Assembly (NCBI GenBank): GCA_017302795.1
Contig: JAFLCB010000006.1
Location: 124,001 to 188,000 of the forward strand
From: Deltaproteobacteria bacterium
GTDB lineage: Bacteria; Bdellovibrionota; Bdellovibrionia; Bdellovibrionales; JAMPXM01
Reading direction: 5' to 3'
DNA length: 64,000 bases
Below, in pieces: positions 1 to 64,000 of the stretch. The notes below the pieces were generated by a model. It did not search any database, was not told the DNA's origin, and saw only the letters and a list, made by a program, of their open reading frames with translations. Numbering within the stretch: position 1 is the stretch's first letter; the number at the start of each line of letters is the position of its first letter. The position numbers were made by a program, and so were the translations under genes.

Positions 1-1050
1 GGTAGTGTTCGGCGGCTCTCCAGTGTTCAACTCAAGATCCCCACCGTGTAGTACACGCTTAACTCCGGCCGCAACCGTTGCGGCCGGTGAGAAGCGCTCC
101 GCCAATGCGGCCTCGCTGTCGGCTATTTGTCTTCGCTTTGCAATCGCCTGAAGTTCGTCGCAGCGCTCGCCCATCGTGCAACATTCTTCGATTAGCTCTG
201 TTGAGATTCCATCCTTTAGTCCCGCAGGATGTAGAACTTCATGTAGAATAGTTCTAGCGTAATCATCGCGGACCGGCTGCGGAGTTACTCGAATATTGAA
301 CTGATTTTTTTCAGAGTCGTACTCTCCGGTTGGCGCGTTTTTGCTATTGGTGCACGCTAGTTTCATTGCCGGTTTGGTTTTTGGATCAACCACTATTTTT
401 TGTTGCATAGCTTGAATTAGGCCAGAGTCGTGTGCAAATCCACTATCCTCGAGGCACCGCAGGTAAACCGATTTGCCATTTCTCTGTTGGGTATCAACTG
501 AAAAAATATCGGCTGCCGCATTCATGATCGCATTTCTATGTGATTCGCTTACCGATGGATCAAAGCACGATGCATCGAAAAACTTTGCTCCAGTGAGTTC
601 TTCTCTTTTCTTTGCGACCAATTCGCCATCTTTTACTGCGGGCCCTAGTGATGTGACGTTGAGAATCGGACTTCGCGCTTTGGGATCTAGGCAAAACGGA
701 TCAACCTCTGGATAGTTTTGTTTTTCGAAGACTTGGAAGAGAATAAGAGTCGGGCGGTAAGATTTCGCATCAGCAGAAAGCGTGAATCTTGTGATTCGAT
801 TTCCTGTTTTCTCACGCATTGAAATCTCAGCACGCGTGAACTGACCGAACACCGGATTCGTGAATGTGACTTTCGTGTGACCGCGAAGAACCGTGTAGTG
901 GGTCGGAACACCATAGCCATACGGATCACTAAGTACTTCTATTGGTTTAGATGTGATTGGCTTTGAGTGCGCCAAACTAGCGACGCTCATTACAGCGACA
1001 AATGCGGTCGATAATTTGAGAACTGTTGTAATGCTAAATACTTGCTGCAT
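1..1050 (-). CDS. Secreted snapalysin-like zinc metallopeptidase, 3' end cut by window edge
   Basis: The reading frame is open from an ATG at 1050 down to base 1 without a stop, so at least 350 codons are present and the C-terminus lies outside the window. The first ~30 residues form a signal peptide (MQQVF..., hydrophobic core, cleavage near LAHS). Residues 270-280 read HEVLHPAGLKD, which fits the HExxHxxGxxD zinc signature known from snapalysins, where an aspartate replaces the third histidine of metzincins; a Cys-rich stretch with a methionine (CCTMGERC) follows and could hold the Met-turn. Residues 30-260 are not recognised. It is divergent from the trypsin-like gene at 1282, and both are exported, so a joint role in extracellular proteolysis is an inference. 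The gene is certain; the family call is moderate. Confidence 0.75.
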   Translation of the reverse strand, partial: MQQVFSITTVLKLSTAFVAVMSVASLAHSKPITSKPIEVLSDPYGYGVPTHYTVLRGHTKVTFTNPVFGQFTRAEISMREKTGNRITRFTLSADAKSYRPTLILFQVFEKQNYPEVDPFCLDPKARSPILNVTSLGPAVKDGELVAKKREELTGAKFFDASCFDPSVSESHRNAIMNAAADIFSVDTQQRNGKSVYLRCLEDSGFAHDSGLIQAMQQKIVVDPKTKPAMKLACTNSKNAPTGEYDSEKNQFNIRVTPQPVRDDYARTILHEVLHPAGLKDGISTELIEECCTMGERCDELQAIAKRRQIADSEAALAERFSPAATVAAGVKRVLHGGDLELNTGEPPNTT

Positions 1051-1102
1051 ATCTGAATGATTGAATCGGTCGGTCAATGAAATCTGATAAGGCCTGATTT
1101 CA

Positions 1103-1149
1103 CTCCTGGGTTTCCTATGTAAATCCAGGAGGTTGTCTCAATCTGAGAC
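1103..1149. promoter_or_regulatory. Two dyad symmetries in the divergent peptidase promoter region
   Basis: Two perfect inverted repeats lie between the two divergent peptidase genes: CTCCTGG (1103-1109) with CCAGGAG (1125-1131), and GTCTCA (1135-1140) with TGAGAC (1144-1149) around a 3-bp centre. Neither is followed by a T-run, so they look like operators or mRNA-leader structures and not terminators. The regulator is unknown. Confidence 0.4.
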
Positions 1150-1281
1150 GGTGCCACTAAGGGTCGCCTATTGCCGTATTGGAGCTGTGGATAACTGCCT
1201 AATTCGTTTTAAACCGAGATTGAGGCATAAATGGTCGTGCCTCTAGTTTGCTATATAGAAAGACAGAGACGGGGGTCGAAA

Positions 1282-2190
1282 ATGAAAAAGCAAACACAAC
1301 ATAATATCTGCTGGTCGCAAGTTGGATTTCTCTCAACAGTGTTGATCTTTTCGATGCTCAACCTTGGTAAAGCGGAAGCTCAAAATCGCAAGTTTATCGA
1401 TCCGAAAAGTGAAAATGGAAAGCTCGTTGGAATCGTGACTCAGCTTGATGGCTCCGGAGGCATCGGAAATGGGTTCGTGATCGGCGCCGGCGGATGTAAC
1501 GTCCTCGCAAATGTGCACACTACATACGGGATTGGCAAAGATAGTCAGGGCAATGCGGTGTTGGTCAACGATATGTCGGTTGGACGCAAAGTTCGTTTTC
1601 AAACAGACTTTGATTCGAAAACAAAAAAGTTTAAGCGTGAAATAAAAGCGAGCGTTATTGAGATCGGCAATTTTGTTGCAGACACGCGACGGGGTAGGAC
1701 TCAGGACGTAGCGGTTTTAAAATTGGACACTTGTCTTGGTCCCGAATACGGTACTTTGGCGTTTGATCACGAAGCTTCATCGAAACGTTTTCCTGAAGCT
1801 GATCTTGTGACCGTCGGCTTCGGAGCAATCAATGGCGAGGTCGGCATCATCATGGAAGAATGCTCTGCACTTCAGAGCACTCCGACAACGGGACTAATCA
1901 TCACTAACTGTTTCTCTGAACCTATAAGCTCTGGCATGATGTATCTCGAAAGACGCAAAGCTGATGGTAAACTCCGACTAGTTGGCATTCACCAAGGGCG
2001 CGAAACTCTTGCTGATGGCACCAATGTTCCGGTTGCAGTTTATGCGCGCGCGTTTAACCCCATCGTTGAGCGCGCTTTGGGTGAGAACAGCCCAATCGCA
2101 ATCGGCCCGATTGTGGGAGATCGTGCGCCACAAAATGATCAGACCGCACTTCTGGTGGCGCCATCACGCGCACGAACAGTAGTTCGCTAA
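1282..2190 (+). CDS. Secreted trypsin-like serine protease homologue
   Basis: The ATG at 1282 is preferred over an in-frame start at 1231 because a purine-rich stretch precedes it and translation then begins with a clear signal peptide (MKKQTQ..., cleavage near AEA). The 302-residue product has the three landmarks of a chymotrypsin-fold protease: a histidine in LANVHTTYG, an aspartate in QDVAVLKLD and a serine in EPISSGMMY, followed by the usual VGIH.G strand. The usual GxSGG around the nucleophile is not kept (ISSGM), so activity may be altered. The C-terminal ~30 residues are outside the fold. It meets the downstream convergent lipoprotein gene with no gap between the two stop codons. Confidence 0.75.
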   Translation: MKKQTQHNICWSQVGFLSTVLIFSMLNLGKAEAQNRKFIDPKSENGKLVGIVTQLDGSGGIGNGFVIGAGGCNVLANVHTTYGIGKDSQGNAVLVNDMSVGRKVRFQTDFDSKTKKFKREIKASVIEIGNFVADTRRGRTQDVAVLKLDTCLGPEYGTLAFDHEASSKRFPEADLVTVGFGAINGEVGIIMEECSALQSTPTTGLIITNCFSEPISSGMMYLERRKADGKLRLVGIHQGRETLADGTNVPVAVYARAFNPIVERALGENSPIAIGPIVGDRAPQNDQTALLVAPSRARTVVR

Positions 2191-3462
2191 CTAAAACGGG
2201 TATGTAGAAACGGAAACGCCTCCGTTGATCGTGGTAGCACCGTCCCCATTGTCTGCATTGTCCCCATTGCTTCCATCTAAATCGCCAGCGGGACCGTTCG
2301 CGCCATTTTGTGCTGCTACGCAGCCTTGTACATTGGTGCCAGCAGCTCCGCCTGTCCCACCTTTAAAGCGTTCTGATCCTTTTCCGCCCACGCCGCCCTT
2401 GCCTGCGCGATCGAAAACATCTGCTTTGAACTGTTGGTGATTGTCGATGAAAAATTGGATCCTTCCAGCATTTCCACCTTTCATTCCATTTTCGCCGTTG
2501 GTACCACTCGCGCCCTTTAGGCCGTTAGTTCCGTTCGTTGGTTGCCGCTCGCATCGAAAAGAGGAACGTCCACATTGCGATTGTGCATCCATTCCAGCTC
2601 CAGCTCTACATCTACCGTGAATTTCCGTGCTCAATCCAGCAATACCGTCTACCCCGCGCAGCGAGGGGTCTTCAGCTCTTGAAATGTTTTTTTCTTGTTC
2701 AAGCGTATCACCGGATTTTCCATTTTTTCCATCCAATCCAACAAGCGCTACAGTCAGTAAACCGTGCGCCTCTTTCGCTCGAATAGTGATGTTTGAACCG
2801 AGCATTGGCGATGTTCCAGATGAGATCTCGCCGGGAAAATGGGTGATTATATTTGAATAGATCTTCGACCACTTCCCATTTTTTTTGCGATGATCTTCTT
2901 CTACAAAGAGCTTGTTTACGTCGATCACTAGGTCATGACCGTTGGTTTTGATTTGAAAGCCGGATCGTATGAAAAACCTGTTGTGTGAATAACGGGCTGC
3001 TTCCTTAAGGAGCAAATCTGAATTGAGTTCGAAGTCGAGCGGGGCAATTGCTTCGAGTTTGAGCGTAGAAATCGAAACACCGAAACTATCTAGCGCCGAT
3101 AGACCCACTTTTAGCTTCGAGTTTCCAGAAACCACGCGTGAGTACTCGTTCGATCCATTTACTAGCGTTGGAAGTTCGTTTGGTTCGGTGATCTGCATGC
3201 GCTTGATATTGGCGGGCCAGGTGATGACGACACGGTATGCGTTCGGGTCTGGAAGCTCGTCGAAGCGAATTTTTACGTTTTCGTTCGTGAGTTTGATTTC
3301 AGTCGCTTGTTGATCGCGGCCGCGCTCAATGGTGTCAACAATGTCAGATGGCTTTGCCTCTTGGACTTTTGGTTTCTCTGGCGTGTCTTCTTTGAATGCA
3401 CAGGCGCTCATGTTCAGTATCGCAATCGATAATAGCAGTTTAGTTAGAGATTGGATTTTCAC
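2191..3462 (-). CDS. Lipoprotein with collagen-like Gly-rich C-terminal region
   Basis: It starts at a GTG (3462) with GGAGC about 7 bases upstream. The signal sequence ends in a lipobox (NMSAC), predicting a lipid-anchored envelope protein of 423 residues. The first ~220 residues are a non-repetitive, probably beta-rich region. From about residue 235 the protein carries interrupted Gly-X-Y-like runs (for example GTNGLKGASGTNG, GKGGVGGKGS, GANGPAGDLDGSNGDN), separated by a short Cys-containing segment around residues 285-305. Collagen-like runs are known in bacterial surface adhesins; here the periodicity is broken, so a full triple helix is uncertain. The function is unknown; adhesion or a surface fibre is an inference. 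Confidence 0.75.
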   Translation of the reverse strand: MKIQSLTKLLLSIAILNMSACAFKEDTPEKPKVQEAKPSDIVDTIERGRDQQATEIKLTNENVKIRFDELPDPNAYRVVITWPANIKRMQITEPNELPTLVNGSNEYSRVVSGNSKLKVGLSALDSFGVSISTLKLEAIAPLDFELNSDLLLKEAARYSHNRFFIRSGFQIKTNGHDLVIDVNKLFVEEDHRKKNGKWSKIYSNIITHFPGEISSGTSPMLGSNITIRAKEAHGLLTVALVGLDGKNGKSGDTLEQEKNISRAEDPSLRGVDGIAGLSTEIHGRCRAGAGMDAQSQCGRSSFRCERQPTNGTNGLKGASGTNGENGMKGGNAGRIQFFIDNHQQFKADVFDRAGKGGVGGKGSERFKGGTGGAAGTNVQGCVAAQNGANGPAGDLDGSNGDNADNGDGATTINGGVSVSTYPF

Positions 3463-3508
3463 AAACGAGCTCCAAAGAAATTCTTAAATTTTCAAGAACA
3501 ATTCGATG

Positions 3509-3702
3509 TTTTGGAGAGAGCAAAGTCTCTGCCAAAATTGCGAAAAACAGAGCGTAACGAAGCCCGCGAAAGAGTCCCGCTCCTGCTCCGCCGCGGAGCC
3601 AAATGTAACCAATTGGTTTTGCCGTCTTTGACCAGAGAACCAATGGATCTCTGAAAGACCTTTGCTTAACGCTTGCGAAAATCTTCCACGGTTGTCTTTC
3701 AG
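3509..3702. repeat. Hairpin-rich segment beside the RAYT gene
   Basis: This non-coding stretch holds several strong inverted repeats: TTTTGGAGAGA (3509-3519) with TCTCT and CCAAAA (3526-3537, one bulged G); the palindrome AACCAATTGGTT (3607-3618); CAGAGA (3633-3638) with TCTCTG (3648-3653); and CTGAAAGAC (3651-3659) with GTCTTTCAG (3694-3702). Such density just beyond a RAYT stop codon is what REP/BIME elements look like, but the sequences differ from the REP-like box on the other side of the RAYT. Confidence 0.5.
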
Positions 3703-3706
3703 CCGG

Positions 3707-4261
3707 TCATTCACTATTCAGTGCGCGCTCAACTTCGGCCAATTGCCTTGCTGCCGTTCGAGGGTAGCCCATACCCTCAAGTTGATTGATCCGAATATAG
3801 TTATTCACATTCGAAAAGTCGCGCGTTCCAATCACGATCCTAGTGAAAGGTCGTAAATCCCAGAACTTCTGTTTCGGACCGGGTGCGGGATTCCACCTTG
3901 TGCTTCCCGTTACTGCCATTGCGATCGAACCGGTAACTGCTCGGATGAAGCGTTTGTATCCACTGATATTAAAAAGACGAAGGTGCAAGTGAAGGTGGTT
4001 TCCGACGTTTGCTGTCGAGATGATTTTGACTCGATGAGTTTTAGAGAACTTCGTAAGTATTCGATCAATTCGCCGACGGTTGTGTAATCGCCAAAATGAC
4101 CAATTGCCGCGCGCCCGCGTGGATCGAACAACCAGGTGCATAGAGTAACGAATTGAAAGTGGACGCGGCTTCGAACGGCCTCGGCGCGTGTTCCGGTACG
4201 TGCCGCCGTAGGTGCTGAAGTGGACGGGAAACTTTCGCTGGAGAAGATTTTTGCTTTTCAT
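3707..4261 (-). CDS. REP-associated tyrosine transposase (RAYT, IS200/IS605-like Y1 HUH family)
   Basis: The 184-residue protein has the RAYT hallmarks: an N-terminal GRSKPRPLS...MHLVVRS segment, the HUH metal motif in NVGNHLHLHLRL (about residues 85-96), and a late tyrosine helix, NNYIRINQLEG, whose Tyr would make the covalent bond to DNA. RAYTs are single-copy, domesticated relatives of IS200 transposases that process REP hairpins. Matching DNA is present: REP-like boxes follow at 4364-4406 and a hairpin-rich segment lies at 3509-3702. A perfect hairpin, GAGGGTA (3760-3766) and TACCCTC (3772-3778), lies inside the 3' end of the gene. The ATG at 4261 has no obvious ribosome-binding site. No terminal repeats of a complete insertion sequence were seen. 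Confidence 0.8.
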   Translation of the reverse strand: MKSKNLLQRKFPVHFSTYGGTYRNTRRGRSKPRPLSIRYSMHLVVRSTRARGNWSFWRLHNRRRIDRILTKFSKTHRVKIISTANVGNHLHLHLRLFNISGYKRFIRAVTGSIAMAVTGSTRWNPAPGPKQKFWDLRPFTRIVIGTRDFSNVNNYIRINQLEGMGYPRTAARQLAEVERALNSE

Positions 4262-4363
4262 AAGGGCGACGAATTTGAATCGACCAAACTAAAATCGCAA
4301 TTGTATTTCGAAAACTTTTTTCATGCGGACGGAATCCGGACACGGAGGGACGCAAAACATCCC

Positions 4364-4406
4364 GGTGACCGAAGGTACAAAGTTCGACCCAGTGACCGAA
4401 GGTACC
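4364..4406 (+). repeat. Two REP-like boxes upstream of the RAYT
   Basis: Two direct copies, GGTGACCGAAGGTAC (4364-4378) and AGTGACCGAAGGTACC (4391-4406), lie between the RAYT start and the PAP2 stop. Each contains ACCGAAGGT, whose CGAAG core is known to form an unusually stable DNA mini-hairpin. More copies occur at 4609, 4645 (GAT variant) and 12706. Confidence 0.65.
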
Positions 4407-4416
4407 GGCGGAGTAT

Positions 4417-5181
4417 TTAGCGGTCCACCGGGAGGAAGATTTTAGAGGCGAGGAAAGCTAGGAGGGCACCTGAGAAAACATCGGCGAGGTAATGTTGCTT
4501 AATCAGGACGGCGCTCGCAGCGACAAGAACGCTAGCGGCACCGTGGAGGAAGGCAATCAGAGCACTGGAATCGACGATCGGAGATCGAAAGTACTGGTAA
4601 AGGTGGAGTGACCGAAGGTACCGGTGCGGACTGTCGGCGGAGGCGTGACCGATGGTACTGCTGGCGGCACGTACGTCGGTTCGGGGGGAGTAATGGAGGA
4701 AAAAGAGGGCGAGGATACATGTTTGGGCGACGTGCAAGCTAGGAAAAGTGTTGTACGGATGGTCGGCGCGAAATAGCAGGTCGAGGACAAAGTGGAAGAC
4801 CCCGTCGACAGGTACTGCGACGGGACGATCAATGGGAGTCGGAAAAAGAATGAAGATGACGTAAGCGACGGTGTTAATGGCGGCCTGTGCGAGTGTGAGT
4901 CGGGAAAGCGCGCGAACGTCGCTACACAAGAAAAGTGGCGTAAGGAGAAGCGGAAAGTACAAGACGTAAAATACTACCGTCCACGGAGTAAACGGTAGAA
5001 CGTGATCGAACTTGGTAACAATCGGGAGTGCGGGACGGCCCAGCGGGTTCAGGGTCGCAAATTCATTGGTGCCGAGGTAGCCGATCAAAAGGTAAGCGAG
5101 CCCGAGCAGATACATCCAGCGAGCCCGCGCAATTTCGGAATCCATAAGACCGGCCCGCGACCAACGCGACGGTGTACTCAA
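4417..5181 (-). CDS. PAP2-superfamily membrane phosphatase/transferase
   Basis: A TTG start at 5181 is chosen because AAAGG sits 7 bases upstream and the distance to the preceding gene is 11 bp; an ATG at 5145 is the alternative. The 254-residue protein has about six membrane segments and the PAP2 motifs in order: FPTPIDRP (113-120), PSLH (147-150) and KQHYLADV (228-235). The first motif lacks the usual lysine of soluble PAP2 enzymes, as in phosphatidylinositol/ceramide-type members. Between motifs 2 and 3 there is an extra hydrophilic stretch (about 166-200) encoded by DNA containing two REP-like boxes. It is the last gene of an operon with two PP-loop proteins, so its substrate may be a lipid or polyprenyl phosphate linked to their product (inference). 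Confidence 0.8.
   Translation of the reverse strand: MSTPSRWSRAGLMDSEIARARWMYLLGLAYLLIGYLGTNEFATLNPLGRPALPIVTKFDHVLPFTPWTVVFYVLYFPLLLTPLFLCSDVRALSRLTLAQAAINTVAYVIFILFPTPIDRPVAVPVDGVFHFVLDLLFRADHPYNTFPSLHVAQTCILALFFLHYSPRTDVRAASSTIGHASADSPHRYLRSLHLYQYFRSPIVDSSALIAFLHGAASVLVAASAVLIKQHYLADVFSGALLAFLASKIFLPVDR
4609..4658 (+). repeat. Two REP-like boxes inside the PAP2 coding region
   Basis: GTGACCGAAGGTACC begins at 4609 and a variant, GTGACCGATGGTAC, at 4645. Both have the same orientation as the pair at 4364-4406. On the coding strand they are translated as part of residues about 175-191 of the PAP2 protein, a hydrophilic loop not needed by the family fold. Confidence 0.55.
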
Positions 5182-5192
5182 TTAAATGCCTT

Positions 5193-7586
5193 TCATCGAA
5201 GCGACAAGACCATCGGGTGAAGTGTTCGGTTAGAGGGGACCAGCTGATTTTGAGAAACGATGTAAAGCGGCTCGGTTCGTGGTGACCGATGGTTGTCTGG
5301 GCGGAAGCCGGCGGCGGTGAAGGCCGAGACGATTTCGGGCGCGGCCCAGACTTCGACGGATGAAAAGCGCGAACAAATAGCGGCCGAAGTGCGGAGAGAG
5401 TTGGTGAGTCGAACGAGAAGCTTTTTGGCGTGACCTTGTTTGCGAAACGGTGCTTCGGTGTTTACGCCACGAATTCGAAGCGTGCCGTCGGGCTCAGCAT
5501 CGAGAATTTGAACGCAAGCACTACATAGGGTTTCACCATCAGGCGACTGAAGGGCAACTGCTGCGCGAAAATTTTCAGCGATCAATTGCCGTCCGTGGAT
5601 AGTTTGACGGTAGAACAAATTGCCACCCAGTTTGAGATCTGGCGTCGATGCTTTCGCGCGGGTGAGCCATTCGTCGACTGGTATTGAAACTAGTCCGTTC
5701 GACGCGAAGGCAAGTTCAATTCCATCGAGGCCTCGGCCGAGCTTTACAGTTGAACTGGGTAACGTCACACTTGAGTTCATGGTCGTGACGGATGGCCGCG
5801 CAAGACTCTCGAAATAGCTATCGACTCGACGACGGGCAACATTCGCTTGGCTTACTAAGCGAGTCACAACCTCTGAATCAACGGCAGATTCAAGTTTAGA
5901 CACCCGGCTCTCAACAACACGGGTCCAATTCGTTGGACAGATCTTGCGAAGGCCCTTTGCCACAGCGGCTTGAATTCCGTAATCGCAAAATGGAATTGCA
6001 AGTTCGCTCTCTTTAAACATGGATCGCATCGAAAAGGCCAAACGCGCTTCGCGTTCATTTTCAATCCAAACTAGATTTGGCTCAATTTCGACTCTTGCGT
6101 TCAGAGCGGGTAGAATGAGTCGAGAATCAGACCAGTTGCTGATAGTCCCTTTCGCTGACTTCGCTAGAAGGAAAAGCATCAGCGAATTCCTATCACAAAG
6201 GTCGGTTTCAAAAACTTCAGCGACTACCTCCTGTGGACGAAGTCGAGGGATTTGTGCCGCTCCGATGACAAGTAAGTCGGGCTTCAATGCGAAAAACCAG
6301 CGTGCGATCAGAGACCCATCGTGAAGAAGGTAGTGAGTGGCACCCGTCGACAGCAATTTCTGCATCGAATCTTCGATTTCCATTAGTGCTGCTTCGTCAG
6401 CGGCGTTGGCTTCCACCGAGTTCCAACCCGACAGGATCGGATTCGTGGTGGTTGCCCATTCGCTAGTGAAGATGTCGTCCTCGTCATGGCGTTGCTGCCG
6501 GTGACGGCCATCGCGACCGATGGTAAAGGTCCAGTCACCGTGTTGGAAGACCCCAGGAGTTTCGGGCCGTAAACCCCGATAAAGAGAATAGACATCTAAG
6601 TACCAGTGCCCTTCACATTCGGGCATCATTTCGTTCAAGCGCTTGCGCCAAAGATCATGTTCATTTTCGATAGGTTCAAAACCATGGAACTTCGGTCGAG
6701 CCTCGAGCTCTGGATAGTCGTGTAAGACAATTTCGCGTTTTGAAGAGCGAGTTCCCAGTTTCCCGACGCGCGAATGGGAAACTAGTTCGTGTAGGATCGG
6801 GTTTGTTCGAAGCTGCGCTTCGAACTGCTCGGGGAGAAACTGAAAAAAACCGGGAACCGCGGGAGCATTCCGCGCTATGAAATAGCGAAAGAGTCCGCAA
6901 AGATTTTCAGTTTCGGCGATTTTCCACATCGAAGGCACGTAAGGACTTACGCCTGGTTGGTAGTCGTTTGACGTCTCCTTTACCAAATGTATTTCGCCTT
7001 GTCCGATCACTGGGAGGTAGCGCGCATTTTCGCGCAGCATTTCGCCGCAAAGCCAAGCCTGACAGATGACGATTGGACTAACTATCTGGGTCTCTTTTGC
7101 CAAAGCCAGAAACTCTGGACTATTCCAAAATTTAACAGCATCAAGTTTTCGACTATGAAACTGAAGGCCCATCGGAGAATGTCCCAAAGTTGATAGGCGA
7201 TCCTTAAAGCGATCAACAAAGTCCGTGTCATGGCGATTGACGTCGCCTTCAAGGACAAGAGTGGCAATGTCGATTGGAAAGTTTGAATCCAACTCTTCTC
7301 TTGCCTCTAAAAAAGCTACCAATACGATCTCGCTATCAAGCCCACCGCTGTAGCAGATTAATGGTTTTAATTCCTGATCGCGGCAGTTTTTTAAAATCGT
7401 CAGTGCAGCAGCTTTATTGGCTTCTCGCCATGACGCGTATTTCGTTGTTGCTCGACCGTATTTTGCGACGAATAGGTCTTCAGGATTTTTTCTGAGGCAC
7501 ATCCATTCGACATTCTCATTGGTCAGCGCTCGGCCGGGCCTTGCATAGCCAAACTGAAAATGTTGCTGATTTGTGTAGTCGAACAT
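5193..7586 (-). CDS. PP-loop ATPase (asparagine-synthase/QueC-like) fused to a C-terminal GNAT acetyltransferase
   Basis: The 797-residue protein starts at an ATG 2 bp after the stop of its paralogue. Residues 1-350 match that paralogue along their length: HFQFGY near the N-terminus, the adenylate-forming PP-loop SGGLDSE (80-86), KETQIVSP, PGFFQF and RPKFHGFE. PP-loop enzymes activate a carbonyl group with ATP, releasing pyrophosphate, before amide or similar bond formation. Residues ~360-660 are an unrecognised region. Residues ~640-780 read as a GNAT domain, with the acetyl-CoA loop IRGVNTEAPFRKQGHAKKLL (706-725) and a late SAFTAAGFRP strand typical of GNATs. No glutaminase domain is present, so it differs from true asparagine synthases. 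The substrate is unknown. Confidence 0.7.
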   Translation of the reverse strand: MFDYTNQQHFQFGYARPGRALTNENVEWMCLRKNPEDLFVAKYGRATTKYASWREANKAAALTILKNCRDQELKPLICYSGGLDSEIVLVAFLEAREELDSNFPIDIATLVLEGDVNRHDTDFVDRFKDRLSTLGHSPMGLQFHSRKLDAVKFWNSPEFLALAKETQIVSPIVICQAWLCGEMLRENARYLPVIGQGEIHLVKETSNDYQPGVSPYVPSMWKIAETENLCGLFRYFIARNAPAVPGFFQFLPEQFEAQLRTNPILHELVSHSRVGKLGTRSSKREIVLHDYPELEARPKFHGFEPIENEHDLWRKRLNEMMPECEGHWYLDVYSLYRGLRPETPGVFQHGDWTFTIGRDGRHRQQRHDEDDIFTSEWATTTNPILSGWNSVEANAADEAALMEIEDSMQKLLSTGATHYLLHDGSLIARWFFALKPDLLVIGAAQIPRLRPQEVVAEVFETDLCDRNSLMLFLLAKSAKGTISNWSDSRLILPALNARVEIEPNLVWIENEREARLAFSMRSMFKESELAIPFCDYGIQAAVAKGLRKICPTNWTRVVESRVSKLESAVDSEVVTRLVSQANVARRRVDSYFESLARPSVTTMNSSVTLPSSTVKLGRGLDGIELAFASNGLVSIPVDEWLTRAKASTPDLKLGGNLFYRQTIHGRQLIAENFRAAVALQSPDGETLCSACVQILDAEPDGTLRIRGVNTEAPFRKQGHAKKLLVRLTNSLRTSAAICSRFSSVEVWAAPEIVSAFTAAGFRPDNHRSPRTEPLYIVSQNQLVPSNRTLHPMVLSLR

Positions 7587-7588
7587 TT

Positions 7589-8653
7589 TTAAAACGGCCT
7601 TTGAAGCTGAAATCGATAGCTAGTTGGCTCGTCGAGGGTTTGTCGAGCCGAGTGCACAGGAGAAACGATTTGTTTCGGAGGATAGATATCAGGTTGTGGA
7701 GAGAGGTCCCTAAGCAAAGTGAACACCGGAGTGGAGAACGCCCAGTCGGAATCCGGAAACATCTCATAGAGATATTTTCGAATCTCTAGGTCGCGAGCGG
7801 AGACTTTTTCAAAGCCAGAATATTTGGGCCTCACGCTCAATTCAAAGTGCTGTCGATAAAATCGGAGTTTTGAGGAAACAGAATCTAGTTTCCCAGGAAT
7901 TCGATCATTCCATAGTTCGACGGCAAGCGGATCAACCAGCCAAGAAAGCATTATTTCCGGCGTGTACTGAAAAAAGCCAGGACAACCATCCCGGCCGCGG
8001 ACAAGAAAGTGCCGGTACCAGGCCGCGATCTTTTCTTTTTCGATCAGTTCCCAGTGTGACCGAAGGTAGTTGGTTTCGGTGATGGACTGGTCGGGAACCT
8101 TTCGCTTCGCGAGGTAGTGTTCGCCGCTACCAAGAACACAATACCCGTCAATCTGATCAATCAGCCACATCGTCGAAAGCAGTTGCGGACTTACACATTG
8201 TGTTTCGCGTGCGTAGGTCATTGCCTGCGTTTGCCAGAATTCCCGCAAGTCGAGATCGTAAAATCGATACGGAACTTTTAAAAGCTCACAAGTCGAAACG
8301 GCCCATGCGAAATCGTGGACATTGAGATCGTCATGGAAACGGAGGATCGCAACCGACACGTCGATTCCACTTTCTACGAATGCCCGAAGAGTGACCTCGC
8401 TATCCACTCCACCTGAGAAAAGGACAACAATGGGAAGCTGGGTGTTTCGACGAATAACTCGGGCCGTTTCACTGCATTCGGCGCGAAAGGAAAGCGGCAT
8501 TCGTTGGCTTCGGCCGTAGCGAACCGTCCATAGATCGGTGCTACTTTCACGAGCAGTGAAGGGCTGAAATGCGCCTCCTCGTTCGTAGCCAAATTCGAAG
8601 TGCTGACCGTGGGTCAACAAAGGTGTGTTGCGGTTTATCGATGAAGCTGCCAC
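7589..8653 (-). CDS. Stand-alone PP-loop ATPase paralogue
   Basis: The GTG at 8653 opens a 354-residue protein, probably the first gene of the operon. It has HFEFGYERGG near the N-terminus, the PP-loop SGGVDSE (80-86), RETQCVSP, a GSGEHYL motif (GQGEIHL in the paralogue), PGFFQY and RPKYSGFE. These are at the same places as in the neighbouring fusion protein, so the two arose by duplication. It ends shortly after the shared region and has no GNAT or glutaminase part. The pair may form a heterodimer or act on successive steps (inference). The start codon is uncertain because no strong ribosome-binding site is visible. Confidence 0.7.
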   Translation of the reverse strand: MAASSINRNTPLLTHGQHFEFGYERGGAFQPFTARESSTDLWTVRYGRSQRMPLSFRAECSETARVIRRNTQLPIVVLFSGGVDSEVTLRAFVESGIDVSVAILRFHDDLNVHDFAWAVSTCELLKVPYRFYDLDLREFWQTQAMTYARETQCVSPQLLSTMWLIDQIDGYCVLGSGEHYLAKRKVPDQSITETNYLRSHWELIEKEKIAAWYRHFLVRGRDGCPGFFQYTPEIMLSWLVDPLAVELWNDRIPGKLDSVSSKLRFYRQHFELSVRPKYSGFEKVSARDLEIRKYLYEMFPDSDWAFSTPVFTLLRDLSPQPDIYPPKQIVSPVHSARQTLDEPTSYRFQLQRPF

Positions 8654-8834
8654 AGGAAAAGCATACGCGAAGTCCGAGTGCTGTCCAATAGGCTAAGCGT
8701 TGAGCAGAGTTTGTCAGAGGCGCGGCGACACGACGCGGCGACGGCTTCGACCACTTGTATGGATGCATTCAGTTGGCTAACCGATTGCTCGCACTTGCTT
8801 GCTGAGGTTTCAACGAAAAAAAGGGATGTACGAG

Positions 8835-9134
8835 ATGGTTAAGGAGTTTGTAGCGTTTTTGAAGAACTACGGTGTCATCGGTTTGGCAATTGCGGTCATC
8901 ATTGGCGGCAAAGCGAGCGCGATGGTCGACGCGGTGGTGAAGGAACTGCTGATGCCATTTGTGGGATTGCTTTTGCCATCAGGCGACTGGCGCAATCTTG
9001 CGATCACCGTTGGCGAAACAAAATTTGGGATTGGGCCGGTCCTGGCGTCGTTTATTGACTTTCTCATCGTCGCTTTGATTGTCTTCGTTGTTGCGAAAAA
9101 AGTCTTAAAAGAAGAAGTTGTTACTAAGAAATAA
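8835..9134 (+). CDS. mscL: Large-conductance mechanosensitive channel MscL
   Basis: The ATG at 8835 has AAGGG 9 bases upstream and gives MVKEFVAFLKNYGV..., the family's amphipathic N-terminus; the ATG at 8826 is too close to that site. The 99-residue product has the first pore helix (GLAIAVIIGGKASAMVDAVVKE), the LLMPFVGLL turn, a short periplasmic loop and the second helix (FIDFLIVALIVFVV). MscL opens under membrane tension and releases solutes during osmotic downshift. The protein is shorter than the usual 130-150 residues because the periplasmic loop and the cytoplasmic C-terminal bundle are reduced. Confidence 0.9.
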   Translation: MVKEFVAFLKNYGVIGLAIAVIIGGKASAMVDAVVKELLMPFVGLLLPSGDWRNLAITVGETKFGIGPVLASFIDFLIVALIVFVVAKKVLKEEVVTKK

Positions 9135-9158
9135 TCGGGAACTGAGTTGGAGACTTCT

Positions 9159-9938
9159 ATGAAATTTAAATTTGGAAAATTAAAAGATTTTTTGTTCGCG
9201 GCGGCACTTGTTGGGTGCCTCTGGTTCGCCTCGCCAGCGGTAGCGCAGGATGCGACGTCCGCAACGGCAGCGACGACTGCTCCTGCGCCGAAGGATTACG
9301 AGGGAACAGCGGAAGTTAGCTCGATCATCACGAACGGAAATACGAAGAACCAAACGACCGGGCTTGCCTTGGATCTCACTTACAAGCCAGATCCTTGGCT
9401 TGTAAATGTGAAGAGCAAATATCTTACCACCATCAGCCAAGAGATTCAGACCCAAGAATCCTTTGAAGTTGCCGGTCGCGGTGGTCGCAAGCTTTCTGAA
9501 CTTTTTGATCTCTTTATTGAACACACATATCTGAAGAACCGTTTTGCCGGACTTGAAAACCGCTATGTTTCTTCGGTGGGTGCTGGTTACTTCGCGATTA
9601 AAAACGACAGTCACTCGCTCAAGACCGAACTGCTTCTTGGCTACACGGATGAAGAACGTACGGATCTCACGCGTCCGCAGTTTATGTCGGGTGGGGGATC
9701 AGTTCTCTACAAATGGAAAGTTGCAGCGACTTCGGAATTCACCCATGAAACAAAGTATCAGCCGAACTTCGCCACAGCAGATGATTGGCGCCTAGTTTCT
9801 GAAACTGCGATTTCAGCCGCAATTTCGAGTATGCTTTCCAGCAAGATTTCTTGGAAGTACGAGCACGTGAATCTGCCACCAGCTGGAAAAGTGAAAGGCG
9901 ATACGACGACGACCGTATCGCTGCTCACGAAGTTTTAA
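9159..9938 (+). CDS. DUF481-family outer-membrane beta-barrel protein
   Basis: The ATG at 9159 follows GGAG and starts a signal peptide with cleavage at AVAQ. The mature part begins with a low-complexity Ala/Thr stretch and then EGTAEVSSIITNGNTKNQT, the characteristic opening of DUF481 (YdiY-like) proteins, followed by alternating amphipathic strands and a C-terminal phenylalanine typical of outer-membrane barrels. Its physiological role is not established. It lies 24 bp after mscL and 3 bp before the rmuC-like gene, so the three may share a transcript. Confidence 0.8.
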   Translation: MKFKFGKLKDFLFAAALVGCLWFASPAVAQDATSATAATTAPAPKDYEGTAEVSSIITNGNTKNQTTGLALDLTYKPDPWLVNVKSKYLTTISQEIQTQESFEVAGRGGRKLSELFDLFIEHTYLKNRFAGLENRYVSSVGAGYFAIKNDSHSLKTELLLGYTDEERTDLTRPQFMSGGGSVLYKWKVAATSEFTHETKYQPNFATADDWRLVSETAISAAISSMLSSKISWKYEHVNLPPAGKVKGDTTTTVSLLTKF

Positions 9939-9941
9939 CTC

Positions 9942-10970
9942 ATGTCATTTGAACACGGCTTGATTTATGGATTTACGGTGGGTTTAGTGCTTGCCGTGTT
10001 TTTCGCAGCCGCAGCTGTGTTGCAATGGCGCCGTTCACTTCATTTTAAGTTGCAGCTTGAGGCTATTGAAAACTCGCAGCCGTTGACTGAAAAGCTGATC
10101 GGCTTTGAAAAGCTCATTCGGGAAACTTATGAACGAGAGGGTCGGGAACGATTTCATCTTGAAAAAGAAATCGAAGGTTTAGCTTCAGAAACTCAGGCGC
10201 TTGCTTTGGCCCTGCGCGGAGACACGAAGGCCCAGGGTGACTGGGGCGAAGTTCTTCTCGAGCGAATCCTAGAGTCGAGCGGACTTCGCGCTGGTCATGA
10301 GTTTGAAATTCAGAAATCTATGCTGGGTCCTAATGGTGAAGTTCTTCGTCCGGATATTGTTGTAAGACTTCCGGGCGAACGTTCACTTATTGTCGATTCC
10401 AAAGTATCACTGACAGCTTGGGATAGATATTGCCGAGCAGATTCAGACGAAGTTCGACATGCCGCTTTGAAAGAGCATGTCACTTCGCTGAAGCGGCACA
10501 TTCAAAGTCTCTCGACAAAACGCTATGATTTGGCCGCGGGAATTGATAGCCCCGAGATAGTTTTCCTGTTCACAAGAGTTGAACCGGCATGGATCGAAGC
10601 GCTTCGTTACGCCCCTGAAATTTTAGAGGATGCAGCAAGAGCTGGGATCGCGGTCGTGTCCCCCACAACGCTCTTTGCCTCATTGAAAACCGTTTCCAGT
10701 CTGTGGTCAAAAGACCGCCAAGGAAAAAATGCACTGTTAATCGCCGAAGAAGCTGGGAAGCTCTACGATAAATTCGTTCAATTCAGTGTGGAGCTTGGCG
10801 ATAGTGCGATAGAACTTGAAAAAGCGTCTGAGAGTTTAGCAAATGCTCGGCGTCGGTTGACTGAGGGACCTGGAAATCTTTCGTCTCGCGCCGAAAAGTT
10901 GCGGCTACTAGGTGCACGCACGTCGAAACGCTTACCGGATTCTATCGAGTCCGATGAAGCGAAACTGTAA
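9942..10970 (+). CDS. rmuC: RmuC-family DNA recombination protein
   Basis: An N-terminal membrane anchor (residues ~8-28) and a coiled-coil region (~35-95) precede the RmuC domain, with GDTKAQGDWGEVLLERILE, the conserved RPDIVVRLPG and DSKVSL motif of the nuclease-like fold, and the C-terminal VVSPTTLFASLKTV motif. RmuC limits certain inversions and recombination events; its fold resembles endonucleases. Length (342 residues) is on the short side of the family. It starts 3 bp after the DUF481 stop. Confidence 0.85.
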   Translation: MSFEHGLIYGFTVGLVLAVFFAAAAVLQWRRSLHFKLQLEAIENSQPLTEKLIGFEKLIRETYEREGRERFHLEKEIEGLASETQALALALRGDTKAQGDWGEVLLERILESSGLRAGHEFEIQKSMLGPNGEVLRPDIVVRLPGERSLIVDSKVSLTAWDRYCRADSDEVRHAALKEHVTSLKRHIQSLSTKRYDLAAGIDSPEIVFLFTRVEPAWIEALRYAPEILEDAARAGIAVVSPTTLFASLKTVSSLWSKDRQGKNALLIAEEAGKLYDKFVQFSVELGDSAIELEKASESLANARRRLTEGPGNLSSRAEKLRLLGARTSKRLPDSIESDEAKL

Positions 10971-10980
10971 AGGGGCTGAT

Positions 10981-11976
10981 ATGCCGGATATTCAGACGGA
11001 TCAAACCAGCAGCGTCGAGAATCTTCTTTTCCCGATGATCGAGCCTACAAAGAAGTATTGGTTTCGCGTTTCAGACATCCACGAGCTCTATGTGGAAGAG
11101 GTGGGGAACCCTGATGGTCAACCAGTTGTGTTTCTCCACGGGGGACCAGGCGCGGGCTTTTCCGCGTTTCACCGCCGAATCTTCGATCCAAAACACTTCA
11201 GAATAATTTTATTTGATCAGCGTGGAGCAGGGCAGAGCAGGCCCCATGCGGATTTGCGCGAAAACACGACATGGGACCTTGTCGCCGATATTGAAAAGTT
11301 AAAGCGACATCTGGGTATAGAAAAATGGATGGTGTTTGGCGGAAGCTGGGGATCGACCCTTGCTCTAGCCTATGCTGAGACTCATCCCGATAGTGTGAGC
11401 AGCCTTGTTTTGCGGGGTATATTTCTTTGCCGTAAAGAAGAAATCGAATGGTTTTATCAACGAGGTGCCGACAAGATTTTCCCTGACCTCTGGCAGAGTT
11501 ACCTAAAGCCTATTCCTGAAGCTGAGCGCGATGACCTTGTAGGAGCTTTTTACAAGCGTCTGACCAGCGATGTCCTGTCCGAGAGACTCGCTGCTGCAAA
11601 AGCATGGAGCGGCTGGGAGGGCGGAACAGTTCATCTCGTTCCAGATGAAAAGACATTTGATAAATTCACGGGCGATTTAATGGCCGTGGCGTTAGCCAGA
11701 ATCGAGTGCCACTTTTTTATTAATGGTTGCTGGTTTGAAACTGATGACCAGCTTTTAAGAGATGTCAGTCGAATTCGGCACATTCCGGCTGTCATAGTTC
11801 ACGGTAGGTACGATGTTGTTTGTCCGGTGAAAAATGCGTTCGACCTACATCGAGTTTGGCCAGAGGCAGAATTGAAAATCGTTGCCGACGCGGGCCATGC
11901 GGTCGACGAGCCCGGCATTCTTCGCGAGCTCGTGAGGGCAGTGGAGAAGTTTAAAAATCACTCGCCGTCGAGGTAG
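10981..11976 (+). CDS. pip: Prolyl aminopeptidase (proline iminopeptidase)
   Basis: The ATG at 10981 is chosen because AAGGGG lies just upstream. The 331-residue alpha/beta hydrolase shows the S33 landmarks: HGGPGAG oxyanion region, DQRGAGQSRPH, the nucleophile elbow GGSWGS, HGRYDVVCP with the catalytic aspartate and DAGHAVDE with the catalytic histidine. It removes N-terminal proline from peptides in the cytoplasm. The 3' end overlaps the convergent lipoprotein gene by 19 bp. Confidence 0.92.
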   Translation: MPDIQTDQTSSVENLLFPMIEPTKKYWFRVSDIHELYVEEVGNPDGQPVVFLHGGPGAGFSAFHRRIFDPKHFRIILFDQRGAGQSRPHADLRENTTWDLVADIEKLKRHLGIEKWMVFGGSWGSTLALAYAETHPDSVSSLVLRGIFLCRKEEIEWFYQRGADKIFPDLWQSYLKPIPEAERDDLVGAFYKRLTSDVLSERLAAAKAWSGWEGGTVHLVPDEKTFDKFTGDLMAVALARIECHFFINGCWFETDDQLLRDVSRIRHIPAVIVHGRYDVVCPVKNAFDLHRVWPEAELKIVADAGHAVDEPGILRELVRAVEKFKNHSPSR

Positions 11977-12539
11977 GGAAGCTCTTCGCCCGTGAGGGCC
12001 TCGTAGGCTTGCGTAACACCGTCAAATTTCTTGTCTGTTACGCGCTTCAGTGGAGCTGCGTTGTTCTGGTGGAGATCCCATAGCTCGACTCGCTGGATGG
12101 TCGTACCATTTGATGTATCGCGAATGTCGATGAGAATCGCAAATTTTGAACAGAGCTCAGTGCCGCAAACACCTTGGGCAACGTAGTCCATGGTACCAAT
12201 AGTTTTGAACGCCGCATCTGCTACGATGGGATTCACATTCGGGAAGATATCGAAAACCAGATTTCTTGAGCCGTGTGTGAGGTCCACTTTAAGCGACCAT
12301 TTATATTCATCGAATTCCTCGGTGCCTAAAAATACTGTTTGAACTTTGTTGATCGTGACATTGAATTCGGTAACAGGACCGGGAGTTCCTTCTCTCGCGA
12401 CAGCCGCAGTACCATTGTTCGTTGCGCCTTTGATGGGTGATTTGCCCGGTTCAAATTTCGCGCAGGCAACTGCTGTTACGAGAGCAAATACATAAACCGA
12501 AGTGATCTTCATCACCGTTTTTAATTGAGAAACAGTCAT
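11958..12539 (-). CDS. Lipoprotein of unknown function
   Basis: The ATG at 12539 has GGAGGT 6 bases upstream and is preferred to an earlier in-frame start at 12602. The signal sequence ends in VTAVAC, a lipobox, giving a mature lipoprotein of about 168 residues. The mature part contains one Cys pair (GVCGTELC) and no motif that I recognise. It resembles the lipoprotein at 30670-31356 in general layout (lipobox, Ser/Thr-rich linker, beta-rich domain mentioning a WDL motif near the C-terminus: VELWDLHQNN here, ILVWDLKNGT there), which suggests a paralogous family. Confidence 0.7.
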   Translation of the reverse strand: MTVSQLKTVMKITSVYVFALVTAVACAKFEPGKSPIKGATNNGTAAVAREGTPGPVTEFNVTINKVQTVFLGTEEFDEYKWSLKVDLTHGSRNLVFDIFPNVNPIVADAAFKTIGTMDYVAQGVCGTELCSKFAILIDIRDTSNGTTIQRVELWDLHQNNAAPLKRVTDKKFDGVTQAYEALTGEELPYLDGE

Positions 12540-12705
12540 TGGCGACCTCCGTACATTCAATTCAGCACAATTTTCAGACTCGTCGAGGGTTTCGACGGTC
12601 ACTCTTCTACCTAGTTCAAGAAGCAGACCAGTGGCGTGCCGGAGTGAGTCGCGGCGGAAGATAATTTGTACAGTAATTTCAAATACTTGCGGTCGAGCGC
12701 AAGGT

Positions 12706-12742
12706 GGTGACCGAAGGTTGGGAAGGCGGGTTGGGGGCGGGG
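12706..12742 (+). repeat. REP-like box followed by a G-quadruplex motif
   Basis: GGTGACCGAAGGTTG starts at 12706, matching the REP-like boxes near the RAYT. It runs directly into four G-tracts, GGG (12720), GGG (12728), GGGGG (12733) and GGGG (12739), with loops of 5, 2 and 1 bases, a canonical quadruplex pattern. It lies 15 bp beyond the EamA stop codon in the region between two leftward genes. Confidence 0.55.
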
Positions 12743-12757
12743 CCGATCTGCGCTAAC

Positions 12758-13690
12758 TCAAGCGACAATTTCTGGCTTCCGACGTTTAGCAAGCTGAGTG
12801 GAAAGGATGGCGGACGCCACAATCGTGACGATTCCGATTGTGGCTAGGGCCTCGAGTGTTTCTTGGAAAACAGCGAAGCCGAGCACCGACGCATATAGAA
12901 TTCCGAGGTAATTGAGGTTTGATATATTGGCCGCAGACTCTGCTTGATAGGCGCGAGTCATATAGTACTGCGCGATCTGAGTGAAAATTCCAATGATGAT
13001 CAGTACGCCCCACTCTGCCGTAGTCGGAGCCACATAGTTAAAGGCCGTCCAAGGCGCGATCACAATCATGCTAACGACCGTGAGGTAAAACACGATGACC
13101 AATGAGTGATCCTCATTTCGAAGTGTCCGAATCATGTTGTAGGCAATTGCAGAGCAAACTGCCCCACCGATACCAATTATAAGATCTAAGGGGTCTATTC
13201 GCGTATCGACACCCTTAACGAGTAAAACACCGATGAAGCTCGCCAGAAAACAGGCCCACTGCGCCCGCGTCGCCTTTTCGTGAATAAAGAAACTGGCCAG
13301 AATCACAGTCAGAATCGGATGGAGATATTGGATGGTTACGGCTGATGCCAAAGGCATTGTCTGCAAGGTGTGAAAGTACAGCAGGAGGGCTCCCGTGCCG
13401 AACACTCCGCGCGCGACCAGAGCCGGGCGATTCTTTCCCCAAGGTGAAACTGCAATTTTGCGTAGAGCAATCCAGGTAATTGTAAGTGAAATGATCGAGC
13501 GCACGGTTAGGATTTCATGCACTGGAATCCGGCCGATGAACTTTACTGCGCCGTGCACGATCGCAAAACAAACGCCCGAGATCAACATGAAGCTGAATGC
13601 TTGAGATGTTGTAATGAGAGAATCAGTTGGCTGGTGAGTTTTCTTCAAGCTGACGGAGTCTTTGTGTCGCACGCTTATAATATGCGCCAC
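12758..13690 (-). CDS. EamA-family (DMT superfamily) transporter
   Basis: Ten hydrophobic segments are arranged as two EamA repeats of five; the signature region LLLYFHTLQTMPLASAVTIQ ends repeat 1 and the TRAYQAESAANISNLNYLG segment lies at the matching place in repeat 2. Family members export amino acids, metabolites or nucleotide sugars; this one's substrate cannot be inferred. The ATG at 13690 overlaps the preceding gene by 68 bp and has a hydrophilic lead of ~30 residues, so a later start (GTG or TTG near codons 10-14) is possible. Confidence 0.85.
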   Translation of the reverse strand: MAHIISVRHKDSVSLKKTHQPTDSLITTSQAFSFMLISGVCFAIVHGAVKFIGRIPVHEILTVRSIISLTITWIALRKIAVSPWGKNRPALVARGVFGTGALLLYFHTLQTMPLASAVTIQYLHPILTVILASFFIHEKATRAQWACFLASFIGVLLVKGVDTRIDPLDLIIGIGGAVCSAIAYNMIRTLRNEDHSLVIVFYLTVVSMIVIAPWTAFNYVAPTTAEWGVLIIIGIFTQIAQYYMTRAYQAESAANISNLNYLGILYASVLGFAVFQETLEALATIGIVTIVASAILSTQLAKRRKPEIVA

Positions 13691-14441
13691 GAATTTCAGT
13701 TTGGCATCGAGAAAGCCAGGCCTCTTTTGCTAACAGTCCAGTTTCATCAGCGGGAAGTGAACTGACATGTGGGCAGAAAGCCATAAGGATACCCAAACAA
13801 GTGTGAGTGGCGTCGGTTGTCCGCAGTTCCTCTGCTTGTTTATGCACGGCCCGTGGAAGCGTTGCAATGGATGGGTGGTAATAGCCCTCGGCTGCAGCGT
13901 CCGCCCCTTTTTGGTCTAGCCGTTTTCGAAGAAGATCGACGTCACCGAGTTTTACGTTAGCGCCCAAAACAGTCGGCTTACTTTGATCAAGAAACGAATT
14001 GCAGATAGGCCGACCGAAAACACGCTCGGCAGTTTTACCTAGCGGGTGACTTTCACCTATTCGCTCAAACAATCGTCGTCGTGCCAGGATCGTGTCGCGC
14101 CGGCATTTTTTTTCTATGACTTCCTCCAAAGTGGCACCAAGTGCATCGTGACTTTCGGACTCACAATTTTTCTGCACATAGTTTCTAAACGACAAATGCC
14201 CCATATTAAGATGTCGAATAGAGGCCCGATTTCGAGATGTTGCTAATTGAGTGAGATATTTCAAGTCTTTCCGTAACTGGAAATCGGCGCGTTCCGCCAC
14301 TCGCTGGTAGCATTCGATTTCATCGACTGTCGACTGATCGCAGCGTTCCTCTTGATCGAGAGTTTTTGCGTTTGCCATGAGGCTAATTCCGAAAATCAGC
14401 AGGAGAGTAGTAAAAACAAGTTTGGTAAAAATGAACTTCAT
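13623..14441 (-). CDS. Secreted LprI/DUF1311-like protein
   Basis: A signal peptide (cleavage near ANA) leads into CDQSTVDEIECYQRVAERADFQL, then LTQL, and SFRNYVQKNCE, the spacing of cysteines and the late aromatic residue seen in DUF1311 (lysozyme inhibitor LprI N-terminal domain). The remaining ~150 residues, with further cysteines, are not recognised. The gene starts 1 bp after the stop of a lytic transglycosylase, so the two are co-translated; an inhibitor or partner role for that muramidase-like enzyme is an inference from LprI proteins. Confidence 0.65.
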   Translation of the reverse strand: MKFIFTKLVFTTLLLIFGISLMANAKTLDQEERCDQSTVDEIECYQRVAERADFQLRKDLKYLTQLATSRNRASIRHLNMGHLSFRNYVQKNCESESHDALGATLEEVIEKKCRRDTILARRRLFERIGESHPLGKTAERVFGRPICNSFLDQSKPTVLGANVKLGDVDLLRKRLDQKGADAAAEGYYHPSIATLPRAVHKQAEELRTTDATHTCLGILMAFCPHVSSLPADETGLLAKEAWLSRCQTEIRGAYYKRATQRLRQLEENSPAN

Positions 14442-14442
14442 A

Positions 14443-15885
14443 TCAGTCGACCCTCGCTACCCATTGCGCGGTTAGCCCAGGACGAGAATCTTCATTGACG
14501 GACCTACCGACAATATTCTCGGCGTACGACAGGTTCGCGACAGAGTTTGACTGCGATCTTCCGCCGTTTGATTTTCCAATCATGGATTGTCGTCGCTTCG
14601 GATCTAGCCAACTACGGAAATAGAACAATCGTAAATCCTCCCAGTTGTGGGGATCCAGCTGCGTTCCATGAATCGAGTTAAATCGCTCGAGATCATTCTT
14701 GGCTTCCATGACCCACTTTTCTCCGCCATTGTAAGCGGAAGCAACAAGTCGCCAGAGATCCAGATTTTCGAATTTCGATTCGTCAAAGCCGCCGCGAAGA
14801 ATGGCGGCGCGTTTTCTTTTGAGTAAGCGGATCGCTTCTTCGAGGTTCAAAAGTGGGTTTTCAAGGCAGCGTGGTCCTGCTGAAAAACGCGCGGTCGTTC
14901 CATACGACTTCAAAATATTTTTTTGCTCGGTCGTGCAGCGAGGATAGTGCGTGTTTGTTGAATTGATTTGGAAAAGCCCAACACTTTGCGTGCGATCGGT
15001 TTCAGAATTGAGGGCATAACAACGGCCAGACGATTCTTGAGTCATTAAGGACAAAAGAACTTCTGCTGGAACGTCGGCCTGCTCGGCGCGCGAGCGAACC
15101 AGGGAGGTGAATTCGGACAGCGGGAAGCCACAAGATTGCTGGAAACTTCGGTTTATTTTATCCAGGTCATCTTTTGTCCGCCGAAAGACTTGTTTCGACT
15201 TAGCTTCCGCACGGCTAAGTGCCGGCGAAATAGCCCGAATCAAGTGCTTGACGTTGTCAGAGGTGTCGCTTGGTTTACTGCACAGACCCTGCGCACACGG
15301 ACTCGACGCTTCCATTTGCTGCTGTCGAGCCTGTCGCGCACGAGCTGCCTCAGGAGCGTTTTCGGCGCGTTGCCGTGGCGTGATTGGGTGGACGGCGGCG
15401 TCGTCGGTCAGGACCAGTGCATTTCCCCGTTTTATTAAATGCCCAAGCGCTAAATACATTGGCTGGTTTGCGATCTCTTTTGGCAAAGTCGATCCTTTTG
15501 CAAGACCACCCGGCGCAATTTTAACCGGGAAAAAGTAGTCTTGTTTTTCGCCATCGAATTTGAAGAGACCGGGTCCACCTGAGTCCGTTTTCGGCGGCTG
15601 ATGGCCTGCTTTTTTAAGCCAATTATTGAGAGTCAGCTCAAGATTTTTTTTACCATCCTTCGTGACGACATATTCGTCAGGAATTTCGATAATGGTGCCG
15701 CGCTTTAGGAGGCCTACGCGCTCTTGCTGATCGTCCTGATTGATTCGAAGTTTGATGTCTTGATCGATTTGAAGTTTCAGAGCGAAGCTGACCGGCAAAA
15801 TCGCAAGCTGAACTGTCAGCACCCCGGCCAGAATTCGAGCCAACGTCGACAGTAAAACTTGAGATTTTTTAGCAGCCTGAAACAT
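14443..15885 (-). CDS. Exported lytic transglycosylase (SLT fold)
   Basis: The protein opens with an uncleaved or cleaved signal segment (residues ~10-36), then a ~150-residue region of unknown fold, an Arg/Ala-rich linker and a C-terminal SLT domain. The catalytic glutamate is in LLSLMTQESSGR, followed by SVGLFQINS and the late SAYNGGEKW motif, the usual order in family 1 transglycosylases. Such enzymes cut peptidoglycan between MurNAc and GlcNAc and leave a 1,6-anhydro end. It is the first gene of a leftward group with the LprI-like and EamA genes. Confidence 0.85.
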   Translation of the reverse strand: MFQAAKKSQVLLSTLARILAGVLTVQLAILPVSFALKLQIDQDIKLRINQDDQQERVGLLKRGTIIEIPDEYVVTKDGKKNLELTLNNWLKKAGHQPPKTDSGGPGLFKFDGEKQDYFFPVKIAPGGLAKGSTLPKEIANQPMYLALGHLIKRGNALVLTDDAAVHPITPRQRAENAPEAARARQARQQQMEASSPCAQGLCSKPSDTSDNVKHLIRAISPALSRAEAKSKQVFRRTKDDLDKINRSFQQSCGFPLSEFTSLVRSRAEQADVPAEVLLSLMTQESSGRCYALNSETDRTQSVGLFQINSTNTHYPRCTTEQKNILKSYGTTARFSAGPRCLENPLLNLEEAIRLLKRKRAAILRGGFDESKFENLDLWRLVASAYNGGEKWVMEAKNDLERFNSIHGTQLDPHNWEDLRLFYFRSWLDPKRRQSMIGKSNGGRSQSNSVANLSYAENIVGRSVNEDSRPGLTAQWVARVD

Positions 15886-16097
15886 AACCGCTCCTCATAT
15901 CCGGACCTGTGGCAATAGAGAGTGTTCCATGGGACGTGCCATTAGGAAGGATGGCCTATGTCGCGTAAAAACCTGTAAGGGCAGCTAGTTAGCGGAAATC
16001 AGCCGATTGCCCTAAAGCCGCAGGGGCGAACAAGCTGATATTCGGATGACACCTGTATCAATTCTAGACACATGCCTTTCAGATTTGCTTTCATACA

Positions 16098-18017
16098 ATG
16101 ATGATCATGCATTTCTTTAGACTTCCGATTTTATGCGTCCTTTTTTCGATTTCTCACATTGATCTCGCTGACGCCAGACTAGCAAAAGAGTCCGACCTAT
16201 CATCCATCGTAGAAGAGGAGTTTGCTGACTATAATGTGAACTCTGACGGTACGTACAGCTTGATGTATGCAACTAAACTTCGAATCCTAAACGAAGCGGG
16301 ACGCGAAGCAAATTCTGTTCGGACGATTCCTTTTAATGCCCACTCATCAAAGTTTGAACTGCTCGAGGCCGCGACCGAAAATGATGGTGTTGTTCAGAAA
16401 GTTAAATCAAGTGGCATTCAAATTAAAGAATCAGGTGACGCGAAAGTTTTTGATTTAACCAAGGAAGCAGTCATTTCATTTCCTTCCGTTCGTGTCGGTT
16501 CGGTATTGAAGCTGAAGTATGAGATTAAAATGAAAGAAGTGCCAGTTGACGGATTCTATTCGGGGGGCATGTTCCTCGATCTCGAAGCAAAACGAAAAGT
16601 TCGATGGCGGGTACGAAGTGATATTCCGCTTTTCGTTTCCACGACTGATAAGCAAGGACTGTTAAAAATCGAAACTCGCAAAGAGCGATCGAAGTGGCTG
16701 GTGGAAGTTGAAAATCGTGAGCCACTGATGCTGGCTGTTACGCAAGAGGATGCTCCATTTATTGAAAGTGGCAGGCTTCCCAAAGTTGTCGTTTCGTCTC
16801 AGCAGAAGTGGGATGGCTTCGCGGCAAAGATAGTGGACGCGCAAGAGAAGGAACTTCGTAGTGCGCTTCCGCCGGTTTTCGAAAAAATCAAAGTCGCTGC
16901 GCAATCACTGCACCCTAACATAAGAATGGACACGGTCGCGGCAATGGTCGCACAAGAAGTTCGTTACTTTGGAGATTGGCGAAGAAGAAACGGTGGGCAC
17001 GTTCCGCGAACACTAGTTGACGTCGCAGAAACCGGTTACGGCGATTGTAAGGATATGAGTCTCACGATTGTAGCGATTGCGAGAGCTATGGGGTTGAAAG
17101 CGGATCTTGCGTGGATTTGGCGATCAGACCTAGCAACCTCCGATGCTGAATACCTTTTGCCGAATGATTTTTCTTTTAATCACGCGGTCGCTCGCGTCGA
17201 AGACGGAGGCACGAAGTGGTTAGATGCTACAAATGCCGTAACGTTAAAGAATCAAACTTACCTCGATATCGCCAATCGCCCAGCGTTGGTGCTTTCAAGT
17301 ACCGGTGTTTGGTTCGACAAAACACCGGCGGTTTCGTCTTCCGGCTCATTCAGCCAGCTTAATATGAATGTGAAGTTCGATCCCAAGGGAACAGTTTTGT
17401 TTAGTGGGGAAGGCGAGTTTAACGGACGTGGTGCAATCCGTTCGGCTTGGAGCCTTTTAAATCACACGCGTGATCAGTTGGAGTATGACACCGCAAGATG
17501 GATTGCCCGCAACGAAAGATTGGTTTCTTTCAAAGTAAAATTGCCGGAGGAAATTGGCCGCCTGGTTAGTCAATTCAAATTCAAAGCCGAGGTTGAAGTT
17601 GGAGATCTCGGTTTACGAACCACCGCTGGAATCGGTTTTCCCCTGATGCGGACGGAAACTATCGATCTTTTCATGATAGAAACCCGCGACCGATTTAGCG
17701 ACCTTTGGCTAGGGGAACCTAGTATCTACGTAGATCACTATCGCCTGATCGGCGCATTGATTCAGGGAAAAGAAAACATTGGCTGCCAAATTGAATTTCC
17801 AGTGGGAGCTCAAGAAAAAATCGCCAAGCTGTCGCGAACTGTGAAGCAGGAAAAAGAACACGTATTGATTTCAAGTCGCTACGAGGTTCTGAAGTCCGTT
17901 ATTCCGAATAGCACACTGCTGACTGACGACTACCGACAGTTTCAAGAAAAGGTACGCCGATGCTTTAATCGATCGGCGGTAATTTTGTCTAAATCGTCAT
18001 TCATCGGGAATCGTTAA
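16098..18017 (+). CDS. DUF3857/transglutaminase-like exported protein
   Basis: A signal peptide is followed by a DUF3857 beta-rich domain (residues ~30-235) and a transglutaminase-like core with the triad in order: Cys in GYGDCKDMS, His in FNHAVARV and Asp in WLDATN. Bacterial proteins of this architecture are periplasmic and their substrates are mostly unknown. The C-terminal ~200 residues are a second beta-rich domain. Starts at 16098 or 16107 are equally possible, as no clear ribosome-binding site is seen. Confidence 0.85.
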   Translation: MMIMHFFRLPILCVLFSISHIDLADARLAKESDLSSIVEEEFADYNVNSDGTYSLMYATKLRILNEAGREANSVRTIPFNAHSSKFELLEAATENDGVVQKVKSSGIQIKESGDAKVFDLTKEAVISFPSVRVGSVLKLKYEIKMKEVPVDGFYSGGMFLDLEAKRKVRWRVRSDIPLFVSTTDKQGLLKIETRKERSKWLVEVENREPLMLAVTQEDAPFIESGRLPKVVVSSQQKWDGFAAKIVDAQEKELRSALPPVFEKIKVAAQSLHPNIRMDTVAAMVAQEVRYFGDWRRRNGGHVPRTLVDVAETGYGDCKDMSLTIVAIARAMGLKADLAWIWRSDLATSDAEYLLPNDFSFNHAVARVEDGGTKWLDATNAVTLKNQTYLDIANRPALVLSSTGVWFDKTPAVSSSGSFSQLNMNVKFDPKGTVLFSGEGEFNGRGAIRSAWSLLNHTRDQLEYDTARWIARNERLVSFKVKLPEEIGRLVSQFKFKAEVEVGDLGLRTTAGIGFPLMRTETIDLFMIETRDRFSDLWLGEPSIYVDHYRLIGALIQGKENIGCQIEFPVGAQEKIAKLSRTVKQEKEHVLISSRYEVLKSVIPNSTLLTDDYRQFQEKVRRCFNRSAVILSKSSFIGNR

Positions 18018-18042
18018 TAGGACCCCCAAGCACTGTTTTACT

Positions 18043-19125
18043 TTACTGCTTCGAGGTCGACTTGCCGAGCGTTGAAACCGCGTTGATGCAACCGGATCGG
18101 GCAAGACTCTTTCTATCGCGGAAGATTTCGCGACAAAGTCGGTCGGCGGTCGGCGGATTTGAAAAGGAAAGAAAGCTTCCTGCTGCGAGGCAGCCAAGAA
18201 CATCGCGATCCTCATAGCGCACTTGATTGACGCCACAGCCGTCAAAGATGGATGACGACTGCCCCTTCTTTTTATTCTCTATTAGGACTGCGCCGATGAC
18301 ACATGCACCCCGCTCGTGATCATTGCCATTGTCGGAAACGATCGCATCGCAGCGAGACCGAATTTCATCTAAGGTTAAAGGAGTGGTTTCGATATCAGGG
18401 CTGACCGCGCGGGCGTTGAGGCAGGTACGGTAGGCTTGATGAAATCTTAGGTGATCAAAATACTTTTCGCACTGCAAACGGTGCTGCGAGGAGTTCCCAG
18501 CGTCCGATGATGTCGTTGCGCCGGTGAGTGAAACTCCGACGGCACAAGGTCCAAGAAAACCGGTTTCAGGGGTTATTTGCCTGCAGGTTTCCAGGCGATC
18601 TTTGGCCGCAGAAAAAGATTTTGCATGAATTCCTGTCAGACAAGATTCCAGCAAAAAGGTGTCGAGATCCGTGCGTACAGCGTAGGTCTCTGAGCAAAGC
18701 TGAAGATCAGTCTGATAGCGGTTGGTGCCTGCTTCGGTTTCGCGAGCGATTTTAGTCCCAATCAGGCACGCATAGGTCTCTGTCGGTTCCTCACCGTACT
18801 GCAGCCGACAGCCAGTTTCAGCTACGCGTGGAGGTTGCCCGGAGTAACGGTCCGTAAGTACGCCACCGACATAGCAAGAGCGTCGTATGCCTGCTTGAAT
18901 GGCGCCCGGGTAGTATCGATCGCAGACTTTCCGTTGCTCTTCGATCCACTTTGCAGCTTTTTTGGTTGGCGTAGGCAAGGGTGTCGGCGAGGCAGTCACC
19001 GAGGCGGAAGCTTCATTCTGTGCCCCGGCTATGCCGGGAAATCCGCTAACGAAGGCTGCGGCCAAAAAAGCCGTTAGGGTTAAAGTGACGTTCGCAAACG
19101 AGTTCGAAGGCGCAAAGATTTTCAT
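18043..19125 (-). CDS. Secreted protein made of eight cysteine-pair repeats
   Basis: The ATG at 19125 follows GGGG and begins a signal peptide (cleavage near AGAQ, residue 36); the longer reading frame upstream overlaps the next gene and is rejected. After a Ser/Thr/Pro linker the protein holds exactly 16 cysteines in eight pairs: 68/84, 106/120, 144/162, 181/194, 219/235, 259/275, 297/312 and 331/346. First cysteines are 34-40 residues apart, mostly 37-38. The second Cys is nearly always followed by a hydrophobic residue and a small residue (for example CYVGG, CLIGT, CLTGI, CAVGV, CVIGA). This is a regular solenoid-like repeat, comparable in length to disulfide-bearing Sel1-like repeats, but with a different Cys spacing. 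The function is unknown. Confidence 0.8.
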   Translation of the reverse strand: MKIFAPSNSFANVTLTLTAFLAAAFVSGFPGIAGAQNEASASVTASPTPLPTPTKKAAKWIEEQRKVCDRYYPGAIQAGIRRSCYVGGVLTDRYSGQPPRVAETGCRLQYGEEPTETYACLIGTKIARETEAGTNRYQTDLQLCSETYAVRTDLDTFLLESCLTGIHAKSFSAAKDRLETCRQITPETGFLGPCAVGVSLTGATTSSDAGNSSQHRLQCEKYFDHLRFHQAYRTCLNARAVSPDIETTPLTLDEIRSRCDAIVSDNGNDHERGACVIGAVLIENKKKGQSSSIFDGCGVNQVRYEDRDVLGCLAAGSFLSFSNPPTADRLCREIFRDRKSLARSGCINAVSTLGKSTSKQ

Positions 19126-19165
19126 ACCCCGTATTGTGAATGAGACTACGGGGTTGTCAAACAGT

Positions 19166-21085
19166 CTAGTTTGCCGTTTCCACAGGAGAAACTGAGGCTG
19201 CCGCCGGTTGTCGCACAAGGCCACTCTGTGCTCGTGTAATTGCCTGATAAACCGACGAGAGATCAACGCCCGGAATTGTGGCTGGTAGAGACGCGGGCAA
19301 TGCCGTCACCGATGTTCCATCCTCGGAGGCCGGATCACGGGGCGCTTTCGTCGGCTCTTCTTTGATGACCTCCAGGTGGGTGCCGACCTTCGCGCCGTAG
19401 AGTTTTGTGTACCAATAATAATTTCGAAGAATGGACGACACGTAATCTCGGGTCTCTTTAAACGGGATGAGGTCGATAAACAGAATTCGGTTGTCGGTCG
19501 GGTAGCGTTTCTTCCATTCGTCCACCCGCGAGAAACCTGCGTTGTAAGCAGCTAAAGTAAGTTCGACGTCACCATTGTACTGGGCTAAGCGCTTTCGCAA
19601 ATACTGCGTGCCAAGCGCGATATTTGTTTTTGGATCAAACAATTTACTTTTTCTAACGGGTGCCAGCATTCGAGCGGTGGCCGGCATTAGTTGCATGAGG
19701 CCCCTTGCGCCGACGCGAGACTGCGCGTGGATGTTGAATGCGCTTTCCTGGCGAATCAGTGCAGTGACTAAGAGTGGGTCAAGTTCGCCGCCAGACTGCG
19801 GTTCGACAAGATCAAAAAACCAAAGTGGAAAGTAGAGTCTCATCGTAGGGCCAGAAACCGTTCGCGGAGCATCTTGAAACATGGCCGTCATAATTTTAAA
19901 TTTTACCAGTGCGTTATTGGTCTTATGCATCATCGCAGCGATATAGAGGCGAACTTCAGGCTCGGTCTGTTGAATTTTAAGAATCCCACGATCGGCAACT
20001 TCAGCCGCGAGGTCGCTTGAACCTACTTTGATTAAAGTTTCGATGGATCGAATGATTCCGTTAAGATCTGGGCGTACCAATGATCGAAACGCGATCGGAG
20101 GCGCTGTCTCGCGCGTGATCCAGTCAATGGATTTGGCGGTATTTCCGTTGGCGGCGAGGTTGTGAAAAGTCATGGGATGCTGAACCAATAGTGATTCTCT
20201 AGCGTCCCGACTTGAATCCTTTTGTCCCAATATTTCAGAACAATATGCGCGCCAATATTTTGCCCGAGAAATGAACTGGCCAGCCTCCGGATTCTGTTCG
20301 ACCTTTGCCATCAGATCGGGAACACGGTCACACTCGTTTCGCCATACGTCGAGCAAGGCCAGGCGGTAAGAGGCCTTCGCAGAAGCGAAGTCGGTGCCGC
20401 ATTCAGAAGCATATTTATAAAGAGCTCTGGCGACATCCACAGATTCTTTTTCAGGGAAATGTTCCTCTATTTTATAAGCGATTGCTGTCGCTGCTTTAAC
20501 CCCGACGCACTCGGATTTTGCGGACAGCGATTTTCCGGTCTTAATCAGTTCGGCTTTGGTTTGAATAGATCCGACGATTCCGACTACATTTTGGTAGGGA
20601 ATGTCTTGCACGGCCTCCCAATGTTCATCCACCAGCTGACCGGCGACATCTTTTCTTTCTGCCTTCGAACGCTTAATGATCAATGAAGAATCGGGCCGAT
20701 GCCTTCGCTCTTGATCGTGCGTGCAAATGAATGAAGCTACGTCCGAAGTTGGAGTGTCGCATTCACGTTGAAATTGCGCAGCGATCCGTTGATTTTTGCC
20801 GCCTTGACGCCGGTACTGAACATACAAGGATGCAAACGCCATTGCTTTTTCTCGTAATGGGGCTTGCTCAAAATCAAGTCCCATTTTTCCACCGTCGGCC
20901 GCTTCCGAGAGATCGCGAGGAAGAGCCAAGCGAACATTTTCGCTTGCAGCGACAATGCGCGGACGAGCGCGGCTGGCTTGCGTCTCTGAGGACGGCAAAA
21001 TGCCAACCAGTGCTGACAAAGAAGCGAAAGCCAAGGCAGTCGAAATTGGAATCTCGGTCTTTTTGAACATTCTTTGATTTTGCAT
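19166..21085 (-). CDS. Soluble lytic murein transglycosylase (Slt-type)
   Basis: The 639-residue exported protein has a helical superhelical region (~50-420) and a C-terminal SLT domain. Catalytic Glu lies in VTALIRQESAFN, followed by SRVGARGLMQLMPATA, NIALGTQYL and LAAYNAG, all in the Slt70 order. It cleaves peptidoglycan glycan strands in the periplasm. A disordered Pro/Ala-rich tail of ~70 residues follows the domain, which is longer than in E. coli Slt70. Start at 21085 (AAGG upstream) or 21070. Confidence 0.9.
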   Translation of the reverse strand: MQNQRMFKKTEIPISTALAFASLSALVGILPSSETQASRARPRIVAASENVRLALPRDLSEAADGGKMGLDFEQAPLREKAMAFASLYVQYRRQGGKNQRIAAQFQRECDTPTSDVASFICTHDQERRHRPDSSLIIKRSKAERKDVAGQLVDEHWEAVQDIPYQNVVGIVGSIQTKAELIKTGKSLSAKSECVGVKAATAIAYKIEEHFPEKESVDVARALYKYASECGTDFASAKASYRLALLDVWRNECDRVPDLMAKVEQNPEAGQFISRAKYWRAYCSEILGQKDSSRDARESLLVQHPMTFHNLAANGNTAKSIDWITRETAPPIAFRSLVRPDLNGIIRSIETLIKVGSSDLAAEVADRGILKIQQTEPEVRLYIAAMMHKTNNALVKFKIMTAMFQDAPRTVSGPTMRLYFPLWFFDLVEPQSGGELDPLLVTALIRQESAFNIHAQSRVGARGLMQLMPATARMLAPVRKSKLFDPKTNIALGTQYLRKRLAQYNGDVELTLAAYNAGFSRVDEWKKRYPTDNRILFIDLIPFKETRDYVSSILRNYYWYTKLYGAKVGTHLEVIKEEPTKAPRDPASEDGTSVTALPASLPATIPGVDLSSVYQAITRAQSGLVRQPAAASVSPVETAN

Positions 21086-21148
21086 TGAATAAAGGCCTTC
21101 GTCACCTAGAGGCTTGACCGGTTCTTTCTAGTCGGGCAGAGCACAGTC

Positions 21149-22504
21149 ATGGGAACCGATCTGCGCAATGAAAAGCTGAACGAAAAGTCTACTCGAACTG
21201 ATGCTCCAACCATATGGCGATTGCGTCCTGGCCTGGAAAAAAAATTCGCAAAAGGCCACCCGTGGGTTTTTTCGAACGACCTGGACCAAAGTCCTAAAGG
21301 CCATCCGTCGGGTGGAACCGTCGAGCTTCGAGATTCGCGAGATCAGTTTCTTGGCTTTGGCTATGGCAACCCATCAACGTTGATTTCCTTTCGCTTGCTT
21401 AGTCGTACACCTGTTGGAAATTTAGAAGAGCTGATACGCCAAAAGTTTTCAGCGGCAGCGTCGGCTCGCAATTTGACGGGAATGGATCGTTATAGTCACC
21501 GCATGGTTTTTGGCGAAGCAGATGGGCTTCCTGGAATAATTGTGGATCGTTACCTTGTTGATCGCGGGGAAATGCAAGTCTTCGTTGTGCAGTCCTCGAC
21601 GGCGGGAAGCGATCTTCTCTTGCCGTCCGTTGCGAAAGCGATCGGTGATTTTCCGAGTCGGGAGCTGGCGTTTCAGGGACGCGGTTCAACGACAAAGGCC
21701 AAAGTCATTACTGCGCAAGATTCATCGGCGAGAGCGATGGAGGGGCTCATGAAACTTCCTCGCGAGGTTCTTGAGGCCGGAAACTTTGATGGGCATCGGG
21801 CCACAATTCAAGTTCAGATGGGTGAGTCCGCAAGTTCAGATGCGGCTGTCGAGTACGACGTTGATTTCATTGACGGTCAAAAAACCGGTTTTTTTCTCGA
21901 TCAAAGGTTGAATGTTCGTCTGGCATGGCCGAGTGTCGCGCGGATCGCGGCTGCAAAGAAGAAGAGCGGTCAGAAGTTAAGAGTTTTGGATTTGTTTTGC
22001 TACGTCGGGCAATGGTCCGTTCAAGTCGCTGCCTGCGCCCGGAAGGAAGGGGCAGATCTAGAACTCCTGTTGGCCGATGCGAGTGCTTCGGCGCTTGAGT
22101 TAGCGTCGCACAATGCGCGTCGAGCGGGCGGGAATGTGACTGCAAAAAAAATGGATATTTTAGCGGATGTTGGTCAATTGCCAGTCGGCAGTTACGACGT
22201 CGTCATTTGCGATCCGCCGGCGTTTATCAAGAAAAAGAAAGATCATCCGACCGGACGTGCTGCTTACGTAAAACTGAACCGCGAGGCCATGAAGCGTGTC
22301 GCGCCAGGCGGAATTTTCATTTCTTGCTCCTGTTCTGGTCTTCTGACGGATGAAGAGTTCGTGGAGGTATTGGCGGACGCAAAGCGTCTCAGCGGTCGCG
22401 AAATCTTGTGGGTGGCGCATGGCGGTCACGGCGAAGACCATCCATCCAGATCCGAATTTCCCCAGGGGCGTTATTTGAAGGGTTGGATAGGAATCGTAAT
22501 TTGA
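21149..22504 (+). CDS. rlmI: 23S rRNA m5C methyltransferase, RlmI family
   Basis: Residues ~22-105 form the PUA domain (GHPWVFSNDLD), followed by the EEHEE-type linker with GEADGLPGIIVDRY, and the SAM-dependent domain: DGQKTGFFLDQR, VLDLFCYVGQWSVQ (SAM loop), ICDPPAF and ISCSCSG. E. coli RlmI methylates C1962 of 23S rRNA. About 20 extra N-terminal residues precede the PUA domain. Divergent from the Slt gene. Confidence 0.88.
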   Translation: MGTDLRNEKLNEKSTRTDAPTIWRLRPGLEKKFAKGHPWVFSNDLDQSPKGHPSGGTVELRDSRDQFLGFGYGNPSTLISFRLLSRTPVGNLEELIRQKFSAAASARNLTGMDRYSHRMVFGEADGLPGIIVDRYLVDRGEMQVFVVQSSTAGSDLLLPSVAKAIGDFPSRELAFQGRGSTTKAKVITAQDSSARAMEGLMKLPREVLEAGNFDGHRATIQVQMGESASSDAAVEYDVDFIDGQKTGFFLDQRLNVRLAWPSVARIAAAKKKSGQKLRVLDLFCYVGQWSVQVAACARKEGADLELLLADASASALELASHNARRAGGNVTAKKMDILADVGQLPVGSYDVVICDPPAFIKKKKDHPTGRAAYVKLNREAMKRVAPGGIFISCSCSGLLTDEEFVEVLADAKRLSGREILWVAHGGHGEDHPSRSEFPQGRYLKGWIGIVI

Positions 22505-22544
22505 AACTCTTGCGAAGTATGACGAGAAAGCGCATTCTTCAGCC

Positions 22545-24200
22545 ATGGCAAAGAAAACATCTTCTAAGAAAATCGTAGCTCATGATTTTTCCTCTGATTC
22601 ATTTTTCGGGTTTTCCATAAAACCTTGGATCTCATCGATCAAGCAGATCCCCCTCAGGCAGGCTCGTTCGGGTTTTCGCGGCTCGGTTATTGTTGTCGCA
22701 GATCCGAAGTCAAAACGGACGCTATCTGGATTAAAATCGCAAATCGCAGTTCCCTTGGCTAAATGGCAAGAGGAACAAGTAAAAGGCTGGCTAGAGGGTA
22801 AGCGGGGAGAATCAGACGTTTTACATCTCACATTGCGAGACGGTCCCGTCTGGCTGTTGAAATTTTCTGACACTGTTCATGCGAAGGGCGAGTTAGTTGA
22901 ACGCGATCCGCTTTCAAAAACGCAGTTCGTTCGAGCAAGGGATGTAGCGGGTTCGGTCTTCGGTTCTGCGAAATCGGCAAAGCTTGAAAAGTTAGTACTC
23001 GATTTCACTCACGCAACTCGCGAGGAGTTTCAAGGGTTCCTTGTTGGACTTGAAATTGCGAACTACTCATTTGCAGAAGTTCGAGGCTACCGGTCAACTG
23101 GCTTGAAATCGGTTTTGAATTTTCTCCCACCTTCGACCTTGGAAGAAACAAAGGAAATTAAAACCCTGATCGCAGAATGTGGTCGCTTGGGTGTCGCCGT
23201 TAATATGGCCAGACACCTGACAAATCTTCCAGGTGGAACATTGACACCCACGGTCTACGCCGATCTCGCGAGAAAGCTTGTTTCTGATTTACCCGGTGTT
23301 CGAGTCGACGTGTGGGATGAACGCCGCTTGAAATCAGAGAACATGAATTTGCTTCTCGCGGTGGGGGGCGGGGCCGCGTCGCCGCCAAGATTGGTGCAGA
23401 TTTCGTATCGACCTAAAGATCGTGGCGCAGAAAAAAAGCCGGTTGCTCTGGTTGGAAAGGGAGTGACCTTTGACTCTGGCGGCCTGGATTTGAAACCTAG
23501 TTCCGGTATGAGGTTGATGAAAAAAGATATGGGTGGATCAGCCGCCGTTCTCGCTCTCACCTGGTGGGCCGCGGAATCGGGCCTACCACTCGCAATCGAT
23601 AGCTATTTGGCGCTCGCCGAGAATTCTGTCTCGGCAAATTCATTTCGACCAGGCGATATCGTAAAGGCTCGAAATGGATTGGCGATCGAAATTCACAACA
23701 CGGATGCTGAAGGTCGACTGGTTTTGGCTGATGCAATCTCGGTGGCGGTAAATCAAAAAGGTGACGATGCCCCTGGCTGTTTAATTGATCTCGCAACGCT
23801 AACGGGTGCGATCAAAGTTGGTCTTGGCTCTGAGATTGCGGGCTTGTTTACCAATAGTGACGATCTTGCTCGGGAAATTTTTGATGCTGGCTTGAAGCGG
23901 GGTGACCTGTCTTGGCGAATGCCTCTTTATCAACCTTATCGTCGAAGTCTGAATTCGCCGTTTGCGGATCACGTAAACGCCAGCGACGGATTCGGCGGAG
24001 CAATCACGGCGGCATTGTTTCTTGAGTTCTTCATCAAGAATGACAACAAGGATCACGTTCCATGGGCGCATCTCGACATCTACGCTTGGAAGGACAGTGC
24101 ATCTGGCGCATGGCTCGAAGGTGGTGGAAGCGGACAAGGTGTCCTTGCATTGACCGAGGTTTTGGCGCGTTTTGTTCAAGGCAAATGGGCGGAAGGTTGA
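22545..24200 (+). CDS. pepA: Leucyl aminopeptidase (M17), PepA-like
   Basis: The C-terminal catalytic domain shows the two-metal site signatures: VGKGVTFDSGGLDLK, MKKDMGGSAAV and the diagnostic NTDAEGRLVLADA, then LATLTGA. The N-terminal ~200 residues form the macro-like domain of the family. It removes N-terminal residues from peptides in the cytoplasm as a hexamer. The length, 551 residues, is some 50 above typical because of a longer N-terminus. It is followed within 6 bp by arfB. Confidence 0.92.
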   Translation: MAKKTSSKKIVAHDFSSDSFFGFSIKPWISSIKQIPLRQARSGFRGSVIVVADPKSKRTLSGLKSQIAVPLAKWQEEQVKGWLEGKRGESDVLHLTLRDGPVWLLKFSDTVHAKGELVERDPLSKTQFVRARDVAGSVFGSAKSAKLEKLVLDFTHATREEFQGFLVGLEIANYSFAEVRGYRSTGLKSVLNFLPPSTLEETKEIKTLIAECGRLGVAVNMARHLTNLPGGTLTPTVYADLARKLVSDLPGVRVDVWDERRLKSENMNLLLAVGGGAASPPRLVQISYRPKDRGAEKKPVALVGKGVTFDSGGLDLKPSSGMRLMKKDMGGSAAVLALTWWAAESGLPLAIDSYLALAENSVSANSFRPGDIVKARNGLAIEIHNTDAEGRLVLADAISVAVNQKGDDAPGCLIDLATLTGAIKVGLGSEIAGLFTNSDDLAREIFDAGLKRGDLSWRMPLYQPYRRSLNSPFADHVNASDGFGGAITAALFLEFFIKNDNKDHVPWAHLDIYAWKDSASGAWLEGGGSGQGVLALTEVLARFVQGKWAEG

Positions 24201-24206
24201 TTGGCA

Positions 24207-24626
24207 ATGAAAGCTTTCCGCGTGCCCCGTTCTGAAATCTCAATGGCGTTCTCTCGAAGTTCGGGAGCAGGCGGCCAGAACGTGAACAAAGTTAATTCCA
24301 AAGCGGAGGTTCGTTGGGATATCGCCTCTTCGGATTCCGTCCCACAAGATGTTTTGGGCCGATTTCTCTCTCGCTATCGAAACCGATTGGACGCAGAAGG
24401 TCTGGTGCTTGTCACAAGTGAGCGCCACCGCGACCGCGAGAGAAACGTAGAAGATGCGGTAGAAAAAATTGAGGAATGGGTACAGTCAGTTTGGGACAAG
24501 CCTAAACCACGAATCAAGACGAAGCCTTCAAAAGGGGCCAAGCGCCGACGGGTAAAGGAAAAGCGGCACGATGGTGATAAGAAGAAAGTAAGGACCGAGA
24601 AGATCTCGGTCGACGATTGGGATTGA
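24207..24626 (+). CDS. arfB: Ribosome-rescue peptidyl-tRNA hydrolase ArfB (YaeJ)
   Basis: The ATG at 24207 follows GGAAGG. The 139-residue protein has the GGQ loop in SSGAGGQNVNKVNSKAEV, as in class-I release factors, lacks stop-codon recognition domains and has the Lys/Arg-rich C-terminal tail that enters the empty mRNA channel (RRRVKEKR...). It frees ribosomes stalled on mRNA without a stop codon. The tail ends with an acidic SVDDWD, unlike the E. coli protein. Confidence 0.93.
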   Translation: MKAFRVPRSEISMAFSRSSGAGGQNVNKVNSKAEVRWDIASSDSVPQDVLGRFLSRYRNRLDAEGLVLVTSERHRDRERNVEDAVEKIEEWVQSVWDKPKPRIKTKPSKGAKRRRVKEKRHDGDKKKVRTEKISVDDWD

Positions 24627-24658
24627 CCGCAAATCACGACGGTGCCAGCATTCCACTT

Positions 24659-25291
24659 ATGAAATCTAAAAACCCGTTCGCCTTCCTTCCTGTCGATCCG
24701 AAGCTTTCGCTAGAAAGCGCCGTTGCCAGTGATGCGAGCGCGATCGGTGAATACCAATTCAGTCCGCATCAATGGCCGTTACTTCGGGATCTGTTGAACG
24801 TGTCGGATTCTGAAGCATCGAAGTATTGCACTGCTGATGAAATTGAACTTCTTAGCGAGGCCGAGTCGGTGGATCCACTAGAGGCCGAGTCGTGTGAGAA
24901 AATCGCTAAAGCGCTTTTGGCGAAGTATGGCACGACGAACCCGGCGTTGATCGTCATTTGGAGCTGGGCCAAATCGCGAGGCTTAGATGTGGCCGCCGAA
25001 AACTTTGATCAAGAGCAATCCGACGAAGTTTTTTCGGCTAAGCATCGAACCCCAGAAAATGGCTTCGAAGTTTTTGGATTTGATGACGGATTCGAATGTT
25101 CCTTAAACCCCCCGGCCATCCAGATGTCGGGGCTTTACGGCTTTGATCAGCTTGGCGAATTCATAGATGACCTAGATGCGATCATTAAAAAGCCTCATGA
25201 CGAGTGGGTTTATCTTTGGTCAGACCTCCACGGTGTAGAACGCAATAAGATGCGGGGCTATGTGGAAGCAATCAAAGCCGGTCAAAACTAG
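24659..25291 (+). CDS. Hypothetical acidic cytoplasmic protein
   Basis: The ATG at 24659 is the likely start of a 210-residue protein with no signal peptide or membrane segment. It is rich in Asp and Glu, with a Glu/Ser-rich middle (~60-90) and a C-terminal half containing GFDDGFEC, YGFDQLGEFIDDLD and WVYLWSDLHGVE. I recognise no family. It lies 32 bp after arfB. Confidence 0.6.
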   Translation: MKSKNPFAFLPVDPKLSLESAVASDASAIGEYQFSPHQWPLLRDLLNVSDSEASKYCTADEIELLSEAESVDPLEAESCEKIAKALLAKYGTTNPALIVIWSWAKSRGLDVAAENFDQEQSDEVFSAKHRTPENGFEVFGFDDGFECSLNPPAIQMSGLYGFDQLGEFIDDLDAIIKKPHDEWVYLWSDLHGVERNKMRGYVEAIKAGQN

Positions 25292-25524
25292 GTAAAATTA
25301 AAAATCACCTTCTCGGCTTGGAAGCCGGTAAGCATGTTTGCTACAAAGCCCTTCGCGAAAGACCTTTGGCCGGTGTAGGCGCCTGTGTCATGTCAGCGAT
25401 TACCTCCGACATGAGAAACTTCTCTCTTTTTGGGATCGCTCGTTCGACAGAATTACATCGAACACACACCGAAAATTTCACCTAAGATGGGCTGACTTGT
25501 GGATTCGATATGGCGCACTTTCTG

Positions 25525-26370
25525 CTAGGCAGAGATTGATTTTTGAGAATTAGAAGAACCAGAATCGCGATTGACCTCGTTTGCTTTGGGTTTCCATTCG
25601 CGCGACCACTTTTCTACAGTTACTCGCCCGTCACTGATGTGTATAAACGGGGTTCCGATCAGCCAACTGCCACTGTTGAAATAGCGACTACCGGTTTCAA
25701 GCAGAACTTCTCCTGCGTGGTGAGTGTGTCCGAAAACTATTGAATCAAAGCCTCGTTCAGAAAGTTCAAGTGCCGCCTCACGAAACGCGGGATGTTCACC
25801 CGGAATATGGGTCAGTGGCACGCCTTCAATCGCCGCCGCTAAACTTTTTAGATCTTTTTTTCCCCAAAGGTAGCGCGACTTGAATTTTTCGAACGCGATC
25901 CAAACTTTGTAAAGGCCCGGATGGACCTGAAGCATAAGGCCAGCGGCCCAAGTTAAAAATTCGTAGAGTTCGGGATTGTTTACGAACGATGGATCGTAAA
26001 GGTGTCCGTGCTCGACACGAATCCGCTTTCCGCCAGATTTGACATTTAAAAATGGAGCCATCTTGAATCCGCCCCAATCGTTGAGGAAGTTTTCAAGCAC
26101 GATGTCGTGATTGCCTATGACGTAATAGAGACTGCGGCCACTAGCGGTGTAGCTCTTTAGTGCGTGAAATACTTCAGGGACGTCTTTTGCAATTCGCGTG
26201 AAAGACACTTGCGCGATTTCAAACCCATCGCCATTGATCGCAATATCATAGCCATTGACCGCCGCCCAATTTAAAAATTCGACGGTGGGGCGTTTCGCCT
26301 TAGAAAAGGGATTTCCAAGGTGAAGATCTGAAATGATCAGCAATTTGTCGGAATAAATATCCGTAATCAC
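25525..26370 (-). CDS. Calcineurin-like metallophosphoesterase (LpxH-like)
   Basis: The five metal-binding blocks are present in order: ISDLHLG, NGDGFE, IGNHD, VEHGH and FGHTHH. The layout, with a ~60-residue helical insert before the final block, resembles UDP-2,3-diacylglucosamine hydrolases of the LpxH/LpxG group, but other substrates are possible. It begins inside the end of a cyclic-nucleotide-binding gene (4-bp ATGA overlap), so the two are co-translated. Confidence 0.75.
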   Translation of the reverse strand: MITDIYSDKLLIISDLHLGNPFSKAKRPTVEFLNWAAVNGYDIAINGDGFEIAQVSFTRIAKDVPEVFHALKSYTASGRSLYYVIGNHDIVLENFLNDWGGFKMAPFLNVKSGGKRIRVEHGHLYDPSFVNNPELYEFLTWAAGLMLQVHPGLYKVWIAFEKFKSRYLWGKKDLKSLAAAIEGVPLTHIPGEHPAFREAALELSERGFDSIVFGHTHHAGEVLLETGSRYFNSGSWLIGTPFIHISDGRVTVEKWSREWKPKANEVNRDSGSSNSQKSISA

Positions 26371-26930
26371 AGCTTTGAATCCACGGGTGGAGAGCCATCG
26401 CTTTGATTGTTGTCGAATTCCGCTCCTTGAATAATTTGGCGAACATTGTCAGGCGTAGCGGTTCCCTGATTGAGCGCTGCCATGAGGGCTTCATTCGTCA
26501 GTCGAATTCGGCGTGAAAGCGATTGCATAATTTCGAAAGCAAAAGTGGGATCGCGACGAATTTTTAAAAGGAAGCCGCCAGGCTGAATCGCAAGAAGTTT
26601 TACGTGATCAACGGCTCTTGCTGTCGCGCTTCGAGGTAAAGACTCCAGCAGCGACATCTCGCCAAGAAACTCCCCGCGTGAGATTTTAGCGAGTTTAATT
26701 TCCCCGCGCGATGACACTTTTACGACTTCAACAGTTCCTTGAAGTACGACGAACATTTCGCGGCTGTCGTCGCCTTCGTTGAATACGGTTTCCCCCGGTT
26801 CAAACGAGCGAACAGAATCAGATGTGAACTTTTCTTGGAGAGTAATGGCGCCCATGCGGAATTCTTCGGTCATTCGGGGGTGATTCTCGAGGCGCGAAAT
26901 GGCTAACTGGCCCTTACTGTTGCTCAACAA
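26367..26930 (-). CDS. Cyclic-nucleotide-binding domain protein
   Basis: Residues ~30-150 form a CAP-family beta-roll: FEPGETVFNEGD, MFVVLQGTVEV, and the phosphate-binding cassette FLGEMSLLESLPRSATARA, which keeps the Glu and Arg that hold cyclic nucleotides. There is no DNA-binding helix-turn-helix, so it is a stand-alone sensor, probably acting on a partner protein. Overlaps the metallophosphoesterase by 4 bp. Confidence 0.85.
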   Translation of the reverse strand: MLSNSKGQLAISRLENHPRMTEEFRMGAITLQEKFTSDSVRSFEPGETVFNEGDDSREMFVVLQGTVEVVKVSSRGEIKLAKISRGEFLGEMSLLESLPRSATARAVDHVKLLAIQPGGFLLKIRRDPTFAFEIMQSLSRRIRLTNEALMAALNQGTATPDNVRQIIQGAEFDNNQSDGSPPVDSKL

Positions 26931-27057
26931 TTAGGCTCTTGGCATTGCGTCAAAATGCTTTCTGATCCAGCGAACCGCTGTTCGACCTAGACATTCAAGC
27001 TTTCCATACGTTAGTCGTGCAGGGTCCCATAATCTCACTCTTGAGGAGTCATAAGCT

Positions 27058-29553
27058 ATGCGCGAAATAAGTCAGCGTTGCGGGCACACCCTTGCTTTAA
27101 TCTTGGGCGTCGCTTTCACGATCCTAACTGGTAATTCGGCCTTTGCGTCCGAAGCCAATCTCGTCATGCCAAATCTGGCAATCCCGTTCAATATAATGGG
27201 AACGGAAGTTCTTGGCACACACATTCTCTATTCCGGCCTGATCGTCGGAGCCTTGGGACTTGTGTTTGGTTTGATCGAGTACGGTCGAATCAAGGCGCTG
27301 AAAGCTCACCAACTCATGTTGGACGTTTCAGCTTTGATCTATGAAACGTGCAAAACGTATTTGCTTCAGCAAGGGAAGTTCCTTCTCCTTCTGGAACTCT
27401 TCATCGGCGCATGTATCGTTTATTATTTCGGCTGGCTTCAGCACTTCGAACCAAGCAAGGTCATGTTGATTTTGTTCTGGTCGATCTTGGGTATCTTGGG
27501 CTCGTTTGCCGTTGCTTGGTTCGGGATCCGAATCAACACCTTCGCAAACTCACGCACAGCGTTTGCTTCGCTTGAGGGCAAGGCCTACTCAGTAATGGAT
27601 ATCCCGCTTCGCGCAGGTATGGCGATCGGCGTTGTTCTGATCTGTACTGAAATCTTACTGATGCTTGCGATCCTCTTGTTTGTTGATGCAGCTAGCGCAG
27701 GCGCTTGCTTCATCGGTTTCGCAATCGGTGAATCGCTAGGTGCCTCGGCGCTTCGCATTTGCGGCGGGATCTTCACAAAGATTGCCGACATCGCTTCTGA
27801 TTTGATGAAGATCGTCTTCAACATTAAAGAAGACGACGCTCGTAACCCAGGTGTCATCGCTGACTGTGTTGGCGACAACGCAGGCGATTCTGTCGGACCT
27901 ACAGCTGACGGATTTGAAACATATGGCGTAACTGGTGTTGCGCTGATCACGTTCATTTTGCTCGCGATGGGCACAATGGTGAACCCAGACGGAACACACT
28001 CGGTTGTTCCTGAACTCGCAAACATTCAGCCAACATTGATCGTTTGGATCTTCGCAATGCGAATTCTGATGGTCATCACATCGGTTGTTTCTTACTGGAT
28101 CAACGGTGCAGTTTCTCGCTCGCTGTTCATGGATAAAAAGAAGTTTAACTTCGAAATTCCTCTTACAAGCCTCGTTTGGATTACATCGATCGTTTCCATC
28201 ATCGTCACTTACGTTGTGTCGTACATGATGCTCGGTGAACAATACGGAACATTGTGGTGGAGACTTTCTACCATCATTTCGCTTGGTACACTTGGCGCTG
28301 CGGTCATCCCCGAAGCAACTCGTATCTTCACTTCTGCACACAGCAAACACGTTCAAGAGATCGTGGATTCCGGTCGCGAAGGTGGAGCATCGCTCGTCGT
28401 ACTTTCTGGCCTTGTTGCCGGTAACTTCTCGGCATTCTGGAAAGGTGGCATCATTTGTCTCCTGATGGTCGGTTCAGTTATGGCTGCTAACAGCCCAGAC
28501 CTGATCAACCTGATCCCAATGGCGCAGATTCCAAACTTCTCGGAAATCCACGCGGTCTTCGCGTTTGGTCTTTTGGCATTCGGATTCTTGGGCATGGGGC
28601 CAGTTACAATTGCGGTCGATTCCTACGGCCCAGTGACTGACAACGCGCAATCGGTTTTCGAATTGTCATTGATCGAACAAAAAGCAGGCATCAAAGAAGA
28701 AATCAAAAAAGATTTCGGATTCACGCCGGACTTCGTTCGTGGAAAAGAATTGCTAGAAGAAAACGATTCTGCTGGAAACACGTTCAAGGCTACTGCAAAG
28801 CCAGTTTTGATCGGGACAGCTGTGATCGGCGCAACAACGATGATCTTCTCGATCATTTTGATGTTGAACCTTCAGCTTTCGCTTCTTGACCCCCAAGTTC
28901 TTCTTGGACTTGTTATGGGTGGAGCAGTGGTCTACTGGTTCTCGGGTGCGACGATCCAAGCGGTAACGACAGGTGCGTTCCGTGCGGTTCAGTACATCAA
29001 AGAAAACATGAAGCTCGATTCGTCCTCTACGTCGGCGTCGGCAAAAGACTCGAACGAAGTCGTTCGCATCTGTACGCTCTACGCACAAAAAGGGATGTTT
29101 AACATCTTCTTCGTGATCTTCGCGTTCACATTGGCATTCGCGTTCTACAGCCCGAAGTTCTTTACTTCGTACCTGATCTCGATTGCGGTCTTTGGCCTGT
29201 TCCAAGCTCTCTTCATGGCGAACGCTGGTGGAGCATGGGATAACGCGAAGAAAGTTGTCGAAGTAGAATTGAAAGAAAAAGGCACAGCACTTCACGCGGC
29301 AACAGTTGTCGGTGACACTGTTGGCGACCCGTTCAAAGACACTTCTTCTGTCGCCTTGAACCCCGTTATCAAGTTCACAACACTCTTCGGATTGTTGGCG
29401 GTTGAAATCGCGGTTCAGATGAAAGAACAGTCCCTGTATATCGCTCTGTTCTTCACGTTGGTCGGCCTGTACTTCGTTTACCAGTCGTTCTATGGAATGC
29501 GCATTCGTTCAGGCGAAACGAAAGTATCTGTTGCGAAAACAGTGAAGGCTTAA
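27058..29553 (+). CDS. hppA: Membrane-bound proton-translocating pyrophosphatase (K+-independent type)
   Basis: The ATG at 27058 follows GAGGAG. The 831-residue protein has about 16 membrane segments and the pyrophosphate site DDARNPGVIADCVGDNAGD, plus the second Asp-rich block VGDTVGDPFKD near the C-terminus. It pumps H+ using pyrophosphate hydrolysis. In GNTFKATAKP a lysine replaces the alanine that marks K+-dependent enzymes, so K+-independence is predicted. A cleavable-looking signal peptide (ending AFA) precedes the first pore helix. The gene ends in a strong terminator. Confidence 0.93.
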   Translation: MREISQRCGHTLALILGVAFTILTGNSAFASEANLVMPNLAIPFNIMGTEVLGTHILYSGLIVGALGLVFGLIEYGRIKALKAHQLMLDVSALIYETCKTYLLQQGKFLLLLELFIGACIVYYFGWLQHFEPSKVMLILFWSILGILGSFAVAWFGIRINTFANSRTAFASLEGKAYSVMDIPLRAGMAIGVVLICTEILLMLAILLFVDAASAGACFIGFAIGESLGASALRICGGIFTKIADIASDLMKIVFNIKEDDARNPGVIADCVGDNAGDSVGPTADGFETYGVTGVALITFILLAMGTMVNPDGTHSVVPELANIQPTLIVWIFAMRILMVITSVVSYWINGAVSRSLFMDKKKFNFEIPLTSLVWITSIVSIIVTYVVSYMMLGEQYGTLWWRLSTIISLGTLGAAVIPEATRIFTSAHSKHVQEIVDSGREGGASLVVLSGLVAGNFSAFWKGGIICLLMVGSVMAANSPDLINLIPMAQIPNFSEIHAVFAFGLLAFGFLGMGPVTIAVDSYGPVTDNAQSVFELSLIEQKAGIKEEIKKDFGFTPDFVRGKELLEENDSAGNTFKATAKPVLIGTAVIGATTMIFSIILMLNLQLSLLDPQVLLGLVMGGAVVYWFSGATIQAVTTGAFRAVQYIKENMKLDSSSTSASAKDSNEVVRICTLYAQKGMFNIFFVIFAFTLAFAFYSPKFFTSYLISIAVFGLFQALFMANAGGAWDNAKKVVEVELKEKGTALHAATVVGDTVGDPFKDTSSVALNPVIKFTTLFGLLAVEIAVQMKEQSLYIALFFTLVGLYFVYQSFYGMRIRSGETKVSVAKTVKA

Positions 29554-29594
29554 TTTAGGCTTTCGAGAAGTTAGTAGGCTCTTGTAAGGGCTAA

Positions 29595-29627
29595 AAAAAA
29601 CCTCGCAGATCACTGCGAGGTTTTTTT
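29595..29627. terminator. Rho-independent terminator between hppA and the ZnuA-like gene
   Basis: AACCTCGCAG and CTGCGAGGTT form a 10-bp stem around a 4-base loop (atca), with eight A before and seven T after the stem. It can stop hppA transcription and, in the other direction, the leftward ZnuA-like gene. Confidence 0.92.
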
Positions 29628-29660
29628 ATTGGTTGAGAGCTAGGATGCTCACTTACCTGC

Positions 29661-30680
29661 TCACTTATTTGGGGTTGACCGTGCGATCGCTTCGGCAATT
29701 GAGCGTTGCACGGATCGAATGGTGTTAGTTGCAGGTTCCGCTGTCGAAACCATCGTCGGAACGATGGCAAACGGGACACCCGAAAGCTCAGAGAAACGCC
29801 TCATGTGTTGGCGTGGGGCGAAGGTTCCGCCGATGGCAATCGTCACGTTACGTGATTTAGCGGACTTCGAGACTTCGGCGAGCCGACCAGAGCTTGGGGA
29901 CAGGCCCGGTTTTTCTTCAATAGATCCAGCGGAGGTTAGACCGTAGAGCGAGAAAAAATAGACGAACTCGCGATGATACTCCATCACCAATCGGTTTGAA
30001 GCTCGATCTTTAAGGATTTCTCGCGTGGCTTTTTCGATGTCTTCCATTTCAGTTACAAACTTTTTCCGGCCAGATTCGAACTGTGCTTTCATGTCAGGGC
30101 GCAAAAACGAAAGTGCTTTTTCTAAGCCTGCTGAAGCCTGCGACAGGGCCTTCGGAGAAAGATTGAAGTGCGGATTTCCTTCGGCATGGAGATCGCCTTG
30201 TGATCGGTCCACAGAGCCTTGGGGCCGCTCTAAGACTTCGATGAAACCGCCAAGCTCGACATTTCCTGGGCCGCCTCGTTGAATCGCAGGTCGACCGGTT
30301 TTTGAAAGAGCACGGTTCAGCCAGGCGCTCTCAAGGCCAAGACCAGCCGATACGACGAGATCGGACTTCATCAATTTTAGAATCAATGCAGGTGTCGTAT
30401 CGACCATGTGGGGATCTTCTATTCCCTTGAGAAGGGCGGCTACAGAGACCGCGTCGCCGCCAATGGTTTTCGCCATTTCGGCAAACTCGGGAAGTGTCAC
30501 AATCACTCGGAGCGTGGGCGATGAATTCGGCATTTCGTCGGCGGCCTGGCTGTGAGAGCTAAAGATTAAGAGGGTAAGCAGCAAGCCGTGGAAAAGCACA
30601 CGACCTGGTGAGGGGCGAGATAACGGGTTTCGACAGGCCGCTCTGAACGTCATTTCCCTGAACGTCATTTCAGTGGTCAT
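29661..30680 (-). CDS. Periplasmic metal-binding protein of the ZnuA/TroA family
   Basis: After an Arg-rich lead and signal peptide (ending SQA) the protein shows the cluster A-1 pattern: GIEDPHMVDTTP (first His), GNPHFNLSP (second His) and VMEYHREFVYF (third His), then GLSPSSGRLAEV and IAIGGTFAPRQ. Such proteins deliver Zn or Mn to an ABC importer. No permease or ATPase gene is nearby. Its ATG at 30680 overlaps the stop of the lipoprotein gene (TATGACCACTGA), so the two are coupled. Confidence 0.82.
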   Translation of the reverse strand: MTTEMTFREMTFRAACRNPLSRPSPGRVLFHGLLLTLLIFSSHSQAADEMPNSSPTLRVIVTLPEFAEMAKTIGGDAVSVAALLKGIEDPHMVDTTPALILKLMKSDLVVSAGLGLESAWLNRALSKTGRPAIQRGGPGNVELGGFIEVLERPQGSVDRSQGDLHAEGNPHFNLSPKALSQASAGLEKALSFLRPDMKAQFESGRKKFVTEMEDIEKATREILKDRASNRLVMEYHREFVYFFSLYGLTSAGSIEEKPGLSPSSGRLAEVSKSAKSRNVTIAIGGTFAPRQHMRRFSELSGVPFAIVPTMVSTAEPATNTIRSVQRSIAEAIARSTPNK

Positions 30681-31356
30681 AACGAGGTTCGCCGACTATC
30701 ACGTTTCGCATTGTCGCGTTGTTCATTTTTACGGCCCAATGACGCCCAAACCCTTTGCCGGGGGCACCGTTGACGTCGACAGCAGAGTCGAAAAATGCCG
30801 CTTGCTGAGTCCCGTTCTTCAGGTCCCAAACAAGAATGTGTGCTTCGCCGTTTTCGTCGTTGTGGACATCGATTCCGATTTCAAATTCTCCAGTTGGATT
30901 GATATTCGCAAAAAACTGCGACCAATCGTCCTCTGTGTTTCCAGCTTTTGCGATGACTTTGAATCCCTGTGCTCCAGGAATTCGACTTAACTCAAGTTCT
31001 ACGCCATTTTTCAGCTGGTTAGCTTCGCGGATCGCAAATGTAATCAAGCGGATCGAGCCACCGTCAGAAAGTTCTCCGCGAACTGTGAAATGTCGGCCGA
31101 TTTTTACATCCGAAAGTGGTTCGCGCGCAAGTAGCAGACCGGTGCCGGAAATTTCGGACCCCGAAGAGGATTCAAGTGTAGAAGGGGTATCTGTCGAGAT
31201 CAGACTTTCGAAGTCGATCCCACTGAGCCGAATGATTTTTTCGGTCGATATCACAGCTTCTTTGTCGGGGTTGCGTCCGCCGCTACATCCGGCGGCCGAA
31301 GCTATGACGGTCAAAGCCAAAAGAGTCGCAACAAGAATACTATTCGTATTTTTCAT
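30670..31356 (-). CDS. Lipoprotein in the metal gene group
   Basis: The signal sequence ends with ASAAGC, a lipobox. The mature part has a Ser/Thr-rich linker (~55-75) and a beta-rich domain with ILVWDLKNGT near the end, similar in layout to the lipoprotein at 11958-12539. No catalytic or metal motif is evident apart from a few His near VHNDENGEAH. It sits between the His/Cys-rich protein (19 bp upstream) and the ZnuA-like gene (overlap), so a role in metal handling is inferred from context. Confidence 0.7.
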   Translation of the reverse strand: MKNTNSILVATLLALTVIASAAGCSGGRNPDKEAVISTEKIIRLSGIDFESLISTDTPSTLESSSGSEISGTGLLLAREPLSDVKIGRHFTVRGELSDGGSIRLITFAIREANQLKNGVELELSRIPGAQGFKVIAKAGNTEDDWSQFFANINPTGEFEIGIDVHNDENGEAHILVWDLKNGTQQAAFFDSAVDVNGAPGKGFGRHWAVKMNNATMRNVIVGEPRYDH

Positions 31357-31375
31357 TTATTTGTCCTCGAGAAGA

Positions 31376-31990
31376 TCAGTTTGCAGGTTCGTTTGGTCCA
31401 GCTCTTCGTGTTCGGTGACAGTCGTAGTTAGCGCCATGCAAATGGCAACCGAAGAGGTTGACGGCAGGTGATGCCGGATCTCCGGAAGTGATTCTTAGGG
31501 TCATTTCGTCGTCATGCTGCCAGATTTTCAGTTCGGAAACAGTTTCGGTTTTGGCGATACGACTTTCAAAGATGGAAAGTGCCGAACTGATGGCTGAAAG
31601 ATACCCGCTTCTATCAACGAGTTTGGCTGGCAGAACGTGCGCAACTGGCGAAGATACTCCCTCGTCGTGGCAGTGTGCTCCTGCGATTGCGCCAGAGGAG
31701 TCAAGCTCGCTGTGACAATGATAGGCTTGAACTTCGTAGTTTCCGGGTGTTGCCAATTGATATATCGATACCTCAGCCTCGTCGGTTTCGACGCTAATTC
31801 GATAGGCAAAGTCCGATGTTTTTGTCGTCATGCCGATGGCTTCATTCAGAGCGAGTTGCAGGAGAGGAGGTTTAGCGGTCGTTTGGCTTTGAGCGAGCGT
31901 CGGCGTCACCGATACAGCGGTTGCGGCAGCGATTGCCATTGAAGTCGCGCGAGCAAGTTTAACTCGATTTTCAGTTGTTGCTGGTGCCAT
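31376..31990 (-). CDS. Secreted His/Cys-rich putative metal-binding protein
   Basis: The ATG at 31990 is chosen because GAGAGGG lies 8 bases upstream and a signal peptide (ending LAQ) follows directly; earlier starts at 32011, 32029 and 32053 are weaker. The mature ~175 residues carry two HCH motifs 13 residues apart (AYHCHS and GAHCHD) and a late CHLHGANYDCHR cluster. Together these give four Cys and seven His suited to bind Zn, Cu or Ni. I recognise no known family. It heads the group with the lipoprotein and ZnuA-like gene, and a perfect palindrome lies 69 bp upstream. Confidence 0.7.
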   Translation of the reverse strand: MAPATTENRVKLARATSMAIAAATAVSVTPTLAQSQTTAKPPLLQLALNEAIGMTTKTSDFAYRISVETDEAEVSIYQLATPGNYEVQAYHCHSELDSSGAIAGAHCHDEGVSSPVAHVLPAKLVDRSGYLSAISSALSIFESRIAKTETVSELKIWQHDDEMTLRITSGDPASPAVNLFGCHLHGANYDCHRTRRAGPNEPAN

Positions 31991-32058
31991 CGTCAGAGCC
32001 CTCTCTTTCATCAGGTTGAGCAGATTCATACCTGATTTAGGGAGGGCCGGCAATCTAT

Positions 32059-32075
32059 TTGCGAACTATTCGCAA
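32059..32075. promoter_or_regulatory. Perfect 17-bp palindrome, candidate metalloregulator operator
   Basis: TTGCGAA (32059-32065) and TTCGCAA (32069-32075) are perfect inverted repeats around CTA. The site lies 69 bp upstream of the His/Cys-rich gene and 12 bp beyond the end of the SPFH gene. There is no T-run after it on either strand, so it is not a terminator. A TTGCRA-N5-TYGCAA layout is of the kind bound by Fur-family regulators such as Nur or Zur; the binding protein is unknown. Confidence 0.5.
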
Positions 32076-32086
32076 TAAGAAAAAGA

Positions 32087-32923
32087 CTACTGGTTGCGTA
32101 CGTTTCCGATCGGCAAAAGAATGTTTGCACCCTGGCTTCCTTGGCCGCCGCCAACAACGAGCGGCGAAATGCCATTCCACTTTTCGACGATCTGCAGTTG
32201 CACAAGACCGGGACTCTCTTGAAGCGCGCGGCCGCGGACGCGAATGGCCTCGGCCTCACCCTTTGCTTTGATGATCGCCGTGTTGGCTTCGATCTCTGCT
32301 TTTTGCTGCGTGAACTTAGCTTTTGCGGCCTCTTGCTCTTGCACCATCTTCGATTCGATCGCAGTTTCCAATTCTTTCGAAAGCGAAACGTCCTGAATCA
32401 CAAGATCCTCAATGATCAGAATGTCGCCGACTTTTGCTTTGGCAGAAAGCAAAGCCTTGGTTTTTATTTCTTCGCGTTTTTTTACGATTTGCTCGGCGCT
32501 TTGAAGTGCCGTGACTTCTTTTAGTGCTTCTGAAACTCGAGGGTAAATCAAACTATCAAACGCGTCGCCCGAGTATTCCTGAAAGATTTTGACAATCGAA
32601 TTTTCCGGGACGCGATAGAGCACGCGAATCTCTGCTTTGATCTGCTGCAGGTCGCTTGAGTAGCAGTCGGCACTGACAGTACGAGTCGCTTGCTTGATCG
32701 ACACGTTCACGACCGAAGTTATGAACGGTAATTTAAAACCAAGACCTTCCGGCGAAAAGACGGGCGATACTTTTCCAAGCGTGATCAATACGCCTCGGTG
32801 GCCCGGGGGCACGACATAGCTGCTGTTGAATATCAGAAGCACGAGGATTCCCAGGCCGATGAGAACGCCATTGAATTTTCCGAAGCTCTTAAAGAATTCA
32901 CCGATTTGTGTAGCTGGATCCAT
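32087..32923 (-). CDS. SPFH/prohibitin-family membrane protein
   Basis: The ATG at 32923 has GGAAGAGG upstream and is preferred over a far upstream in-frame start that lies inside the previous gene. A single N-terminal membrane helix (~20-40) is followed by a band-7 domain (VPPGHRGVLITLGKV...GLGFKLPF...), and a long coiled coil (~170-245). Prohibitin-like SPFH proteins form large membrane assemblies and often modulate FtsH-type proteases. No NfeD partner is adjacent. The gene follows the DUF4336 gene after 16 bp. Confidence 0.88.
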   Translation of the reverse strand: MDPATQIGEFFKSFGKFNGVLIGLGILVLLIFNSSYVVPPGHRGVLITLGKVSPVFSPEGLGFKLPFITSVVNVSIKQATRTVSADCYSSDLQQIKAEIRVLYRVPENSIVKIFQEYSGDAFDSLIYPRVSEALKEVTALQSAEQIVKKREEIKTKALLSAKAKVGDILIIEDLVIQDVSLSKELETAIESKMVQEQEAAKAKFTQQKAEIEANTAIIKAKGEAEAIRVRGRALQESPGLVQLQIVEKWNGISPLVVGGGQGSQGANILLPIGNVRNQ

Positions 32924-32939
32924 GACGCCTCTTCCTTTT

Positions 32940-33692
32940 TTAAAACTCACTAAAAATTTCTTTGATACTTTTGCGTAGAACTTCGCGCCCGTTTTGCTCG
33001 AGAATGTTTCCGTGGTTGACGATGATGCGCTCGAAATCGAGGGCAAGAATCTGTCGGAAGGTTTCAAGCAAAGCGGACTTATCCTTCGTAAAAATCCACT
33101 TCAACGCGCGCGTTGGTCCGAATCTTCCACCAACTTTGTTCCAACCCATAATGACTTTCTCGAGGCCATGATAGACGTCAGGCATGTTAAATGCCAAATC
33201 GGTTAAGATCAGCGTCTTACTCGGGCGATGTAGGAACACAGCCTCTTGAATCGAGGTTCCTTTCGATGGCAAATAGAGGAGTTCATGTGCCAGTTCCTCA
33301 GGGAATTCCAGTTCAGTATCAAGTGCCTGATGCCCGGCTTTCTTAAAGTCCGCAAGTTTGCTAGCCGGAACAAATAGCGTGGCGTCGGGAAACTGCGTTT
33401 TCATCCAACCAGCATCTGAAGTGTGAAACACATTTGGCGCAACGATGAAAGCGACCTTGCCAAGCGAGCTTATCCAGTCGAGATCGTGTTTTCGTAAGTG
33501 AATCGCATTATGAATAAGAATTCGCCCATCTAGGAGCCGAACGATGGTCATGCGCCTGGCGAACTTTGTTCGCCACTCTCCGGTGACCTCCCAGAGGTGG
33601 GAGTCGAGTTGGCGAGGAGCATGATAGCTAAACTTAGGTTCCGTTCGTTGAGAGTCTGGCATTGGTCTATCGTTCATGAAGCTAACGCACAT
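32940..33692 (-). CDS. DUF4336-type metallo-hydrolase-like protein
   Basis: The 250-residue protein resembles DUF4336 members: LDSHLWEVTGEWR, MTIVRLLDGRILIHNAIHL, VAPNVFHTSDAGW and late FERIIVNHGNIL, a degenerate metallo-beta-lactamase fold. Only part of the usual HxHxDH metal motif is visible, so catalysis is uncertain. Starts at 33692 or 33677 are both possible. It is divergent from the NAD operon. Confidence 0.7.
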   Translation of the reverse strand: MCVSFMNDRPMPDSQRTEPKFSYHAPRQLDSHLWEVTGEWRTKFARRMTIVRLLDGRILIHNAIHLRKHDLDWISSLGKVAFIVAPNVFHTSDAGWMKTQFPDATLFVPASKLADFKKAGHQALDTELEFPEELAHELLYLPSKGTSIQEAVFLHRPSKTLILTDLAFNMPDVYHGLEKVIMGWNKVGGRFGPTRALKWIFTKDKSALLETFRQILALDFERIIVNHGNILEQNGREVLRKSIKEIFSEF

Positions 33693-33781
33693 TGCAATGC
33701 GGAAATACCTATTGAGGGCGTGTGCTTATGCAGTCATCGTTTCAAAGTAGAACATGAAAAATGAAGACTTTTTGACGACTC

Positions 33782-33810
33782 TTGTCACGAAGACCGCTTA
33801 GTGTTAAAAT
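33782..33810 (+). promoter_or_regulatory. Promoter of the NAD salvage operon
   Basis: TTGTCA (33782-33787) and TAAAAT (33805-33810) are separated by 17 bp, a good sigma-70-type promoter. It lies 45 bp upstream of the pncB start. The -10 box is inside the palindrome at 33797-33819. Confidence 0.6.
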
Positions 33811-33819
33811 AACACTAAG
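33797..33819. promoter_or_regulatory. Perfect palindrome covering the -10 box, probable NrtR operator
   Basis: CTTAGTGTTA (33797-33806) and TAACACTAAG (33810-33819) are perfect inverted repeats around AAA. NrtR regulators are known to bind ~21-bp palindromes in front of NAD genes, and an NrtR-type gene is the fourth gene of the downstream operon, so autoregulated repression is likely. Confidence 0.75.
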
Positions 33820-33854
33820 TCAAAAGGGAATCAGATAACTTGTCCGGAGGAAAA

Positions 33855-35345
33855 ATGAATTCCATGACCTCGTTGTACCGACAGAACCTCTCGCTCCTGA
33901 CAGACTTTTACCAACTTACGATGGTTTATGCTGCTTGGAAGAACGGACAGGCGGCCAAGAAGATCGGTGTTTTCGACCTCTACTTTCGAAATAATCCCTT
34001 TAAGAGTGGATTTGCCGTCGGGTGCGGACTCTCTTCTGTCGTCGATTTTGTGGAAAGTTTCAAAATTACTCCCGACGACTGTAAGTACCTGGCGAGCCTG
34101 AATAGTTCCGATGGGAAGCCAATGTTTGAAGCGGACTTCCTGAAGTTTCTCGAAGCAATCCGACTTGAAATAGACATCGACGCCATTGAAGAGGGGCGAA
34201 TCGTCTTTGCGAACGAACCCATGCTGCGGGTGACTGGTCCAATCTGGCAATGTCAGCTTTTAGAGACGCCGTTTTTAAATATGATGAATTTTGAAACCTT
34301 GATTGCGACGAAGGCTGCGCGGGTAAAAGAAGCGGCAGGGTCGGCACAAGTTTTGGAATTTGGCCTAAGGCGGGCACAGGGAATCGATGGTGGCCTAGCA
34401 GCAGCACGTGCGGCCTATATCGGTGGCGTGGACGCGACATCGAATATTCTCGCAGGAAAAATCTATGGAATTCCGCTTCGAGGCACTCATGCCCATAGCT
34501 GGGTGATGTCTTTTGACACGGAAATGGAAGCTTTCGAAAAGTTCGCAGACGCTATGCCTGGCAACTGTATATTTTTGGTCGACACTTACAACACGCTCGA
34601 CGGGGTTCGAAACGCGATCGAAGTCGGAAAAAAAATGAAAGCCAAGGGTCAGAAATTGCTTGGCATCCGACTTGATTCAGGTGATTTGGCTTACCTCAGC
34701 GCAGAGGCCAGAAAGATGCTAGATGCAGCTGGTCTGACCGACGCGAAAATCGTCGCGTCCAACGATCTCGATGAAAATCTTATCCAGGATCTTAACTTTC
34801 AGGGTGCAAAGATCGACATCTGGGGAATCGGAACCAAGCTAGTGACCGGATACGACCAGCCTTCGCTGGGCGGAGTATTCAAACTTGTCGCGATGAAAGA
34901 CAACGAAAGCAATAAAGAGTGGAAGTACAGAATCAAACTCTCCGAGCAAATCGCCAAAGTGACGACCCCTGGCGTGCACCAAGTGCGCCGATATATCGGC
35001 ACTGACGGGCTGTTAGGTGACATGATTTTCGACGAGCGATATCCGCCTGCGAAAACAAGTCAAATTATCGTCGATCCACTCGATCCGACTCGAAGAAAAG
35101 ATTTTTCTGACTTTTTGAATTACGAAAACTTATTGAAGCCAGTCGTGCGAAAGGGAAAAGTCGTCATAGCGGCCGATGAGTTCGATCTCGAAAAAATAAG
35201 GAAGCGTCGAGCGGATGACATTCAGCGACTTCATCCGACGATTAAGCGTTTCCTAAACCCCCACGCTTATCCAGTTGGTCTTGAGTTAGGATTGCACAAC
35301 CTAAAAAGTGAAATGGTCCTAGAACGTCGAGGTTTTAAAGTATGA
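33855..35345 (+). CDS. pncB: Nicotinate phosphoribosyltransferase
   Basis: The ATG at 33855 follows CGGAGG and is preferred to the TTG at 33840. The 496-residue enzyme makes nicotinate mononucleotide from nicotinate and PRPP. Visible family signatures are LLTDFYQLTM at the N-terminus, FNFRRAQG-like LEFGLRRAQGIDG, GGVDATSNILAGK, GTHAHSWVMSF with the phosphorylated-type His, DTYNTLDGV and IRLDSGDLAYLS. It is the first gene of the NAD operon and its stop overlaps the start of the PRPP-synthetase-like gene. Confidence 0.93.
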   Translation: MNSMTSLYRQNLSLLTDFYQLTMVYAAWKNGQAAKKIGVFDLYFRNNPFKSGFAVGCGLSSVVDFVESFKITPDDCKYLASLNSSDGKPMFEADFLKFLEAIRLEIDIDAIEEGRIVFANEPMLRVTGPIWQCQLLETPFLNMMNFETLIATKAARVKEAAGSAQVLEFGLRRAQGIDGGLAAARAAYIGGVDATSNILAGKIYGIPLRGTHAHSWVMSFDTEMEAFEKFADAMPGNCIFLVDTYNTLDGVRNAIEVGKKMKAKGQKLLGIRLDSGDLAYLSAEARKMLDAAGLTDAKIVASNDLDENLIQDLNFQGAKIDIWGIGTKLVTGYDQPSLGGVFKLVAMKDNESNKEWKYRIKLSEQIAKVTTPGVHQVRRYIGTDGLLGDMIFDERYPPAKTSQIIVDPLDPTRRKDFSDFLNYENLLKPVVRKGKVVIAADEFDLEKIRKRRADDIQRLHPTIKRFLNPHAYPVGLELGLHNLKSEMVLERRGFKV

Positions 35346-36310
35346 GTCAGCTTATCAACCAGCAATCAGGTCTGATCTTCTCGACACAAATGTACCAGTA
35401 TCTGGCGCAGGAAATGTTGGCTATTGCGAAAGGTTATGAACAAGGCGAAATCGAGTCGCGATCTTTTCCGGACGGGGAAAGATACATGCGTGTTGTGTCC
35501 AGCGTTCGTGGGCAGGACGTTTTGTTGATAGGCGGCACGGTGAACGACGGCGCGACGCTTGATCTGTTTGACCTCGCCTGCGCACTAGCTGGAACTGGCT
35601 GTCGAAGTCTGAAAGTGATTGTCCCGTTTTATGGTTATTCAACAATGGAGCGAGCTGTAAAGCCCGGCGAAGTTGTCAAAGCGAAAACGCGAGCTCGTAT
35701 TCTGTCAGCGATTCCGATTGCTCCCTTCGGCAACGAAGTAATGATGCTTGATTTGCACTCGGAAGGGATTCCATTTTATTTCGAAGGGCCTGTAAAAACG
35801 AGGCACGTCTATGCAAAGTCGCTCGTGACGGCAGAGGCGCGGCGGTTGGCGGGCGGACGAGATTTTGTTCTTGGTGCGCCGGATGCTGGACGTGCGAAGT
35901 GGGTTGAATCGTTGGCCAACGATCTTGGAGTACCGGCAGCGTTTGTTTACAAGCGCCGAGCTGCCAATGGCGAAGTCTCGCTTTCGGGCGTGAATCTTCC
36001 AATCAAGGGTGTTGACGTTGTGATTTACGACGACATGATTCGCACGGGCGGATCGATCCTTCAAGCAGCAAAGGCCTACAGAGAAGCTGGAGCAAAGCGT
36101 ATTTCGTTGATTTCAACACATGGTCTTTTCACAAACGGCGCACTGGAAAAGATTCGGCAGAGCGGATTGATTGAAGCGGTCTCTGTGACTAACAGTCATC
36201 CGGAAGCGCTCGCCGCAAAGGCGGCCGATAAAAACGGATTTCTAAACATTCTTTCAACCGCCAAACTTTTTGTCGAAAACTTGAAAGGAAGTCACGATGC
36301 TCATGCTTAA
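35342..36310 (+). CDS. Ribose-phosphate pyrophosphokinase-like protein
   Basis: The protein has the two phosphoribosyltransferase-fold halves of PRPP synthetases: IESRSFPDGERYMRV, VPFYGYSTMER (flexible loop region), MLDLHSEGI (metal/ATP site) and the PRPP loop VVIYDDMIRTGGSI. Several stretches differ from the usual Prs: the loop RQDRK...G is replaced by STMERAVKPGEVV, and the insert IAPFGNEV is unusual. It starts 4 bp inside pncB and ends inside nadE. The simplest role is to make PRPP for PncB; another pyrophosphokinase substrate cannot be excluded. Confidence 0.85.
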   Translation: MSQLINQQSGLIFSTQMYQYLAQEMLAIAKGYEQGEIESRSFPDGERYMRVVSSVRGQDVLLIGGTVNDGATLDLFDLACALAGTGCRSLKVIVPFYGYSTMERAVKPGEVVKAKTRARILSAIPIAPFGNEVMMLDLHSEGIPFYFEGPVKTRHVYAKSLVTAEARRLAGGRDFVLGAPDAGRAKWVESLANDLGVPAAFVYKRRAANGEVSLSGVNLPIKGVDVVIYDDMIRTGGSILQAAKAYREAGAKRISLISTHGLFTNGALEKIRQSGLIEAVSVTNSHPEALAAKAADKNGFLNILSTAKLFVENLKGSHDAHA

Positions 36311-38279
36311 AGCAGCCGGAGTTGCGCTCAATCAAACTCCCTTTGATTGGAAAGGAAATCGAGCACGAATTCACCAAGCGCTTGAAGAAGCTAGAAAGCA
36401 AAGTGCAACGATCGTCTGTCTTCCTGAATTGTGTATCACTGGCTATGGCTGCGAGGACGCTTTTTTTAATCCGCACCTTCAGGAATCGGCTTTGCGAGAA
36501 CTTTTTGATCTGGCCCCGATGACCAAAGGGTTGGTCGCCTCAGTCGGGCTTCCGGTTCGGCACAAAGGGGTTTTGTTCAATACCACGGCGTTAGTAGTGG
36601 ACGGTGTGGTTCGCGGCTTTGTGCCGAAGAAAGCTTTGGCTGGAGACGGAGTTCACTATGAGCCGCGTTGGTTTAAGGCGTGGCAAACAGATCGCGTTAG
36701 CGAAATGGAAATTTCAGGCAAGAGCTATCCGTTTGGCGACATTCATTTCGACGTTAGCGGAATTAAAATTGGTTTTGAAATTTGTGAAGAGGCTTGGGTT
36801 GCGCATCGTCCAGGCGCTGCCTTAGCAAGACGAGCCGTCGACATCATTCTAAACCCTAGTGCCAGCCATTTTGCCTTCGGAAAACTTCAAGTTCGAACTC
36901 AATTCGTCTGCGAAGGTTCGAGGGCCTTCAATGTGGGCTATGTGTATAGCAATCTCATAGGCAATGAAGCTGGTCGAATCGTCTATGACGGAGGCGTATT
37001 GATTGCTAATGGTGGAACGCTAGTCGCGCAGGGACCGCGTTTTTCCTATAAAGACGTTGAAGTGACTTCGGCGTGTCTTGATCTCGATCGCAACCGTGTT
37101 ACGAGAGAACGCACTTCAAGCTACGTGCCTGATCTTAGCGAGGCCGGAGCTTCATGTGTAAAAGTAGATTTCAAAGTTCCCAATGCTAAATTGGAAGTTC
37201 CGACGCTGAAGGTTTCGAAATGGGAGGAGTCGCCGAATTTGAAGGCCGAAGAGTTTTCACGCGCCGTTGCCTTGGGACTATTCGATTTTTTGAGAAAAAG
37301 TGGCCAACAAGGTTTCGTCGTATCACTTAGCGGAGGACTTGATTCGGCTGCAGTTTCAATATTGTGCCGAATGAGTCTTGATTTCGCAGAAGAAGAGCTT
37401 GGATTCTCGGGTTTGATGGCGAAGCTTTCACACCTTAAATTTAAAGTGCCGTCTAAGTCAGTTGATGATTTAGCAAAGCAGTTGATTACCTGTGCTTATC
37501 AATCGAGTGAGAATAGCACTGTTGCGACAAGAGAAGCAGCTAGGAAGATTGCGGAAGATCTCAAGGTCACTTTCTATGATTGGTCGATCGAACCACTGCT
37601 GAAGGAGTACCGAAGCCTCGCAGAAGTGTCGATCGAGACGAAGCTCAATTGGAAAGATCACGACATTGCACTTCAAAATATTCAGGCGCGCGTTCGAGGG
37701 CCTTCCATCTGGATGATCGCAAATCTTAAAAATGCGCTACTGCTTGCTACGAGCAATCGTTCCGAGGCGGCTGTCGGCTATGCAACGATGGATGGCGATA
37801 CGTGTGGGGGCATAAGTCCAATCGGTGGAATCGATAAAGCCTATTTGAGAAAATGGGCACAGTGGTTAGAAACAGATGGTCCGCTTGGCATACGTAGTTT
37901 TAAGTCGATCTCGAGCGTGACTAAAATTCCACCGACGGCAGAGCTAAGACCGCACGACAAAAAGCAAACAGACGAAGACGATTTGATGCCATATGAAGTT
38001 TTGGATCAAATCGAACGCTTTGCGATTCGCGATCACAAGTCTCCTGTCGAAGTCTTTCAAGCTTTGCAATCCATTAAGACCGGGTATCAGGATTCTAATC
38101 TGAAAGACTGGACAGCGAAGTTCTTTCGTCTTTGGAGTCGCAACCAGTGGAAACGTGAGCGCTATGCGCCAGCCTTTCATTTAGACGATGAGAGCTTGGA
38201 CCCCAAAACTTGGTGTCGGTTTCCGATTCTATCGAGTGGGTTTGCGCAGGAACTCGAGGAACTTGAGCGATGGACTTAA
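36297..38279 (+). CDS. nadE: Glutamine-dependent NAD+ synthetase
   Basis: The 660-residue enzyme amidates nicotinate adenine dinucleotide. The N-terminal nitrilase-type glutaminase (1-~290) has its triad: Glu in VCLPELCITGYG, Lys in FVPKKALAGDG and Cys in GFEICEEAW. The C-terminal synthetase (~320-660) has the PP-loop SLSGGLDSAAV, IQARVRG, LLATSNRSEAAVGY and GGISPIGGIDKAYL. The start overlaps the upstream gene by 14 bp, and its end overlaps the NrtR gene by 10 bp. Confidence 0.94.
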   Translation: MLMLKAAGVALNQTPFDWKGNRARIHQALEEARKQSATIVCLPELCITGYGCEDAFFNPHLQESALRELFDLAPMTKGLVASVGLPVRHKGVLFNTTALVVDGVVRGFVPKKALAGDGVHYEPRWFKAWQTDRVSEMEISGKSYPFGDIHFDVSGIKIGFEICEEAWVAHRPGAALARRAVDIILNPSASHFAFGKLQVRTQFVCEGSRAFNVGYVYSNLIGNEAGRIVYDGGVLIANGGTLVAQGPRFSYKDVEVTSACLDLDRNRVTRERTSSYVPDLSEAGASCVKVDFKVPNAKLEVPTLKVSKWEESPNLKAEEFSRAVALGLFDFLRKSGQQGFVVSLSGGLDSAAVSILCRMSLDFAEEELGFSGLMAKLSHLKFKVPSKSVDDLAKQLITCAYQSSENSTVATREAARKIAEDLKVTFYDWSIEPLLKEYRSLAEVSIETKLNWKDHDIALQNIQARVRGPSIWMIANLKNALLLATSNRSEAAVGYATMDGDTCGGISPIGGIDKAYLRKWAQWLETDGPLGIRSFKSISSVTKIPPTAELRPHDKKQTDEDDLMPYEVLDQIERFAIRDHKSPVEVFQALQSIKTGYQDSNLKDWTAKFFRLWSRNQWKRERYAPAFHLDDESLDPKTWCRFPILSSGFAQELEELERWT

Positions 38280-38956
38280 CGAAGTATCCTCGTCCTTCGG
38301 TCGCAGTGGATTTGGTCGTTTTCGGCTATCAGAACCGGAAGCTAAGTCTTCTTTTGATCGAACGGGGTGCTGCGCCGTTCAAAGGCATGTGGGCGCTGCC
38401 CGGCGGTTTTGTCCGCGAAGACGAGAGTATAGAAGAGGCCGCTAAACGTGAATTGAAGGAAGAGGCAGGCCTAGGTGACGTGTATCTCGAGCAGCTTTAC
38501 ACCTTTGGAGCGCTCGACCGTGATCCGCGTGGCCGAGTGATCTCGGTGGCTTATTTTGCTTTGGTAAAACCGGAAGATCACCGCCCTGTAGCTGATACAG
38601 ATGCGGCCAATGCGAAGTGGTGCCCGATTGATAAGCTTCCAGCGCTCGCATTTGATCACGCCGAAATTATAGCGATGGCTCACAAGCGCTTGCGCGGAAA
38701 AATTCGCTACGAGCCAGTCGGTTTTGAGTTGTTGCCGAAACTCTTCACTTTGACACAGCTGCAGGACATTTATGAAACGATCTTGGGTGAGCAAATCGAT
38801 AAGAGAAATTTTCGGAAGAAAATTTTAAGCTTTGAAATCATAAAAGAAACCGACAGGAAATTGGAATCTGTCCCGTATCGCGCCCCCGCTTTGTATCGGT
38901 TTGAAGTAACGAAGTATCGAAAGCTAGTTCGCGATGGATTTAGATTTGAACTTTAG
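38270..38956 (+). CDS. nrtR: NrtR-type Nudix transcriptional regulator of NAD metabolism
   Basis: Residues ~8-140 are a Nudix domain (ALPGGFVREDESIEEAAKRE, then LKEEAGL) and residues ~150-228 a winged helix (LLPKLFTLTQLQDIYE, GEQIDKRNFRKKIL), the architecture of NrtR. In known NrtR proteins the Nudix part binds ADP-ribose or related ligands and this relieves repression. The Nudix glutamates are kept here, so residual hydrolase activity is possible. A perfect palindrome in the operon's promoter is its probable target. Confidence 0.87.
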   Translation: MDLTKYPRPSVAVDLVVFGYQNRKLSLLLIERGAAPFKGMWALPGGFVREDESIEEAAKRELKEEAGLGDVYLEQLYTFGALDRDPRGRVISVAYFALVKPEDHRPVADTDAANAKWCPIDKLPALAFDHAEIIAMAHKRLRGKIRYEPVGFELLPKLFTLTQLQDIYETILGEQIDKRNFRKKILSFEIIKETDRKLESVPYRAPALYRFEVTKYRKLVRDGFRFEL

Positions 38957-38982
38957 CCGTAAGATTTAAATAGGAGGCAAAT

Positions 38983-39621
38983 GTGAAAGCCCTAATTCTG
39001 GTCGATCTACAAAATGACTTTCTACCTGGTGGTGCCCTCGCTGTAACTGCGGGTGATGAAGTGTTGCCAATCGCCAACAAAATGATGAATGCAGGGTTTC
39101 AGCACGTCGTTGCCACGCAGGATTGGCATCCTGCAAACCATGGAAGTTTCGCTTCCAATAACCCGGGAGCGAAAGTCGGCTCGATGGGTAAGCTTTCGGG
39201 GCTCGATCAGGTCATGTGGCCAAATCACTGTGTTCAAGGCACTCGCGGTGCGGAGTTCGCCTCGAAACTTGATGCCCGAAAGATCACGAAGATCTTCCAA
39301 AAAGGAAGCGATCCGACCGTCGATAGCTATAGCGGTTTCTTTGATAATGGAAAGAGAAACTCAACTGGTTTATCGCCTTACTTAAAGTCGATGGGAGTAA
39401 AGGAAGTCGTCGTCATGGGGCTTGCGACTGATTACTGCGTGAAGTTTACCGCGCTCGATGCGGTGACCGAAGGTTTTAAAGTTACTTTTTTGGAAGACGG
39501 CTCGCGAGCCGTGAATATACATCCCGAAGATGAAGCGAAGGCGATTCAAGAAATGAAGACGGCTGGAATTACGATTTCATCTAGCGAAAAGTATCTGGCG
39601 TACACCGGAGGAACAAAGTGA
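38983..39621 (+). CDS. pncA: Nicotinamidase
   Basis: A GTG start at 38983 is set by AGGAGG 5 bases upstream. The 212-residue enzyme converts nicotinamide to nicotinate. The catalytic Asp is in LVDLQNDFLPGG, the metal site in QDWHPANHGSF, the catalytic Lys in IFQKGSDP, and the nucleophilic Cys in GLATDYCVKFTALDA. It supplies PncB in the same operon. Confidence 0.94.
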   Translation: MKALILVDLQNDFLPGGALAVTAGDEVLPIANKMMNAGFQHVVATQDWHPANHGSFASNNPGAKVGSMGKLSGLDQVMWPNHCVQGTRGAEFASKLDARKITKIFQKGSDPTVDSYSGFFDNGKRNSTGLSPYLKSMGVKEVVVMGLATDYCVKFTALDAVTEGFKVTFLEDGSRAVNIHPEDEAKAIQEMKTAGITISSSEKYLAYTGGTK

Positions 39622-40694
39622 TGAAAAAGGTGGGGGTCTTCATCGGTCGCTTTCAGCCGCTTCATGTAGGCCATTTGGAAACTATCGAACGCGCCCTCAC
39701 CGAAGTAGATGAGCTCGTAATTATCATCGGCTCGGCTCGCACAGCGAGAAACTTGCGAAATCCATTTACGGCCGATGAGCGGCGCGAAATGATCGAAAGT
39801 GCACTGCCAGAGGAAAAGCGGTCTCGGGTTCGATTTGAATTTGTTCGCGACTATTTCTATAACACCGCCGCATGGGTCGCAGAAGTGAGAGACAAAGCAA
39901 CGAGCGGAATGATCTTTAAGATCTCGAGTGTGAATCCAGTTCAGGTGACGTTGTATGGGATTTCAAAAGACGCGACGTCGGCCTATCTGAGCTGGTTCCC
40001 TGACTGGTCGGCCGATCGGATGAGATTGGCTGATCAATCCGGGACCCAAGGGCGTGGACTTTTTAACGCAACTGAGCTGCGCGAAAGTTTTTTGCGTGAT
40101 GTCGGCGCACTACGGACTGAACAAGCAAAGCGCCAATTGCCGCCGGTGATCGCTGAATGGCTTAAAAAGTTTTCTGAACTTCCGGTCTATGGCGACTTGC
40201 ATTCCGAGCAAATTGCCATTGATGCTCATCGGAAATCTTGGGCGAGCGCGCCTTTTCCGCCAGTTTTCGTGACGACTGATGCGGTCGTTATTCAAGCTGG
40301 CCATATAGTCATGATCCAAAGAAAAAAAGCACCCGGCCGAGGGCAGTGGGCCATTCCAGGTGGGTTTCTCGACCCGCACGAATCGCTCGAGGACTGTGCC
40401 ATTCGTGAACTTCACGAGGAAACTCAGTTTGATCTGTCGATCGAAGAACTTCGAAAGGCGTTGGTCACGGTTCGTACATTTGACCATCCGTTGAGATCGA
40501 CCAGAGGAAGAACTATCACTCATGCGCATTTGTTTCGCTTGCCAGGCGATCGAGTAGCAAAAATTCAAGCCAGTGACGATGCTGCGGCCGCCAAGTGGGT
40601 GCCACTCTTGGATGTCGGTAAAATGGAAGAGCAGTGCTTCGAAGATCACTTTCACATTATTCATGCGATGATGAATGCTGCGCCCAGAAACTAG
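39621..40694 (+). CDS. nadM: Bifunctional NMN adenylyltransferase / Nudix hydrolase
   Basis: Residues 1-~185 are a NadM-type nucleotidyltransferase (FIGRFQPLHVGHLETI with the HxGH motif, RNPFTADERREMI), and residues ~215-355 a Nudix domain (GQWAIPGGFLDPHESLEDCA, then IRELHEETQ). Known fusions of this kind make the dinucleotide and hydrolyse ADP-ribose or similar compounds. The ATG at 39621 overlaps the pncA stop (TGATG). As NadE here is of the amidating type, the adenylyltransferase would need to use nicotinate mononucleotide as well as NMN, or another NadD must exist elsewhere. Confidence 0.93.
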   Translation: MKKVGVFIGRFQPLHVGHLETIERALTEVDELVIIIGSARTARNLRNPFTADERREMIESALPEEKRSRVRFEFVRDYFYNTAAWVAEVRDKATSGMIFKISSVNPVQVTLYGISKDATSAYLSWFPDWSADRMRLADQSGTQGRGLFNATELRESFLRDVGALRTEQAKRQLPPVIAEWLKKFSELPVYGDLHSEQIAIDAHRKSWASAPFPPVFVTTDAVVIQAGHIVMIQRKKAPGRGQWAIPGGFLDPHESLEDCAIRELHEETQFDLSIEELRKALVTVRTFDHPLRSTRGRTITHAHLFRLPGDRVAKIQASDDAAAAKWVPLLDVGKMEEQCFEDHFHIIHAMMNAAPRN

Positions 40695-40718
40695 CAATTG
40701 GGCCCTAGCAATTGGGAC
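40691..40718. repeat. Tandem 14-bp duplication at the nadM/fur junction
   Basis: CTAGCAATTGGGCC (40691-40704) is followed directly by CTAGCAATTGGGAC (40705-40718). The first copy supplies the nadM stop codon (TAG) and the second the stop codon of the convergent regulator on the other strand. Confidence 0.8.
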
Positions 40719-41160
40719 AGAGACCCGAGAATTCGAGGCGGTGAGTGAGGCCGTGATAGCCGCGCTTTTTAAGCAAAGTTTCGGTTGGCGCTAAAGAGCA
40801 AGCTTCCAATGTTTCTGTTTTTCCGCACGAACGACAGATGAAGTAATGGTGATGGTGGGCTTGATCTTTTGATCCAACCTCATAGATGGCCGTTTCGCCG
40901 CCAAGGTCGACCCGGGAAATGAGACCGATTTCATTGAAGTACGAGAGGTTTCGATAGATCGTCGCTAAGTCCGGCTTTGACGTGGCCGTGCCTGCGCTTA
41001 CAAGCTGTTGCAGTCCTTCGGCAGAAAATGGTTTTTTGGCTTTCAAGGCCGCCTCTAAAAGAAGTTTGCGTGGCTCTGTTAGGCGTGCACCATCCCTTTT
41101 CAGCGATTCGGCTAGCCGCTTAAAAGCTTCTTCATTGGAAAGACGGTGGCTGCAGTTCAT
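40705..41160 (-). CDS. Fur-family metalloregulator
   Basis: The 151-residue protein has a winged-helix domain (TEPRKLLLEAALKAKKPFSAEGL, DLATIYRNLSYFNEIGLI) and a dimerisation domain with the metal-binding YEVGSKDQAHHHHYFICRSC region. Two CxxC pairs (CRSC and the C-terminal CPNC) form the structural zinc site. The extra histidines before the first pair resemble Fur, Zur and PerR alike, so the metal cannot be named. Convergent with nadM, divergent from the rhodanese gene. Confidence 0.88.
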   Translation of the reverse strand: MNCSHRLSNEEAFKRLAESLKRDGARLTEPRKLLLEAALKAKKPFSAEGLQQLVSAGTATSKPDLATIYRNLSYFNEIGLISRVDLGGETAIYEVGSKDQAHHHHYFICRSCGKTETLEACSLAPTETLLKKRGYHGLTHRLEFSGLCPNC

Positions 41161-41228
41161 GCCGACACTCTATGCTAATCGTCGAGCACCGGCAATTGAC
41201 TGGTAGACAATTCAGAGTTGTCAGAATT

Positions 41229-41630
41229 ATGAACATCAGTATGACAAACGAAAGAATGGCTCCCGGCACTCTTGCCACTGGAGCGTACGAGGGTATTCCA
41301 GAGATTCAACCATGCCAGCTTCAGGCCCTTATCTCGTCGCCAAATTGGGCGAGCGCGAAAGTGCGCCTTTTAGATGTTCGCATGCCAGATGAGTTCACAG
41401 GCGAATTGGGGCATATTCCCGATTCCGATCTGGTCACCCTTGGCCCCGGTTTGCAGCAGTTTCTGGATGACGGGGATCGCAAGACCCCCATCGTTTTTAT
41501 CTGTCGAAGCGGCGCCCGCTCGGGGCAGGCCGCTGGATATGCAGTAGATATTGGCTATGAAAATGTAGCCAATCTCCAGGGTGGAATGATTCAGTGGAAT
41601 AGGGAAGGGCTGCCCGTCGTTCGCGAGTAA
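41229..41630 (+). CDS. Rhodanese-like sulfurtransferase
   Basis: A single rhodanese domain of about 105 residues follows a short N-terminus: VRLLDVRMPDEFTGELGHIP, then the active-site loop ICRSGARSGQAA with the catalytic Cys, and NLQGGMIQWNREGLPV. Such proteins carry persulfide sulfur; the partner is unknown. The start is uncertain (41172, 41229, 41241 or 41256), because no clear ribosome-binding site is visible. Confidence 0.85.
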   Translation: MNISMTNERMAPGTLATGAYEGIPEIQPCQLQALISSPNWASAKVRLLDVRMPDEFTGELGHIPDSDLVTLGPGLQQFLDDGDRKTPIVFICRSGARSGQAAGYAVDIGYENVANLQGGMIQWNREGLPVVRE

Positions 41631-41669
41631 AGTCAGCCCGTTTCGTGGCTTTAAAGATAAAGCTTTCGT

Positions 41670-42014
41670 TTAGGGGTCGCAGGGAATCGACGCAATGATC
41701 GCGCCATCTTTGGCAATCGTTGCCAGATTGCCGTCAATGCGAGCGAAATACTTTTCTCCGTCTAACGTCACGACTTCGTCACAGCGTAGGCTGAGGTCGC
41801 TAGTGTCTTCCTCGGCCACGCAAATTCCCGTCGCAGATTTTGTCGACGTTTCCCCTGTAGGAAGACTCAATTCTACACGTGCGACAGTGTTGTCACCAGT
41901 GAAGTGGGCGGTCAGTTGGCTGTCTTGAAGATTGCGATCAACGCACATCACATCCAACGCGGAGGCACTTTGGCTGAATAGACCAACGACCGCAGCAATC
42001 ACGAATTTCAACAT
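41670..42014 (-). CDS. Small secreted protein of unknown function
   Basis: A 114-residue protein with a signal peptide ending ASA and four cysteines in the mature part (MCVDRN, GICVAE, LRCDE and the C-terminal IPCDP), which suggests two disulfides in a small beta-rich fold. AGGAG lies 7 bases before the ATG at 42014. The general layout (short secreted beta protein with paired Cys) is like that of the proteins at 56211-56645 and 58494-58808; no family is recognised. Confidence 0.7.
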   Translation of the reverse strand: MLKFVIAAVVGLFSQSASALDVMCVDRNLQDSQLTAHFTGDNTVARVELSLPTGETSTKSATGICVAEEDTSDLSLRCDEVVTLDGEKYFARIDGNLATIAKDGAIIASIPCDP

Positions 42015-42078
42015 AATTGAAATCTCCTCGGTTTAAGGCACTTCGAAAAACAGAACGAAGCCTCATTTATCTAGGGAA

Positions 42079-42109
42079 AAAAAATGCCGAAGGCAAATCA
42101 CCTTCGGCC
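42079..42109 (-). terminator. Terminator of the RRM protein gene
   Basis: On the minus strand GCCGAAGG and CCTTCGGC pair around a 7-base loop and are followed by A and eight T. It lies 32 bp beyond the stop codon of the RNA-binding protein gene. Confidence 0.88.
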
Positions 42110-42140
42110 ACAAAATCAAAAAAAGTTTTAAATTTTCGAT

Positions 42141-42455
42141 CTACCAACCGCCGCGAGCTGCTCCGCCGCCGCGTGGACCACGAGGTCCTCCGCCGCCGCG
42201 ACCTTGCTCCATTGGCTTTGCTTCAGCCACTTTTAAGTTCCGCCCGTCAAGCTCTTGGCCATCCATGCCCGCGACTGCTTTTTGTGCGTCATCATCCGAA
42301 GCCATTTCGACGAATCCAAAACCTTTGCTCCGGCCAGTTTCTCGATCCATGATCACTCGCGCGCTCTCAACAGTTCCAAATGCCGCGAATGCACCGTTCA
42401 GACTTTCGTCTGTGGTCGAGTACGATAAATTACCTACGTAAAGCTTCTTGCCCAC
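42141..42455 (-). CDS. RRM RNA-binding protein with Gly-rich tail
   Basis: The likely start is the GTG at 42455, which has GGAGG 5 bases upstream; an ATG at 42467 would place that site inside the gene. The product then reads M-GKKLYVGNLSYS, the usual start of small bacterial RRM proteins. RNP2 is KLYVGNL and RNP1 is KGFGFVEM. The tail (~80-104) is Gly/Arg-rich (GRGGGGPRGPRGGG). Such proteins bind single-stranded RNA and are often cold-induced. Confidence 0.92.
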   Translation of the reverse strand: MGKKLYVGNLSYSTTDESLNGAFAAFGTVESARVIMDRETGRSKGFGFVEMASDDDAQKAVAGMDGQELDGRNLKVAEAKPMEQGRGGGGPRGPRGGGAARGGW

Positions 42456-42542
42456 GAAAACCTCCATTAAGGACCTTCACATATTATTAACACTTCTATT
42501 CGGGAGATGAAAGAGAAGGAATGCTGAGATATTGTTTAAGTA

Positions 42543-43289
42543 ATGTTTAGGCACCGAGCTTCCGAAGAAATCGATTTAAAGACACTTATAGATTGGTTCT
42601 TACTGTCATTTTTAGCTGGCAATATTAACACGGGCGGCTATCTCGCGTGTCAAAGGTTCGTGTCACACGTGACGGGCTTTGCCACGCTGGCGGGAGTCGA
42701 TGCCGCGGTTGAACTGTGGTGGGAAGCTCTCGGGATCCTCACTGTGCCGGCGTTCTTTTTATTAGGAGTCTTAATTTCGGCTTATTATGTCGATCGGCGC
42801 GTCCACGAAGGAAAAAAGCCGCGATACGCATTGGTCATGGGTTTCGCCACGCTTTGCCTCGTTCTTGCCGGTGGTGGTGGAGTCGCAGGTCTTTGGGGTG
42901 ACTTCGGGCATGAACTCGAAATCACAAGAGACTATGCGTTTTTGGCTTTGCTCTGTATGGCCAGCGGATTACAAAACGCTGCTCTAAGTTCCTCGAGCGG
43001 TTCAACTTTGAGGACTACACATTTGACCGGAACGACGACCGATTTGGGCATCGGCCTTATGCGCTGGGCAACTTTGTCAGAAAAAGACACTCGGCGCGGA
43101 AGTGAAATGAAGGGAAATTTTCTTCGCATCGGTTTGATTTTTTCTTTCATGGTCGGCTCTGGGATCGGTGCAGTTCTGTTTATTCGCTACCAGTATTGGG
43201 GCTTTTCTCTGCCAATCGCGATTGCCGGCTATGCGACTTACAAAGCAAATCGGCGAGCTGCCGGGGACCAGTTAGCTTCCAATGTTTAA
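42543..43289 (+). CDS. DUF1275 (YoaK-like) membrane protein
   Basis: Six to seven membrane segments with the family signatures FLAGNINTGGYL, HVTGFATLAG and the later ASGLQNAALSSSSGSTLRTTHLTGTTTDLG. The transport or other function of DUF1275 is not established. Divergent from the RRM gene. Confidence 0.87.
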   Translation: MFRHRASEEIDLKTLIDWFLLSFLAGNINTGGYLACQRFVSHVTGFATLAGVDAAVELWWEALGILTVPAFFLLGVLISAYYVDRRVHEGKKPRYALVMGFATLCLVLAGGGGVAGLWGDFGHELEITRDYAFLALLCMASGLQNAALSSSSGSTLRTTHLTGTTTDLGIGLMRWATLSEKDTRRGSEMKGNFLRIGLIFSFMVGSGIGAVLFIRYQYWGFSLPIAIAGYATYKANRRAAGDQLASNV

Positions 43290-43303
43290 CCGTCGTTTTA
43301 AAT

Positions 43304-43339
43304 TAAAAAAAGCGCTTCAGATTTCTCCGAAGCGCTTTC
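43304..43339. terminator. Bidirectional terminator between DUF1275 and protease genes
   Basis: AAGCGCTTC and GAAGCGCTT pair around a ~9-base loop. On the minus strand the stem is followed by a run of seven T, fitting the end of the protease gene; on the plus strand the T-run is shorter. Confidence 0.85.
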
Positions 43340-43372
43340 TACTCATAGACTGAACTAAGTTTGGCCAACGGC

Positions 43373-44296
43373 CTAAGGTGTCGTCTGGATATCGAGCAAT
43401 TTTGCTGCAACGATATCTGGATTCGTCACATCCTCACCTCGGCAAAGTTCGTCTTTGCACTGGTAAGATACGTTGCAGGAACCACGCTTGATAAAGTCTG
43501 TTTCGCCGCGAACTAGGACTCCTGCCACTTCATTTGTCGTTACGTTAAACACGGCAGATCCAGAGTTTCCACCGTAGGTATCAAGATTGGCCACGAAGAA
43601 GCCAGTGGAATTGCGACGAACCTTTGCGCCACCTGCGATTTTTGCGGGAAGACCGACTGGGTGTCCAATGACGACAACCGAGTCGCCAACCTTAGGAGCA
43701 GCGTTAGCAAAACGAACGGGCGTCCGGCCAACTACTGGTCGATCCAATTCGACGAGAGCAAAGTCTGCACCGTTTCCATCCATTTCTTCGTGAAGCACTT
43801 TCTTGCAGCCATAAGTGTCGTCGATTTTCACAGTGTGTGGATCGCGACCTTTCGAATCGATGGAGAAATCAAAAACGAATCGCGCGTCTTTGCAGAAGTC
43901 AGCGTCTTGAACGCAGTGACCTGCTGTCGCGATGATGTTATCGGCCACTAAAAATCCAGAGCAGTATGCGGGCGCAAGCTGATCGTAGAACTTCTCTGTT
44001 TTGCAGAGGTTATTCGACTCGCCATACTTCGAACCTGTGATCTGATTGATGGTCGGGCCGGTTGCGCGGAGAGAGTTCACAGACATGATGGCTACGACGG
44101 ACCGAGCAAGATCGCGACGGCTGGCGTCGAGCTCTTCAAAAACTTCCAAACGGTTGTCTGCGCCGTAAATGACCAGTGGATGCATCGATGCAGCAAATCC
44201 ATTTTGCGGCATAGAAACAATCGCGGTCAGCAGCAGTCCGAGGGCGGAAGTACCTTTCAGTAAACTACTAAATTTGCCTTTTAACGATTTCGACAT
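43373..44296 (-). CDS. Secreted trypsin/V8-like serine protease
   Basis: A signal peptide ending GFAA is followed by a chymotrypsin-fold domain with a complete triad: His in IATAGHC, Asp in GNGADFALVELDRP and Ser in TYGGNSGSAVF. Several cysteines (about ten) suggest disulfides, including the N-terminal CKTEKFYDQLAPAYCSGF region. The GNSGS context resembles glutamyl endopeptidases of the V8 type. Monocistronic, with its own terminator. Confidence 0.9.
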   Translation of the reverse strand: MSKSLKGKFSSLLKGTSALGLLLTAIVSMPQNGFAASMHPLVIYGADNRLEVFEELDASRRDLARSVVAIMSVNSLRATGPTINQITGSKYGESNNLCKTEKFYDQLAPAYCSGFLVADNIIATAGHCVQDADFCKDARFVFDFSIDSKGRDPHTVKIDDTYGCKKVLHEEMDGNGADFALVELDRPVVGRTPVRFANAAPKVGDSVVVIGHPVGLPAKIAGGAKVRRNSTGFFVANLDTYGGNSGSAVFNVTTNEVAGVLVRGETDFIKRGSCNVSYQCKDELCRGEDVTNPDIVAAKLLDIQTTP

Positions 44297-44601
44297 GAAG
44301 CCTCTCCTTGGTCAGTCGTGAGTGGAACCAAATTGGAACCACTCATAGGCTAAAAATACTACACGGTGATTGCCAAGACCTAAGCCGAGAATTTCATCAG
44401 ATAGCGCGGTGCATTTTTTTACCAAATCGAACCAGCGTGAAATGGCGGCAACCGGTGGGCGGAACACTGGCAGACCGAAACCCAAGTTATGCCCTTAAAA
44501 TGGAAAAGCCGGGCTTTCGGGCCCGGCCAATGAAGTCCTGCGAATGAAGCGAAGTTCAACGATTGAAACAGAGGCGGCGGTTCCTCTGAAAACTGCGTTT
44601 T
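44297..44601. other. Non-coding stretch between protease and fadD genes
   Basis: This 305-bp stretch holds the upstream region of the protease gene and the 3' region of fadD. The short open frames in it have no protein-like features. The only clear element is the fadD terminator at 44502-44528. Confidence 0.5.
44502..44528 (-). terminator. Terminator of fadD
   Basis: On the minus strand GCCGGGC and GCCCGGC pair around a 6-base loop (CCGAAA) and are followed by TTTT. It lies about 75 bp after the fadD stop. Confidence 0.7.
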
Positions 44602-46299
44602 CTAGGCTTTCGGTTCGCGCAGAGCGCGGCGAAGAATTTTACCGACATTTGTTTTTGGAAGTTCCGTTCGAAACTCGACGGCTTTCGGAACTTTATAGCC
44701 GGCAAGCCCTGTGCGACAGTGCTCGATGACTTGCTCGGCAGTTAGGCTCGGATCTTTTTTGACGACAAAGATCTTTACGACTTCGCCAGACTTTTCATCT
44801 GCGATCCCAATCGCTGCAACTTCAAGAACCCCTGCGTGCGTTGCCACTACATCTTCCACTTCGTTTGGATAGACGTTGAAGCCCGAAACCAGAATCATAT
44901 CTTTTTTGCGGTCGACAATTTTACTAAAGCCGTCCGCATCCATGAAGCCGATATCCCCTGATTTGAACCAGCCGTCAGCCGTCATAACATTGGCAGTTTC
45001 ATCAGGACGTTGCCAGTAACCTTTCATGACCTGTGGGCCTTTGATGCAAATTTCGCCGGTTTCCCCGATGGCGACATCCTTTCCATCATCGTCGATCATC
45101 TTTATTAAAGTAGAGGGAAGCGGAAGTCCGATCGTCCCTGTGCGGTCTGTGCCGTCGATTGGGTTGCAGCTCGCCACCGGTGAAGTCTCAGTGAGCCCGT
45201 AACCTTCGACGATCGTGCAACCAGTGACTTCCTTCCAGCGAACCGCGACCGCTTTTTGAAGTGCCATCGCACCAGCCACAGCTAGTTTATAGGTAGAAAA
45301 ATCAAGTTTTTGAAATTCGGCGTTATTCAAAAGTGCATTGTAAAGCGTGTTGACGCCAGTGAAGACCGTGATTGGATGCTTTTTAAGTTCTTTCACGAAC
45401 GCAGGAATATCGCGTGGATTCGTGATCAAAATGTTGTGACCGCCGTATTTGGCTATGGCCAGTGCATTCACCGTGAAGGCAAAGATGTGGTACAGTGGCA
45501 GTGCGCAGACGACGACTTCTTCTCCTTCTTTCAGCTTTGGAAGCATCCAATACCGAATTTGTTCCATGTTAGAGACGACGTTTCTGTGGGTTAGCATCGC
45601 ACCTTTCGAAACGCCCGTGGTTCCGCCGGTGTATTGTAAAAAGGCGACCTCGTCGAGCTCCATGGGTACGCGCGAGCAAGTGAGCTTGGCACCGCGTTCA
45701 AGCGTATCGTTAAATGAAATCGCATCCGGCAGAGAGAAGTCCGGTACCATTTTTTTAACATGCTTCACGACAGTGTTGACGACCAGGCTCTTTGGGAATC
45801 CCAATAGATCCCCAAGTTCCGTCACGATCACGTGTTGAATTTTTGTTTCGTGTAGGACCTTTTGTAGGTTGTGGGCAAAATTCGCCAGGATGATGACGGC
45901 CGTGCAGCCGGCGTCATTGAACTGGTGCTTCATTTCGCGTTCGGTGTAGAGCGGATTAGTATTGACGATAACAAGACCGGCTTTGATCGCGCCGAAGAGG
46001 GCAATCGGATACTGTAGGATATTGGGCATTTGAATTGCGATTCGGTCGCCCTTTTTTAGTTTCAATTCGTTTTGTAAAAAAGCAGCAAAGCTTTCGGCCT
46101 TCCGGTTAAGTTCGCTGAAGGTTAGCGTTTTGCCCATGCAGGTAAATGCCGGCTTTGTTGGGAAGCGACCGACTGTTTCTTCGAAAACATCAAGCGTTGA
46201 TCGGTACTGATTAACGGTGGCCTCAACAGTGGCGCCCACTCCTTTAGGATATCGAGCTGTCCAAAATGCGCGATCTGTGCTCGCTGTCGTCTGAGCCAT
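44602..46299 (-). CDS. fadD: Long-chain fatty-acid CoA ligase
   Basis: The ATG at 46299 has GAGGAGG upstream; a longer in-frame start is rejected. The 565-residue enzyme has the adenylate-forming motifs in order: QYTGGTTGVSKGAMLTHRN (P-loop-like), VEGYGLTETSPV, GWFKSGDIGFMD, DRKKDMILVSGFNVYP and the catalytic Lys in LPKTNVGKILRR. It activates long-chain fatty acids with ATP and CoA. Similarity along the whole length to E. coli FadD is evident. Confidence 0.93.
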   Translation of the reverse strand: MAQTTASTDRAFWTARYPKGVGATVEATVNQYRSTLDVFEETVGRFPTKPAFTCMGKTLTFSELNRKAESFAAFLQNELKLKKGDRIAIQMPNILQYPIALFGAIKAGLVIVNTNPLYTEREMKHQFNDAGCTAVIILANFAHNLQKVLHETKIQHVIVTELGDLLGFPKSLVVNTVVKHVKKMVPDFSLPDAISFNDTLERGAKLTCSRVPMELDEVAFLQYTGGTTGVSKGAMLTHRNVVSNMEQIRYWMLPKLKEGEEVVVCALPLYHIFAFTVNALAIAKYGGHNILITNPRDIPAFVKELKKHPITVFTGVNTLYNALLNNAEFQKLDFSTYKLAVAGAMALQKAVAVRWKEVTGCTIVEGYGLTETSPVASCNPIDGTDRTGTIGLPLPSTLIKMIDDDGKDVAIGETGEICIKGPQVMKGYWQRPDETANVMTADGWFKSGDIGFMDADGFSKIVDRKKDMILVSGFNVYPNEVEDVVATHAGVLEVAAIGIADEKSGEVVKIFVVKKDPSLTAEQVIEHCRTGLAGYKVPKAVEFRTELPKTNVGKILRRALREPKA

Positions 46300-46389
46300 C
46301 GTTCCTCCTCTAAAACCAAACATGATTAATGGATAACTATAGAGCCTTTGTCCTAAACTATACAAACCTGTTGCTCTGTGTCGATCGGT

Positions 46390-46902
46390 TCAATTGTCGA
46401 AAGGTCGTTGGGGCGCGGCCTGATTTTCTGCAGGTGAAGCGTGCAAAAGGCACTTCGAACGACTTGCAAAAGCTTCGTGTGGAACGCCCCACGCATAGGA
46501 ATATTCGATGGCCCCGTCGTGTCGCACGCAAAGCGCGATTTCCTGACGGAATCGACTTTCGTCATCGGGCTCTCCAAGTCGAAAGACGGCTTTGGTCGAA
46601 TACGAACCGTCTGCGAGATCTTCGATCAAGCGGTGGGGCAGTACACCTGGAGTATTGCTGGACACTGTCCATAGGCCAAGTCCGCCTACGAGTAAATCCT
46701 CGGTGACCCAAGTCGACTCCTCGTGAAAGGCCTGATCGTCGTCGGTCGCGCGGAACTTCAGTTCGACCAACTGGGAATCCAGTGAGGCGTGAATTGCAAG
46801 TTCGCCTTTGAACTGTTCGCCGAGATGGTTGATGCCGCGACCTTCATATCTACCGGTAGCAGCTGCGAGACGATTTAAGAGAGGGGCATGTTTTAAGTCC
46901 AT
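46390..46902 (-). CDS. Hypothetical beta-barrel-like protein
   Basis: A 170-residue cytoplasmic protein with alternating beta-like segments (GRYEGRGINH, FKGELAIHASLDSQLVELKF, EESTWVTEDLLVGGLGLW). The layout recalls DUF1579 or lipocalin-like ligand-binding barrels, but no signature is decisive. The C-terminal ~20 residues are low-complexity. It lies 91 bp upstream of the fadD start on the same strand, which may link it to fatty-acid metabolism. Confidence 0.6.
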   Translation of the reverse strand: MDLKHAPLLNRLAAATGRYEGRGINHLGEQFKGELAIHASLDSQLVELKFRATDDDQAFHEESTWVTEDLLVGGLGLWTVSSNTPGVLPHRLIEDLADGSYSTKAVFRLGEPDDESRFRQEIALCVRHDGAIEYSYAWGVPHEAFASRSKCLLHASPAENQAAPQRPFDN

Positions 46903-46942
46903 GGCACCACTGATGCCCTGAACAGGAAGCCATGGTCAAGAC

Positions 46943-48799
46943 CTAGTCGACTGTGACCGTAGGTGCCGACGGTTTGGGAATGAATTTGAGGGCGTTTGTT
47001 GCATTGGCAACTGAGCCAGTTTTGACGGCTCCTGAGAGGGATGGAACTTTTGTTCCTGTGTTTAAAACTGCGGCGCGAACTTCAGCAGCTGAAAATTCAG
47101 GATTGTGGGCTTTTATGAGGGCGACCAAGCCGGCCACATGCGGTGCGGCCATGCTGGTACCGTTCAAAGTGTCATTTCCCGATGTGCCTGCCTGATAGCG
47201 GACCATTGTGAGTGCAGTGATTCGAATGCCGGCCGATTGGCTGCCGTCGTCAAGACTGTCGAGTTCAAATCCAAACGAACATGGACTCAAGCTGCAGTTA
47301 GTAATGTCGACGGTGCCCGTAGTGCCCGTAGTCGTGCCGCTAAAGACTCCCATAAAATCACCGTCGATGGCAGTCGATGGATTAACGCCACTTCTTGGCG
47401 CTGACACGAAATAAAAGGCGTCGCTTGAATGAATCGTACCAAGCAAGCTGATCACAGCCGTCGCCTTTCGCGTGGTGGTGAAGTCAAAGCTTCGGTAGGC
47501 ATGATTTCTGACATTCCGGCCATAAGTCGCCGCCAGGCCGTCGTAGTTAGCTGGTGATTGCAGGTAAACCGTGGGCGTAGAGGAGTGGCCAAAGTCAGTT
47601 GAATCAAAGCTCCAATTGCCCGATGTCAGTGGAACCGTTTCTTCAACGATCGGACCCATCGCTGAGCTAACGATGTTTGTTCCTGGTGCCGCGATGTGTA
47701 CGAACGTCGACGAGTAGTTAGAAAAACTCGCGCGATTGTACCGTTGATCCACGGCCCCGACACATATCAAATTCTCGGACGTGAAACTGCAGGGATAGGT
47801 TGGGGAGTTGGCAACATTGACGTTGCTATTACCAGCGGCAACGACAATTACCACGCCGGCATCGCTAGCAGCTTCGATCGAATCGCGAAAGGCAAGATCT
47901 AGCGAGCCTCCACCGCCAAGAGACATGTTGATGACGTCGGCACCCTGTGCAACAGCGTAGTTTACGCCGAGGATGATTCCAGAGGTGGTGCCACTTCCGG
48001 ATTCATCTAGAACTTTGACCGCCATGAGCTTTGTTCGCCAGCAAACTCCCGTGGTACCAATCGAGTTGTTCCCGCGCGCGCCAATTGTACCAGCGACGTG
48101 TGTTCCGTGTCCTTCGTCGTCCGTTGGATCGTTATCCATGTTTATAAAATCATAGCCATTGTTTCCAGATCCATCCTCCCAGAGGTTCTCGACGAGATCC
48201 CCATGCTGGAGGTTGATCCCAGTATCGACGACAGCCACCACGACGCCCGAGCAATCAGTCGTTTTGGACCATGCAGCTTCGAGCCCCATGTCGCGGCCGC
48301 TGGTCCCGGGGTTCCCTGTGCTGTAGGGACTATGCAAGGCGTGTTGCTTGGAAATTGTTTGCGAGGAATTTTTCAATCCCCAAAGCAGTCCATAGTTTTC
48401 GTCGTTAGGAACAGCTGACTTTTTATAAATGTAGTCGGGCTGAACCCATTCAAACTCAGAACTCGATTTCAGTTTTTCAATGGCAGTTGCAACCGACTCG
48501 GATCGCGTGTCGATCGTAATCGCGAGAGTTTGTCCATCGCTGTCAAGCTTTTGGACGCCACCGTCCGGCGCCAAAGCTTTTAACGAAACGCCTGAACTCT
48601 CGAACGATGAAGTTTTGAAAGTTCGATTCCTTGTTTTTACCAGAACTCGATCCGAGACAAATTCCTGAGGGTGGGACCGATCCCGAAGGCGAAATGTGAA
48701 TTTCGATTCGTCGGTGATAGCGTTTTCACTGGCGATCAGAGTGGCGAGCAAAAAGCCAAGCATCGAAGAAAGCAGGCTGACACGGCTATGCCTTTTCAT
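46943..48799 (-). CDS. Secreted subtilisin-family (S8) protease
   Basis: After a signal peptide and a ~100-residue inhibitor-type propeptide (VLVKTRNRTF... EWVQPDYIY) comes an S8 domain: Asp in VVAVVDTGINLQHGDL, His in GHGTHVAGTIG, Asn in VVVAAGNS and Ser in NGTSMAAPHVAG. About 140 residues are inserted between IVSSAMG and the Ser motif, where ordinary subtilases have few. The insert is beta-rich (SGNWSFDSTDFGHSS..., FYFVSAP, CSLSPCSFGFELDSLDD) and may be a binding domain. It overlaps the upstream Fn3 lipoprotein gene by 4 bp. Confidence 0.92.
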   Translation of the reverse strand: MKRHSRVSLLSSMLGFLLATLIASENAITDESKFTFRLRDRSHPQEFVSDRVLVKTRNRTFKTSSFESSGVSLKALAPDGGVQKLDSDGQTLAITIDTRSESVATAIEKLKSSSEFEWVQPDYIYKKSAVPNDENYGLLWGLKNSSQTISKQHALHSPYSTGNPGTSGRDMGLEAAWSKTTDCSGVVVAVVDTGINLQHGDLVENLWEDGSGNNGYDFINMDNDPTDDEGHGTHVAGTIGARGNNSIGTTGVCWRTKLMAVKVLDESGSGTTSGIILGVNYAVAQGADVINMSLGGGGSLDLAFRDSIEAASDAGVVIVVAAGNSNVNVANSPTYPCSFTSENLICVGAVDQRYNRASFSNYSSTFVHIAAPGTNIVSSAMGPIVEETVPLTSGNWSFDSTDFGHSSTPTVYLQSPANYDGLAATYGRNVRNHAYRSFDFTTTRKATAVISLLGTIHSSDAFYFVSAPRSGVNPSTAIDGDFMGVFSGTTTGTTGTVDITNCSLSPCSFGFELDSLDDGSQSAGIRITALTMVRYQAGTSGNDTLNGTSMAAPHVAGLVALIKAHNPEFSAAEVRAAVLNTGTKVPSLSGAVKTGSVANATNALKFIPKPSAPTVTVD

Positions 48800-49173
48800 T
48801 GCGGCACCGTGAAGTTGGCGATCGTTGAAAGTTCGGAAGTGGATTCTATACTGTAGGCTTTCACAGCAATATTATATGTACCTGGCGCCAATTGCGTGAC
48901 CGTAGATGTGACGTGCGTGCCGTTCCCTGGATTTGCGACCTGAACTGGAGTCGTTGACGCAATTGCGACAGATGTTTTTGCGATATAAACAAGATACCCA
49001 CCACCAGTTTCGCCGACCTGGCTTGCAGTGCTTGCGTCCCAAGAAACGGTGACAGCGCGAGCAGGCAGCCCGCTTGAATCGGACTCAGTGGCCTGTTTGC
49101 CCTTGTCTTCACAGGCAGTGGCCGTGAAGATCATTGCGATTAGAATAAAGCTTTTATACTGCCCATCACCCAC
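48796..49173 (-). CDS. Small lipoprotein with fibronectin type III domain
   Basis: The signal sequence ends in FTATAC, a lipobox. The mature ~105 residues form a single Fn3-like domain (VTVSWDASTA... YLVYIAKT... LAPGTYNIAVKAYSIESTSELS). The start is a GTG at 49173 without a strong ribosome-binding site. The stop overlaps the start of the subtilase gene (ATGA), so the two are co-translated; a tether or partner role for the protease is inferred. Confidence 0.8.
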   Translation of the reverse strand: MGDGQYKSFILIAMIFTATACEDKGKQATESDSSGLPARAVTVSWDASTASQVGETGGGYLVYIAKTSVAIASTTPVQVANPGNGTHVTSTVTQLAPGTYNIAVKAYSIESTSELSTIANFTVPQ

Positions 49174-49201
49174 GATTTCTTATCGGAATTCAACGCGGAT
49201 A

Positions 49202-50737
49202 TTAAAGGGAGGTGGTTGAAAGTGCCTCAGTTCGAATCGGTTTCGCATTTTTCGGTGGATTCTCTTGCATTGCAGACAATGTAGATTCAATCGACGCTGG
49301 AGCACGCCAATGGGTCCCAGTGGCCGAATCCTTTTTCAAAGGCAGCAAACTGAACGCGAGTATTCCTATCGCGACTATGTTCACCGCGGCCGTGGTTCGC
49401 CAAATTCCGTCTTTAAGCATTTGCCTCACCGCTCGGAAGCGCGTCAGGTCGGCAGTTTGTTTTATAAGGGAATGCTGGTTTTGCTGAAGCCGTTGAAGAA
49501 GGGCTTCGCGTTCGAGGACCGTGGGATGTGCAGCATGTGCATTCATCCAATTTCCAGCGGGCTTTCGATCGACGAGTTCGCCACTTGCGATCGTCGCCTT
49601 CGTAAGGGCTGATACAAGATCATGGACCGACGAATTCAAGCGAGTGATTGCGAACTCATCAGCTTGAATCTCCTGCTCTCGAACTAGTCGGCTCATAATT
49701 AACGGATGGATGAGCAGATAGAATATGACGATCGCGGCGGGAGTGTAGATCATTCCGTGCGAAAGCTCCATGTACATACTGGCTATCAAGAGGGGCGTCA
49801 CCCCCGCGATTCCGATTGCTAAGTGAGCCACCATGCGAACTGGAATATGCATCAAAAAACCGTGCGCGAGTTCGTGATGTATGATCGCTTCGGTCTCTTT
49901 TTGCGTTAAGCCCAATTGGTCGCTCTGGCTTATCAGTACGATCTGCCGTAAAGGACCCGGGGCACGATTTGCGCCGGCGATGAGGGCATTGAAGTTTCGT
50001 ATGCTATCTAGCTTCAATATTCGAACTTGTGGAGAGTTAAGACCAAGCCTTTTGAAGGCGTCTTTTACGACGGCCTCGGTGCGGAGTTCGCTTTCGGTGC
50101 TTGGTCTATCAGAAGGAAACATGATGCGAACCATGATCGGTGCGATTAATATTTGCATGAAAATTAACACGCTCATGAATTCGATGACGTGAAAGAGAAA
50201 GCCAATGTCCCCACTAAGTGGAATCAAGGCTTGCCGAAAAGCAGTGATGACAGTGGCCGCAGCGAAACTAAAAATCATTGCAAAGAAAATACCCATGAAC
50301 GTCTTTGCAGCCAGGGTATTTACCTTTGCGGACTTCGGATCAATTTTGCGAATTTCGAAGATTAACTTTTGCTCGCGACTCAGGTGCACGAAAAAATAAA
50401 TGAGCATTAAAAGGCAGGAAGTCGTCGCGATAGTATCAAATGTGAAGCTTTTTAGCGCCGGAAGCGCCAGGTAAGTGAACACAAGAACAGCGCCTAACCA
50501 CATCCGAATCGGAAACATCATTTGGCCGACGGCGTGTAGAATTTCGTTTTCGCTTCGACCGCCGCGCTCGAGAAGCTTTCTGGCCCAAATCTTCGCCATT
50601 TGAAGCCTTCGAGCGCCTATGTAGGCAGCCGATCCAAACGTTAAAACGAGCAAAGCGAAACCAGCGATGATGGCCCAATGCTCGGTTTGAATATGGCGAA
50701 TCGATTCGAAGTTCATTGATGCTGGAGTTCGTAGCAT
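49202..50737 (-). CDS. Membrane M48-family metalloprotease
   Basis: Several membrane helices flank a zinc-protease core with HExxH in AIIHHELAHGFL and the third ligand Glu region in EQEIQADEFAI, followed by AAHPTVLERE. This is the HtpX/Ste24-type arrangement. The N-terminal membrane region (1-~215, five helices) is longer than in HtpX. A role in membrane-protein quality control is the general family role. Start at 50737 or 50716. Confidence 0.87.
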   Translation of the reverse strand: MLRTPASMNFESIRHIQTEHWAIIAGFALLVLTFGSAAYIGARRLQMAKIWARKLLERGGRSENEILHAVGQMMFPIRMWLGAVLVFTYLALPALKSFTFDTIATTSCLLMLIYFFVHLSREQKLIFEIRKIDPKSAKVNTLAAKTFMGIFFAMIFSFAAATVITAFRQALIPLSGDIGFLFHVIEFMSVLIFMQILIAPIMVRIMFPSDRPSTESELRTEAVVKDAFKRLGLNSPQVRILKLDSIRNFNALIAGANRAPGPLRQIVLISQSDQLGLTQKETEAIIHHELAHGFLMHIPVRMVAHLAIGIAGVTPLLIASMYMELSHGMIYTPAAIVIFYLLIHPLIMSRLVREQEIQADEFAITRLNSSVHDLVSALTKATIASGELVDRKPAGNWMNAHAAHPTVLEREALLQRLQQNQHSLIKQTADLTRFRAVRQMLKDGIWRTTAAVNIVAIGILAFSLLPLKKDSATGTHWRAPASIESTLSAMQENPPKNAKPIRTEALSTTSL

Positions 50738-50803
50738 CCTTCTATTTTCAGTTCAGACCTGAGGCTTTTGAAATCGAGAAGCGAAATATATTAGATAATC
50801 GTC

Positions 50804-52102
50804 TCAGTTCGAGACGTTAGCCTTTTCAACTTTGCCAGACCCGTAAACATATTCGTCTGGCCAGCCGCGCTGATTGTACAAGCTTGCCATTGTTCTGCCA
50901 TAGGCGCCGGCATCAAAGACGGCAAGTCGGTCACCTTGTTCGACACGGGCGAGATCTCGGTCTCGACCTAGGAAGTCAGCGGATTCACAAATGGGTCCAA
51001 CGACATCCATAAGTCTCTTCACAATGAGGCCATCCGCCCTTGGTCCGTGGCGCCTCGCCAGAGGTTCAATTCGATGTTGAGCTTCGTAAAGCGCAGGTCG
51101 AATTAAAAGATTCATCCCGCCGTCGACAATCACAAAAGTTTTGTGAGGAGTTTCTTTTACGTATTGAACTTCCGTCACCAATAGACCGCAGCGGGCGATC
51201 AGCCAGCGGCCTGGTTCGGTGAGGACCTCCAGCAAAAGACGATTTTGAATATCGACTCCGAGATGCTTTTTAAGAAGCTCGGCATGGCGTTGAACAACTT
51301 CAAACTCCAAAGATTCATCATTTGTTTCATACCGAATACCAAGACCACCGCCGACGTCAAAACGGTCAAGTAGCCAACCTGTTTCTTGGCGCAGCTCCCT
51401 TTGTAATCGCGCGCCGATTTCAATCGCCTCGTCGAGAGCGACGAGGTCGAGAAGTTGGGAGCCGATGTGAAGGCTTAATCCGCGAAGTCGTAGAAGCGGC
51501 ATCGTTTTCAGCATTCTAACGGCTTCGCGAATGCCAGACTCTTCAAGACCAAACTTGTTTTCTTGGAGTCCAGTCGTAATGTACGGGTGGGTTTCTGGGC
51601 AGACGTTTGGATTTAGGCGCAAGCCGATGTCGATTAATCGTCGACCGCCCCCAGGTCCCTTCGAGATCGCTTCCGCGATCTCGCTGATTCGCTGAAGTTC
51701 ACCTAGACTTTCGACGTTGATTTGCCCAATTCCCTTTTGAATTGCGAACTCGATTTCAGATTTTGTCTTGGCGACTCCTGAAAACAATATGTCCTGAGCT
51801 TGAAAGCCAGCACCCATCGATACAGCCGCTTCGCCACTTGAAACCACGTCCGCTTTTATTCCGAAGGACGCCAATTTTTTTAATAGCAGAGGATTCGTAT
51901 TCGCTTTAGTTGCGTAATGGACCGAGATCGGAAGCCCGGCCTCGCGATAGGTCTTCAACATAAACTGCGCGCGGGCGACAACGTGATCAGCATTATAGAA
52001 ATAAAACGGAGTCGGCATTGTTCCGACTAGGTCCATGACGCTTTCCCGAGATTGACCGAGGACGATCTTGCCATCGGCAATATCGAAAGCGTTCGAACTC
52101 AT
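50804..52102 (-). CDS. lysA: Diaminopimelate decarboxylase
   Basis: The PLP enzyme makes lysine from meso-diaminopimelate. Lys for PLP is in SVHYATKANTNPLL, the phosphate-binding glycines in DVGGGLGI, the substrate site in TEPGRWLIA and the active-site Cys in GPICESADFLG. It overlaps lysC by 4 bp and is co-translated with it. Confidence 0.93.
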   Translation of the reverse strand: MSSNAFDIADGKIVLGQSRESVMDLVGTMPTPFYFYNADHVVARAQFMLKTYREAGLPISVHYATKANTNPLLLKKLASFGIKADVVSSGEAAVSMGAGFQAQDILFSGVAKTKSEIEFAIQKGIGQINVESLGELQRISEIAEAISKGPGGGRRLIDIGLRLNPNVCPETHPYITTGLQENKFGLEESGIREAVRMLKTMPLLRLRGLSLHIGSQLLDLVALDEAIEIGARLQRELRQETGWLLDRFDVGGGLGIRYETNDESLEFEVVQRHAELLKKHLGVDIQNRLLLEVLTEPGRWLIARCGLLVTEVQYVKETPHKTFVIVDGGMNLLIRPALYEAQHRIEPLARRHGPRADGLIVKRLMDVVGPICESADFLGRDRDLARVEQGDRLAVFDAGAYGRTMASLYNQRGWPDEYVYGSGKVEKANVSN

Positions 52103-52593
52103 ACGCTTGTGCCCGGCGAATCTAAGCCAAATTCACTGTGAAGCGCTTGAGCAGCTTCTTTCAATTTTGCTTGGTCGATGACCGCGCTGATTTTTATTTC
52201 CGAAGTTGTCACCAAGTGAATGGGCACTCCTGTTTTAGCAAGCACTGCGAAAAATCTTGCGGCGACACCGGGGTGGTTTCGCATTCCTACACCGACAACC
52301 GAAAGTTTAGCCATATTTTCAATCAGCGTGACTTGCTCTGGTTTGTCGACAAAGTCCTTCAATGCTTGGCGCGAAAGAGGAATATCTTCTTTTGTTACTG
52401 AAAATGCGAGGCGCTGCCCTTCGGATGTTTCACTTTGAGTGATGATGTCGACCACTACTCCTTTTTTTGCAAGTGTGTCGAAAAGCCGCGCCAGGAAGTC
52501 TGGTCCGGTCGGAACTGGGAAAAGTTTAAAGACGGCAGTGTTTGCGTCGTGAGTGATGGCCGAGACCACGGGTTGCTCAATTTGAATATTCAT
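52099..52593 (-). CDS. Probable aspartate kinase beta subunit (in-frame internal start)
   Basis: The same frame as lysC, started at the internal ATG 52593. It would give a 164-residue protein holding only the two ACT domains, close in size to the beta subunits of class alpha2-beta2 aspartokinases. The support is the purine-rich site at 52601-52611 before the ATG and its position exactly at the domain border. Confidence 0.5.
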   Translation of the reverse strand: MNIQIEQPVVSAITHDANTAVFKLFPVPTGPDFLARLFDTLAKKGVVVDIITQSETSEGQRLAFSVTKEDIPLSRQALKDFVDKPEQVTLIENMAKLSVVGVGMRNHPGVAARFFAVLAKTGVPIHLVTTSEIKISAVIDQAKLKEAAQALHSEFGLDSPGTSV

Positions 52594-53406
52594 TTTGCTG
52601 GATCCTTTTTTACCTGATTGGCCATTCGAATGGCCTGCTGCTTGGTCATGAGTGGCAGGTAGAACATCTGGTAATATCCAAGTTCCTTCTCGATCTTCGA
52701 ATGTCGAGCGCAAGTGAACTTTGACGTGATATTTGGCTGCAATTTCAACGCAGCGGATATGAAGAACCTTCGAACCCAGTGCCGCCATCTCCATCATCTC
52801 TTCGCAAGATAGGAAGGGGATTTCCCGCGCTTTTTCTACAAGGCGCGGATCGGCCGTGAATACGGCTGGGACATCCGTGTAAATTTCGCAGTCGCACTTG
52901 GCACGGCCTTGAATTGCCGCAGCCAGAGCGACCGCTGTCGTATCACTTCCGCCGCGACCGAGCGTCGTGATATTGTCGTCCTCATCCACGCCTTGAAAGC
53001 CTGCGACGACGGGAACTGCGCCACTTGCGACGATGTTAAAGATGGGATCTGTGTCGATCGATTGGATCCGGGCTTTGGCAAATGTCGAATCTGTTCGAAT
53101 GCCCAGCTGATACGCCAAAAGGGGCTGCGCTTTGATTCCGCGTTTTTGAAGAGCGATAGCGAGCAGAGAAATCGAAACCTGCTCTCCACTGGCGATTAAC
53201 ATGTCGTAAGCGGAGCCCCGATAATCGGGGTCGATTTTTTCCGCGAGCGCAATGAGGCGATTAGTTTCGCCGGACATCGCACTTACAACCACCACTGGTT
53301 TTTGCCCCAGCTTGATTTCTCTGGTCAGGCGATCCGCCAAAGATTCGATTCTTTCGATTGAGCCGACCGAGGTTCCGCCATATTTTTTTACGATTAATCC
53401 ATCCAC
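52099..53406 (-). CDS. lysC: Aspartate kinase with internal beta-subunit start
   Basis: The kinase domain (1-~240) begins with VKKYGGTSVGS and holds GRGGSDTTAVALAAA and YTDVPAVFTADPR; two ACT domains (~275-435) follow. A linker of about 30 residues separates them. In that linker an in-frame ATG at 52593 (residue 272, MNIQIEQPVV) has AAAAAAGGA about 8 bases upstream, as in Bacillus and Corynebacterium lysC genes, which make a separate beta subunit from the same frame. It catalyses the first step to lysine, diaminopimelate, threonine and methionine. Confidence 0.93.
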   Translation of the reverse strand: MDGLIVKKYGGTSVGSIERIESLADRLTREIKLGQKPVVVVSAMSGETNRLIALAEKIDPDYRGSAYDMLIASGEQVSISLLAIALQKRGIKAQPLLAYQLGIRTDSTFAKARIQSIDTDPIFNIVASGAVPVVAGFQGVDEDDNITTLGRGGSDTTAVALAAAIQGRAKCDCEIYTDVPAVFTADPRLVEKAREIPFLSCEEMMEMAALGSKVLHIRCVEIAAKYHVKVHLRSTFEDREGTWILPDVLPATHDQAAGHSNGQSGKKGSSKMNIQIEQPVVSAITHDANTAVFKLFPVPTGPDFLARLFDTLAKKGVVVDIITQSETSEGQRLAFSVTKEDIPLSRQALKDFVDKPEQVTLIENMAKLSVVGVGMRNHPGVAARFFAVLAKTGVPIHLVTTSEIKISAVIDQAKLKEAAQALHSEFGLDSPGTSV

Positions 53407-53594
53407 AAATCTGACTGTACCTTACTGGGAACGTCCGAGTCACAGGTCTTTGCCTTCCGCTAGTTTCATCATCACGCGTTAAGTCATTGATAACTAACAA
53501 AACACGCGGTGCGGCAGGCGTTTGCGGAATGTCGTCTGCGTCTTTACGCTATTAACACTGGCCACGAATGTCTAACGGCCAAAGGAGCACTAAC

Positions 53595-54275
53595 GTGAGC
53601 ATTTCGCGCAAAAATAAAACTTCACGCATGTTGAACGAATTCTCGGTTTCGGCCGTGGCCTTGTTGGCCGCCGGTTTGTTGACTTGGTCGCTTGCAGGTT
53701 GCTCGTCGAACCCGCACAAGGCCGAAGAAATTGAAACCAAGATCGACAATCAGGGTCAGATCTCTGGCGACACAAGCTTGGGCGTCAAAGAAGGCAACAT
53801 GATTGTTCAAAAGAAAGTCATGATGAATGAGGAACTTCGCCTTTTGCAAAACGATGTTTACGAAACAGAAGACCGCGTTTACGGAAATCGAAAGTACGGA
53901 TCAAAGGGCCTTTATGGAGTTCTGAAAGACTGCCGCGCGGAGCTTTCAACAAAAGCAATGGGCGGGACTGGTAAACTTCAGTTCACGGAACCTATCGACC
54001 GTGTGACAGATAAAGTTGAAGAATACAAAATCGGTCTCGATGATAAGAAGCAGCTGATTGGTGTATCAGAAGAGTTTTTGAAAGACCGCATCGAGCGTTT
54101 CAAGCAGTACAAGCTTGTTTTGCAGAAGCGCCAAGACGAATACGAAGACAAAGTTGAAATTTGCAAAACCGAGTTGAAAGGCCGTCAAGCCGAAGCCGCA
54201 AAACTGAAGCAAGACGCAGCCAAGCTTGGTCAGCCGATGGGAAACACCGCTAGCGAGTCGTCAGAATCTAACTAA
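53595..54275 (+). CDS. Coiled-coil lipoprotein of unknown function
   Basis: A GTG at 53595 follows AAGGAG and is preferred to the upstream start. After a 40-residue signal sequence ends the lipobox LAGC. The mature ~185 residues are largely helical and charged, with heptad-like stretches (~80-110 and ~135-200) and one Cys pair. The ORF that follows starts 15 bp downstream on the same strand. No family is recognised. Confidence 0.75.
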   Translation: MSISRKNKTSRMLNEFSVSAVALLAAGLLTWSLAGCSSNPHKAEEIETKIDNQGQISGDTSLGVKEGNMIVQKKVMMNEELRLLQNDVYETEDRVYGNRKYGSKGLYGVLKDCRAELSTKAMGGTGKLQFTEPIDRVTDKVEEYKIGLDDKKQLIGVSEEFLKDRIERFKQYKLVLQKRQDEYEDKVEICKTELKGRQAEAAKLKQDAAKLGQPMGNTASESSESN

Positions 54276-54290
54276 AGGACTTGTCAGCGT

Positions 54291-55379
54291 ATGGAAATAA
54301 CACCGGATCGATCGAAACCTGCTGAAGCCGCTAGTGCGCTTGATCCGGCAATGCCGACTCCACTTTCTGAGGCGTCGGATATTCAAGTTTTGAACCTCGC
54401 TCACAAAGCGACGCAAATTATTGAGGCATTTCCCGATCGACACCCAAACCCTCGCGAGCTGGAAGAAATTACCAGAGTGTTTGGTTTGGATTTGGCGACG
54501 GTGGCTTTGGTGAAAATACTCAGTCAAATCTCACCTAATCGGTTTTTTCTCGAACGCGTTGACCAAGCCTATCGCGATTTGAAATCAAAAGACTTTACCG
54601 TGCAACTAACTGAACTGGGAAAGCTAACGCCTGAGCTATGCGTGATCGAAAGTCACGACCCGTTTGCGCCCGGCTCTGCTTGGGGAAAGCACGTCGAACA
54701 ATGGCGCGCGTGGGCCCGGGAATGTGGTTACACCACGGAAGTAATTCGGACCAAGCCCGGAAATCATCCGTTGGAGAACGCAGATCTGATTCGGAAGCAG
54801 CTTTCAGAAATGCCGCACGATAATCGTATCGTTGCGACACTCGGCCAGGGCGGGGCAGAGTTTCGAATTTTAGTAGAAAAACTTTTGAAGTCGGCACCGC
54901 ACGAGCTTCATGGTATTCAGATGTGGCTGAATGTTGCAGGTCTTGTAAGAGGCGCATCGGGTCCCCAGGCGCCAAATAAGATCGATAAAAAAATTAATGG
55001 CTTTGGCTACCGCCTCCGCGGATGGCCTTCCGACATAGCGGGCTATCTCTCGAGTGCAAATGCGCGTCTCGCAATCGAACCTGATTTTAGCGGCCTTACT
55101 TTTGTCTGTGTTTCAATGGTGGGTCTACCGAACATTTTGTCGGCTCCGGTCGGGATCAAGGGTGCTTTCCAGAGTCTTGGTATCAATGGACCAAACGATG
55201 GGGTTGCGATGTTTCACGAATCGATTGTTCGGCCAGGTTACATCGTCCCGGTGTCGGGAATGAGTCACCGGGCCGAGTCGGAGCGACTAGGCCCGTGGTT
55301 GAAGTCAGTGTTATTAGCTTTCCAAGAGGACTTTATTCTTGATTCGAAGAGTCGTCGTCGTCTCCAAATTGACCTCTAA
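54291..55379 (+). CDS. Hypothetical cytoplasmic protein, possibly alpha/beta-hydrolase-like
   Basis: The 362-residue protein lacks a signal peptide. An N-terminal helical region (~25-110) precedes an alpha/beta region with a VIESHDPFAPGSAWGKHVEQW segment, RIVATLGQGGAEFR, an IQMWLNVAGLVRGASG strand and late SGMSHRAESERLGPWL. The order (strand, GxxGG turn, helix, strand, late His) recalls an alpha/beta-hydrolase, but the expected nucleophile Ser of GxSxG is replaced (GQGGA), so catalysis is doubtful. The 3' end overlaps the convergent gene by 47 bp. Confidence 0.6.
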   Translation: MEITPDRSKPAEAASALDPAMPTPLSEASDIQVLNLAHKATQIIEAFPDRHPNPRELEEITRVFGLDLATVALVKILSQISPNRFFLERVDQAYRDLKSKDFTVQLTELGKLTPELCVIESHDPFAPGSAWGKHVEQWRAWARECGYTTEVIRTKPGNHPLENADLIRKQLSEMPHDNRIVATLGQGGAEFRILVEKLLKSAPHELHGIQMWLNVAGLVRGASGPQAPNKIDKKINGFGYRLRGWPSDIAGYLSSANARLAIEPDFSGLTFVCVSMVGLPNILSAPVGIKGAFQSLGINGPNDGVAMFHESIVRPGYIVPVSGMSHRAESERLGPWLKSVLLAFQEDFILDSKSRRRLQIDL

Positions 55380-55757
55380 ATTTTTTTGAAAACTTCCTTA
55401 ATAGTTTCGCCGCTTCTTGCTTTTGCTCTGGGCTGAGCTTGGCGTGAAACTCCGCAATTTTCGTGATCCACTTGTCGGTAAGTATCTGGCGTTTAGCCTG
55501 TTGTGAAGCCATGAGCTTTCGGATTTGTGTGACATCCGCTTTGTCAGTAGTCATTTGTTTCTCAACCTCGTCAGCAAGTTCCTTTCGGTTGGGCTTCATG
55601 TTTTTGAAATCTTCTGCTGCTTGTTTTGCGAGTACTTCGACGCGTAAGTTGCGCGATCTTCGATCGACATTTTGCAGCCAGAAAGGCCAGTTAGAGCTAC
55701 AACGGCCAGAGTAGAGAGTGAAAGTGTGCGGGCGAGTCGGTTGAAGGCGATTTTCAT
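55333..55757 (-). pseudogene. Frameshifted Spy/CpxP-like lipoprotein
   Basis: The first frame starts at ATG 55757 (AAGGAG upstream), has a lipobox (LSGC) and stops at 55596 after only ~25 mature residues. The -1 frame is open from before the lipobox Cys codon to 55333 and reads as a helical protein: VEVLAKQAAEDFKNMKPN, then ADEVEKQ, and FHAKLSPEQKQEAAKLLRK, the LSPEQ-type motif of Spy/CpxP periplasmic chaperones. One added base in the AAAA run after the Cys codon would join both frames. Alternatively there are two coupled genes, as an ATGA overlap exists at 55596-55599, or a programmed frameshift. A truncated histidine kinase lies next to it, which favours decay. Confidence 0.55.
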
Positions 55758-55774
55758 GATCGGTCTCCTTTGGG

Positions 55775-56113
55775 TTGCGGGTGATCCGCGCAATTAGAAA
55801 CGTGATTGAGAATGCGCAAAAGTTTTCGAAACATCAGACCCAGCCCGTTGAAGTGCGCGTGCAGCAAGTCGGTGAGAACTTGCAAATTGACGTGAAGGAT
55901 TACGGCATCGGCATGTCGCAAAACGAAGCCGATAAAGTTTTCGAGATGTTTTATCGTGCAGACTCTTCACGGGGACGTGAGACCGGAGGTTATGGGCTTG
56001 GACTTCCGCTGGTAAAAGCCATCGTGCAGGCGCAGGGCGGGGATCTTCAGGTCTTAGACTCCGCGCTTGAGCACGGATGCACGTTTAGGTTTGTACTTCC
56101 GCTAGGTTCTTAG
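55775..56113 (+). pseudogene. Truncated sensor histidine kinase, ATPase domain only
   Basis: The frame encodes a complete HATPase_c domain: N-box AIRNVIENAQKFS, G1 box DYGIGMS, F-box VFEMFYRAD and G2 box GGYGLGLPLVKAIV. The sensor, membrane and phospho-acceptor domains are missing; a stop codon lies at 55757-55759 in the same frame, and the sequence upstream is the beginning of the divergent lipoprotein gene. The only possible start is a TTG at 55775 within the kinase N-box helix, so this is a 3' remnant left by a deletion. Confidence 0.8.
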
Positions 56114-56210
56114 GTGGTGTTTCGACCATCTTTGAAACGTTATCTCGAAGACACTCTTGACCGATTAACGCGACGCAAGATAGGTCGTGGGCAAATCAAT
56201 TGGAGGTCTT

Positions 56211-56645
56211 ATGAAATCTTTCGTTACTGCACTTGCATTCGCCGCAATCCTTTCCGTTGCACCATGTTTAGTTGAAGCACAGGGCTCTTCGTACAACACG
56301 AATAGCTCAAAAGCCTTTAAGGTACTGCTGGCAAACAGCCACGTACATGTTTCATTTCTGCAAGAAGAAGATCCAGCGGCCAAACCAGTCCGCGTTTCTT
56401 CGCTACTTGAGGGCATGCTCACCACCGTCGACGGAAATGCGACGTATCTCGCGATGACAACACAAACTTGCGCAGTCGAGTCAGCGGATGTCGTCAGCTG
56501 CGAGCTTCACATTTTGAGCTCGGATCGGAAGAGCGATCTTTCGCCCGCAGAAAACATGACTGAGTCGTCTACCGCGATCCAATATAAAGTGAACGTGAAG
56601 ACCATGAAATTGATTGGCAAACCGACGTATTTCATCGCCGGATAA
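56211..56645 (+). CDS. Small secreted protein of unknown function
   Basis: The ATG at 56211 follows GGAGG. A 144-residue protein with signal peptide (ending VEAQ) and two cysteines (TCAVESADVVSC). The mature part looks beta-rich: VLLANSHVHVSFLQEED, VSSLLEGMLTTVDGNATYL. No family is recognised. Confidence 0.7.
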   Translation: MKSFVTALAFAAILSVAPCLVEAQGSSYNTNSSKAFKVLLANSHVHVSFLQEEDPAAKPVRVSSLLEGMLTTVDGNATYLAMTTQTCAVESADVVSCELHILSSDRKSDLSPAENMTESSTAIQYKVNVKTMKLIGKPTYFIAG

Positions 56646-56713
56646 GTTCAGCATAAAGATTGCTCTCTTGGGCCGCTGGAATCCCATTTAGGTAGAGATG
56701 AAGGCGGTCAAAA

Positions 56714-58483
56714 GTGAATGCGAGCTGGCTCGGCGTTTCGGCGACAATTTGCGGCAATTTGACCGACAGTTGTTCGGTGGTTTTTAGATTAGCCTTGCTA
56801 GCTCTTCTATCGATTTCGATCGGTTGTACTCGGCCCGAACGTACATCGAATTTAGAAGTTTTGGAATTCAGTGTTTCTGATTTAGAAACTCCGTCTGCTT
56901 CATCATCGGCCGACCTAAGCCCGATGGATTCGACGATGTCACCGGTCATGCAACCAGCACCGGCACCGGCTTATAACATCTCTGCGCCAGACGGCGTTAC
57001 GCCTCCGGATCCTGTTCGGCTCAGCGAGAAACCAGATCTTTCACAGGGACCATTGGCGTACAAGAATTCGGAATTCACTTTGGATCTTCGCACGTCCTCT
57101 AAACCAGAAGACGTCGGGAGGCCATGGGGCGCAGTCCAGGGTTTAACGATGTTTCGAGGAAATCCGTCGCGAACTTTTTATGGAACTGGTCCAGTGATGC
57201 CAGCAGTACCGAAAGTTCTTTGGCGATATCCCGATCGGCCGATGTGTTCTGAATCTTGCGTTGGGAAAAACGATTGCAAACAATGGTGCGGCAGTGGATG
57301 GACGGGCCAACCGGTTGTTTATCAGCGCGCTGATGGCATAACGGAAGTCATTTTTGGCGCCTACGATCGGCAAGTGCATTTCGTCAACGCTTCCAATGGT
57401 CAGCCCACACGAAATCCGTTCCCAACAGGTGATATTATCAAGGGATCAGTGACGATTGATCCAGATGGTTTCCCACTTCTTTATTTTGGTTCACGCGACA
57501 ACAAATATCGAATTCTTGCGCTTGATCGTGGCGACGCCGTGGAAGTTTATAGTCTTGATGCGTACAAAGTTCGTCGCCGCCTTTGGAACGACGATTGGGA
57601 TAGCAACGGCTCGATCGTCGACGATCGTCTTTTTGTCGGTGGAGAAAACTCTTGGTTTTATGTTGTTAAACTCAATCGAAAACTGGAAAGCGACAACCGT
57701 GTCAGCGTGAAACCAGAAATCGAAGTACAGATGCCTGGGTGGACCGAGGAAATGCTTGAGATGCTTCATCCTGATAAACGCGATACGATGATTTCCATAG
57801 AAAGTTCACCCGTCGTCTTCGGCAAGCGCGCATACTGGACGAACTCGGGCGGCATGGTCGTTGGTGTTGACTGGACCCGAGTAAAAAACAAACACGCAGA
57901 AATCGTTTTCACGTTTTGGGCCGGTGACGATGCCGACGCGACTCCGATCATGGATGAAAAAGGTCACCTTTATGTCGCTGTTCAAAAAGAACTGGATAAC
58001 GGGCGTGGCGTCAGGGCCTCCCGGCAACGCGTGGAAGAGATTGGACAATTGATAAAGCTAGATCCCAACAATCAAGTGAATCCCATTCTATGGTCCGCGC
58101 AGGTTCCCAGTCGAAGCGAAAACGATGATGGAGGGATTTGGTCGACACCGGCTTTGGATTTAAAGCGGAATGCCATTGTTGTAACGACTCATCCGGGGGA
58201 CCTAATATCCTACGATCGATTTACTGGCCGCGAAATGTGGCGTAAAAAATTGGGCCATCACGAATGGTCGTCACCAAACATCATCGACGATCATTTGATC
58301 GTCGGCCGCTGCCAAAAAACCGGAATCGAGGCGTTCAAATTGAACGAGCACGGCACCAATCCAGTTACGCAATGGGTGACTAAGGCGCCTAGAGGCTGTG
58401 TCGAATCGACGCCGGCCATCTGGAAGGGCCGAATTTACGTCGGCTCTCGCGATGGCTATTTTTATGGCCTCAGTTCCCCATAG
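56714..58483 (+). CDS. Lipoprotein with PQQ-type beta-propeller
   Basis: The GTG at 56714 has AAGGCGG upstream; it gives a long 38-residue lead ending in the lipobox SISIGC. After a ~90-residue Ser/Pro-rich linker the protein contains repeated beta-propeller blades: VVYQRADGITEVIFGAYDRQ, IDPDGFPLLYFGSRDNKYRI, VDDRLFVGGENSWFYVVKL, STPALDLKRNAIVVTT, STPAIWKGRIYVGSRDGYFY. These are typical of PQQ/BamB-like propellers. One Cys-rich insert (CSESCVGKNDCKQWC) lies near residue 190. No cofactor-binding dehydrogenase residues are evident, so a structural or binding role is more likely. Confidence 0.8.
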   Translation: MNASWLGVSATICGNLTDSCSVVFRLALLALLSISIGCTRPERTSNLEVLEFSVSDLETPSASSSADLSPMDSTMSPVMQPAPAPAYNISAPDGVTPPDPVRLSEKPDLSQGPLAYKNSEFTLDLRTSSKPEDVGRPWGAVQGLTMFRGNPSRTFYGTGPVMPAVPKVLWRYPDRPMCSESCVGKNDCKQWCGSGWTGQPVVYQRADGITEVIFGAYDRQVHFVNASNGQPTRNPFPTGDIIKGSVTIDPDGFPLLYFGSRDNKYRILALDRGDAVEVYSLDAYKVRRRLWNDDWDSNGSIVDDRLFVGGENSWFYVVKLNRKLESDNRVSVKPEIEVQMPGWTEEMLEMLHPDKRDTMISIESSPVVFGKRAYWTNSGGMVVGVDWTRVKNKHAEIVFTFWAGDDADATPIMDEKGHLYVAVQKELDNGRGVRASRQRVEEIGQLIKLDPNNQVNPILWSAQVPSRSENDDGGIWSTPALDLKRNAIVVTTHPGDLISYDRFTGREMWRKKLGHHEWSSPNIIDDHLIVGRCQKTGIEAFKLNEHGTNPVTQWVTKAPRGCVESTPAIWKGRIYVGSRDGYFYGLSSP

Positions 58484-58493
58484 GATCCTGTGT

Positions 58494-58808
58494 CTATTCG
58501 AGGATGAGGTGATCGGCTTCGGAAGTCAGTTTCACCAGAACGCCCGAGACTTGTTCGCCTTGTTGCACAGTGCAAGTCTCCTGACGAACGGGGTAGGTGC
58601 TCAAGAGATCAATATCGAGCGGGCAAGTGAACATTGGTGAAAACTGATGGTGGGGTTTTCGTAAATCCAAATCAATTTTGAACTCACAGGCACCACCCGC
58701 GAGCGGCGTGACCTGACCGACATCCGCAATGAACTGCGCGACTTCGGGACCACACGCGAGCGCTGGACTTGAAGACACCAAAATCGCTGCGAGCAAAAAG
58801 CTTTTCAT
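58494..58808 (-). CDS. Small secreted Cys-containing protein
   Basis: The ATG at 58808 has GAGGAGG upstream. A 104-residue protein with a signal peptide ending ALA, directly followed by CGPE. Four cysteines (CGPEV, GACEF, FTCPL, ETCTV) suggest two disulfides. It has the same general layout as the protein at 41670-42014. It starts 26 bp after the DHS-family gene on the same strand. Confidence 0.7.
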   Translation of the reverse strand: MKSFLLAAILVSSSPALACGPEVAQFIADVGQVTPLAGGACEFKIDLDLRKPHHQFSPMFTCPLDIDLLSTYPVRQETCTVQQGEQVSGVLVKLTSEADHLILE

Positions 58809-58834
58809 CGCAAAACCTCCTCGTTTTATTTTCA

Positions 58835-59863
58835 TTACTTGTTAAGAACGTACGCGAAGATCAGCGGGGCGACGATGGTCGCATCTGATTCGATCACATA
58901 GCGCGGGGTTTCAACTCCCAGTTTTCCCCAAGTGATTTTTTCATTTGGAATCGCACCTGAGTACGAACCGTATGATGTGGTCGAGTCCGAGATCTGGCAA
59001 AAGTAGCCCCAGAGTGGAACATGATCGCGCTTTAAATCTTGGTGAAGCATGGGTACGACACAAATCGGGAAGTCGCCGGCAATCCCGCCGCCGATTTGGA
59101 AAAACCCAATCGAAGACTTGGGTGCCACTTCTGTGTACCAAGCAGCCAATTCTGTCATGTACTCGATACCGGATCGAACGGTGTGAACGTTTTTGATTCC
59201 GCCGTCGATAACATACGATGCGAAGATGTTACCAAGAGTTGCGTCTTCCCAACCTGGGACAATCATTGGCAGGTTTTTTTCCGCAGCCGCCATAAGCCAC
59301 GAATCCTTCGGATCGATTTGGTAGTATTTTTTCAGTTCCCCGCTGAGTAGAATCTTGTACATAAACTGATGCGGGAAATATCGCTCGCCGGATTTGTCGG
59401 CTTTTTCCCAGTGATCAAGCACCGCTTTTTCGATTCGGCGAATGGCTTCTTCCTCGGGGATACAAGTATCTGTCACTCGGTTCAAGTGACGATCGAGGAG
59501 CTTCTGTTCGTCCTCCGGAGTCAGGTCCCGATAATTTGGAATTCGAACATAATGGTCGTGTGCGACGAGGTTGAAAACGTCCTCTTCGAGGTTTGCGCCC
59601 GTGCAGCAGATGGCGTGTACCTTATCTTGGCGGATCATTTCGGCAAGGGAAATGCCAAGTTCTGCCGTCGACATTGCGCCTGCAAGCGTAACAAGCATTT
59701 TGCCGCCGCCAGCGAGGTGCTTTTCGTAGGCTTGTGCTGCATCTTTCAGCGCGGCCGCATTAAAGTGGCGGTAGTTGTGATCGATGAACTGTCGAACGCC
59801 GCCGATTGGTGAGCTTTTGGCCGCGGTTTTGGCAGATGCTGGTGAGGATGTTGGTGTCGCCAT
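58835..59863 (-). CDS. Deoxyhypusine-synthase-family protein
   Basis: The protein has the NAD-binding and active-site signatures of deoxyhypusine synthase: LAGAMSTAELG, CCTGANLEEDVFNL, FASYVIDGGIKN, IGGGIAGDF, and TSYGSYSGAIPNEKITWGKL, where the Lys of WGKL aligns with the catalytic Lys of the eukaryotic enzyme. Bacteria have no eIF5A hypusination, and known bacterial relatives act as homospermidine synthases or related spermidine-using enzymes. Polyamine metabolism is thus the likely role. The gene is flanked by a small secreted protein gene downstream and by the divergent nucleotidyltransferase. Confidence 0.85.
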   Translation of the reverse strand: MATPTSSPASAKTAAKSSPIGGVRQFIDHNYRHFNAAALKDAAQAYEKHLAGGGKMLVTLAGAMSTAELGISLAEMIRQDKVHAICCTGANLEEDVFNLVAHDHYVRIPNYRDLTPEDEQKLLDRHLNRVTDTCIPEEEAIRRIEKAVLDHWEKADKSGERYFPHQFMYKILLSGELKKYYQIDPKDSWLMAAAEKNLPMIVPGWEDATLGNIFASYVIDGGIKNVHTVRSGIEYMTELAAWYTEVAPKSSIGFFQIGGGIAGDFPICVVPMLHQDLKRDHVPLWGYFCQISDSTTSYGSYSGAIPNEKITWGKLGVETPRYVIESDATIVAPLIFAYVLNK

Positions 59864-59988
59864 CGTGTTTAAACCTCTCGAAAATGTTTAGATCAAACGC
59901 CCCATCTGATACCCAACCCTGGGCCCAGGTGCAACGCTTAAAAGTTTGAGTAGCATTCGGTCGAATTTTCACCTAGATAAACGGGCGC

Positions 59989-60744
59989 ATGAATCAGCCC
60001 CCTCGCTCATCTCCGCTATATTCGCCAATTTTTGCCGCAAAGGACCTTTTTGAAACTCGCTATCATGGGGCGGATGCCGTCTTGGTAGCAGGTTCTGTAG
60101 TTCGCGGTGAAGCGTCCGCCTACTCGGACCTTGATCTTGTTGTGATTTTTCCTAAAGTGCCGGCTGCCTACCGTGAATCCTTCACTCACAAAGGTTGGCC
60201 AGTGGAAGCGTTCATCCACGATCTAGAAACTCTTCGCTATTTCTTCTATCGAGTCGATCGCCCTGAAGGATCGGCGACACTTTGTGAAATGGTCAAAGAG
60301 GGCCTCGAGGTTCCGGGCCCAAGCAAGGCGACGGACGAGGCAAAAGCTTTGGCGGCGATGATCTTGAAAGAAGGGCCGCCGGCGCTTTCGGCTGAAGAAG
60401 TTGAAGATCGGCGCTACAATATTTCCGAACTTATTGATGACCTCCGCGAACCTCGATCGCGTCACGAAATGAATGCATCGGCGGCGAGACTCTATGGCGA
60501 TTTGGGTGATTTCTTTTGCCGCTCTCGCGGTGCTTGGACGGGCCTGGGTAAAGGGCTGCTGAAAAGAATAAAAAGCTTGGACCCTGCGATGGCTCGCCGT
60601 TTTTCTGATTCCTTTGATCAGGTCTTTCTGCACGGCCAACCGGCAGCGCTGATCGCGTTGACCGAGGAATGGCTAACTCCGTACGGGGGCTTCCTTTTTG
60701 ATGCGTATCGCCGGGAGGCGCCCCACAACTGGCGCGGAAAGTGA
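59989..60744 (+). CDS. Nucleotidyltransferase-fold protein
   Basis: Residues ~25-90 have the pol-beta/KNTase nucleotidyltransferase motif GSVVRGEASAYSDLDLVV with two of the metal aspartates (SDLDL), and a third acidic residue follows in VEAFIHD. The C-terminal region (~110-250) is helical, as in kanamycin-type or ANT-type enzymes. The substrate is unknown. Confidence 0.8.
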   Translation: MNQPPRSSPLYSPIFAAKDLFETRYHGADAVLVAGSVVRGEASAYSDLDLVVIFPKVPAAYRESFTHKGWPVEAFIHDLETLRYFFYRVDRPEGSATLCEMVKEGLEVPGPSKATDEAKALAAMILKEGPPALSAEEVEDRRYNISELIDDLREPRSRHEMNASAARLYGDLGDFFCRSRGAWTGLGKGLLKRIKSLDPAMARRFSDSFDQVFLHGQPAALIALTEEWLTPYGGFLFDAYRREAPHNWRGK

Positions 60745-60773
60745 CTCGCTAGAACTGGTGCAAAAACAACTGC

Positions 60774-61970
60774 TTACTTTCTAATGTATCCGTCGAAATA
60801 AATGGGCCAATTAGACAGGTCACGCATGGCGAAGACAGTTCTGAAATATGGCAGTATCGCCAGCGGCCACGGGGCACTTGGGTCGACTGACTCATAGACG
60901 GATTCTTCATGTAAAACGCGAAACAACTTTAGCCGACAATTTTTCTTTGCGAGTTCCGCGGCAATATCCAGCCGTTTAAATTCTTCGCGATAGGTTCGTT
61001 CAAACGGCCAAAAACCAGTTAGCTGATCCCTGAGAGAAAGATCGGCTGGAAGCCGTTGATTGATACCCGCACAGAACGCCGGTGGAATCTGCGGAAGGCC
61101 GACGACTTTGTTTAGTACTATTTCGTCGGTCACTACACTGAGGTAACTACTCGTCGCTAGAAAAGCTCGGTTCGCTCGCTGGGTTGTATTGGCGTCGAGA
61201 GGTCGCCACTCGCCTTCAGCGATCAGGCCTCGGTCGACATATTCCCGATAAGCTCTTCGCTCAAGATCGAGCGCAGCTAAACCAGTCAACAGTAGTTGAA
61301 GGCTTTCCGTTGTTAAGAGCAAACTCGCAAACTGCCGAACTTCAGCCAGAGCGGCTTTCGGTTTTCCATCCAATGCACCCTGCAACAGTCGGATTTTTGT
61401 CGCGCCAAGAAGATCCAACGTATCCGGTGATGGCAAGCGATGGGGCGATAGGAACTCTTCTTTTTTTATAAGCTGGCTGAGCGGGGTTGCTAGTTCTATA
61501 TCCCAAAGCCGAAACATTTCGAGCTTTTCAAATATACTAGTATCGCCTTTCAAGCGGCCCCTTTCGAGAAACGATTTGCCCTTAATCCAATCGTCTTGAT
61601 ACCGAAGCAGAAACTCTCGCGACGCCGCAGGCACGAGGGGTTCCTTGCGCCCATATTCAGATGTTAGCGGCGACCAGAGAACTTGATTATTAAGACGTGG
61701 ACCGGCATCTGCACCAGAAGCTTTCAATAGCGGGGCAATTTCAGAGCTTTCTATAAATTCGGCATCCGCCAAATATTGTTCAAGGTGTCGGCCTTGAATT
61801 TCTTTTATTTCGTTAAGCCGGTCTGTGATGGAGCCACGAATGAGGAGCTCGATGGATAGCACGTAAAGAAAAAAGAGCGCGATCGATGAAAGCGCTCCGA
61901 TAATCAGAGAGTGATGGCGGCGGATTAAGCTGGTTGGGCTCGAAGCCACGTCTTGACGTAAATCTTCCAC
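60774..61970 (-). CDS. Membrane-anchored protein of unknown function
   Basis: The 398-residue protein has one N-terminal membrane helix (~22-48) and a long helical domain outside it. No motif is recognised. It overlaps the end of the desaturase gene by 46 bp; a start at GTG 61949 would reduce this to 25 bp. The position inside the desaturase operon suggests a membrane-linked role. Confidence 0.65.
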   Translation of the reverse strand: MEDLRQDVASSPTSLIRRHHSLIIGALSSIALFFLYVLSIELLIRGSITDRLNEIKEIQGRHLEQYLADAEFIESSEIAPLLKASGADAGPRLNNQVLWSPLTSEYGRKEPLVPAASREFLLRYQDDWIKGKSFLERGRLKGDTSIFEKLEMFRLWDIELATPLSQLIKKEEFLSPHRLPSPDTLDLLGATKIRLLQGALDGKPKAALAEVRQFASLLLTTESLQLLLTGLAALDLERRAYREYVDRGLIAEGEWRPLDANTTQRANRAFLATSSYLSVVTDEIVLNKVVGLPQIPPAFCAGINQRLPADLSLRDQLTGFWPFERTYREEFKRLDIAAELAKKNCRLKLFRVLHEESVYESVDPSAPWPLAILPYFRTVFAMRDLSNWPIYFDGYIRK

Positions 61971-63121
61971 GCTATGAGAGCATTGTTCATCTCAATGCGC
62001 GCAAGCTCAAGCTCCGCGCGCTTTTCTATCAAGACCTGGTTCCACGGATGCTCGGTCTTATACTTTTTAAATTCTGATTGGATTTCTTTCCAACGGGCCT
62101 GTGCGGCCACAATGCGGTCGCGGAGGACCTGGACCCGCTCTCGGCTTGCGCCACGCGCAATAATCCTTTTCTCATCCATCGCAATTCGCGCTTTCAATAT
62201 TTCATCTGCCGATACTTTCTTCAGGCGCTTAGCTAGACCAACAACTGCCAGCAAAGCGATGACCCATTTGCTAGGGTCCCACTGGTACCATCGGACACCG
62301 TTTCGATAGTCGGCTTGGAAATAATGGTGGTAGTTGTGATAGCCTTCGCCAAACGTAAGGAATGCCATAGTAAAGCTGTCGCGAGCGGTGTTTTTATCCG
62401 TGTAAGGCTGACTTCCAAACTTGTGAGCCGCCGAGTTAATAAGAAAAGTACTGTGTTGTGAAAGTACAATGCGAGTCAGTCCGCCGACCAAAAGACCTGG
62501 CCAAAAACCGAAGCCAAATACCATTCCCAAGAGGCCAGGAACAATGAAGCCCATAAAAGTCGCAAAGAAAAGGTAGTACTTATCTTGAAGTTTAACCCAG
62601 CGATGCTGGGCAAGGTCGCGCGGGATAACGTCGACATCAGGATGGTGATCCTTGATCAACATCCAGCCTAAATGTGCATGAAAGAACCCTTTGTTTATCG
62701 TGTACGGATCCTCATCCGTATCGACCTCGCGGTGATGACGGCGATGATCGCTGGCCCAGCGAAGTGCCGAGCCCTGAAAGGCCATAGACGCGACCATTAA
62801 AAACATCATTTGAACCCACATGGGTACGTCAAAACTTCGGTGCGCAAAGTAGCGGTGGTAGCAGACGGTGATGCTGAGGTTCGAAATTGAGTAGAGGACA
62901 ACGAGGAATGCCGTCAGCTCCCAGCTCCAGCCATTGTTGTACATATAAAGCGGTAATAAAATCACGGCCAACATCGGCGTCAGAACTAAGAACACCGCAC
63001 TGACCCAGTTGATTTCGCGTAGCAATTCTTTGAAACTCATTTCAAGAAATCGCTTGGGATGAGAGGCGCGCGAATTTGCGTTAATTTGAACAGGGCCTGA
63101 TATTTGACTGTCTTGATTCAT
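61925..63121 (-). CDS. Acyl-CoA/fatty-acid delta-9-type desaturase with coiled-coil tail
   Basis: The membrane di-iron enzyme has four helices and the three histidine boxes HRYFAH, DHRRHHREVD and GEGYHNYHH, in the order of acyl-CoA desaturases. The ordinary family ends soon after the last box; here a charged helical tail of ~110 residues follows (~290-398), rich in Lys, Glu, Ala and Arg with heptad-like spacing. It introduces a double bond in saturated acyl chains, affecting membrane fluidity. Confidence 0.92.
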   Translation of the reverse strand: MNQDSQISGPVQINANSRASHPKRFLEMSFKELLREINWVSAVFLVLTPMLAVILLPLYMYNNGWSWELTAFLVVLYSISNLSITVCYHRYFAHRSFDVPMWVQMMFLMVASMAFQGSALRWASDHRRHHREVDTDEDPYTINKGFFHAHLGWMLIKDHHPDVDVIPRDLAQHRWVKLQDKYYLFFATFMGFIVPGLLGMVFGFGFWPGLLVGGLTRIVLSQHSTFLINSAAHKFGSQPYTDKNTARDSFTMAFLTFGEGYHNYHHYFQADYRNGVRWYQWDPSKWVIALLAVVGLAKRLKKVSADEILKARIAMDEKRIIARGASRERVQVLRDRIVAAQARWKEIQSEFKKYKTEHPWNQVLIEKRAELELARIEMNNALIAWKIYVKTWLRAQPA

Positions 63122-63228
63122 GTTTCCTCGTCGTGGCCGAGATTTACTTCTATTCTAAAAAAACAGATCAAGAGTTGCACTCTAAAAAAGTGGAAAGATT
63201 GCTGAAAGATTTAAGAAAAGGAAGCCTC

Positions 63229-63978
63229 ATGTGTCGTCTTCTTGCTCAGCTCGAACTGAATCCATCTTGCGGTTTGCACCATCCCCGAACTTTCTCGGCT
63301 TCCGTTTTAGCTCTGCTACTTTCAACCGCAGCGTTCGCTTCTGGTCCCCCGGCTGGCGGTTCTGTGTCAGCAGATTCCCGAACCGAGACAGTCATCGTCT
63401 TCATAGGAGACTCCTTGACGCAAGGTTACGGAGTTCGATCCGAAGAATCTTATCCAGAACTTGTTGGAGATCGACTTCGCAAGCGCGGCTACAAGGTGAA
63501 AATTATCAACGGTGGAATAAGTGGATCCGTGACGGCAGAAGCAGATCGCCGTTTACGCTGGTATTTGAAAGCCAAGCCGCAAATTTTGGTTCTTGCGCTA
63601 GGTGCCAACGATGGAATGAAGGGGTCACCACCAGAAGTAATTGAAAGCAATTTAAGAAAAGCGATTGATTTAGCGAAGGCAAACAACATTGAAGTCGTGT
63701 TGGGCGGCTTGAAAATGTTTACCAACCTCGGTGACGATTACCTGAGGAAGTATGAATCGGTGTTTCCGCGGCTTTCAAAATCGACAGGAGCTGCGCTTAT
63801 TCCGTTTCTATTAGAGGATGTAGCGCTGCAAAAAGAATATAACCAATCTGACATGCGTCATCCCAATCCCAAAGGGCACGAAATAATCGCGGATCGGGTG
63901 ACTTCGGTTTTAGAAAGCACAATGACGAAAAAGCTCGGGCTTGTTCCGGTACTTCCGACGAAAAGCCAGACGAAATAA
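63229..63978 (+). CDS. TesA-like GDSL esterase/lysophospholipase
   Basis: The ATG at 63229 follows AAGGAAG; an upstream in-frame start at 63133 is less likely. A signal-like N-terminus ends ~FASG. The SGNH blocks are complete: IFIGDSLTQGYG-type block I, GGISG block II, LGANDGM block III and the D-x-x-H pair in DMRHPNPKGHE (block V). TesA-type enzymes hydrolyse acyl-thioesters and lysophospholipids in the periplasm. Divergent from the desaturase. Confidence 0.9.
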   Translation: MCRLLAQLELNPSCGLHHPRTFSASVLALLLSTAAFASGPPAGGSVSADSRTETVIVFIGDSLTQGYGVRSEESYPELVGDRLRKRGYKVKIINGGISGSVTAEADRRLRWYLKAKPQILVLALGANDGMKGSPPEVIESNLRKAIDLAKANNIEVVLGGLKMFTNLGDDYLRKYESVFPRLSKSTGAALIPFLLEDVALQKEYNQSDMRHPNPKGHEIIADRVTSVLESTMTKKLGLVPVLPTKSQTK

Positions 63979-64000
63979 TTAGAGCAAACGAAGGAATAAG

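Follow-up and report, generated by a model that had tools for sequence, protein, structure and literature searches.

Asparagine Synthetase-Like Enzymes and a Proposed Role in Specialized Metabolism

Domains of the asparagine synthetase type activate a carboxylate as an acyl-AMP and then join it to an amine. In fosfazinomycin biosynthesis, an asparagine synthetase homolog, FzmA, belongs to a pathway that also employs an acetyltransferase (PMC6133997). Another example is the nitrile synthetase PesC, which forms a peptide nitrile/amide and, like the lasso-type cyclases, is an asparagine synthetase-like enzyme of specialized metabolism found beside hydroxylases (PMC13060819). The locus described here recalls both systems. 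As with FzmA/FzmQ, a synthetase-like protein appears alongside an N-acetyltransferase; however, FzmA is treated as a homolog of a bifunctional glutaminase-containing enzyme, its partner is encoded by a separate gene, and the pathway has neither an inactive synthetase nor a PAP2 phosphatase (PMC6133997).

The locus lies in a 64,000-nucleotide stretch of DNA, hereafter the window, taken from contig JAFLCB010000006.1 (positions 124,001 to 188,000). Its host, an uncultured bacterium related to predatory Bdellovibrio, belongs to the Bdellovibrionota, a phylum whose reputation rests on predation more than on specialized metabolism. The operon is proposed to encode the central enzymes of a small pathway that makes or decorates a specialized amide metabolite, a proposal with about an even chance of being correct.

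A Three-Gene Operon Encoding Two PP-Loop Paralogs

Three genes run co-directionally on the minus strand between window positions 8653 and 4417: gene A (8653..7589), gene B (7586..5193) and a gene for a predicted PAP2-superfamily membrane phosphatase (5181..4417; 254 aa). The gaps between them measure 2 bp (A/B) and 11 bp (B/PAP2). This arrangement was proposed in a preliminary description of the sequence; its open reading frames were confirmed, and the A-B-PAP2 order recurs in a related genome (G002; L031), with 4-bp overlaps at both junctions. A, a protein of 354 aa with a GTG start, is a stand-alone PP-loop synthetase-like protein bearing the motifs SGGVDSE (residues 80-86), PGFFQY and RPKYSGFE. 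B is a 797-aa fusion. Its residues 1-345 (6552..7586, minus strand) are predicted from the model and its fold matches to form a live PP-loop synthetase domain, with SGGLDSE at residues 80-86, and are followed by a putative degenerate PP-loop synthetase domain (residues 346-620; 5727..6551, minus strand) and a GNAT acyltransferase domain (residues 621-797; 5196..5726, minus strand).

A and B are paralogs, as previously suggested, with 31% identity across 343 residues (E = 2e-42). They were also said to share their motifs at the same positions, which is true of SGGxDSE, at 80-86 in both, but not of PGFFQ[YF] and RPK[YF]xGFE, which are common to the two proteins and differ by about 20 residues in numbering. 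The reported absence of a glutaminase was likewise confirmed, because each protein has room for just about 75 residues ahead of the PP-loop motif, and no profile detected an N-terminal class II (Ntn) glutaminase domain, with its catalytic Cys2, in either. Nitrogen would therefore have to come from free ammonia or from an amine substrate.

Fold and Family Identity of A and B

The model of the B PP-loop domain (pLDDT mostly 90 or more) matches asparagine synthetase (ASNS) with Z 15.1 and rmsd 3.9 over 271 residues, and matches beta-lactam synthetase (Z 13.8) and carbapenam synthetase (Z 12.2) over about 250-270 residues. Identity in these matches (Z 12-15) is 11-13%, which shows fold, not function. 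From these models, ATP-dependent amide formation is the most likely activity of A and B, with thiolation or another adenylation as possible alternatives. Both proteins carry SGGxDS on a HUP fold at residues 80-85, the signature of the N-type ATP pyrophosphatase (PP-loop) superfamily, and this motif and the PP-loop domain fold are what they have in common with asparagine synthetase B/ASNS and the beta-lactam and carbapenam synthetases. They differ from all of these in having no Ntn glutaminase, in their low identity and in reaching no family model. The A/B family also has C-terminal motifs of its own (FFQYTPE, K and RxKYxGFE), and B has a fused dead synthetase copy and a GNAT domain. Residues K262, R275, K277 and E282 (A numbering) are near-invariant in the family; the synthetase site of beta-lactam and carbapenam synthetases has a catalytic Lys and a Tyr-Glu dyad.

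No family in Pfam, PHROGs, NCBIfam or PADLOC properly fits A or B. B (P0002) has no Pfam match whatsoever, and the Pfam matches of A are confined to the PP-loop regions of known families. The best of these is to the MnmA HUP-domain model (E 2.7e-4; 21.1 bits against a cut-off of 20.6; 61 residues); the QueC model is matched at E 0.005 over about 75 residues, with 16.7 bits against a cut-off of 22. Models of whole enzymes score far lower than their cut-offs: 13.6 bits against 150.3 for QueC (NCBIfam), 12.1 against 280 for QatC, 20.7 against 284 for MnmA and 13.3 against 606 for TilS. The QatC and QueC matches (E 0.01-0.07) cover the PP-loop region only, and no asparagine synthetase model in Pfam or NCBIfam was reported for A or B up to E 1. 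Thus, with scores far under the cut-offs of these families or no match, A and B are not ordinary QueC or AsnB proteins. What A has in common with QueC and QatC is a PP-loop region of weak significance, whereas A and B are longer and have a different C-terminal half.

For scans of the collections a second family alignment (A2) was used, the first (A1) being too diverse. The family profile is matched by PP-loop enzymes of several families, the best being NAD synthetase (E 4.5e-5; 70 positions), and the likeness of the A/B family to known enzymes is limited to the PP-loop region. A and B define an amide synthetase-like family that lies outside the Pfam, NCBIfam, PHROGs and PADLOC models checked. 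No description of this family was found in the open-licence literature.

Many PP-loop enzymes modify tRNA, and the DTW-domain family is also known for tRNA modification. A and B could accordingly be tRNA-modifying proteins like TilS, MnmA or TtcA, with a GNAT like TmcA, an idea encouraged by the MnmA HUP domain as best Pfam match of A and by a DTW-domain gene in the cluster of a related genome (G012). However, neither protein has a recognized RNA-binding domain, amide synthetases lead the fold matches, the PP-loop family is scattered through the order (24 of 141 genomes), and its companions are desaturases, hydroxylases and PAP2 proteins. A role in tRNA modification is improbable, and amide formation remains the preferred reading of the two synthetase domains.

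A Probable Degenerate Synthetase and a GNAT Domain in B

The preliminary description took about 300 unrecognized residues in the middle of B for a new domain. Residues 346-620 indeed have no family match. Folded alone, they give a low-confidence model (mean pLDDT 52; core 70-83) whose 13 best fold matches are all PP-loop enzymes, among them asparagine synthetase (Z 8.4), beta-lactam synthetase (7.6), LarE (6.7), carbapenam synthetase (6.6) and the ArtA nitrile synthetase; the match on ASNS starts at ASNS residue 226. In a full-length profile-profile comparison, the middle of B scored 25.8 against the PP-loop family, and all 200 column-shuffled controls were lower (maxima 19.3 and 22.8). This comparison, which included the N-terminal signature, came after a test with a trimmed core that was not significant (2 of 60 shuffles equally high), and only the full-length profile separated from the shuffles. 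A stand-alone relative of the region (L093:1735-2586) is also matched by the PP-loop family HMM, with E 2.1e-4 and a score that none of 200 shuffled sequences reached.

In the alignment of this region, a 4-residue deletion turns SGGxDSE into HDGS (as in B) or DDGS, and several rows retain the aromatic-x-F signature, D-I/L-F and LNxHD-like features. The idea of a wholly new domain was dropped, given the PP-loop fold matches and a full-length profile score above 200 of 200 shuffles. Residues 346-620 are instead, very probably, a third PP-loop synthetase that has degenerated, with a deletion within its PP-loop motif, and B thus reads as a live synthetase, a dead synthetase and a GNAT. Pseudoenzymes often hold or pair with active relatives, and the dead copy probably does the same with the live synthetase domains. 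Such a live-plus-dead pairing of synthetases is unusual. The fusion predicts which partners work together, and the pseudo-synthetase offers a testable case of enzymes that use inactive partners.

The C-terminal GNAT named in the preliminary description is well founded. B itself does not match the Pfam GNAT model, but its ortholog in L031 matches PF00583 (E = 5.8e-5), and residues 630-797 of B match GNAT structures with Z about 12 over about 140 residues. The acyl-CoA motif (R/Q)xxGx(G/A) is found in B as RKQGHA. Separate relatives of this GNAT adjoin B-type genes at L035:521-1027 (G137; E 1.5e-9) and L039:8956-9474 (G053; E 6.7e-8). Stand-alone relatives of the middle of B are encoded at L035:1017-1868 (the same gene as L093:1735-2586; E 0.0012) and, more weakly, at L039:9428-10183. 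In another family of the order, relatives of the GNAT (L035, L039) and of the dead domain (L035) are therefore separate genes beside B, and the fusion of the host's family joins parts that are encoded separately elsewhere.

Conservation and Partnership of A and B

The closest named carriers of the same genes are metagenome-assembled genomes labeled Bdellovibrionota, Bdellovibrionaceae or Bdellovibrionales. Orthologs of A with 49-67% identity are encoded in G002, G012 and G001. The cluster of G012 comprises A and B, then a DTW gene, a HisC/CobD-like PLP enzyme, a GNAT-like and a HAD-like protein, a 2-oxoacid-dehydrogenase-type acyltransferase and PAP2; two of its small genes were called GNAT and HAD phosphatase from motifs alone, without a profile match. 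G001 has A together with the same four enzymes, and its PAP2 gene terminates a different contig. In G004, the gene after B is PAP2 and A is on another contig; both PP-loop genes (L033:6131-8652 and L034:6953-7986) are broken by frameshift or deletion, and the PAP2 gene is intact, reflecting either joint decay or assembly error. A further genome (G009; L158:224-3992) packs genes for a PLP enzyme and for GNAT-like, HAD-like, PAP2 and acyltransferase proteins into a compact operon on a 4.2-kb contig that lacks A and B. These arrangements are most simply explained by a larger ancestral cluster, of which the lineage of the window kept A, B and PAP2.

In a tree of 55 members of the PP-loop family, the B sequences group in one clade (support 100/99) that spans eight genomes and three families. 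All eight B-carrying genomes also possess a separate A-type gene, which in five of them adjoins B or lies no more than about 2 kb away. A and B are old partners. Directly upstream of one B-type gene, a 518-aa protein (L036:3377-4933) carries an SGGLDTR motif and has weak asparagine synthetase/macrolactam cyclase matches (E 0.03-0.16).

Neighbors on the MscL/DUF481/RmuC side are common to most carrier genomes of the host's family, and the operon site is therefore fixed in that family. This bears on a proposed kinship with QatC/QueC anti-phage defense systems, for which the very weak QatC and QueC matches, the patchy distribution of the family and the presence of relatives on virus contigs might speak. 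However, those matches span the PP-loop region only, no QatA, QatB or QatD-like partners occur, the neighbors are PAP2 and MscL, and the locus occupies a conserved chromosomal site. A defense function is thus highly improbable.

Companion Genes and Relatives on Virus Contigs

Relatives of A and B are embedded among clustered tailoring genes. In the 14 genomes surveyed, 26 Asp/Asn-hydroxylase matches were counted, 10 of which have a family member within 10 kb (0.27 expected; P 4.5e-13); of 58 desaturase matches, 8 have one within 6 kb (0.43 expected; P 2e-8). Because the P values assume that clustered genes are independent, they overstate the significance; even so, the matches are spread over 7 and 6 separate contigs, respectively. 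Genes for B12-radical SAM enzymes, SDR and HTTM proteins and additional GNATs also adjoin family members. The tailoring genes of the relatives are absent from the window, and this species may therefore make a different product or have a reduced pathway. Elsewhere in the window's genome (G000:C3:194856-195916 and G000:C6:108482-111618), Asp/Asn-hydroxylase and fatty-acid desaturase genes occur together without PP-loop genes.

PP-loop relatives with 37-44% identity are also present on IMG/VR virus contigs, where they adjoin genes for GNATs, Asp/Asn-hydroxylases, desaturases, radical SAM enzymes and sulfotransferases. One such contig (L101:4531-8087) has a set similar to that in B, with a live PP-loop protein (SGGNESE), two GNAT-like proteins, an Asp/Asn-hydroxylase and a motif-less PP-loop paralog, all as separate genes. 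An adjoining terminase confirms a phage in one of ten tested viral records, the others resting on the IMG/VR classification. Searches of annotated phages with P0001 and P0002 (B), of annotated phage records with three viral-contig PP-loop proteins, and of plasmids with P0002 gave no match. Asp/Asn hydroxylase, desaturase and radical SAM genes have been reported in pelagiphage genomes (PMC7029224). Since similar companions surround the family on virus contigs and in cellular clusters, the product of one system would inform the other.

Asparagine synthetase-like enzymes also act in RiPP pathways, where PesC and the lasso-type cyclases work on ribosomal peptides (PMC13060819). By analogy, A and B might amidate or cross-link a ribosomal peptide that the GNAT then caps. 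Small Tat-signal, Cys-rich proteins adjoin distant family members (L128:9309-9800, L134:6652-6999 and L047:8116-8469), two of them with the same leader, and are possible peptide substrates. However, their adjacency to the family is not significant (5/85 vs 11/421, P = 0.11), and the A-B-PAP2 operons of the host's family showed no gene for a likely precursor peptide, which sets these operons apart from PesC and the lasso-type cyclases. A ribosomal peptide is accordingly an unlikely substrate.

A Putative Pathway to an Amide Metabolite

The favored reading remains a small pathway to a specialized amide metabolite, the steps of which may be ordered as follows. A and domain 1 of B would each activate a carboxylate with ATP, forming an acyl-adenylate and pyrophosphate. 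The activated carboxylate would then be joined to an amine, or to ammonia supplied by another enzyme, and the GNAT of B could acylate an amine on either the substrate or the product. PAP2 may remove or exchange a phosphate at the membrane, on a lipid-linked product or on an intermediate. In relatives, Asp/Asn-type hydroxylases, desaturases, B12-radical SAM and PLP enzymes, HAD-like proteins and acyltransferases would provide further tailoring. Because relatives add such enzymes, the family resembles an exchangeable module for amide formation in specialized metabolism.

A bolder version is unlikely: that the operon represents an undescribed module in which two live glutaminase-free synthetases depend on a GNAT-fused dead synthetase as an essential partner, that Bdellovibrionota use it to produce amide metabolites or lipopeptides of a new class, and that the related modules of phages direct the synthesis of similar compounds in infected cells.

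The PAP2 Partner and Associated Repeats

The PAP2 protein matches PF01569 at E = 2.3e-6 (27.8 bits against a cut-off of 27.2). It carries PSLH and KQHYLAD, and RP, PSLH and H...D are kept in four orthologs. Against the PAP2 signature of KX6RP, PSxH and SRx5HxxxD, Leu112 stands in place of the lysine, and the third motif shows no SR. Orthologs with at least 60% identity were found in five genomes (G000, G001, G002, G004 and G012), precisely those members of the host's family that have A. The expected conservation of PAP2 with the PP-loop genes is thus seen within the host's family (5/5 carriers) and fails in the other families carrying A and B. Because the linkage is confined to this family, the unit proper consists of A, B, the dead synthetase and the GNAT, and PAP2 is a family-level partner. 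The preliminary picture of an operon with GNAT and PAP2, kept as a unit in relatives and suited to making a small or lipid-linked product, survives apart from the new domain in B.

The clustering of desaturases and Asp/Asn-hydroxylases with the family resembles the tailoring of ornithine lipids. This clustering, the PAP2 partner and an acyltransferase-like gene that overlaps an A gene (L038; weak TIGR03694 match, E 0.0034) might point to envelope-lipid remodeling, in which an amino-acyl or N-acyl lipid head group would be made or modified and PAP2 would serve as a lipid phosphatase or transferase. This is rather unlikely, as the window operon contains no lipid-synthesis enzyme, PAP2 is missing from A/B carriers outside the host's family, and similar sets are carried on virus contigs, an odd setting for lipid synthesis.

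The PAP2 protein of the window also has an insertion of about 23 aa that is absent in three aligned orthologs. A 13-mer, TACCTTCGGTCAC, occurs at window positions 4365-4377, 4392-4404, 4608-4620 and 8056-8068, in or just after the operon, and these are four of the five copies in the 4.23-Mb genome. One exact copy is inside the PAP2 insertion and one near copy is in or beside it. Assignment of the 13-mer as a REP element was dropped, as the genome holds only five copies. The repeats are adjoined by an IS200/REP-associated transposase-like gene (window 3707-4261), whose matches are below cut-offs.
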